This document shows, one piece after another, positions 1 through 40,110 of a stretch of 40,110 nt of DNA (position 1 is the stretch's first letter; each line of letters opens with the position of its first letter). Both the position numbers and the translations under genes were made by a program. The stretch comes from Gammaproteobacteria bacterium (GTDB lineage Bacteria > Pseudomonadota > Gammaproteobacteria > Thiohalomonadales > Thiohalomonadaceae). Under the pieces are notes generated by a model that did not search any database, had not been told where the DNA came from, and saw nothing but the letters and a program-made list of their open reading frames with translations. The DNA lies in the NCBI GenBank assembly GCA_003252455.1, contig QKED01000038.1, positions 1-40,110 of the forward strand. The letters run 5' to 3'.

Positions 1-477
1 ATCGAGCAACTCCGTGCAGCAGGTATCACAGATGCGATGGTGAATGCAGGGGGCGACCTGCGGGCCATTGGTCATGCAGGTGACCGTCCATGGCGTGTCG
101 GCGTCAGACACCCTCAGGGGCCTGGAGTGATTGCCTCTGTCGAGGTAGAGGGTGATGAGAGTGTATTCACCTCGGGCAATTACGAGCGGTTTAGAGAGAT
201 CGATCAGGTGCGATATCCACACATCCTTGACCCACGTACAGGGATGCCAGTGAATGAGGTCGCTTCAGCAACAGTCCTGCATGAGTCTGGTACTTTAGCG
301 GATGCTGCGGCAACAGCTTTAGTGGTGGCTGGAGTAAAGGAGTGGAGGCATGTGGTCGACGAATTGCAATTGAAATATGTGATGCTGGTCGACAATGATG
401 GCCGAATTTACATTACACCAGAGATGGAGAAACGAGTGACATTCAGCACACCGCCTGAGGTGATCATCGTTGAATAA
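1..477 (+). CDS. apbE: FAD:protein FMN transferase (ApbE family), C-terminal part
   Basis: The gene is open from base 1, so its N-terminus lies outside the window; 158 codons are visible. ApbE enzymes transfer FMN from FAD to a threonine of target proteins such as Rnf/Nqr subunits, outside the cytoplasm. Family motifs seen in order are NAGGDLRAIG, TSGNYERF, YPHILDPRTG and a Mg-binding-type ADAAATAL segment. The end is a double stop (TAA TAG). The next gene begins 118 bases later on the same strand, so these may share a transcript, but no flavoprotein target is visible here. The family call is firm; the target protein is unknown. Confidence 0.92.
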   Translation: MEQLRAAGITDAMVNAGGDLRAIGHAGDRPWRVGVRHPQGPGVIASVEVEGDESVFTSGNYERFREIDQVRYPHILDPRTGMPVNEVASATVLHESGTLADAAATALVVAGVKEWRHVVDELQLKYVMLVDNDGRIYITPEMEKRVTFSTPPEVIIVE

Positions 478-595
478 TAGTGTTGTCGGCAGCGCAAGTG
501 TCTAGAATCAAACACGCCAGGACCGGTCCGGCGCCGCAGTGGCTGCGTCGCATCGTTGATCGTTTCGATGATTTATTATTTCTATCGCGTGCCTA

Positions 596-1333
596 ATGTA
601 CCAAGCTACTAACACCTTAGGCAGGCACATCTCGCGTTCGCTAGCAGTGTCTGCTTTCGTAATACTGCTGCTGTTGGCTAACTGGACCATCAGGTTCGCA
701 CGAGTGGATTTGGCCGCAGAGCCCTCATATCGGGCCATGGTGAAGTGGGGAACGGATCGACCCGACACAGATCAGATCGACACAGTGCTTGCCAACTTAT
801 CTAGTGTCACCGAGCTCACGAGTAGCGATCCTGGTCTCTTTTTTTCAATAGCAAAGGCTGAAGCTACGCTAGCAAGCGCATATCTGAGGCGGAGGCTTGT
901 GCCTGAAGCGGATGCCACCCTCAGAGCTTCTCTGCAGCAGCAGGCTGAAGTGCTCAATGTACGTGCTCACAAAAATGTACAATTGGCCCTGGCGCAGAAC
1001 CCTTCAAACAGCCATATGTGGGCACTTGATGCGTCTCTGGGGTATCAGACAAATTCAGAGACTAGTGCTATTATTGCTGCGATGGCTCGTGCCTATCACT
1101 TGGGGCCTCACGAAACTGAAGTTCTGACCCCGATGATCGAATTAGGTGCCATTATGTGGCCGAGTCTGGATGAGCAAGGCCGAAATCTAGTCAAAAGCAT
1201 GATCGAGACCGCACTTATAGCTAACCGCAAAACGTACAATCAAAAGATCATGACGATCTTGGTGCGTAACAGAGCAGTCCACTTGGTCTGCTCGATTGAG
1301 GCACTCGTACATACCTACCCATTCTGTCAATAA
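596..1333 (+). CDS. membrane-anchored protein resembling VpsP-type polysaccharide-cluster proteins
   Basis: This predicted 245-residue protein has one N-terminal membrane segment (about residues 15-35) followed by a helical, Ala/Leu-rich soluble region with TPR-like character. The stretch around LAQNPSNSHMWAL and the later segments ARAYHLGPHE and IMWPSLDEQG resemble the pattern I know from VpsP-type proteins of exopolysaccharide/exosortase clusters (an alanine-rich helix pair, then a 'GP-E' and a 'WP-LD' motif). That is a resemblance from memory, not a search. An in-frame TGA at 569-571 limits the start to 596 or later. Only 12 bases separate it from the downstream secreted protein gene, suggesting an operon. 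Base composition is lower in GC than the central cluster. Confidence 0.7.
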   Translation: MYQATNTLGRHISRSLAVSAFVILLLLANWTIRFARVDLAAEPSYRAMVKWGTDRPDTDQIDTVLANLSSVTELTSSDPGLFFSIAKAEATLASAYLRRRLVPEADATLRASLQQQAEVLNVRAHKNVQLALAQNPSNSHMWALDASLGYQTNSETSAIIAAMARAYHLGPHETEVLTPMIELGAIMWPSLDEQGRNLVKSMIETALIANRKTYNQKIMTILVRNRAVHLVCSIEALVHTYPFCQ

Positions 1334-1345
1334 GGAACTACTGCC

Positions 1346-1975
1346 ATGAGAGTTACCAATCCCTTCAAGTCAAACCTGGTTCGCGTCGGTGTCGTTAGCG
1401 TCTTCCTCGCGGTCTCTGGGTCTGCGTTTGCCGGTCAGAAGACTGGTACCGGCTCCACTTTCGTCACTTCCACGGGTGTCGATGTCTATGTTGTCCCTGA
1501 TTCCGACTTGGGGACTGAGGGCGATGGCGTTGTGATCCTGAGCATCAGCCAGGCTGCCCTCGACTATGCATCGACTTCAATGACCTCATATCTTTCTTCA
1601 GGGGAGACCTACTCTCGGGCAACTGGTTTGACCGTGATGAACCGCCCTGCTGGCCTCGGTGCCGATGAGGTGGCCGCTGCTGTTGTTTATAACAGTGACG
1701 TATCGAATCAGTTCGTTGCCATGACCACCGCTGTGAACCGTGTCAATGCAGTTGATCCTACTGCTGCTGCACACACTGCTGTGGCTGTCTGGATTGTCGC
1801 TGACGCCTCACTCAAAGTGTCTGGTGCCAAGAGTGTGATTGCTCAGATCACGAATACTTCTGCCAAGAATTCAGCTGCTGCCCAGATTGTTGCCAGTTCT
1901 GAGTTCCAAGCCCTCGACTCCGCAACTCAGCAGGCTGTCATTGCTGCAATGCGTGAGAGCGGTGCACAGATCTAA
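1346..1975 (+). CDS. secreted protein of unknown function
   Basis: The 209-residue product begins with a clear Sec signal peptide: basic start, hydrophobic core about residues 12-25, and a GSAFAG cleavage region near residue 29. The mature part is rich in Ala, Ser, Thr and Val with alternating hydrophobic runs, has no cysteine, no C-terminal membrane helix and no PEP-CTERM signal. I do not recognise the family. AAGGAACT lies just upstream of the ATG as a ribosome binding site. The gene follows the VpsP-like gene by 12 bases and is closed by a strong intrinsic terminator about 50 bases after its stop, so it is probably the last gene of that operon. A secreted envelope or matrix component would fit but is unproven. 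Confidence 0.75.
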   Translation: MRVTNPFKSNLVRVGVVSVFLAVSGSAFAGQKTGTGSTFVTSTGVDVYVVPDSDLGTEGDGVVILSISQAALDYASTSMTSYLSSGETYSRATGLTVMNRPAGLGADEVAAAVVYNSDVSNQFVAMTTAVNRVNAVDPTAAAHTAVAVWIVADASLKVSGAKSVIAQITNTSAKNSAAAQIVASSEFQALDSATQQAVIAAMRESGAQI

Positions 1976-2026
1976 GAGTATCCGTGGCTATCTGGCATTG
2001 ATCCTACAGTGCTAGGTTGCTAAGAG

Positions 2027-2059
2027 AGCCAAGTAGCTAAGCTACTTGGCTTTTTTTTT
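2027..2059 (+). terminator. intrinsic terminator after the secreted protein gene
   Basis: An 11-bp perfect stem (AGCCAAGTAGC / GCTACTTGGCT) with a TAA loop is followed by an uninterrupted run of nine T. It closes the ApbE / VpsP-like / secreted protein transcription unit. Confidence 0.95.
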
Positions 2060-2154
2060 GTCCATGCACGAATGAAGTACGTACCGGCGTAGGAATACAA
2101 CAGGACTGTTGTTCTGACTATGGGAATTTAGTCGTGTACTGGGTTGCGAAGTAA

Positions 2155-2188
2155 CAAAAAAAAAAGCGATTACATAGTAATCGCTTTT
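2155..2188 (-). terminator. intrinsic terminator of tRNA-Lys
   Basis: On the minus strand an 8-bp stem (GCGATTAC / GTAATCGC) with a three-base loop is followed by a T run more than nine long. It lies just past the CCA end of the tRNA. Confidence 0.9.
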
Positions 2189-2193
2189 CGTGT

Positions 2194-2269
<76 letters not shown>

Positions 2270-2281
2270 GTCGATGAGTGT

Positions 2282-2310
2282 ATTTAACCATACTGTTCAT
2301 TTTTGTGCAA
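2282..2310 (-). promoter_or_regulatory. predicted sigma-70 promoter of tRNA-Lys
   Basis: On the minus strand a -35 TTGCAC (2305-2310) and a -10 TTAAAT (2282-2287) are separated by 17 bases. The predicted start is about 2275, a few bases before the mature tRNA 5' end. A 9-bp inverted repeat brackets the promoter (see findings). Confidence 0.55.
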
Positions 2311-2319
2311 CACTCATCT

Positions 2320-2661
2320 GCGGGTTTTTACACATTCTTTTGTCCACCGGAGTCTCATTGCCAATGTGGGTGTTGAAAATGGGAAGCTAGCTACTGATAG
2401 GGGGTGTCATATTGAGGTACCGCAACTAAGCAAGTAGAGCAGCAGCAATGGTAGCGGCAGGTCTTAGAGGGGGCTGCTATTGGCGATGAATAGCTGATGT
2501 GAATAGGCGGTACTATCTTGAAATGCACCACTATAGGCTTGGACAATGTTCTCCGGTGAGCTGGAACGAGAGGCCAGGGCTCGCTGGGTAGAGCTTACTT
2601 CATCATGATCTAGTGCGTGCCGGAGATGAATTCTGATGTCAGCCACGGCAGAAAGGCCAGA
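2320..2661. other. intergenic region without a supported gene
   Basis: This AT-richer stretch lies between the tRNA-Lys promoter and the 3' end of the VanZ-like gene. The only ORF is a 60-codon GTG-started frame on the minus strand (2464-2646) with no recognisable domain and no convincing ribosome binding site. I see no repeat or clear hairpin. Confidence 0.5.
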
Positions 2662-5651
<2,990 letters not shown>

Positions 5652-5717
5652 TTATTGCCGACCGGGAAGGTACATCATGAGCCTCCCGAGCTGAATTACC
5701 GATGCATGGAGTGACAT

Positions 5718-5936
5718 ATGGTCAATCTACGAGCCCTCTCGACCCTCCTTGAAGAGGCGCCTTCCACGCTGTGGGAAGAGGCAAAGCGGCAAAGCTTCGA
5801 CCCTGTTATCGTAATTGGAACAGCTAAATTGCTTATTGCTAACGACGGTAACCTACGCACACTCTCTCTGATTCAACGTCAAGGCTATGATCACGTCATC
5901 GAGCCGCTGCTGCGTAGGTGGTCATCTGGGTCTTGA
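5718..5936 (+). CDS. small hypothetical protein (72 residues)
   Basis: I do not recognise this protein. It is a mostly helical 72-residue sequence with no signal peptide or membrane segment, and the motif FDPVIVIGTAKLLI in the middle. It is supported by a good ribosome binding site (GGAG, six bases before the ATG) and by filling the space between two minus-strand genes without overlap. It diverges from pgm and ends 20 bases before the 3' end of the convergent aspartic protease gene. There is no clear terminator after it. Confidence 0.55.
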   Translation: MVNLRALSTLLEEAPSTLWEEAKRQSFDPVIVIGTAKLLIANDGNLRTLSLIQRQGYDHVIEPLLRRWSSGS

Positions 5937-5956
5937 GCAGCGGTGTCCCTAGGGTA

Positions 5957-6613
5957 TTACCAGCGTCTTTCCAATTGGAGAAAGCGACCGTTATGTACCA
6001 CCTTCAGACGTTCCAGAAAGGTCATGCCGAGTAGCACCTCGGTTGGGTAACTCCCTGATATTACGACGGCACTTACATCTCGCAACTCGATAGCACCGAG
6101 TTTGATCCGGTCGATTTTCAGGGCGTAGGCGTTCGCAATGCCTGAGGCGGTCTGCACCTGCAACGGTTGCGAATGGCTGAGGTAGTCGAGGTTGATAGCC
6201 AGGGCGTGGCGCTCGCTCAGCGCTACAGAGCTGGCCCCGGTGTCTATGAGCACGTCGAGGGGCTGACCATTGATCCAGGCGCGACTACGGTACATACCGT
6301 CGCTGCCTTGCACAATCGTCACTTTATTCGAGACCTTGCGTGTGTCTCCGGCCAGCAACTGGTTACCGAGTGCGAGGGTCTTCTCACCACCCTCGGTCGA
6401 TACGACTACTGAATCGCCACGGGTTTCTATGAGCGTAACCCCCTCGGGCGAACTTTCGCCGACAGTGAGCATCCGACGCTCACCGTCGATGACGACCACC
6501 GCTTTTTCACCGAAGATGGCAAATAGCTGAAGCGTCTCAACTGCTTGAGTGGTGGGGGTCGTGAGGAGGGTGAACAGCGCCAAAGCGCCGTACAGGGGAG
6601 GGATTCGTAGCAT
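5957..6613 (-). CDS. retropepsin-like clan AA aspartic protease, exported
   Basis: The 218-residue product starts best at 6613 (MLRIPPLYGALALF), which gives a signal peptide ending near TTQA; the frame is open to 6670. The N-terminal half is a beta-rich region rich in Val and Gly. The C-terminal ~110 residues form a single retropepsin domain: the catalytic loop VLIDTGASSVAL, a flap segment, and the hydrophobic-hydrophobic-glycine motif EVLLGMTFLERL. Such single-domain bacterial retropepsins (TIGR02281-type) are predicted to dimerise and act in the periplasm; their substrates are mostly unknown. The gene is convergent with the small ORF at 5718 and divergent from the tyrosine phosphatase gene. 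Confidence 0.88.
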   Translation of the reverse strand: MLRIPPLYGALALFTLLTTPTTQAVETLQLFAIFGEKAVVVIDGERRMLTVGESSPEGVTLIETRGDSVVVSTEGGEKTLALGNQLLAGDTRKVSNKVTIVQGSDGMYRSRAWINGQPLDVLIDTGASSVALSERHALAINLDYLSHSQPLQVQTASGIANAYALKIDRIKLGAIELRDVSAVVISGSYPTEVLLGMTFLERLKVVHNGRFLQLERRW

Positions 6614-6746
6614 TCCTTGGTACTCTTCGCCAGCGACACCGCGAGGATAGCGCGCGTTCTTGAGTGACACAATGGAGCGATTCCCCTGACCCTCTGCGAC
6701 TCATTAGACTAGAGCCCTTGTGATGTAATAACGAGGATGCATCTGC

Positions 6747-7226
6747 ATGGAGAAGGTCAAGGTTCTTTTTGTTTGCATGGGCAACATCTGCCGCTCCCCC
6801 CTCGCGCATGGCCTGTTCGAAAGCAAAGTGCGCGAGCGAGGTTTGGAGGGGTGGATCGTTGTCGATTCGGCGGGTACGCATGCTTATCATGTCGGAGAGG
6901 CCCCTGATCCGCGCTCACAGGAGGTGGCAAGGAGGCATGGCATCGACCTGAGTGGCCAGCGAGCCCGTCAAGCACTGAGGGAGGATTTCGAACGGTACGA
7001 CTATATCCTCGCGATGGATCGGGATAATTACTTCAATTTGAAGCAGATCCAAACAGAGGGCAGTCGAGCACGGCTGGAGCTCTTTCTCAGCTTTGCTCCT
7101 GAGTTGCGCCTAAGTGAGGTGCCAGACCCCTATTATGGGGGGGATGAAGGGTTTGATCGTGTCTACGACATGGTCGATGCGGCAGCAGACGGGTTGCTGG
7201 ATGCCATCGTCGCCAAGCGGTGCTGA
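6747..7226 (+). CDS. low-molecular-weight protein-tyrosine phosphatase
   Basis: This 159-residue cytosolic phosphatase has the P-loop CMGNICRS (Cys10, Arg16) right after the first beta strand and the general-acid motif DPYYGG near the C-terminus, so all catalytic elements are present. Relatives include Wzb/Etp, which dephosphorylate tyrosine kinases of polysaccharide export, and arsenate-reductase-like paralogues; no BY-kinase gene lies nearby, so the partner is unknown. The ribosome binding site is CGAGGA at 6732-6737, with a nine-base spacer. It ends just before a bidirectional terminator shared with the convergent rne gene. Confidence 0.93.
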   Translation: MEKVKVLFVCMGNICRSPLAHGLFESKVRERGLEGWIVVDSAGTHAYHVGEAPDPRSQEVARRHGIDLSGQRARQALREDFERYDYILAMDRDNYFNLKQIQTEGSRARLELFLSFAPELRLSEVPDPYYGGDEGFDRVYDMVDAAADGLLDAIVAKRC

Positions 7227-7247
7227 CGGACAGTGTCACCAAAACGA

Positions 7248-7272
7248 AAAGGGGCCTCAATGAGGCCCCTTT
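7248..7272. terminator. bidirectional hairpin between the phosphatase gene and rne
   Basis: An 11-bp perfect stem (AAAGGGGCCTC / GAGGCCCCTTT) with a three-base loop lies between two convergent genes. T tracts on either side are short, so termination may rely on the strong stem and the terminal A/T pairs. Confidence 0.8.
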
Positions 7273-7320
7273 GTTATTGTGGGGTTTGAATACCCACCGT
7301 TACGGATGAAGGTGGGCGGA

Positions 7321-10300
7321 TCAGGCCTCGCTGTCACCACCCTCGTTGCTGCCGGTTTCAGTGGCCTTGGCTTCGCTGCTCTTGGTCGAGCGGCGGCGGC
7401 GTGGACGTTTGGCAGGTTTCTTCTCCTGCTCCTCGTCGCTCATATCCGCAGTGGCGACAGCGTCAGCCAATGTTGGCGCATCGATGTCGGTCTGTGGTGT
7501 AACCTCCTGGGAGGTGGGCGCCGATATTGCTTCGTCGACAGATAGTGACGGAGCCTCTACAGACGAGGGTTCGTCGACCTGAGGCAGGGGGGCGTGCGTG
7601 ATGTCCACGTCTACCGCTTCATTTGCAGTAGGGTCGGTCTGGGAGGCGGTTTCGGTCACGCCAACACTGGCCACTTGCGTCTCATGCATCTCTTCGGCGG
7701 TGGCTAGTTCCTCCCCCACTTGCGTGACCTCGATGTCACTCCCGGCCACATCGGCCACGAGGGTCGGTTCAGTGGGGGTCGTATCGGAGAGGGTATCTTC
7801 GAACGGGTGTGTAGGCTCGCTGGCCACACTTTCAACTCCGACACTGACGGGGGGCTCAACCGCATGCTGCTGTGCATGCGAAGTCACCGATATGACCCCC
7901 TCCGCCTCAGGCGAGGTGGTTGGTGTGTAGTCTGACACTACAGAAGGGCTAGTTGGCGCCATGAAAGGGGCGTCCACACGCGGTTGCGTAACGACGGCAT
8001 CGTGGGCAGACCCCTCGTCAGAAGAGCCCTCGTCCTGGTCGGTGTCTTCCTCGTCGGTACTGTGCATGAGAGCGTCATTACCGGCCTCGGCCCCTTCGAT
8101 GGCTGCGTCGTTACCACCGCCACCACCACGGCGACGACGACGACCACCGCGACGGCCTCGGCGGGTCGATCCACGCCCCTCACGCCCTTCACCTTGTTGG
8201 CCGTCGCGCTCACCATTTGCAGTGGCCTCATGGCTAACAACCTCGGACTGGGGTTGATCAAGCGTTTCATCGACCGCCTCGATCAAGGTCTCCTCGACCA
8301 GTTCCTCATTGGCCGGTGGAGAGCGACGCTCTTGGGTCTCGCTACCACCGCGACGACGCTGCTCGCGCTCCTTGTCACGCTCGCGCAGGCGGATGTTGCG
8401 CGCACGCGGGTCACCGGGTCGCAGGCCACGCTCCTCATCGTTACGCTCGGGGCGGTTGCGTCCACGGCCACGCCCGCGGCGGTCGTCATCACTATCTGCC
8501 TCGTTATCGTCACTCTGTTCGACCTGTCGCGGCTGCGTCTCGACACGCTCCTCCTGTGAACGCTCTCGGCGCTCACCGCGCTCACCGCGCTCGTTGCGCT
8601 CACCGTTGCGGCGTCCACGACGGCCACGACGCTCGTCGCGCTCTTGGCGCTCGCCGGGCCCCTCGTCCTGCTGGACGGCTTGGGCCTCGACCTGGTTGGA
8701 CGACTCACCGGCCTTCTCCTCGTCGTCACCAAACAGGCTGGAGATGAGGCGACGGAAGAGAGGCTTTTTGGTCGCTGGCTGAGGCGGCTGTACCGCAGCT
8801 GTCGGTGGCGGCGTCGGCTCGGCGACCGGGGGAGGGGTGGGGGTCGGTAGCGGCGCGCTCGGGCTGACCCCCTTCACGGCGGGCTGCTCTACGGCCGGGC
8901 GGCTACCCTCGGTGACTGGGGCATGTGTGTGACCCTCGCGCTTCTGTTGCTGATAGCTGGCGCGGGCGTGCTCGGGTGCGCCCAGCTCATCGGTGCGGAT
9001 GCGCAGCACCTCGTAGTGTGGGGTCTCCAGCTCGGGGTTGGGGATGAGCAGGATACTGACCCCCTGACGCTCCTCGATAGCGCTAATGATGGCGCGCTTC
9101 TCGTTGAGTAGGAAGGTGGCCACGGCGACCGGCAGTTGTGCCTGGATGCGCCCGGTCTTCTCCTTCATCGCCTCCTCTTCGACGATACGCAGGATGGAGA
9201 GGGCAAGGGATTCGGTACCCCGAATGGTGCCCTGGCCGCTGCAACGGGGGCAGACCACCTGGCTCGACTCACCCAGTGAGGGGCGCAGGCGCTGGCGCGA
9301 CATCTCCAGTAGGCCGAAGCGCGAGATACGCCCCACCTGGACCCGGGCACGGTCCATCTTCAGCGCCTCTTTGAGGCGGTTCTCGACCTCGCGTTGGTTG
9401 CGCGCCGGGGTCATGTCGATGAAGTCGATCACCACCAGCCCCCCGAGGTCGCGCAGGCGCAACTGGCGCGCGATCTCGTCCGCTGCCTCCAGATTGGTGT
9501 TGAGGGCGGTCTCCTCGATATCGCCGCCCTTGGTGGCGCGTGCCGAGTTGATGTCGATGGAGATGAGTGCCTCGGTGTGATCGATGACGATGGAGCCGCC
9601 GGAGGGGAGGGATACCTCACGGCGGAAGGCCGAGTCGATCTGGGTCTCGATCTGATAGCGGGTGAAGAGAGGCACCTTGTCCTGGTAGAGCTTCACCTTG
9701 TGCAGATTCTGCGGCATCACCTGCTTCATGAAGGTGCGTGCCTGCTCGTAGGTTTGCGCGTCGTCGATGAGAATTTCGTTGATATCGTTGCGGAAATAGT
9801 CGCGAATGGCGCGAATAACGACGTTACTCTCCTGGTAGACCAGGAACGGTGCTTTACCCTCGCGGGTCGCGTCTTCGATCGCCTGCCACACCTGCAGCAG
9901 ATAGTCGAGGTCCCACTGCAGCTCTTCGGCGCTCTTGCCGACACCGGCGGTGCGCACGATGAGCCCCATGTCGGCGGGGATATCGAGCTGGCTCATCGCA
10001 TCGCGCATCTCGTTGCGCTCTTCGCCCTCGATGCGGCGCGAGACGCCCCCTGCGCGGGGGTTGTTCGGCATCAGCACCAGGTAGCGGCCGGCCAGGGAGA
10101 TGAAGGTGGTCAGGGCAGCGCCCTTGTTACCACGCTCCTCCTTTTCGACCTGCACCAATACCTCGACACCCTCGGCGAGCACCTCGGCGATATTCGGTCG
10201 ACCCTTATCGGGCTGCTTGATGAAGTAGTTGCGGGCGACCTCTTTTAGCGGGAGGAAGCCATGACGATCGGCGCCATAATCGACAAATGCCGCCTCAAGG

Positions 10301-10455
10301 GAGGGTTCGACGCGGGTGATGCGCCCTTTGTAAATATTGGATTTTTTCGAGACCCGACCGGAGCTTTCGATGTCCAGATCGTAGAGGTGTTGGCCATCGA
10401 CCATGGCCACGCGCAACTCCTCGGGTTGAGTTGCGTTAAAAAGCATTCTCTTCAT
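7321..10455 (-). CDS. rne: ribonuclease E
   Basis: RNase E is the essential endoribonuclease of mRNA decay and rRNA/tRNA processing and the scaffold of the degradosome. The start at 10455 ([21 protein letters not shown]) matches the E. coli N-terminus; the frame is open 17 codons further upstream. The 1044-residue product has an S1 domain (about 35-125), the DNase I-like catalytic core with Mg-binding aspartates in ISIDIN and VIDFIDM, and the Zn-link CPRC. From about residue 520 it has a long disordered tail with proline-rich, arginine-rich ([14 protein letters not shown]) and acidic segments, as expected for an RNA- and partner-binding scaffold. It is transcribed away from rluC behind a long leader. 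Confidence 0.97.
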
Positions 10456-11043
10456 GTAGGGTTGTCTCATCAGGCGCTCTACCACACCCGGGTGTGGGTT
10501 CGCCAATCACATGCTGGTCTGCGGTAGGGGGCTGGGACCCCCTGTCCGGTGAAGCGGGCTCTGGCACAGTCGGGCGGTGATCGCACGGGGCCTGAGAGAA
10601 CTGCACTACCGGCACGTTCAAGACGACTCCCAGCCAAGGCCTTGGGAGCGCACTCGTTGCTTATTGTTTCTATTAGGCGAGCTCGTACCCTCGGTGAGGT
10701 GCAGAACTGGCCGCGTGATTTGTCCGGGGAGTTGGCGCGTAAGAGCTGTGGTAATTCCGGTGCACGACGCGCCAAGACCCTAATGTCACCCTGAGCACCC
10801 AACCCTCAGGATCGTAGGGGTAAGCGAAGGGGACGATGCAATATATCAGCCATCCCCATGCCCGGCAATCCTTATCAGGACCGAGGTGTAGCGTAGTTCA
10901 CCAAATCGTCGACTTCGTCTCTAAGTATCTGAAAAATTTTGTGGTTATTGGCGTGGTGTCGGACCACTGGAAACCTTGAGTCGTGTGGCGATAGGGCCGA
11001 GTGATGGATGAACCCACAGGCCGACTCAGGGTATGATCCGCGT
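10456..11043. promoter_or_regulatory. rne leader and rluC upstream region
   Basis: This 588-base gap separates divergent rne and rluC. A long leader is expected for rne, which in E. coli autoregulates through 5' UTR hairpins. On the minus strand I see three structured elements: a 9-bp stem TTGGCGCGT / ACGCGCCAA with a ~25-base loop (about 10732-10775), a palindrome CCAAGGCCTTGG near 10633-10645, and a perfect 16-base palindrome CCACACCCGGGTGTGG at 10482-10497, only ~30 bases before the rne start. Which of these correspond to the E. coli hairpins cannot be decided by eye. No promoter is clear. Short frames inside do not look coding. Confidence 0.5.
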
Positions 11044-11994
11044 ATGAAAACAGACCCAGACCACTCCAAGGTCGTTACCCTGACCATCGCTGTCGAAGAG
11101 GCGGGGCAACGTGTCGACAACTTCCTGCTCAAGACCCTCAAGGGGGTGCCCAAGAGCCACGTCTATCGCATCCTGCGCAAGGGCGAGGTGCGGGTAAACA
11201 AAGGGCGAATCAAGGCTGAATACCGACTCAATGTCGGTGACCTGCTGCGAATCCCTCCCATTCGTGTCGCGGAACGGGAGTCTCCGCAAGGGCCCCATCC
11301 GCGTGCGGTGGCGGAGATCGAGGCGACCATTCTGTACGAGGATAACCGCCTACTGGTGCTCAACAAGCCCTCTGGTGTGGCGGTGCATGGTGGTAGTGGG
11401 GTGAGTTTCGGGGTGATCGAACTACTGCGTGCCTCGCGTCCCGATGCCCCCTTTTTAGAGTTGTGCCATCGCCTCGATCGTGACACCTCTGGCTGTCTGG
11501 TACTGGCTAAGCGGCGCAGTGCCCTACGTGCCTTTCAGGAACTGATGCGCGAAGACAAGGTCGATAAGCGCTATCTCGCCTTGGTGCGGGGAGAGTGGTC
11601 GGGTGGCAAGCGATATATCGATGCGCCACTGCGCAAGAATCAGCTTGCCTCGGGGGAGCGCATGGTACGTGTCGCGCCGGACGGTAAACCGAGCCTCAGC
11701 CTGTTCATGCCGCGGGAGTGCTATGTCGGCTCCACCCTCATGGAGGTGCAACTCATCACCGGTCGCACCCACCAGGTGCGCGTCCACTCGGCCCATTCTG
11801 GCCACCCTATCGCTGGTGACGATAAATACGGTGATGACGACTTTAATCGGGAGATGGCGGCAAAGGGGCTCAAAAGACTCTTTTTACACGCCGCCTCGCT
11901 ACGCTTTCAACTGCCCGAGCAGCCTCCCCTGGAGCTACACGCCCCACTGGAGGGCGCGCTGGAGGGGCTACTGCAACGACTGGAGAAGAGATGA
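11044..11994 (+). CDS. rluC: 23S rRNA pseudouridine synthase RluC
   Basis: RluC makes pseudouridine at three sites of 23S rRNA (955, 2504 and 2580 in E. coli). The 316-residue protein has an N-terminal S4 RNA-binding domain (about 18-75, VPKSHVYRILRKGEVRVN) and the catalytic motif HRLDRDTSG with Asp145, followed by the conserved GRTHQVRVH. The start at 11044 (MKTDPDHSKV) aligns with the E. coli start; an in-frame ATG at 11008 is also possible. It is divergent from rne, as in E. coli, and its stop overlaps the HAD gene by four bases (ATGA). Confidence 0.96.
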   Translation: MKTDPDHSKVVTLTIAVEEAGQRVDNFLLKTLKGVPKSHVYRILRKGEVRVNKGRIKAEYRLNVGDLLRIPPIRVAERESPQGPHPRAVAEIEATILYEDNRLLVLNKPSGVAVHGGSGVSFGVIELLRASRPDAPFLELCHRLDRDTSGCLVLAKRRSALRAFQELMREDKVDKRYLALVRGEWSGGKRYIDAPLRKNQLASGERMVRVAPDGKPSLSLFMPRECYVGSTLMEVQLITGRTHQVRVHSAHSGHPIAGDDKYGDDDFNREMAAKGLKRLFLHAASLRFQLPEQPPLELHAPLEGALEGLLQRLEKR

Positions 11995-12665
11995 GCGAGC
12001 CTACTAAACGCTTCGAACTGCTGGTGTTTGACTGGGACGGTACACTGATGGATTCAGTGGCGCGCATCGTCGCCTGCATTCAGGGCGCCGTCCGGGACCT
12101 GCAGCTCGAACCGCGCAGCGATACCCAGGTGCGCAACATCATCGGCCTTGGCCTGCACGAGGCGATCTCGTCACTCTATCCAGGTACTGACTTTGCGTTC
12201 CACGATCAAGTGGCACAGCGCTACCGTCACCACTTCCTCAACGCCGACCCCACCCCGATGACACTCTTTCCAGGCGCCTTCGAGGTGGTCGTTGAACTGC
12301 ACCGTCAGGGCTACTGGATGGCGGTAGCCACCGGGAAAGGGCGCCAGGGGCTCGATCGGGTACTGGATGAGACGGGGTTACGCCGCTATTTCCACGTCAC
12401 CCGTTGTTCGGACGAGACCAGCTCCAAACCCCATCCACAGATGTTGCAGGAGATCATCGATTTTGTCGGTGTAGAACCAGCTGATACCCTCATGATCGGT
12501 GATACAGAGTACGACTTGGAGATGGCCAGCAACGCCCGCACCGCCGCGCTTGCGGTGAGTTATGGTGTGCACACCCCGACCCAGTTGGCACGCCACAGGC
12601 CACTGGGCTGCCTCGATGCCATCACCGAGCTGCCCGCTTGGCTGGCGCCACGCCAAGGGGCTTGA
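11991..12665 (+). CDS. HAD-superfamily phosphatase (phosphoglycolate phosphatase-like)
   Basis: This 224-residue cytosolic HAD hydrolase begins with motif I FDWDGTLMDS (Asp14 nucleophile, Asp16 acid). It has a helical cap domain (about residues 25-90), motif II in AVATGKGRQG, a lysine in the SSKPHPQML segment, and motif III MIGDTEYDLEMA. It is close to the Gph/PpaX-type group; the substrate cannot be deduced. The start overlaps the rluC stop (ATGA), so translation is coupled to rluC, and sppA follows 35 bases later. In many gammaproteobacteria an HAD gene sits between rluC and sppA. Confidence 0.93.
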   Translation: MSEPTKRFELLVFDWDGTLMDSVARIVACIQGAVRDLQLEPRSDTQVRNIIGLGLHEAISSLYPGTDFAFHDQVAQRYRHHFLNADPTPMTLFPGAFEVVVELHRQGYWMAVATGKGRQGLDRVLDETGLRRYFHVTRCSDETSSKPHPQMLQEIIDFVGVEPADTLMIGDTEYDLEMASNARTAALAVSYGVHTPTQLARHRPLGCLDAITELPAWLAPRQGA

Positions 12666-12700
12666 GTCCGGTATCGAATGCGTCAATCAAGGAGAACAAG

Positions 12701-13660
12701 ATGAGTGAACAGGGCCCATCGGACGATCAGCGATGGCAGCGCGAATTGATCGAGCGCCTCTCCATGGCCTCACTCCAGGAGCAACGGCGTGCCCGGCGCT
12801 GGAGTATCTTCTTCAAGCTGTTGCTCTTCGGTTACCTCTTTACCTTGCTCTATCTCGCCGTCAACCCGCTGAACCTCAAGGGGGTCGAGGAGCTGGGCGG
12901 CAGGCACACCGCGGTCATCGACCTGCAGGGGGCTATCGGTGTCGACTCCGACGCGAGTGCCGACAATCTGGTCACCGCCCTGCGTGACGCCTTCGAGGAC
13001 GAGAACACTGCTGGTGTCGTCCTACGCATCAACTCTCCGGGCGGGAGCCCGGTACAGTCCGACTACGTCTATCACGAGATCCGACGCCTGCGCGAAAAGT
13101 ACCCCGAGACCCCCATCTATGCCGTGGTGCAGGACCTCTGCGCCTCGGGTGGCTACTACATCGCCTCGGCTACCGACAAGATCTACGCCAACCCGGCAAG
13201 TCTGGTCGGCTCTATCGGCGTGCTGATGAACGGCTTCGGCTTCGTCGATACCCTGGATAAACTGGGCATCGAGCGTCGCCTCTATACCGCCGGAGAGAGC
13301 AAGGGCTTCCTTGACCCCTTCACCCCAGCCAAGGCGCAGGATATCGCCCATGTACAGGGGCTGTTGGCGGGGATCCACCAGCAGTTCATCGAGGCGGTGA
13401 AACAGGGGCGCGGTGAGCGGCTCAAGGAGGACCCGAGCCTCTTCACGGGCCTACTCTGGGATGGCCGTCAGGCCAAGGAGTTGGGTCTGATCGATGATTT
13501 CGCCAGCACCTCACAGGTTGCCCGTGAGGTGATCAAAGAGGAGAAACTGGTCGATTTTACGGTGAAAAAGAGTGAATGGGAGCAGTTCGCTGAGCGTTTT
13601 GGCACCGCGGTCGGACGTGGCGCAGTCGAGACCCTGGGGCTCGAACCCAATCTTCGTTGA
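12701..13660 (+). CDS. sppA: signal peptide peptidase SppA-type S49 serine protease
   Basis: S49 peptidases degrade cleaved signal peptides at the membrane. The start at 12701 is chosen because AAGGAG lies six bases upstream; the frame is open to 12638 inside the HAD gene. The 319-residue protein is the short, single-domain form: a cytosolic basic N-terminus, one membrane segment (about 34-56), then the protease domain. The Ser/Lys dyad appears as Ser149 in DLCASGGYYIA and Lys201 in TAGESKGFLDPF. The oxyanion-type NSPGGSP motif is at 111-117. It is the last gene of the rluC-HAD-sppA unit and converges on yceF. Confidence 0.94.
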   Translation: MSEQGPSDDQRWQRELIERLSMASLQEQRRARRWSIFFKLLLFGYLFTLLYLAVNPLNLKGVEELGGRHTAVIDLQGAIGVDSDASADNLVTALRDAFEDENTAGVVLRINSPGGSPVQSDYVYHEIRRLREKYPETPIYAVVQDLCASGGYYIASATDKIYANPASLVGSIGVLMNGFGFVDTLDKLGIERRLYTAGESKGFLDPFTPAKAQDIAHVQGLLAGIHQQFIEAVKQGRGERLKEDPSLFTGLLWDGRQAKELGLIDDFASTSQVAREVIKEEKLVDFTVKKSEWEQFAERFGTAVGRGAVETLGLEPNLR

Positions 13661-13700
13661 GCGTCAGTGAGCGGGTCAGACCGCCGCCGAGTAGTGCCTG

Positions 13701-14282
13701 TCAGATGACACGCACCCCCTCATTCTCCAGCATACGTACTAGGCGAATGAGTGGCAGCCCGATGAGGCTGTTGGGGTCATCCCCCTCCAGCCGTTCGAAC
13801 AGGGCGATGCCGAGCCCTTCGGACTTGAAACTACCCGCGCAGTTATACGGCTGCTCGGCGCGCAGATACCCCTCGATCTGCTCTGCGCTCAGGGTGCGAA
13901 ACTGCACGCGAAAGGGGACATGCTCCACCTGGACACTGCCTGTCGCGCTATTAAGGAGGCAGAGCCCGGTGTGAAATACCACAGTCTTGCCGCTGGCCGC
14001 CGCCAACTGCGCCGTAGCCCGTGCGTGGTCGCCCGGCTTGCCCAGGACCACCCCGTCGATCACCGCCACCTGATCGGAGCCGATGATCAGGGCCGCCGGA
14101 TTGGCGCAGGCCACCGCTCGGGCCTTGTCCTCGGCCAGGCGTACCACCAGTGCCTCGGCGGATTCACCGGGCAGTGGGCTCTCATCAGTGGCAGGGGCAG
14201 CGGTACTGAAGGGGTGGCCTAAACGGCCGAGGAGTTCGCGACGAAAAGGGGAGGTGGAGGCGAGGACGAGCGGGAGGGACAT
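13701..14282 (-). CDS. yceF: Maf-family nucleotide pyrophosphatase YceF (7-methyl-GTP pyrophosphatase)
   Basis: YceF-type Maf proteins hydrolyse modified nucleotides, preferentially m7GTP, as a house-cleaning function. The 193-residue protein shows the N-terminal Maf motif LASTSPFRRELL, the ATDES segment, the metal-binding IIGSDQVAVIDG and the C-terminal SFKSEGLGIALFERLEGDDP typical of the YceF branch. It is transcribed on the minus strand, as yceF is next to yceD in E. coli, but here the pyruvate carboxylase genes separate it from yceD. The 81-base gap to pycB leaves room for either co-transcription or a separate promoter. Confidence 0.94.
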   Translation of the reverse strand: MSLPLVLASTSPFRRELLGRLGHPFSTAAPATDESPLPGESAEALVVRLAEDKARAVACANPAALIIGSDQVAVIDGVVLGKPGDHARATAQLAAASGKTVVFHTGLCLLNSATGSVQVEHVPFRVQFRTLSAEQIEGYLRAEQPYNCAGSFKSEGLGIALFERLEGDDPNSLIGLPLIRLVRMLENEGVRVI

Positions 14283-14363
14283 GCGGACCTTTCACAAACG
14301 TACTGATGGAGTGTCGGCCAGGGCGCCAGACCATAGGTAGGGCGCCAAAGGCCGCACAGAATA

Positions 14364-16178
14364 TCAGACGATCTCGATCAGCGCCTCGTCCGGGTTGACC
14401 AAGTCGCCCTTGGCCACATGCACGGCAACCACCTTGCCGGTGACCGTGGCCTGGATCTCGGCCTCCATCTTCATCGCCTCGGTCACCAGGATCGGGTCTC
14501 CGGCTTTTACCTCGCTGCCCACTTCGACCAGCACATCGACCACGGTAGCCGGCATGGAGGTGGTGACATGGCCTGGCTCGGTGGCACGTGGGCGTTTGCT
14601 CTTCGGGCCGCTCGGGCGTGCGCCCTCACTGCCGTGGAACATCTCTTCGAGCACGTCGATATGGATCTCCTCAGGCACGCCATCCACGGTCACGTAGATG
14701 GGGCGGGCATCCTGTTGCTTGTGGCCGCTGCCGGTGACCTTGATGTGGTAGCTCTCGCCGTGCAGGGTGACGCGGAACTCGGTGGGGGTCGCGGCCTTAC
14801 CGCTCTCGCCACCGCTGATGGGCTCCAGCGGTTCAGGTACCAACTGCCCTTCGGCACGCTTGCGTAGAAACTCACGCCCGATCTCGGGGAACATCGCGAA
14901 GGTGAGTACATCCTCCTCGCACTTGGCCAGCTCGCCGATCTCCTCGCGCAGGTTGGACATCTCGGCATTGAGCAGGTCGGCGGGGCGGCAGTCGATGGTC
15001 TCCATCTTGCCGATGGCCTGACGGCGTACATCGGGGTTGATGGTTCCCGGTGCCTTGCCGTACTTGCCCTGCAGGTAGAACTTCACCTCGTTGGTGATGT
15101 TGGAGTAGCGTTCGCCGGTGAGCACGTTGAGTACCGCCTGGGTACCGACGATCTGCGAGGTGGGGGTGACCAGGGGCGGGTAGCCGAGGTCCTCACGCAC
15201 GCGCGGGATCTCCGCCAGGACATCGTTCATGCGCCCGAGAGCACCCTGCTCGCGCAGCTGATTGGAGAGGTTGGAGATCATGCCGCCAGGTACCTGGTTG
15301 ACCTGTACGCGGGTGTCGATACCGGTGAACTCGCTCTCGAACTGATGGTACTTCTTGCGCACCTCACGAAACTGGAAGCCGATGCCCTGGAGCTGCTGGA
15401 GGTCCAGGCCGGTGTCGTACTCGGTGCCATGCAGGGCGGCGACCATGCTCTCGGTGGGTACATGGCTGGTGCCGCCGGAGAAGGCGGAGATGGCGGTATC
15501 GATGTGACGGCAGCCGTTGTCGATGGCGCGCAGGTGACACATCTCGGCCAGACCAGCGGTGGCGTGGCAGTGCAGGTGGAAGGGCAGGTCGACGGCGTCG
15601 GTGAGGGCCTTGAACAACTCACCGGTAGCGTGCGGGGTGAGCAGGCCTGCCATATCCTTGATGACGATGGAGTCGCAACCCATGGCCTGAAGCTCACGGG
15701 CCTGCTTCACGAAGGCGGTCAGGTTGTGCACCGGGCTGGTGGTGTAGCTGATGGTCCCCTGCGCGTGCTTACCCTCGGCCTTCACCGTCTCGATAGCGAC
15801 GCGCAGGTTGCGCAGGTCGTTGAGAGCGTCGAAGGTACGGAAGACGTCGATGCCATCGGCGGCGGCCTTGACCACGAAGGCGCGCACCACATCGTCGGAG
15901 TAGTGGCGATAGCCGACCAGATTCTGTCCGCGCAGGAGCATCTGCAGCGGGGTCTTGGGTAGGGCCGCCTTGAGCTTACGCAGGCGCTCCCAGGGGTCCT
16001 CGGCCAGGAAACGGACGCAGGCGTCGAAGGTGGCGCCGCCCCACACCTCAAGCGACCAGAAGCCGGCGGCGTCGAGCGCCGCACAGGCCGGCAACATGTC
16101 TTCGGTGCGCATGCGTGTGGCAATCAGCGACTGGTGGCCATCACGCAGGACGGTTTCGGTGATATGAACCTTGGACAT
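14364..16178 (-). CDS. pycB: pyruvate carboxylase subunit B / oxaloacetate decarboxylase alpha-type carboxyltransferase
   Basis: This 604-residue protein holds the carboxyltransferase and biotin-carrier domains. The N-terminal TIM barrel starts TETVLRDGHQSL and contains the metal ligands in LHCHATAG and the catalytic lysine in IVIKDMAGLLTP. A PYC_OADA domain follows, then a Pro/Lys-rich linker (around 500-535) and a biotinyl domain with the attachment lysine at 570 in EAMKMEAE. The pairing with a biotin carboxylase gene 51 bases upstream and the absence of membrane decarboxylase subunits (OadB/OadG) argue for a two-subunit pyruvate carboxylase making oxaloacetate, rather than a sodium-pumping decarboxylase. 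The equivalent protein is often annotated oadA. Confidence 0.92.
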   Translation of the reverse strand: MSKVHITETVLRDGHQSLIATRMRTEDMLPACAALDAAGFWSLEVWGGATFDACVRFLAEDPWERLRKLKAALPKTPLQMLLRGQNLVGYRHYSDDVVRAFVVKAAADGIDVFRTFDALNDLRNLRVAIETVKAEGKHAQGTISYTTSPVHNLTAFVKQARELQAMGCDSIVIKDMAGLLTPHATGELFKALTDAVDLPFHLHCHATAGLAEMCHLRAIDNGCRHIDTAISAFSGGTSHVPTESMVAALHGTEYDTGLDLQQLQGIGFQFREVRKKYHQFESEFTGIDTRVQVNQVPGGMISNLSNQLREQGALGRMNDVLAEIPRVREDLGYPPLVTPTSQIVGTQAVLNVLTGERYSNITNEVKFYLQGKYGKAPGTINPDVRRQAIGKMETIDCRPADLLNAEMSNLREEIGELAKCEEDVLTFAMFPEIGREFLRKRAEGQLVPEPLEPISGGESGKAATPTEFRVTLHGESYHIKVTGSGHKQQDARPIYVTVDGVPEEIHIDVLEEMFHGSEGARPSGPKSKRPRATEPGHVTTSMPATVVDVLVEVGSEVKAGDPILVTEAMKMEAEIQATVTGKVVAVHVAKGDLVNPDEALIEIV

Positions 16179-16229
16179 AGAAGTACTCTTTGACTTGTAG
16201 TTGTCGGGATGGGGCGGCCGTATCGGCTC

Positions 16230-17648
16230 TTATTGCCCCATGGCCACGGCGATGGCTGCCGAGATGGCAGCGGCCAACTCACGCGGCTTACGGTGCATGG
16301 AGTAGTCGATGAGCTCTGGATGTTGCTCGACGAAGGAGGTGTCGAACTTGCCGCTACGAAAGTCCTCGGAGCCCAGGATCTCGTCGTAATAGGGGATGGT
16401 GGTCTTTACACCGTACACACCGATGTCGGTGAGCGAGCGACGCCCACGGGCGATCAGCCCCTCCCAATCGCGCGCCCAGACGATGAGCTTGGCGCACATC
16501 GAGTCGTAGTAGGGGGGGATCTCATAGCCGGTGTAGATGGCGGCATCCACGCGCACACCGGGACCGCCAGGGGCGAAGTAGCGGGTGATGCGCCCGTAGC
16601 TGGGGAGAAAGTCGTTCTTCGGGTCCTCGGCGTTGATGCGCATCTCCATGGCGAAGCCGTTTGGCTTGATCTCCTCCTGCTTGAAGGAGAGCGGAAGGCC
16701 CGAGGCGATACGGATCTGCTCTTGGACGATGTCGATACCGGTGATCTCTTCGGTGATGGTGTGTTCCACCTGCAGGCGGGTGTTCATCTCCATGAAGTAG
16801 AAGGTGTTGTCGGCGTCGAGTAGGAACTCCACTGTACCGGCGTTCTCGTAACCCACGGTGGCGGCGGCACGCACGGCCAGCCCGCCGATATACTCGCGCT
16901 GCTCATTAGTAAGCTGCGGGGAGGGGGCCAGCTCGATGAGCTTCTGGTGACGGCGCTGGATGGAGCAGTCGCGCTCGTAGAGGTGTACGACGTTGCCGTG
17001 GCTGTCGGCCAGCACCTGTACCTCGATATGGCGGGGGTTGACCACGCACTTCTCGATGAAGATGTCGGCACTTCCGAACGCCTTGGTCGCCTCGGAGATG
17101 ACACGGTCATAACCGTTGCGCAGCTCGGTAAGGTTGTTGCAGCGACGGATGCCACGCCCACCGCCGCCGGCGGCGGCCTTGAGCATCACCGGGTAGCCGA
17201 CCTGCTCGGCGATAGTGATCGCCTCGTCGAGGTCCTTAAGGGAATGCTCGGTGCCAGGGGTGACCGGCACCCCAGCCTCGATCATGGCGCGGCGCGCGGC
17301 GGTCTTGTCGCCCATGCGTGCGATCACCTCGGGGGAGGGACCGATGAAGCGGATACCGCGGCGCTTGCAGATGGCCGCCAGCTCCTGATTCTCGGAGAGA
17401 AAACCGTAGCCGGGGTGAAGGGCATCGCAGCCGGTGGCCACCGCCAGATTCACAAGACGGTGGGCATTGAGGTAACCAGCCACGGTGTCGGGGCCGAGGG
17501 AGTAGGCCTCGTCGGCCTTCTTCACGTGCAGTGCGTGACGGTCCGCCTCAGCATAGACCGCCACGGAGCGAATACCCATCTCGGCGCAGGCGCGCACAAT
17601 GCGCACGGCGATCTCGCCGCGGTTGGCGATGAGGATTTTCTTGATCAC
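16230..17648 (-). CDS. pycA: pyruvate carboxylase subunit A (biotin carboxylase)
   Basis: The 472-residue protein carboxylates biotin using ATP and bicarbonate. It has the N-terminal LIANRGEIAVRI fold, the glycine-rich ATP loop KAAAGGGGRGI in the ATP-grasp domain, and the catalytic EMNTRLQVEH motif, so it should be active. Length fits stand-alone biotin carboxylases (AccC or PycA); the adjacent PycB identifies it as the pyruvate carboxylase subunit, while the acetyl-CoA carboxylase AccC is presumably elsewhere. GGAG lies 13 bases before the ATG, a weak spacing. It diverges from yceD across a 258-base region. Confidence 0.93.
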   Translation of the reverse strand: MIKKILIANRGEIAVRIVRACAEMGIRSVAVYAEADRHALHVKKADEAYSLGPDTVAGYLNAHRLVNLAVATGCDALHPGYGFLSENQELAAICKRRGIRFIGPSPEVIARMGDKTAARRAMIEAGVPVTPGTEHSLKDLDEAITIAEQVGYPVMLKAAAGGGGRGIRRCNNLTELRNGYDRVISEATKAFGSADIFIEKCVVNPRHIEVQVLADSHGNVVHLYERDCSIQRRHQKLIELAPSPQLTNEQREYIGGLAVRAAATVGYENAGTVEFLLDADNTFYFMEMNTRLQVEHTITEEITGIDIVQEQIRIASGLPLSFKQEEIKPNGFAMEMRINAEDPKNDFLPSYGRITRYFAPGGPGVRVDAAIYTGYEIPPYYDSMCAKLIVWARDWEGLIARGRRSLTDIGVYGVKTTIPYYDEILGSEDFRSGKFDTSFVEQHPELIDYSMHRKPRELAAAISAAIAVAMGQ

Positions 17649-17868
17649 TGAAAACGGACTCCGCTAGTTAGGCTGGCGATGCGTGAACCGCCGATTCTAC
17701 GTTACAATAGCCTTCTTTGGATATACGGCTCGTCCCAACGGGATAGAACCCCCTATCCAAAAGGCGCAGGTTTCCCGAATCTGCCTGGAGTGTCAAGTCT
17801 CCGCCACAATCCACTTGTGTCGCCGTCAGCCAGTAACCCCCATATCTTGTGTCGGCGCTGCATTATTT

Positions 17869-17897
17869 TTGACATATCCACGAAGGACTTATATCAT
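17869..17897 (+). promoter_or_regulatory. predicted sigma-70 promoter of yceD
   Basis: A consensus -35 TTGACA (17869-17874) and a near-consensus -10 TATCAT (17892-17897) are spaced by exactly 17 bases. The predicted transcription start is near 17904, only about three bases before the yceD ATG at 17907. That would make the yceD mRNA leaderless or nearly so. Confidence 0.65.
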
Positions 17898-17906
17898 GGT
17901 TCGGTT

Positions 17907-18467
17907 ATGTTGACCGGGCGCCTACCAGTTAAAGTCGACCCCATGCGCTTATGCGACGTGGGACGTATTCATTCTGGCAGTATGCCCCTTAAACAGATGA
18001 CACGGCTCATGCCCCTGGTGCTCGATGAGTCCGGTGAGGCCGAGGTGGAGCTGCAATTCGAACGCGACTTCGAACGCCGCTACATTATTACCGGCCAGAT
18101 CCGCTCTCAGGTGCGCCTGACCTGCCAGCGCTGCATGGAGAGCTATCTCCAGCCGCTGCAGATCGAGGTGAGTCTGGCCCTGGTACGTGACGCGGTGCAG
18201 GCCGAACAGCTGCCAGAGCGCTATGACCCTCTCCTCATCGAGGGCGATGAGCTGTTTCTGCGTGACTTGGTCGAAGACGAGCTGCTGCTGGCCCTGCCGG
18301 CGGTACCCCGTCACCTCGACGATGCGTGCGCGATGGACCCTGCACCGATTGGCGATGTCCAGGGTGTGTCATCCGACGACAGCGAAACCGATCCCCATGG
18401 GGAAGAGGACGAGGCGCCCACGCCTCCCAATCCCTTCGCCATACTGGGTCGGTTGAAAGATAAATAA
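17907..18467 (+). CDS. yceD: YceD / DUF177 family protein (23S rRNA accumulation)
   Basis: YceD is required for normal 23S rRNA levels in E. coli and plants and typically precedes rpmF. With the ATG at 17907 (MLTGRLPVKVDPMRL) it has 186 residues, close to E. coli's 173; the open frame extends upstream to 17679 but without family similarity. The zinc-knuckle-like CQRCMESY motif and the VEDELLLALPAVPRH and NPFAILGRLK segments match the family. A short insert rich in Asp/Glu precedes the C-terminal motif. A strong promoter sits immediately upstream, and a GAAGGA site serves a five-codon frame (MVRLC, 17896-17913) overlapping the start. Confidence 0.93.
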   Translation: MLTGRLPVKVDPMRLCDVGRIHSGSMPLKQMTRLMPLVLDESGEAEVELQFERDFERRYIITGQIRSQVRLTCQRCMESYLQPLQIEVSLALVRDAVQAEQLPERYDPLLIEGDELFLRDLVEDELLLALPAVPRHLDDACAMDPAPIGDVQGVSSDDSETDPHGEEDEAPTPPNPFAILGRLKDK

Positions 18468-18494
18468 CCCTTTGGATCAAGTTGAGGATTAACC

Positions 18495-18668
18495 ATGGCC
18501 GTACAGCAGAACCGCAAGACCCCCTCCCGTCGTGGCATGCGTCGCTCCCACGATGCGCTGAAGTCCACCCACCTCTCCGTGGACGCCACCAGCGGTGAGG
18601 TGCATCTGCGCCACCACGTCACCCCCGACGGCTACTACCGTGGTCGCAAGGTGGTCAACAAGGGTTAA
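18495..18668 (+). CDS. rpmF: 50S ribosomal protein L32
   Basis: This 57-residue protein begins [20 protein letters not shown] and ends [11 protein letters not shown], matching bacterial L32 over its whole length. It is basic and lacks the zinc-binding cysteines found in some L32 variants, as in E. coli. The ribosome binding site GAGG lies eight bases before the ATG. It follows yceD by 27 bases in the conserved order yceD-rpmF-plsX, and a strong terminator hairpin follows it. Confidence 0.97.
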
Positions 18669-18695
18669 ACCCTCGTTGTAGCCGGTACCCTTGCC

Positions 18696-18742
18696 CGATG
18701 CCGGCTCAGGGCTTCACGCCTTGAGCCGGCATCGCGGTTTTT
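18696..18742 (+). terminator. intrinsic terminator/attenuator between rpmF and plsX
   Basis: A 13-bp perfect stem (CGATGCCGGCTCA / TGAGCCGGCATCG), extended inward by a G/C pair or two, is followed by CGGTTTTTA. A second, smaller hairpin (TGCCGCC / GGCGGTA) lies at about 18763-18781, before plsX. Together these could limit read-through from the ribosomal part of the operon into the lipid genes. Confidence 0.85.
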
Positions 18743-18810
18743 ACCCCCCGAATTTTCTCGTGCCGCCCTTACGGCGGTACGTGGCGAGCACAGAAGGTAC
18801 ACACAGTTCT

Positions 18811-19851
18811 ATGAGCCAGCAGTGGGTTACGATTGCACTCGACGCCATGGGCGGCGACCACGGTCCTAGTGTCGTTGTCCCCGCCGCCATCGAGGCCTTG
18901 CGTCGTTATCCCCGCCTGCGCCTCATCCTTGTCGGCCTCGATGAGGCGGTCCAGGGTGAGTTGAAGGCCCATAACAGTGCACTGAGTGAGCGCCTGCTGC
19001 TGCGCGCCGCAACTCAGGTGGTGAGCATGTGCGAACCCCCCTCCCAGGCGCTGCGCGGCAAGAAGGACTCCTCCATGCGCGTGGCCATCAATCTGGTCAA
19101 GGAGGGGGAGGCGATGGCCTGCGTCAGTGCTGGCAATACCGGTGCACTGATGGCCACGGCGCGCTTCGTGCTCAAGACCCTGCCCGGCATCGACCGCCCG
19201 GCGATCCTCTCCAAACTTCCGACGATGAATGGCCACACCCATGTACTCGACCTGGGTGCGAATGTCGACTCCTCCGCCGAGCACCTGTATCAGTTTGCCG
19301 TGATGGGCTCTGTACTGGTCAGTGCAGTAGATAGTAAACCCGCACCGACCGTGGGTCTGCTCAATATCGGCGAGGAGGAGATCAAGGGCAACGAGCAGGT
19401 CAAGGAGGCGGCCAAACTGTTGCAGGGTTCGGGCCTGAACTACACAGGTTTCGTCGAAGGAGACGACATCTATAAAGGCAGTGTCGATGTGGTCGTGTGC
19501 GACGGCTTTGTCGGCAACGTCGCCTTGAAGACCAGCGAGGGCTTGGCCAAGATGGTCAGCCACTATATAAGGCAGGAGTTCAAACGCAACCTGCTCACCA
19601 AACTGGCGGCCCTCGTGGCCATGCCGGTGCTCAAGGCGTTCCGTGCCCGCATCGACCCACGCAACTATAATGGTGCGAGCCTAGTGGGTCTGCGAGGGAT
19701 CGTCATCAAGAGTCACGGCAGTGCCGACGTGCACTCCTTCGTGACCGCCATTGGCGAGGCGCTGGTGGAGGTGAAGAAGAACGTCCCCGAGCTGATCAGC
19801 GAGCAGCTGAGCGAGAAACTCAAGGTACAAGAACAAAGGCAGGCGGTGTGA
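18811..19851 (+). CDS. plsX: phosphate acyltransferase PlsX
   Basis: PlsX converts acyl-ACP to acyl-phosphate for phospholipid synthesis. The start at 18811 ([19 protein letters not shown]) matches the family; the frame is open further upstream only through the terminator. The 346-residue length is normal. Conserved segments include [23 protein letters not shown] and [14 protein letters not shown] lies 12 bases before the ATG. The gene ends in a GTGA overlap with fabH, so the two are translationally coupled. Confidence 0.96.
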
Positions 19852-20825
19852 AGAAAGCGCGAATCTTAGGTACCGGGAGCTACCTCCCCGAGCGGGTCTT
19901 GACCAATGCGGATCTCGAACAGATGGTCGAGACCAGCGATCAGTGGATCACCGAACGCACCGGTATCAAGACGCGACACATCGCTGCCGAGGGGCAGACC
20001 ACCTGCGACTTGGCCGAGCAGGCTGCGCGCCGCGCCATCGAGGCCGCCGGTGTTGAGCCCAACGATATCGACCTGCTCATCATCGCCACCACGACCCCGG
20101 ACCGGGTCTTTCCGAGCACCGCCTGCCTGCTGCAGGCGCGCCTCGGCATCAGCAACGGCGCCGCCGCATTCGACGTACAAGCGGTCTGCACCGGCTTCGT
20201 CTACGCCCTTGGCGTGGCCGACAACTTCATCCGTGCCGGGAGCGCCAAGACCGCGCTGGTGATCGGCGCCGAGACCCTCTCGCGCATCGTCGACTGGAAC
20301 GATCGCGGCACCTGTGTGCTGTTCGGTGACGGCGCTGGTGCGGTCGTGTTGCAAGCCCACGAGGGCGAAGAGGGGATCCTCTCCACCCACCTGCACGCCG
20401 ATGGTTCGTACACCGACCTGCTCAACGTCCCCGGCGGCGTCTCCCAGGGCTATGCCAGCCTGGTCGAGGGCAGCGGTGGCTTCATCCAGATGCGCGGCAA
20501 CGAGGTGTTCAAGATGGCGGTCAATACCCTGGGCCGCATCGTCGACGAGACCCTGGAGGCCAATGGCCTCGACAAGTCCGATGTCGACTGGTTGGTGCCC
20601 CACCAGGCCAACACCCGTATCATCGGCGCCACCGCGAAGAAGCTCAAAATGTCCATGGACAACGTGGTTCTCACGGTCGACTATCAGGGCAACACCTCTG
20701 CCGCCTCTGTGCCGCTGGCCCTCGACACCGCGGTGCGCGACGGGCGCATCCAGCGTGGCGACGTGCTGCTGCTGGAGGCCTTCGGTGGTGGGTTCACCTG
20801 GGGTTCGGCGCTGGTGCGCTACTAA
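19848..20825 (+). CDS. fabH: 3-oxoacyl-ACP synthase III (KAS III)
   Basis: FabH starts fatty-acid synthesis by condensing acetyl-CoA with malonyl-ACP. The 325-residue protein has the full Cys-His-Asn triad: Cys114 in [10 protein letters not shown], the histidine in LVPHQANTR and the asparagine in YQGNTSAAS. The N-terminal [10 protein letters not shown] motif is conserved. It begins with GTG at 19848, overlapping the plsX stop by four bases (GTGA). Confidence 0.97.
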
Positions 20826-20893
20826 TCTCCTATCGCCTGTCCCTAGAGACGGGCGTTTGCCCATAAACCAAGAACAGATTGGAGCCGCACTCC

Positions 20894-21838
20894 ATGTCAT
20901 TGGCATTCGTCTTCCCCGGTCAGGGGTCTCAGTCTATCGGTATGCTCGCAGAGCTGGCCGCCGCCCATCCACAGGTGCTCGACACCTTCGCCGAGGCCTC
21001 TGACGCACTCGGCTACGACCTGTGGGCACTGGTGCAGGGTGGCAGCGCAGAGCAACTCAACCAGACCCATATCACCCAGCCGGCCATGCTCACTGCTGGA
21101 GTTGCCGCCTGGCGCGTGTGGCTCGCCGCCGGTGGCGGCACCCCCGCAGTGGTCGCGGGCCACAGCCTGGGTGAGTACACCGCGCTGGTGGCCGCCGGTA
21201 GTCTGGGCCTAGGTGACGGCGCCGCCCTGGTGGCGGAGCGTGGCCGTCTGATGCAGGCGGCGGTGCCCGAGGGGCAGGGGGCGATGGCCGCGATCCTCGG
21301 ACTGGATGACGACAAGGTGATCGCCCTGTGTGCCGAGCAGGCCCAGGGTGAGGTACTCGCTGCGGTCAACTTCAACTCCCCTGGTCAGGTGGTGGTGGCG
21401 GGTGCCGCCGCCGCCGTCGAGCGTATGACCCATGCAGCCAAGGAGGCGGGGGCCAAGCGTGCGTTGCTACTGCCCGTGAGCGTCCCCTCCCACTGCGCGC
21501 TGATGCGGCCCGCTGCCGACGCCCTGGCAGAAAAGTTGTCGGGCATCGCGATCATGGCACCTTCCGTTCCGGTGCTGCATAACTGCGACGTGGCCAGCCA
21601 CACCGACGCCGAGGCTATCCGTCAGGCCCTCACCGCCCAACTCTATAGCCCCGTGCGCTGGGTCGAGACGGTACAAAAGATGGCTGCACAGGGCGTGGAT
21701 CTGTTGGTAGAATGCGGTCCGGGCAAGGTACTCATCGGCCTTAACAAGCGCATTGAAAAGAATATGCAGGCCGTGGCGATCTATGACGATGCCACCCTGC
21801 AGGCCGCCCTTGCCGCCACCCCTTCCAAGGATGCATAA
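20894..21838 (+). CDS. fabD: malonyl-CoA:ACP transacylase
   Basis: FabD loads malonyl groups onto ACP. The start at 20894 (MSLAFVFPGQGSQSIGM) is preceded by GGAG about nine bases upstream and matches the family; an in-frame ATG at 20879 adds only five residues. The 314-residue protein has the nucleophile Ser91 in GHSLGEY and the catalytic histidine in VPSHCALM. It follows fabH by 68 bases and precedes fabG by 13 bases. Confidence 0.97.
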   Translation: MSLAFVFPGQGSQSIGMLAELAAAHPQVLDTFAEASDALGYDLWALVQGGSAEQLNQTHITQPAMLTAGVAAWRVWLAAGGGTPAVVAGHSLGEYTALVAAGSLGLGDGAALVAERGRLMQAAVPEGQGAMAAILGLDDDKVIALCAEQAQGEVLAAVNFNSPGQVVVAGAAAAVERMTHAAKEAGAKRALLLPVSVPSHCALMRPAADALAEKLSGIAIMAPSVPVLHNCDVASHTDAEAIRQALTAQLYSPVRWVETVQKMAAQGVDLLVECGPGKVLIGLNKRIEKNMQAVAIYDDATLQAALAATPSKDA

Positions 21839-21851
21839 GGAGAGAGACCGA

Positions 21852-22598
21852 GTGAAATCGCTCGCAAACGACATCGCCCTGGTCACCGGCGCCAGCCGTG
21901 GCATCGGTCAGGCCTGCGCCCTCGCACTTGGCGAGCGTGGTGCCACCGTCATCGGTACCGCCACCAGCGAGAGTGGCGCCGAGAAGATCACCGAGTACCT
22001 ACAGGCCAATGGCATCAAGGGCGTGGGCATCGCCCTCGACGTGACCCGCCAGGAGAGCATCGACGCGGTGCTCAAACAGCTGCAGGAGCAGTTCGGTACC
22101 CCCACTGTGCTGGTCAATAATGCCGGTATCACCCGCGACAACCTACTGATGCGCATGAAAGACGACGAGTGGGAGTCGATCCTCGACACCAATCTCAGCT
22201 CCGTCTATCGCATGAGCAAGGCACTGCTACGCGGCATGATGAAGGCCAAGCACGGGCGCATCATCAATATCGCCTCTGTCGTGGCCCTCTCCGGCAATGC
22301 CGGCCAGGTCAACTACTCCGCCGCCAAGGCGGGCATGATCGGCTTCACCAAGTCGCTCGCCCGCGAGGTCGGCAGCCGCGGGATCACGGTCAACGCCGTG
22401 GCCCCCGGCTTCATCGACACCGACATGACCCGCGCCCTCTCCGAGGAGCAGAAGTCCGGTCTACTCGGTCAGATCCCGCTCGGTCGTCTCGGCCAGCCGG
22501 AGGAGATCGCCAGTGCGGTCGCCTTCCTCGCCTCGCCCGACGCCGGCTATATCACCGGTGAGACGCTCAGCGTCAATGGTGGTATGTATATGGGCTAA
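21852..22598 (+). CDS. fabG: 3-oxoacyl-ACP reductase
   Basis: FabG reduces 3-oxoacyl-ACP with NADPH. The GTG start at 21852 (VKSLANDIALVTGASRGIGQ) follows AAGGAG by about ten bases. The 248-residue short-chain dehydrogenase has the cofactor motif TGASRGIG at the N-terminus, the NNAG motif, and the Ser-Tyr-Lys catalytic set in IASVVALSG and VNYSAAKAG. It ends 111 bases before acpP, which has its own promoter. Confidence 0.97.
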   Translation: MKSLANDIALVTGASRGIGQACALALGERGATVIGTATSESGAEKITEYLQANGIKGVGIALDVTRQESIDAVLKQLQEQFGTPTVLVNNAGITRDNLLMRMKDDEWESILDTNLSSVYRMSKALLRGMMKAKHGRIINIASVVALSGNAGQVNYSAAKAGMIGFTKSLAREVGSRGITVNAVAPGFIDTDMTRALSEEQKSGLLGQIPLGRLGQPEEIASAVAFLASPDAGYITGETLSVNGGMYMG

Positions 22599-22628
22599 TG
22601 GCCCAGGATACACAGCATGTTCTATCCG

Positions 22629-22657
22629 TTGGCATCCGGGCGGCCTTGACATAGAAT
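22629..22657 (+). promoter_or_regulatory. predicted sigma-70 promoter of acpP
   Basis: A -35 TTGGCA (22629-22634) and a -10 TAGAAT (22652-22657) with a 17-base spacer give a predicted start near 22664 and a leader of about 46 bases. A separate promoter fits the high demand for acyl carrier protein relative to the other fab genes. Confidence 0.6.
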
Positions 22658-22709
22658 ACCCGCCACACAAACGGTGCCTAATATCAGTCATTTTGGAGGA
22701 AAACCTGTC

Positions 22710-22949
22710 ATGAGCAGTATCGAAGATGCCGTCAAGAAGATCGTTGTTGAACAGCTTGGCGTGAAGGAAGAGGACGTCAAGAACGAGTCCTCTTTCGTAG
22801 ATGACCTGGGCGCCGACTCCCTCGACACCGTTGAGCTGGTGATGGCCCTCGAAGAGGAGTTCGAGACCGAAATCCCCGACGAAGAGGCCGAGAAGATCAC
22901 CACCGTGCAACAGGCCATCGACTACATCACGGCCAACAAGCCTGAGTAA
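22710..22949 (+). CDS. acpP: acyl carrier protein
   Basis: The 79-residue acidic protein carries growing acyl chains on a phosphopantetheine attached to Ser37 in the [10 protein letters not shown] motif. The start at 22710 ([10 protein letters not shown]) follows the strong site GGAGG by about nine bases; the frame is open 12 codons upstream. It is flanked by its own promoter and a terminator hairpin, so it can be expressed above the level of its neighbours. Confidence 0.98.
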
Positions 22950-22967
22950 GTCTCGCGTCTGACCAGA

Positions 22968-23003
22968 GGGCCGCCAGCCATCCTGCGATGGCGGCGGCCT
23001 TTT
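22968..23003 (+). terminator. intrinsic terminator between acpP and fabF
   Basis: A GC-rich stem (GGCCGCCAGCCAT / ATGGCGGCGGCC, one bulged A) with a six-base loop is followed by TTTT. It probably terminates part of the acpP transcripts, with the rest reading into fabF. Confidence 0.8.
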
Positions 23004-23046
23004 GCCATATCATCTGAAGATTTTCACTCCAAGGGAGGCACTCGTC

Positions 23047-24288
23047 TTGGCTAAGCGACGTGTTGTGGTTACTGGGCTCGGCATGGTTTCACCGGTCGGC
23101 CTCAATGTGAAAGAGTCTTGGGAGAGCATCCTCGCCGGTCGCTCCGGTATTGCCCCCATCACTCACTTTGATACCTCGGCCTTCGCTACCCGCTTCGGCG
23201 GCTCGGTGAAGGGCTTCGACGTCAGCAACTACATCACACCCAAAGATGCCAAGAAGATGGATCCCTTCATCCACTACGGTATCGCGGCGGCCATCGAGGC
23301 ATTCGAGGACTCTGGCATCGTGGTGACCGAGGCCAATGCAGAACGCATCGGTGTCGCTATCGGCTCTGGCATCGGTGGCCTCGGCGGCATCGAGAAGGGC
23401 TACGATAGTTTCATGAATGGCGGCCCGCGCAAGATCTCTCCCTTCTTCGTGCCGAGCAGTATCATCAATATGATCTCCGGCCATGTCTCCATCAAGTATG
23501 GTCTGAAGGGACCCAACATCGCCCTCGTCACCGCCTGTGCCACCGGTACCCACAGCGTGGGAGATGCCGCGCGCATCATCGAGTACGGCGATGCCGATGT
23601 GATGCTGGCCGGCGGCGCCGAGATGGCCACCACGCCTACCGGTCTCGGTGGCTTCGCCTCGGCGCGTGCCCTCTCCAACCGCAACGATGCCCCCGAGCAG
23701 GCGAGCCGCCCGTGGGATAAGGACCGCGATGGTTTCGTCCTCAGCGACGGTGCCGGTGTCGTGGTGCTCGAAGAGTACGAGCACGCCAAGGCGCGCGGCG
23801 CCACCATCTATGCCGAGGTGATCGGTTACGGTATGAGTGGTGATGCCTACCACATGACCCTGCCCGCCGCCGGTGGCGAGGGCGCCATGCGCTGTATGAA
23901 TCTGGCCCTGAAAAACGCTGGCCTGAACCGCGAGCAGATCCAGTACATCAACGCCCACGGCACCTCCACCCCGGCCGGTGATAAGGCTGAAACCGACGCC
24001 GCCAAGGGCACCTTCGGTGACCACGCCTACAAGCTGGCAATGAGCTCGACCAAGTCCATGACCGGTCACCTGCTCGGTGCTGCTGGCGGTATCGAGGCGA
24101 TCTTCACCGTGCTGGCGATCCGCGACCAGGTGGCTCCGCCGACTATCAATCTGGATAATCCAGACCCCGAGTGCGACCTCGACTATGTGCCACACACTGC
24201 GCGTGAGATGGCCATCCAGTACGCCCTCTCCAACTCCTTCGGCTTCGGCGGCACCAACGGTACACTGGTGTTTGCCAAGCTCGATTGA
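23047..24288 (+). CDS. fabF: 3-oxoacyl-ACP synthase II (KAS II)
   Basis: FabF elongates acyl-ACPs. Similarity begins at the TTG codon at 23047 ([17 protein letters not shown] follows), which has GGGAGG about eight bases upstream, so TTG is chosen; an ATG at 23002 would add 15 unlikely residues overlapping the terminator. The 413-residue length is normal. The nucleophile is the cysteine in [10 protein letters not shown], and the two catalytic histidines are in [11 protein letters not shown] and [11 protein letters not shown]. Confidence 0.97.
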
Positions 24289-24308
24289 AGCGCTAGAGGC
24301 CCGACCGC

Positions 24309-25130
24309 ATGACCGTCCTGCGCATCGATGGTCAGCCGGCCGACTGCCTACCGCTCGGTGATCGTGCACTGCACTACGGCGATGGTCTGTTCGAGACCAT
24401 CGCCGTTTTTTATGGCGAACCGCGCCACTGGGAGCGTCACCTGCGACGCCTCTATCTGGGCTGCGAGAGGTTGAACATCCCAGCCCCGAGTGCGCCTGTC
24501 CTGCGTGCCGAGGTCGACGCCTGCGCTCTCGCATCGACCCCGAAGGCGGTGCTCAAATTGATCATTACTCGCGGCAGTGGTGGACGTGGCTATCGACCAC
24601 CAGAGCGGGCCGAGCCCCGTCTAATCGTCTCTACGCACCCCTGGCCTGACTACCCTGCCCACTACACCACGAGCGGTGTACGCGTGCGTTTCTGTCGCAC
24701 GCCGCTCTCGGTACAGCCACACCTCGCCGGTCTCAAACACCTCAATCGGCTCGATCAGGTGTTGGCGCGCAGCGAGTGGGATGACCCCGAGGTGGCAGAG
24801 GGGCTGATGGTGGATACCGAGGGACACCTCATCAGCGGGACGCAGAGCAACCTCTTCTGGGCCGTAGGCGGACGACTCTACACCCCGAGCCTGGGTCGTA
24901 GTGGCATCGCGGGTACCCTGCGCGAGGCGCTCATCGAGGCGGCGTCACACCTGGGGATACCTTGCCGCATGGGTGAATTCAGGCCCAAGGCGCTGCACCA
25001 GGCCGAGGAGCTTCTACTGACTAATGGAATCATCGGCATCTGGCCCATCCAGGGCATCGACGGGGTAGGGGAGTTCCACGCCCCAGGCCCCATCACTCGC
25101 CGACTAAGCGAGGCCGTCTTGGGCCACTGA
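24309..25130 (+). CDS. pabC: aminodeoxychorismate lyase
   Basis: PabC releases p-aminobenzoate from 4-amino-4-deoxychorismate for folate synthesis and uses pyridoxal phosphate. The 273-residue fold-type IV protein has the N-terminal RALHYGDGLFETI motif, the PLP lysine in GLKHLNRLDQVLA, and the SGTQSNLFWA and SGIAGTLRE segments that bind the cofactor phosphate. Its position between fabF and mltG is conserved in gammaproteobacteria. It starts 20 bases after fabF. Confidence 0.95.
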   Translation: MTVLRIDGQPADCLPLGDRALHYGDGLFETIAVFYGEPRHWERHLRRLYLGCERLNIPAPSAPVLRAEVDACALASTPKAVLKLIITRGSGGRGYRPPERAEPRLIVSTHPWPDYPAHYTTSGVRVRFCRTPLSVQPHLAGLKHLNRLDQVLARSEWDDPEVAEGLMVDTEGHLISGTQSNLFWAVGGRLYTPSLGRSGIAGTLREALIEAASHLGIPCRMGEFRPKALHQAEELLLTNGIIGIWPIQGIDGVGEFHAPGPITRRLSEAVLGH

Positions 25131-25148
25131 GCGATTACGGAGAAACGC

Positions 25149-26156
25149 GTGCTACGCTTCATTACCCAAACCATGACCATGCTGCTGCTGATCCTCGGCC
25201 TGTGTGTCGGTTACCTCTATTGGCAGTACGAGCGCTTCCTGGAGACCCCACTCACCCTTCCCCAGGGGGGCTATCCGCTGCTCGTCGAGTCCGGGGCCAA
25301 CCTGCGCGGTCTGGCCGAACAACTGCACCGTGACGGGGTACTCAAGCCCGGCTGGATGCTCCGTCTCTTGGCCAAACTCGATGGGAGCGAGGTCAAGATC
25401 AAGCACGGCGAATACCGGCTCAGTGGCGAGATGCGCCCCCGCGACCTGTTGCAGGTGCTCGTAGAGGGCAAAGTGATCGCCCATGCCATCACCATCATCG
25501 AGGGGTGGCGCTTTCGCGACCTGCGAAGCGCACTGGCGGCCGATGCCCGCATCCAGCAGACCCTGGGCGGGCTGAGCGATGAAGCGGTGATGCAGCGACT
25601 CGGTCACCCCGGTGAGCACCCCGAGGGGCGCTTCCTACCCGAGACCTATCACTTCACCCGTGGCATGAGTGATGCACAGATCCTCACGCGTGCCTACGAC
25701 GCCATGGCGCAATTGTTGGAGCAGGAGTGGGCCACTCGTGACCCAGTAGGGGTACTGGAGAGCCCCTACCAGGCGCTGATTCTCGCCTCAATAGTGGAGA
25801 AGGAGACGGGGGTGGCCAGCGAGCGACCGGCCATTGCCGGCGTCTTTATTCGGCGGCTAGGGAAGGGCATGCTGCTGCAGACCGACCCTACTGTCATCTA
25901 CGGCATGGGCGAGGCGTACGATGGCAACATCCGTCGTGCCGACCTGCGCCGTGACACCCCCTACAACACCTACACCCGCGAAGGTCTTCCGCCGACCCCA
26001 ATCGCCCTCCCGGGTGCCGAGGCCGTGCGTGCAGCGCTGCACCCAGCGGCTGGCGATAGCCTTTACTTTGTCGCCAAGGGCGATGGCAGCCATTACTTCT
26101 CCGCTACACTAGAGGAGCACAACCGTGCTGTGCGGAAATATCAGCTCAAACGCTAA
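25149..26156 (+). CDS. mltG: endolytic murein transglycosylase MltG (YceG)
   Basis: MltG is an inner-membrane enzyme that cuts nascent glycan strands and so sets peptidoglycan chain length. The 335-residue protein has an N-terminal membrane helix (about 8-25), a LysM-like region and the YceG catalytic domain with the glutamate-containing motif ASIVEKETG at 213-221, plus the conserved TDPTVIYGMG and LPPTPIALPG segments. The start is GTG at 25149 with CGGAG eight bases upstream. It closes the fab-pabC-mltG run; tmk and holB, its usual successors, do not follow here. Confidence 0.95.
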   Translation: MLRFITQTMTMLLLILGLCVGYLYWQYERFLETPLTLPQGGYPLLVESGANLRGLAEQLHRDGVLKPGWMLRLLAKLDGSEVKIKHGEYRLSGEMRPRDLLQVLVEGKVIAHAITIIEGWRFRDLRSALAADARIQQTLGGLSDEAVMQRLGHPGEHPEGRFLPETYHFTRGMSDAQILTRAYDAMAQLLEQEWATRDPVGVLESPYQALILASIVEKETGVASERPAIAGVFIRRLGKGMLLQTDPTVIYGMGEAYDGNIRRADLRRDTPYNTYTREGLPPTPIALPGAEAVRAALHPAAGDSLYFVAKGDGSHYFSATLEEHNRAVRKYQLKR

Positions 26157-26203
26157 ACAAGACTGGTGTAACCCGAGTCTCTTTGATACTATTTCCGCCG
26201 CTC

Positions 26204-26293
26204 GGAGGGTTGGCTGAGCGGTTGAAAGCACCGGTCTTGAAAACCGGCAGGGGTTCACGCCCCTCCAGGGTTCGAATCCCTGACCCTCCGCCA
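26204..26293 (+). tRNA. tRNA-Ser (anticodon TGA)
   Basis: A 90-base type II tRNA with acceptor arms GGAGGGT / ACCCTCC, a D-arm TGGCTGAGCGG, an anticodon loop CTTGAAA (anticodon TGA), a long variable arm (GGGGTTCACGCCCC), the T-arm GGTTCGAATCC and an encoded CCA. It reads UCA-type serine codons. The upstream stretch has only a weak -10-like TACTAT and a GC-rich discriminator; no clear intrinsic terminator follows. Confidence 0.97.
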
Positions 26294-26554
26294 TATTTTG
26301 CACGTTGTCTATAAGGCGCAAAGTGTGCCTTCTCCTATCGGGTCACCCCACCCGCCTAGCCGGATAATGCCCTATTATCCCGCCAAGAGCTTCATCTCGC
26401 TCTAACTCCACAAGCACCCATTAACCCCTGTGTACCACTCGCGTACTTGATTGTACGGGTTGGCATCGCCACGTGCGTTTGCCAGTAGGACTCATTCGTC
26501 CTCCCTCGTGGATGGGCACTGTGAGTTGGATCGGCATGTGCCGCTTTCGGGAAC
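26294..26554. other. intergenic region after tRNA-Ser
   Basis: There is no supported gene here. A 7-bp hairpin GGATAAT / ATTATCC lies at 26362-26380 without a T tract, and a small AGGAC / GTCCT hairpin near 26488. I see no integrase fragment and no direct repeat of the tRNA 3' end that would mark an integrated element. Confidence 0.45.
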
Positions 26555-26914
26555 TCAGCGTTCGACGAGACCCAGCAAGGTCTGTGTAAGGCCTTCGGCA
26601 AGACCAAGGTAGGGGGCGATACGGATCGATTTGGTGGGATGCTGCTGCTGCTTGGTCGCTACTTCGGAGGGTATGTCTTCGGCCACGTGACGCCCGGCGG
26701 AGAGGAAGTAAGGGAGTACAACGACCTCGTCGGCGCCAGCGTCGATGGCCTGCTGAATGCCATCGGGGATGGAGGGCTCGGCGAGCTCCAGGAAGGCGGC
26801 GATGACCTGTGCGTAATCTTCTGCCTCGACGGCGAGGCGTGCGGCCAGAGCGCGGACCTCATCGTTAGAGGCGGCGCGACGGCTGCCGTGGGCGACCAAG
26901 ACCAGTACTTTCAT
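26555..26914 (-). CDS. short CbiX-type sirohydrochlorin chelatase family protein
   Basis: This 119-residue protein matches one half of a class II chelatase: VLVLVAHGSRRAASN at the N-terminus with the metal-binding histidine, and VVVLPYFLSAGRHVAEDI with the second histidine. Short CbiX proteins act as homodimers and insert cobalt, nickel or iron into sirohydrochlorin, so it could serve siroheme, cobalamin or related pathways; no other tetrapyrrole gene is nearby to decide. GGAG lies seven bases before the ATG. It sits 68 bases downstream of rimI on the same strand. Confidence 0.9.
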   Translation of the reverse strand: MKVLVLVAHGSRRAASNDEVRALAARLAVEAEDYAQVIAAFLELAEPSIPDGIQQAIDAGADEVVVLPYFLSAGRHVAEDIPSEVATKQQQHPTKSIRIAPYLGLAEGLTQTLLGLVER

Positions 26915-26982
26915 CGCATGCTCCTCATCTCGTGGCGATGGTGTCGCAAAGATATGGGGACATCCGCGTGGTGCGCAAGCGG

Positions 26983-27477
26983 CTAACGAAAGGTGAGTGC
27001 GCTGAGGTCGAGGGCGAGGACCAGGGCGTCTTCGCGCTCGCCATCGGGCATCGGGTAGTAGCGCTTGCGCAAGCCCACTTCGAGAAAACCCATGCCGGCG
27101 TAGAGGCGGCGGGCGACGATATTGGAGCTGCGCACCTCCAGAAAGGCGTTGTCGGCCCCCTGGCGCAGGCCTGCCTCCAGGAGGTCACGCAGCAGGGCGC
27201 GGCCGAGGCCGCGACCCTGATGTTCGGGCACGACGGCGATGTTGAGTATATGCAGCTCACCCACGGCGACGCTGCTTACGGCGTAGCCAAAGGCCTCGCC
27301 ACTCCAGGGTTGCTCGGCGACCAGTGCGGGGTAGTGGTGGTGCAGGCAGTCGCGAAAGTTGCCTTCACTCCAGCCGATGGGGTAGACCGCCTGCTCCACC
27401 TCCATTACCCAGGGCAGGTCGATCTCGCGCATGGGGCGCAGGCGGTAGCTGGGGGGCTGCTGCATCTGGGCGCTCAT
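26983..27477 (-). CDS. rimI: ribosomal protein S18-alanine N-acetyltransferase RimI
   Basis: RimI acetylates the N-terminal alanine of ribosomal protein S18. The 164-residue GNAT protein shows the substrate-side motif MEVEQAVYPIGWSEGNF and the acetyl-CoA loop VVPEHQGRGLGRALL. Its ATG overlaps the stop of the upstream uracil-DNA glycosylase gene (ATGA), implying coupled translation. Overall it is longer than E. coli RimI by an N-terminal extension of about 15 residues; an internal ATG at residue 5 or 16 is an alternative start. Confidence 0.92.
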   Translation of the reverse strand: MSAQMQQPPSYRLRPMREIDLPWVMEVEQAVYPIGWSEGNFRDCLHHHYPALVAEQPWSGEAFGYAVSSVAVGELHILNIAVVPEHQGRGLGRALLRDLLEAGLRQGADNAFLEVRSSNIVARRLYAGMGFLEVGLRKRYYPMPDGEREDALVLALDLSALTFR

Positions 27478-28445
27478 GGCGCGATCTCACCCCGTGTCAC
27501 CTTGAGCGCCAGGCGTAGATCGTCCCACGACTTGCGCTTCTCCAGGGGGCTGCGCAGCAGGTAGGCGGGGTGATAGGTGACCACGACCGGAGTCTCGCCG
27601 TAGCGGTGCAGACCGCGTAGCTTGCCCACGGGGGCATCGCTCTGCAGCAGCTTTTGTGCCGCGATACGACCGACGATGAGGATCACCTTGGGTTTGATCA
27701 GGGCGATCTGGCGCTGCAGATAGGGCTCGCAGTGGGCCGCTTCGTCGCTGTGCGGGTCGCGGTTGTTGGGCGGACGGCACTTGAGCACGTTGGCGATATA
27801 GACCTCTTCACGCTTGAGGCCGATGGCCACCAACATACGGTTGAGTAGCTGCCCGGCGCGACCGACGAAGGGCTCGCCCTGGGCGTCCTCGTCGGCCCCC
27901 GGCGCCTCACCGATGATGAGCCAGTCGGCCGTCTGGTTGCCGACACCGAATACGGTCTGGGTACGGTTGGCCACCAGCTCGCTGCACGCCTGACAGCTCG
28001 CGACCCGCTCCTTGAGTGCCGTCCAGTCGAGGGTGGCGACCGGCGGTGGGGCCGGTTTGGCCGGGGGCAGGTCGGGGAAGTAGGGGTCATCCCCATCCTC
28101 GTCGATGAAGCCGGGTACCTCGTCGATGGGGGGGGGATTGAGGTCGTCGAAAAGCGGTGGGGGCGTGGTGCGCGCGCCCGTTTGTCCCTCCACCGATGGC
28201 GTCGAGGGCTGGCGTGGGGGAGGCTCGGTGACCCGCGGCGGGGCGGTGTCGGTGACGGGCTTGGCCAGTGTCGGAGTGACGGCAGCGGGGCCGTCGTCCA
28301 AGTCCCACGGCGGGGGCGGCTCGTCCGCCACTCCACCTGATGCGGCGGTGGCGTGCGGTGCGGCGAGGGGGAGGTCACGACGCACGTAGAGGTCGATACC
28401 CAGGGTATCGAGAAAGTACCGTGCGCGTGCCGCCGCGTCGCTCAT
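27474..28445 (-). CDS. uracil-DNA glycosylase, family 4, with a long disordered N-terminus
   Basis: The C-terminal ~190 residues form a family 4 (Fe-S) uracil-DNA glycosylase: motif [18 protein letters not shown] and motif B TYHPAYLL. The four cluster cysteines are CQAC, then CRPPNNRDP and the cysteine of HCEPYL 15 residues later. It removes uracil from DNA. The first ~145 residues are proline-rich and acidic, with no recognised domain, apart from a short helical start ([13 protein letters not shown]). Similar proteins adjoin rimI in many gammaproteobacteria. It lies 14 bases downstream of leuA with a GAGG very close to the ATG, so initiation may depend on coupling. Confidence 0.92.
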
Positions 28446-28459
28446 ACCTCAGCCGCGCC

Positions 28460-30007
28460 TCAGACGTCGCCCGCCTGCGGATGGGCGCGCTCTACGGGGA
28501 TGAGGATCTTGTTCAGCGCGTTGACGTAGGCCTTGGCCGAGGCGACGACGATATCCGGGTCGGTGCCCAGGCCGTTGACCGTATGACCACCACGCTGCAG
28601 ACGCACGGTCACCTCGCCTTGGGCCTCGGTGCCGCTGGTGATGGAGTTGACCGAGTAGAGCAGCAGGTCGGTCTTGGAGTCGACGATCGCCTCGATCGCC
28701 TTGAGTGCGGCGTCCACCGGGCCGGAGCCGGGGGCGGCGTCGCGCACCTCCTGACCATCCACCCACAGGGTCACCTCGGCGTGCGGGGTCTCGCCGGTCT
28801 CGGAGCAGACCTTAAGGGCGACCAGCTTGACGCGCTCGCCCAGGGTGGTCTCGTAGTGGGTCTCGGAGACCAGCGCCTGGAGGTCGGCGTCGAAGATCTC
28901 GTGCTTCTTGTCGGCGAGCTCTTTGAAGCGGGTGAAGGCGGCGTTGAGTGCCTCCTCCGATTCGAACTCGGTACCCAGCTCGGCCAGACGGGTGCGGAAG
29001 GCGTTTCGACCGGAGTGTTTGCCCAGCACCATCTTGTTGGCGCCCCAGCCCACATCCTCGGCGCGCATGATCTCGTAGGTCTCACGGTGCTTGAGCACGC
29101 CATCTTGATGGATGCCAGACTCGTGGGCGAAGGCGTTGGCGCCGACGATGGACTTGTTTGGTTGCACCGGGAAGCCGGTGATGCCGGAGACTAGGCGCGA
29201 GGTGGGGACGATCTGCGTGGTGTCGATGTCGACATGGCAGGGGAAGATGTCCTGGCGCGTGCGCACCGCCATCACCACCTCTTCGAGCGCGGCGTTACCG
29301 GCACGCTCGCCGAGGCCGTTGATGGTGCACTCTACCTGACGGGCGCCGCTCAGCACCGCGGAGAGGGAGTTGGCCACGGCCAGACCGAGGTCGTTGTGGC
29401 AGTGTACGGAAAAGACGGCCCGGTCGGCGTTGGGTGTCCCCTCGATCACCCGGCGCACCAACTCACCGAAGTGCCCGGGGAGGTTGTAGCCGACGGTATC
29501 GGGGATGTTGATGGTGGTGGCCCCGGCGGCGATCACCGCCTCGAAGATACGGCAGAGGAAGGGGATCTCGGAGCGCCCGGCGTCCTCGGCGGAGAACTCG
29601 ACGTTGTCGGTGTATTGACGCGCGCGTTTCACGGCGTGGATCGCCTGCGTCACCACCTCGTCGGGGGTCATGCGCAGCTTACGCTCCATGTGGATCGGCG
29701 AGGTGGCGATGAAGGTGTGGATGCGCGCCGAGGCGGCCTCCTTGAGTGCCTCACCGGCGCGGTCGATGTCCTTGTCCAGGGCGCGGGCCAGGCCGCAGAT
29801 GGTGGACTCTTTGACGGTGCGGGCGATGGCCTGCACGGCGTCGAAGTCGCCGGGGCTGGCGATGGGGAAGCCGGCCTCGATCACATCCACGCGCATCTTC
29901 TCCAACGCCTTGGCGATGCGCAGCTTCTCCTCCTTGGTCATGGAGGCGCCGGGCGACTGTTCGCCGTCGCGCAGGGTGGTATCGAAGATGATCAGCTTGT
30001 CACTCAT
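28460..30007 (-). CDS. leuA: 2-isopropylmalate synthase
   Basis: LeuA condenses acetyl-CoA and 2-ketoisovalerate, the first committed step of leucine synthesis. The start at 30007 ([20 protein letters not shown]) has AGGAG seven bases upstream; the frame is open 13 codons further. The 515-residue protein has the catalytic TIM barrel with [11 protein letters not shown] and the metal-binding [13 protein letters not shown], and a complete C-terminal leucine-binding regulatory domain (about 390-515), so feedback inhibition is likely. It follows pssA by 63 bases on the same strand. Confidence 0.97.
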
Positions 30008-30070
30008 GAAAGGCTCCTGCAGGGGCCGCCCACACTGGGCGAGCACACGGGTCGGGGTCGTAAAACAGGC

Positions 30071-30847
30071 TCATTCGGCGCTCGGTGGCTCGCTCTCTTT
30101 ACTGCGCAGATTGCGCTTGTGGCGCAGGCCGTTGATGGTCAGCACCGGGCCGTGGGCGGCGTAGATGAGGAAGACGTAGAACAGCACCTGCGCCGGGTCG
30201 AGGGAGATGAGCACGAAGACCAGCACCATCACCAGCAGGGCGACGAAGGGCACCTTGTTGCGCGGGTCGAAGTCCTTGAAGCTGTAGTAGCGCATGTTGC
30301 TGACCATCAACAGTCCGGCGGCGATGGTGATGATCAGCGCGGCGATGTAGAGGTCCTGTCCCTGGAAGTTGAAGTCGTGGCCGACCCACACCAGGCCCAT
30401 CATGATCGCGGCGGCGGCGGGGCTCGGCAGCCCCTGGAAGTAGCGCTTGTCGGCGATGCCCACCTGGGTGTTGAAGCGTGCCAGGCGCAGTGCCGCCCCG
30501 GCGGTGTAGATGAAGGCGGCGAGCCAGCCGAGCTTGCCCAGGGTGTGCAGCGCCCACTCGTACATGATGAGTGCCGGTGCGATACCGAAGGAGACCATGT
30601 CGGAGAGCGAGTCGTACTCGGCCCCGAAGGCGCTCTGGGTGTTGGTCAGACGCGCCACGCGCCCGTCCAGGCCATCGAGCACCATGGCGATGAAGATGGC
30701 GATGGCCGCCGTCTCGAACTGCCCCTTGGTGGCGGCGATGATGGCGTAGAAACCGGCGAAGAGGGCGGCGGTGGTGAACAGGTTGGGCAGCAGATAGATG
30801 CCGCGCGGGCGCGGCTGCTCCGGGTGATCGCTGGGGTCGCTGTGCAT
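30071..30847 (-). CDS. pssA: CDP-diacylglycerol-serine O-phosphatidyltransferase
   Basis: PssA makes phosphatidylserine, the precursor of phosphatidylethanolamine. This is the integral-membrane (subclass II) type: about 258 residues with six to eight membrane segments and the CDP-alcohol phosphotransferase motif DG(x2)AR(x8)G(x3)D(x3)D, seen from DGLDGRVAR to EYDSLSD. The start at 30847 (MHSDPSDHPEQ) is preferred; an ATG at 30880 is also possible. It lies upstream of leuA on the same strand, an arrangement also seen near branched-chain amino acid genes in pseudomonads. Confidence 0.94.
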   Translation of the reverse strand: MHSDPSDHPEQPRPRGIYLLPNLFTTAALFAGFYAIIAATKGQFETAAIAIFIAMVLDGLDGRVARLTNTQSAFGAEYDSLSDMVSFGIAPALIMYEWALHTLGKLGWLAAFIYTAGAALRLARFNTQVGIADKRYFQGLPSPAAAAIMMGLVWVGHDFNFQGQDLYIAALIITIAAGLLMVSNMRYYSFKDFDPRNKVPFVALLVMVLVFVLISLDPAQVLFYVFLIYAAHGPVLTINGLRHKRNLRSKESEPPSAE

Positions 30848-31040
30848 GGCCTTGGCTCGCGGCTGGATTGAGGGGTGCAATGATAAACCCCGTGCGAGGT
30901 GGTTGCACCTATCGTGTCAGAGATGGGGAGCCGAGATTGGACCGGCGTCTAGGGTAAGACGTGGGCAGTGTCGAGGAGGAGGTGTTAGCGACTTCCCGAG
31001 CGGCATTGCACCTTGGCCCGAAAAGTCGCTCAGGCAGGGA

Positions 31041-31694
31041 TCAGCGCGATGCCTTGGCCTTCTGGCGTGCACGGTAGCCGAGTAAGCCCAGGGCGAGACC
31101 CATCAGCATCGGGGTACCGGGTTCGGGAACGGCTGCGGCTGCGCCGAAGGTGATGTTGTCGATGCCAATCGTTGTGGTGGTCGATGTCAGAGTGGCCGAC
31201 TGAATGGAGCCCTCGGTCACGACGATACCGAAGTATCTGGGATTTGAGACAGTGGTATCCACGGTGAATAGGTGCGAGCCACCCAGATCGTCGATGATCT
31301 CGACACTGTTATTGTTGGTTGTGGTATTCCAGGTGATGTAGTCGAAGCCGAGCGCTGTGACGTTGGGGCTCAGGGTGAGGGTCAGGTCGTTAGCATCGCC
31401 GTTAAACAGGACCATAGAGGTAATGCCTGAATACCCGTAGCTCGCGTCGAAGGTATAGAGGTCACCCGATGCTGAATAAGCGATATCGGCTACGAGGTCT
31501 GGGTCCGTGCTGTTAAATAATGCGAAATTGGTCTGATTGCCGGTCTCGAAGTCTTCGGTGACGGTCGAGCCTACCGCGGAGAAGAAAGAGGCAGAATCAG
31601 TGAAGGTATTAAAGGTGAAGGCGGCATGGGCCGAGTTGGCTAGCAGCAGGACGGGTATGGCAGCTAGCCAGTTGAAACGACAAGTGTGAATCAT
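31041..31694 (-). CDS. PEP-CTERM sorting-domain protein
   Basis: The 217-residue protein has a signal peptide (MIHTCRFNWLAAIPVLLLAN, cleavage near SAHA), a beta-rich Thr/Ser/Asn-rich body, and a complete C-terminal tripartite signal: VPEPGTP, a hydrophobic helix and a basic RARQKAKASR tail. Such proteins are processed by EpsH-type exosortase and linked to exopolysaccharide and floc formation; no exosortase lies in this window. The frame is open to 31763, but the signal peptide sets the start at 31694. The gene is AT-richer than its neighbours, and the stretch upstream has an inverted repeat ACATTT-GT-AAATGT (31710-31723). Confidence 0.92.
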   Translation of the reverse strand: MIHTCRFNWLAAIPVLLLANSAHAAFTFNTFTDSASFFSAVGSTVTEDFETGNQTNFALFNSTDPDLVADIAYSASGDLYTFDASYGYSGITSMVLFNGDANDLTLTLSPNVTALGFDYITWNTTTNNNSVEIIDDLGGSHLFTVDTTVSNPRYFGIVVTEGSIQSATLTSTTTTIGIDNITFGAAAAVPEPGTPMLMGLALGLLGYRARQKAKASR

Positions 31695-31852
31695 TGTGTT
31701 TGCTCGTTTACATTTGTAAATGTGATGTTCGGTTTCGAATATCACGTTTACGTATGCTAACAAGAGATCGTGCGTCCTACTATGAGGGCGGAAGAGGACT
31801 GGTAGAGACGCTCACTACCTCTCGTGTGGAAGGTCCTGCCCTCTACTCAAGG

Positions 31853-32398
31853 TTAGTGATCGCCCTGGCTATTACCGCCCGCATGGCCGTGGGAGAGCAT
31901 CAAGGCGAGGCCGAGCAGGGCGATGCCTGCTGCCAGGTAGAGCAGCTCCAATGGCCCATCGAAGCCCATGCCGATGGCGTGTTCGAAGAACTTGACGATG
32001 AGGATCATCAAGATCACCTTGGCCAGGCGGTTCTTCAGGTCGTCGAGGCTGTGGATCACCAGCACGTTGGAGGCGACATCGTCGGTCTCGGCCATGTCGA
32101 TCTTGCTGATGAACAGCTCGTAGAGGCCGAGGGCGAAGATGAGCAGCACGGTGGCGAGCAGGTAGCCGTCGATGATCTCCACCACGTGGGTGATGGTGGC
32201 GCTGCGCAGGGCGGCGCGCTCGGCAGTGGCCAGCGTGGCGTCGGCATACTCGCCGAGATGGCTGATCATGACCCAGGCATCCACCGTGGCCATGTAGAAC
32301 ATGGAGAAGGCCGTGAGCAGGCTGACGATGACGGCAATCACCACGACGAAGCGGCTGTGCCAGAGGGTGGATTCGAAGAGGTATTCCAGGTGTCGCAT
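31853..32398 (-). CDS. YqhA / UPF0114 family membrane protein
   Basis: The 181-residue protein has three to four membrane segments: about 15-40, 78-97, 124-142 and 148-168. The sequence ESTLWHSRFVVVIAV at the start and the IDGYLLATVLLIFALGLYELF region match the YqhA family of unknown function. It has a histidine-rich C-terminus (SHGHAGGNSQGDH). It lies upstream of the PEP-CTERM gene on the same strand with a 158-base gap, so co-transcription is uncertain. No function can be assigned. Confidence 0.88.
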   Translation of the reverse strand: MRHLEYLFESTLWHSRFVVVIAVIVSLLTAFSMFYMATVDAWVMISHLGEYADATLATAERAALRSATITHVVEIIDGYLLATVLLIFALGLYELFISKIDMAETDDVASNVLVIHSLDDLKNRLAKVILMILIVKFFEHAIGMGFDGPLELLYLAAGIALLGLALMLSHGHAGGNSQGDH

Positions 32399-32646
32399 GG
32401 GGATTTCTGTCGCCTGACGGTGGAGGGGCGCGGCTAGTTTACCCTAGCGCGTGGTGGGGCGAGCAGGGCCGCTGGTTGTCGTATCGCCGCCGACTATCGC
32501 CACAGGCAGACGGGGGGCACTGAGGTCGAGCCTGTCCGAGGCCAAGGGTCCCAATTGTGTGGAGGGACCGCCGCCTCGGTGGGGGCGCCGATCGATATAG
32601 GGTGTGGACTTGGGCCAACGGAAGTGGGGTCGCTGGACATGCCGAG

Positions 32647-32680
32647 CTGTCTATGGGCCGTAGTGACGGCCCATAGACAG
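32647..32680. terminator. perfect 15-bp hairpin downstream of the PPK2 gene
   Basis: CTGTCTATGGGCCGT and its exact complement flank a four-base loop just past the stop of the minus-strand PPK2 gene. It lacks a T tract on either strand, so it could be a terminator, an mRNA 3'-end stabiliser or an RNA processing site. The rest of the 32.4-32.69 kb gap shows no gene. Confidence 0.55.
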
Positions 32681-32688
32681 GGGGGCCG

Positions 32689-34215
32689 TTACAGCCCCTT
32701 GAGTGCCTTGTTCACCTTCACGCCTTTGGCCTTGAGCGCGGCCTCCAGACGGTCGATATAGGTGGATAGGGCCTTGATGCGGGCGTACTTCTTGTCGTTG
32801 CCCTCGATCAGCGTCCAGGGGGCGTACTCGGTGCTGGTGCGCTCGACCATGTCGCTCACCGCCTGCACGTAGAGGTCCCACTTTTCGCGGTTGCGCCAAT
32901 CCTCGTCGGTGATCTTGTAGTGCTTGAAGGGGGTCTCCTCGCGCGCCTTGAAGCGGGCGAGCTGCTCCTCCTTGCTGATGTGCGCCCAGAACTTCACCAG
33001 CACCACGCCATGTTCGGTGAGCTGCTCTTCGAAGTCGGTGATCTCGGCGTAGGCGCGCATCCACTCCACCTCGGTGGCGAAGCCCTCGACGCGCTCCACC
33101 AGCACGCGACCATACCAGGTGCGGTCGTAGAAGGTGGTGAAACCGGCGCGCGGGATGTGGCGCCAGAAGCGCCACAGGTAGTGGTGGGCGCGCTCCTCGT
33201 CGGTGGGAGCGGCGATGGGAATGATACGGTAGTGGCGCGGGTCGATGGCCGGGATCATGCGGCGGATGAGGCCACCCTTACCGCCCGCATCCCACCCCTC
33301 GAAGAGCAGGATGCTGGAGACCTTGTTCTCGTAAGCCAGGCGTGAGAGCACGCTCAGGCGTCCCTGCAGCTCCTTGAGGAGGCGCTTGTACTCCTCGCGC
33401 TCGACGACCAGGCCCAGGTCGAGTGAGTCGAGGATGCTCACGTCGCGCGCGAGGGAGGTACTGATGATCGGGCGGAAGTGGCGGTGCGGTGAGGTGTCCT
33501 CATCGGCCTTGGAGAGGTGCGCCTTGAGCCGGTCGAGGATGTGCTGACCCACCGTGAGGCTGCGGTAGCGGGTGTCGAGCCCCTCGACGATGATCCACGG
33601 TGCCGCGCCGGTGGAGGTGGTGCGCAACACGCGCTCGGCGATACCACGGAAGCGGTCGTACCCCTCCAGGTGCTCCTTGTCGAGTTGCGAGACGCGCCAC
33701 TTGGTCTGCGGGTCCTTGCTCATCTTCTTGATCACCTTCTCCTGTCCATCGTTGGAGAGGTGCAGCCAGAACTTGATGATCAGCGCGCCATCGTCGATCA
33801 GCTCCTGTTCGAAGGTGTTGATACGGCGCAGGGCGGTGTCCAGGGCGTTGTCGTCGATCTCACCGCGCACACGTTGGGCGATGGGACGTGAATACCAGGG
33901 GGAGATGTAGAGGCCCATCTCACCGCGCTTGGGTAGGGCACGCCAGAAGCGCCAGTACTCGGGGCGCTCGGCCTCCTCGTCGCTGGGGATGCCGAAGGCA
34001 TAGCTGGTGACGTAGCGCGGGTCGAGCCACTCGTTGAGCAGGGTCAGGGTGGCGCCCTTACCGGCACCGTCCACGCCGGAGATGAGTACCAGTACCGGGA
34101 AGTTGGTCTCCTTGAGTTGCTCCTGCACCTCCAGCAGCTGGGTGCGCAGCTCAGGCACCAACGCGTTGTACTCTTCTTTGCTGACCTTGTGGCCCAACTC
34201 GGCGACTTCGAACAT
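32689..34215 (-). CDS. pap: polyphosphate:AMP phosphotransferase (two-domain PPK2)
   Basis: Two-domain (class II) PPK2 enzymes phosphorylate AMP to ADP with polyphosphate. The 508-residue protein has two tandem P-loop domains: SGVDGAGKGATL near residue 47 and EGWDAGGKGGLIRRM near residue 305. Each is followed by the family lid and base-binding segments (YWRFWRALPKRGEMGLYISPW and YLWRFWRHIPRAGFTTFYDRTW). In this class the C-terminal domain is the catalytic one. The start at 34215 (MFEVAELGHKVS) follows GGGAGAG; the frame is open 25 codons upstream. It suggests polyphosphate is used to restore nucleotide pools, and it diverges from the GGDEF-EAL gene. Confidence 0.93.
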   Translation of the reverse strand: MFEVAELGHKVSKEEYNALVPELRTQLLEVQEQLKETNFPVLVLISGVDGAGKGATLTLLNEWLDPRYVTSYAFGIPSDEEAERPEYWRFWRALPKRGEMGLYISPWYSRPIAQRVRGEIDDNALDTALRRINTFEQELIDDGALIIKFWLHLSNDGQEKVIKKMSKDPQTKWRVSQLDKEHLEGYDRFRGIAERVLRTTSTGAAPWIIVEGLDTRYRSLTVGQHILDRLKAHLSKADEDTSPHRHFRPIISTSLARDVSILDSLDLGLVVEREEYKRLLKELQGRLSVLSRLAYENKVSSILLFEGWDAGGKGGLIRRMIPAIDPRHYRIIPIAAPTDEERAHHYLWRFWRHIPRAGFTTFYDRTWYGRVLVERVEGFATEVEWMRAYAEITDFEEQLTEHGVVLVKFWAHISKEEQLARFKAREETPFKHYKITDEDWRNREKWDLYVQAVSDMVERTSTEYAPWTLIEGNDKKYARIKALSTYIDRLEAALKAKGVKVNKALKGL

Positions 34216-34663
34216 GGTCTCTCTCCCTTTGGGAACGGCAGTTTGTCTGGGGTAAACCAGCATCATATGACGTGGTCGTGACAAGGGCAAAGGCGCCGAC
34301 TAGTGCCCATATAGAATGTGCGGGCATAAGGATAAGTCAGACACGAATGGCGGCTCGGGATGCATAACGCCCACCTCGCCCCCAACAAGCGTGAGACGGG
34401 TCACTCATCCTTCCGGGCGATGGCTCCGAGTGCCCCTTACAGGCGAGTTCGTGTAGAAAATTCGCTGGATTCGGCCCCACGTGGGCCGCGAAGCCGGTGG
34501 TGGGCGATGTATACTCGAAGGCTCATGTGGCGAGGGCGCGCACCGTAGCGCGCGGCTCTCGCGTGGCCCTTTTTCGGTCGAGGGTGGCGTCGACTCGCCG
34601 CGCTGGGATGGCATCTGGAGGCCTCTGAGCGAGGTCCTGGCTTCACACTCCCCGGGCATAGTG
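34216..34663. promoter_or_regulatory. divergent intergenic region between the PPK2 and GGDEF-EAL genes
   Basis: This 448-base gap holds no supported gene. I see a 10-base palindrome CCCACGTGGG at 34476-34485 and, further along on the plus strand, a GC-rich fold (AGGGCGCGC ... GCGCGC ... GGCCCTTTTT, about 34532-34573) that resembles an attenuator before the GGDEF-EAL gene. No cyclic di-GMP riboswitch motif was recognised and no promoter is clear. Confidence 0.4.
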
Positions 34664-36781
34664 ATGCGCAACAAACGTTTTACCATCCTCATCGTCGACG
34701 ACAACGCGAACAATATCTTCACCCTGCGTGCGCTGCTCGAACGTCAGGATATCGGTGATATTGTCGAGGCGACCTCCGGCGAGGCGGCGTTGGTGGCGAC
34801 CATCGAACACGAGATCCACCTGGTGCTGCTCGATGTACAGATGCCGTTGATGGATGGCTTCGAGACCGCCCACCACCTGCAGATGACCGAACGCACGCGC
34901 CACATCCCCGTGGTCTTCGTCACCGCCGTGTTCAAGGCGGAGGAGTTTCGCCAGCGCGGCTATGCCCTCGGCGCGGTCGACTACCTGACCAAGCCCATCG
35001 ACGACAACCTGCTACTCAACCGCATTCACCTCTACTACCAGATCTTCGAGCGCGAACAGAACCTGCGTAAGACCATCGATCAGTTGCAGCAGAGCGAGGC
35101 GCGACTGATCCTCTCCGGTCAGGTGATCAGTAGCATGTCGGACGGGGCCATGGTGCTGGATGCCCAGGAGCAGATCGTCTCGGTCAACCCGGCCTTCAGT
35201 CGTACCACGGGTTACAGCGAGCTGGAGGCGATCGGTGGCCGTGCGGGGCTGCTCAAATCGGGGCGCCACAACGCCGAATTCTTCCGCCAGATGCGCGCCA
35301 AACTGGCCGACGCCGGGCAGTGGCAGGGGGAGATCTGGAATCGGCGCAAGAGCGGCGAGATCTACCCCGAGTGGCTCAACGCCACGGTGATCCTCGACGA
35401 GCAGCAACGGGTCAAATACTACGTCTGCATCTACTCCGACCTGAGCTCGCAGGAGCATATCCGTAAGCGTCTACAGCACCTCGCCTACTACGACGTGCTC
35501 ACCGACCTACCCAATCGTGAGCTGTTCCAAGACCGCCTGCTCAACGCCCTCACCGTGGCCAAGCGTGAGGGGCGCAAGAGTGCGCTGATGTTCATCGACC
35601 TCGACCGTTTCAAGACGGTCAACGACACCCTCGGGCACAGCACCGGTGACCTGCTGTTGCAGTTGGTCTCGCAGCGGATCCGGGACTGTCTGCGCACCAG
35701 CGATACCCTGGCACGCTTGGGGGGCGACGAGTTCACCGTGGTCGTCTCGCCCATCAACCACGAGCGCGACGCGGCCAATGTGGCGAAGAAGATCATCGCC
35801 GCCCTGGTCGCCCCCTTCGAGATCGGTGCTAACACGCTCTATGTCACCGCCAGTATCGGCATCGGCGTCTTTCCGCTCGATGGTGAAGACCCGGAGTCGC
35901 TGCTAAAGAACGCCGACGCGGCCATGTATCGGGCCAAGGAGATCGGGCGCAACAACTACCAGTTCTACTCCACCGAGATGACCAAGGAGGCGATGCAGCG
36001 CTTCCAACTAGAGGCGGAGCTACGACAGGCGATCAGCAATGAGCAGTTCCTGGTCTACTACCAGCCGCTGGTGGCCCTCCCCGCCGAGCGGGTGGTCGGT
36101 GCCGAGGCGTTGATCCGCTGGCAGCACCCGCAAAAGGGGCTGCTCACCCCCTATCAGTTCATCAAGGTGGCCACCGACCTCGGCCTCATCGCCGCCATCG
36201 ACAGTTGGGTGATCCACCACGCCTGTGCACAGTTCATGGTGTGGAAGCGCGCGGGCCTCGCGGTAGAGCGAATCGCGGTGAACATCTCCGGGCTCGATAT
36301 AGAGCGCGGCGACCTGGTGGAGATCACCCAGCGCGTCCTGGAGCGTTACGGCATCGCCCCGGAGGAGCTGGAGCTGGAGGTGAGTGAGGGCTACATCATG
36401 CACAAGGAGGAGGGCGAGATCGACACCCTCACGCGCCTGCGTGACATGGGCGTGCGCCTGGCCATCGACGACTTCGGCACCGGCTACTCCTCGCTCTCCT
36501 ACCTCAAGCGTCTGCCGATCAACCGCCTGAAAATCGACAAATCCTTTGTCGACGACCTGCCCGACGATCGCGACGCCACGGCCATCGCCCGGGCAGTGAT
36601 CGCCCTGGCCGAGAGTCTGCAACTGCAGGTGATCGCCGAGGGGGTGGAGCGTGAGGAGCAGAAGCACTGGCTGCTCGAAGCGGGCACCCATGAGGTGCAG
36701 GGCTACCTCTACGGGGCCCCCATGCCCGCGGCCGAGTTCGAGCAGTTGCTACGCGCGCAGCTGGGGGATCAGCCCTCGTAG
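34664..36781 (+). CDS. response regulator with REC-PAS-GGDEF-EAL domains
   Basis: This 705-residue protein carries a receiver domain (about 5-122, phosphoacceptor in LVLLDVQMPLMDG), a short helical linker, a PAS domain (about 150-265), a diguanylate cyclase domain and a phosphodiesterase domain. The cyclase has an intact GGDEF motif and the inhibitory RxxD site five residues before it (RTSD). The EAL domain keeps EALIRW, the NIS asparagine, DDFGTGYSS, KIDKSF and AEGVE, so both could be active. It has no membrane segment. The start at 34664 puts the receiver at the N-terminus; the ribosome binding site is weak and the frame is open to 34481. Its stop overlaps the convergent CheB-CheR gene by 13 bases. 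Confidence 0.93.
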   Translation: MRNKRFTILIVDDNANNIFTLRALLERQDIGDIVEATSGEAALVATIEHEIHLVLLDVQMPLMDGFETAHHLQMTERTRHIPVVFVTAVFKAEEFRQRGYALGAVDYLTKPIDDNLLLNRIHLYYQIFEREQNLRKTIDQLQQSEARLILSGQVISSMSDGAMVLDAQEQIVSVNPAFSRTTGYSELEAIGGRAGLLKSGRHNAEFFRQMRAKLADAGQWQGEIWNRRKSGEIYPEWLNATVILDEQQRVKYYVCIYSDLSSQEHIRKRLQHLAYYDVLTDLPNRELFQDRLLNALTVAKREGRKSALMFIDLDRFKTVNDTLGHSTGDLLLQLVSQRIRDCLRTSDTLARLGGDEFTVVVSPINHERDAANVAKKIIAALVAPFEIGANTLYVTASIGIGVFPLDGEDPESLLKNADAAMYRAKEIGRNNYQFYSTEMTKEAMQRFQLEAELRQAISNEQFLVYYQPLVALPAERVVGAEALIRWQHPQKGLLTPYQFIKVATDLGLIAAIDSWVIHHACAQFMVWKRAGLAVERIAVNISGLDIERGDLVEITQRVLERYGIAPEELELEVSEGYIMHKEEGEIDTLTRLRDMGVRLAIDDFGTGYSSLSYLKRLPINRLKIDKSFVDDLPDDRDATAIARAVIALAESLQLQVIAEGVEREEQKHWLLEAGTHEVQGYLYGAPMPAAEFEQLLRAQLGDQPS

Positions 36782-38462
36782 CGGTAGAGATGCGCACCCA
36801 GGTCCGAGGGGTAAAAGCCACATTGGCGCGCCATGTCGCGCAGTGCGTCGTGTGGCCCGAGCATGAGGAAGCCCTCGCGGTGCAGCGAGTCGGCGAACAG
36901 CGCGAAGACCCGACGCTGCAGCGCCTCGTCGAAGTAGATCATCACGTTACGACAGAGGATCAGCTGAAACTCGTTGAAGCTGCCGTCCTGTCCCAGGGTG
37001 TGGTGGTGGAAGAGGATGCGCTTGCGGTAGCGATCCGCCACCTTCAGGTAACGCCCGTGCACTTCGAGTCGACCGTCGAGGTCGGGGCACGCACAGGCGA
37101 CATGCTGATTGGCCAGACTCTTGGCCCGCGCCTCACTGGGGTAGAGGCCCATCTGTGCCAGGTCGAGGATGTAGGGGTTGATGTCGGTGGCGAAGATGCG
37201 GCTCTTCTCCAGCAAGCCCAGACCATCGAGCATGAAGCTCAAGGAGTAGGCCTCCTCACCGGTCGAGCAGCCAGCGGACCAGATCTTGATCAGCGGAAAG
37301 CTCGACAGGAAGGGGAGCACCCGCTCCTGCAGGTCACGAAACTGCTCGGGGTGGCGATAAAACTCGGTGAAGTTGATCGAGAGCTCGGTGAGGAGCCGCT
37401 CGGTCACCTGTGGCACGCTGAGCGCGGCACGCTGAAAATCGACGAAGGAGGCAAAGCCCATCTGCTGGATCAAGCTGTTGATGCGCCGCTCCAGGGTGCC
37501 TCGCTGGTAGTCGCGAAAGTCGTAACCGGTGTGCTCCAGCACGGCCTCCAAAAAGAGCGAGAGTAGGGCCCCGCCCGCCTCACGCCGTTGCGGTGTAAGG
37601 GCCGCAGCCATCACGCTGGCGAGACCGCCTTTCTTCAGCTTCACATCGAAGTGACCGGCGGCGATGACGCTGCCCGGCATGGCGTCGGCCCCGGCACAAT
37701 CCTCCGCGTTCTCCACCAGCACCGTCGCCCCTTGGGCACGTAGCGCCTGACACCCGGCCGTCCCGTCCTGACCGTAGCCACAGAGCAGGGCGGTGAGCGT
37801 GTGTGCACCATACTCACCCGCCAACGACTGCAGCAGTACGTCGATGGCCGGGCGTGCGTAGTTCACCTTGCGGTCCTGGGTCAGATAGACGAGCCCATGC
37901 GCCACCTTCATGTTGTAACCGGGTGGGGCGATGTAGATGGTGTGGCCCTCCACGGGCACCAGGTGCTGGGGCATGACCACGCTGTAGTCGGTGCGCACCT
38001 TGAGCAGCTTGTCGAGCAGGTTGGGTTGCGCCTCCTGGATGTGTTGCACGATGAAGATCGCCATCTCACTCGTGGGCAGACGCTCGACGATGTGCAGGAT
38101 CTTGTCGAGGCTGTTGGCCGAGCCGACCAGGGCGAGGGCGCGACAGACGGGCATGCTGCTCTCGGGGGGGAGGGCCGCCACCTGCACCACCGGCAGGCCG
38201 AGACGCGAGAGGGTGAAGGCGAGCAGGGGGCGGTAGGCGGTGACCTTCACCTTGAGTCCCCGGTCGAGTGCCGCCGAGAGCGCCTCCAACACCTCGCCGG
38301 GGAGGGTGTCGGCGTCGAAGGCGTTGATGCCGATGGGCTGACGGGCGTGGGCCAGCAGGGCGCGCAGCTCCTCGGCATCCTCTAGGCTCATCGTACTGCC
38401 CAGCAGATTGACGCGGCACAGGGGTGCGCCGTCGGGGCCGGGTTCTTGGCGCAGGAGGAGGC

Positions 38463-38466
<4 letters not shown>
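36769..38466 (-). CDS. CheB-CheR fusion protein (methylesterase-methyltransferase)
   Basis: The 565-residue protein joins an N-terminal ~105-residue region of unclear fold (possibly STAS-like), a CheB methylesterase domain (about 108-295) and a CheR methyltransferase domain (about 305-563). CheR is well conserved: [28 protein letters not shown], the SAM-binding [14 protein letters not shown] and LCRNVMIYF. CheB keeps the histidine (IVQHI, His142) and aspartate (GYGQDGTAG, Asp234), but the usual nucleophile motif GASAGG reads GSANS (115-119), so esterase activity is doubtful. There is no receiver or PAS domain. Its ATG overlaps the stop of the upstream hybrid kinase gene (ATGA), so the two are translationally coupled. 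Confidence 0.92.

Positions 38467-40110
<1,644 letters not shown>

Follow-up and report, generated by a model that had tools for sequence, protein, structure and literature searches.

A promoter kept 8–10 nt before the yceD start codon predicts a leaderless or near-leaderless head of the L32–lipid operon in Gammaproteobacteria

The gene yceD, which is followed by rpmF (ribosomal protein L32) and the lipid gene plsX, is very probably translated for the most part from an mRNA with no leader or hardly any, as judged from the DNA around its start codon in the genome studied here and in its relatives. A sigma-70 promoter whose -10 element is separated from the yceD ATG by 9 nt would generate an RNA beginning at the A of this ATG in most relatives, and possibly 3–4 nt earlier in the present genome, and the ribosome would start YceD synthesis via the 5'-terminal AUG. 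This near-leaderless geometry is deeply conserved and constitutes the commonest state in our sample of the class Gammaproteobacteria, and it is thus not unusual for this operon head. An earlier sequence-only reading of the locus had proposed a leaderless mRNA or coupling to a five-codon minicistron, and had considered two initiation modes depending on the transcript start to be unusual for the head of a ribosomal/lipid operon. Its leaderless half is supported by the promoter-to-ATG distance kept in relatives, the absence of a Shine–Dalgarno (SD) sequence, the ATG starts and the pyrimidines preceding the ATG, while its minicistron half is not well supported.

The window, i.e., the whole stretch of 40,110 nt that was analysed (contig QKED01000038.1, assembly GCA_003252455.1), contains on the forward strand yceD (PF02620, 186 aa, 17907–18467, ATG at 17907–17909 without a good SD sequence), rpmF (18495–18668, SD-led in most relatives) and plsX (18811–19851, its start taken as ATGAGCCAG inside an open frame), in the same gene order as the E. 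coli operon. In the gap between rpmF and plsX, a strong terminator-like hairpin (18696–18734, forward strand), consisting of 17 pairs followed by CGGTTTTTAC, may set the L32 unit partly apart from the lipid genes. Upstream of yceD, its frame stays open to an ATG at 17679 (17679–18467, forward strand, 262 aa from there), so a gene caller could annotate the yceD start at this position, thereby including the promoter. Nevertheless, a different YceD start was rejected, given that the N-termini of the relatives line up with ATG 17907 and that an in-frame stop is found 18–30 nt upstream of the match start in 10 of 20 family loci.

The promoter described in the sequence-only reading is present near the yceD ATG. 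The -35 element TTGACA (17869–17874, forward strand), recognised both in the letters and in a promoter scan, and the -10 element TATCAT (17892–17897, forward strand) match the consensus in 11 of 12 positions, with a spacer of 17 nt that lies inside the 16–18 nt of sigma-70 promoters, and the -10 element ends 9 nt before the ATG. The intervening stretch GGTTCGGTT (17898–17906, forward strand) would comprise the discriminator and a possible leader of 0–4 nt, as predicted from the distance to the -10 element. The statement that the ATG lacks an SD sequence is likewise confirmed, with an anti-SD pairing of -2.2 kcal/mol. In a scan of positions 16500–19500, the yceD promoter was the only site at threshold and shuffled sequences gave 0.7 sites. 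Thus, in a single genome it could be a chance match (one found and 0.7 expected in 3 kb), and a comparative test was needed. A loose promoter pattern matched the genome 4 times, versus 2 for the reversed pattern, and these matches include yceD, one site within a fusA-like frame and one near rplM–rpsI.

In the relatives, a promoter was called when it matched the consensus in at least 9 of 12 positions and ended 8–10 nt before the yceD start. Conservation in relatives had been proposed with the sequence-only reading as a check on both the promoter and the minicistron, and the promoter is retained: it is found in all 20 family genomes, among them our own, and in 160 of the 218 class genomes with a YceD match. 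The family genomes share one layout, namely TTGACA (18 genomes) or TTGACT (2), 17–18 nt, the -10 element, 9–10 nt and the ATG, with YceD proteins 34–46% identical to our own in the 19 other members; no second genome of the same genus was returned by the family search. The class sample comprised 274 genomes, 218 of them with a YceD profile match and upstream DNA taken and the other 56 without a match; the 218 include our own genome and two further family members, and a first count had covered 210. Widening the window to 5–12 nt raised the number of promoter-bearing class genomes to 174, i.e., 14 of the 58 genomes that are negative under the 8–10 nt rule have a promoter at 5–12 nt. Since the start was assigned as the in-frame start nearest to the profile start, with a slight preference for ATG, some of these 58 negatives may be mis-started. 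When only one genome per family was retained, the promoter was found in 91 of 123 at 8–10 nt and in 99 of 123 at 5–12 nt. Moreover, its frequency rises with the similarity of YceD to the search profile (131 of 150 stronger matches versus 29 of 68 weaker ones), and it was found at 8–10 nt in all 80 named loci, which were obtained by an alignment-based contig scan (a single-sequence scan yielded no confirmed relative), include Pseudomonas, Halomonas, Methylobacter, Marinobacterium, Chromatium and Aliidiomarina and which, as the best-scoring 80 of 560, are skewed to closer relatives and partly duplicate genomes of the family set. Conservation throughout the phylum was rejected: in a PF02620 search, none of the 30 best loci among 106 non-class genomes with a match had the promoter at any candidate start, a procedure that yields 163 of 218 within the class.

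Several controls rule out a chance origin of this conserved geometry. Twenty rounds of dinucleotide shuffling of the upstream DNA from the class genomes gave a mean of 0.85 promoters per 218, with a maximum of 2. In loci extending far enough downstream, no promoter occurs 8–10 nt before the start of rpmF (0/179) or of plsX (0/76), and other ATGs on the same strand carry one in 12 of 12,729 cases, these three controls being pooled over all loci with some places counted more than once. In addition, a narrower promoter signature searched for in the 274 whole class genomes gave 90 matches distributed over 88 genomes, and 81 of these matches fall at yceD, so that the signature is nearly private to yceD in these genomes. 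Because the yceD sites themselves served to build the signature, it is circular as to sensitivity but not as to specificity, and it is blind to other leaderless geometries. Nine matches lie away from known yceD genes, where the reversed signature gives five matches in the same 274 genomes, and some of the nine may correspond to other leaderless genes (G195:C28:9629, G250:C58:3884, G148:C92:959, G236:C4:208264, G095:C50:3476, G265:C12:11448, G153:C21:107202, G266:C1:4802836 and G189:C37:85138). Two of these genomes, G148 and G265, have no YceD match, and an unseen yceD is possible there.

The anatomy of the start site points in the same direction. Among the 160 class promoters, the -10 element ends 9 nt before the ATG in 123, 10 nt in 28 and 8 nt in 9, and the -35 element is TTGACA in 114. 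The first six bases of the discriminator are 81% GC over these promoters, versus 55% for the loci, and the discriminator of our own genome falls below the class consensus in GC content. At the 160 promoter-bearing starts, position -1 is T in 88%, and position -2 carries a pyrimidine (T or C) in 98% and a purine (A or G) in about 3%. RNA polymerase prefers to start at a purine that follows a pyrimidine, and 101 of 128 class sites have only pyrimidines at positions 7–9 after the -10 element. From position 7 onwards, the first purine in these 101 sites is accordingly the A of the ATG (position 10), whereas it stands at position 7 in 21 sites, at position 9 in 5 and at position 8 in 1, so that most relatives should start the yceD RNA at the A of the ATG. 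Our own genome, unlike most class sites, has G at positions 6 and 7 after the -10 element (17903 and 17904), and its possible RNA starts are G17904 (3-nt leader), G17903 (4-nt leader) and A17907 (no leader). A start about three bases before the ATG, as proposed in the sequence-only reading, fits G17904, one of these three candidates. Leaderless mRNAs generally need an AUG start codon, and the start is ATG in 160 of 160 promoter-bearing class genomes under the nearest-start rule, versus 49 ATG, 6 GTG and 3 TTG in the 58 genomes without the promoter; when all in-frame candidates are allowed, the promoter lies before 161 ATG and 2 GTG. The median SD pairing of these 160 yceD starts is 0.0 kcal/mol and only 3 of them reach -6 kcal/mol or better. 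For rpmF, the median is -6.8 kcal/mol, with 158 of 179 starts at -6 or better, pooled over loci.

With no SD sequence at yceD, the ribosome would have to recognise a 5'-terminal AUG. The same mRNA would run on into rpmF, and with a strong SD sequence at rpmF, one transcript would provide a low dose of the assembly factor YceD and a high dose of the structural protein L32. This RNA start, the leaderless translation and the dosage role are all inferred from the conserved sequence features described above. The unequal yield would resemble that of the rpsP–rimM–trmD–rplS operon, where one mRNA likewise delivers ribosomal and non-ribosomal proteins in unequal doses according to PMC4378010; however, in yceD–rpmF it would be a leaderless operon head that keeps one product low.

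E. coli K-12 shares the essentials of this organisation, i.e., the order yceD–rpmF–plsX–fabH and the geometry TTGAC-17-TAnnnT-9-ATG, its own sequence being TTGACT-17-TAATAT-GCGCGCCCT-ATG with the -10 element ending 9 nt before the ATG. A query of 105 bases around this promoter matched 5374 of 5426 E. coli genomes at 95% identity or more (5282 at 99% or more and 92 at 95–99%). The two loci differ upstream, where E. coli has the small RNA gene sraB directly before yceD and the neighbour in our window is a divergent carboxylase-like frame. In the E. coli locus (L022, 2090–2258), sraB is annotated as ending 36 nt before the yceD ATG, and a hairpin with a T run lies just before the -35 element (-9.9 kcal/mol for 26 bases).

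The lack of a leader in E. coli has already been remarked in print, although only in passing: PMC4378010, a ribosome profiling study of E. coli, mentions yceD as having no 5'-noncoding leader and as less efficiently translated than rpmF, and uses the operon to illustrate unequal translation. Knocking out yceD in E. coli is reported to lower the amount of 23S rRNA and to leave growth near normal (PMC5049393). Leaderless mRNAs are described as scarce in E. coli and other enterobacteria in PMC5230787 and PMC9031893, and PMC4782308 gives 82 transcription start sites, or 0.4%, for E. coli. The natural leaderless mRNAs of E. coli treated in PMC5230787 (torS, pgpA and a helicase gene that the article prints as rhoB) begin with the AUG or right beside it, as would be the case for yceD; however, their starts are reported and that of yceD is predicted, and they are presented as cases from a single organism, in contrast to a geometry conserved through the class sample. 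The main text of PMC5230787 on E. coli leaderless genes does not name yceD, the main text of PMC2760140 contains neither the gene nor the word "leaderless", and PMC3896788 applies this word to a different gene. A statement on class-wide conservation of leaderless yceD was found nowhere in the article passages and search results covered.

Other explanations of the locus have to be weighed against a leaderless or near-leaderless yceD. The minicistron features pointed out in the sequence-only reading all exist: an SD-like GAAGGA (17882–17887, forward strand) with an anti-SD pairing of -5.4 kcal/mol and a five-codon frame MVRLC plus stop (17896–17913, forward strand) that covers the yceD ATG at 17907–17909. 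On longer transcripts, GAAGGA could recruit ribosomes that translate MVRLC and then reinitiate at the yceD ATG. Frames beginning at -11, as in our genome, are also present in E. coli K-12 (MRALCKR) and in 17 of the 80 named loci, several of which belong to Pseudomonas. However, the class sample has such frames in just 11 of 218 genomes and the family in 3 of 20, our own being counted in both. If every ATG frame that overlaps the start of yceD is considered, the numbers are 25 of 218 class genomes, 6 of 20 family genomes and 19 of 80 named loci, and an overlapping frame with a pairing of -6 kcal/mol or better occurs in 3 of 218, 1 of 20 and 4 of 80, respectively. The E. coli frame has seven codons and practically no SD pairing (-0.4 kcal/mol), unlike the five codons and -5.4 kcal/mol of our own. 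Furthermore, GAAGGA lies within the promoter spacer and outside the predicted transcript, the minicistron ATG overlaps the -10 element upstream of the predicted RNA start, so only a longer transcript would contain the frame, and no second promoter-like site at the scan threshold was found upstream of yceD in the window. The ATG at -11 arises because the -10 element ends in AT and is followed by G, also in E. coli, and 10 of the 11 class genomes with this frame carry the yceD promoter, as fits such an origin. The minicistron, which is not conserved together with its ribosome site, thus looks like an incidental by-product of the -10 element plus G; it was rejected as the main feature of the locus, and coupling through it appears highly improbable.

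It is also conceivable, albeit improbable, that the promoter mainly serves rpmF and the lipid genes and that yceD is translated from longer transcripts starting upstream. The strong SD sequence of rpmF would agree with this, as would the lower translation efficiency of yceD relative to rpmF in E. coli noted above from PMC4378010 and a preprint figure legend that draws two E. coli yceD–rpmF promoters, yceDp1 and yceDp2, citing Tanaka 1989. Nevertheless, a promoter needed for rpmF alone might be placed at any point of yceD, yet it ends 8–10 nt before the yceD ATG in 160 of 218 class genomes, all 160 of which start with ATG, and the longer transcripts would mostly lack an SD sequence for yceD too. 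Longer yceD transcripts may still exist, because two promoters are drawn in that legend, and yceD may then use two initiation modes depending on the transcript. Finally, conserved DNA of whatever kind may be bound by a protein, and the block upstream of yceD might reflect a regulator site or coding constraint rather than a promoter. This is very hard to reconcile with the distribution of information in the logo of the 123 class sites with distance 9, which is concentrated in the hexamers, a T before the -35 element, the GC-rich discriminator and the bases adjacent to the ATG; the spacer is near random, with a length of 17 nt in 115, 18 nt in 42 and 16 nt in 3 of the 160 promoters, as in sigma-70 promoters.

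The retention of the leaderless geometry at yceD across most of the class sample, together with the rarity of the signature elsewhere, implies selection. An arrangement thought to be rare in this group has thus apparently been kept at one gene over very long evolutionary times, and yceD offers a natural chromosomal mRNA for experiments in E. coli K-12 on leaderless initiation, on how this is tied to ribosome assembly and on dosage control within the operon. As a tentative and rather unlikely extension, the leaderless start could act as a conserved sensor of the ribosome state, with the discriminator adding growth-rate (ppGpp) control of the L32–lipid operon. In such a scheme, translation of yceD would rely solely on 70S-type initiation at the 5' terminus, and YceD synthesis would follow the pool of 50S and 70S particles and initiation factors. 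YceD, which promotes the accumulation of 23S rRNA, would in turn feed back on 50S assembly. GC-rich discriminators of this kind resemble those of rRNA promoters.

Some individual loci deserve mention. In a record titled as a Rhodobacteraceae metagenome-assembled genome (L124), yceD is 40% identical to our own and preceded by the same near-leaderless promoter, and the title may reflect a misbinned contig. One locus (L140, G039:C168) has one in-frame TAG inside the YceD match. By eye, five loci (L006, L011, L012, L013 and L015) share further blocks about 55–110 nt upstream of yceD, outside the promoter, corresponding to TTGTCAAG and a GGAATCAGAAGGAGTT-like stretch.
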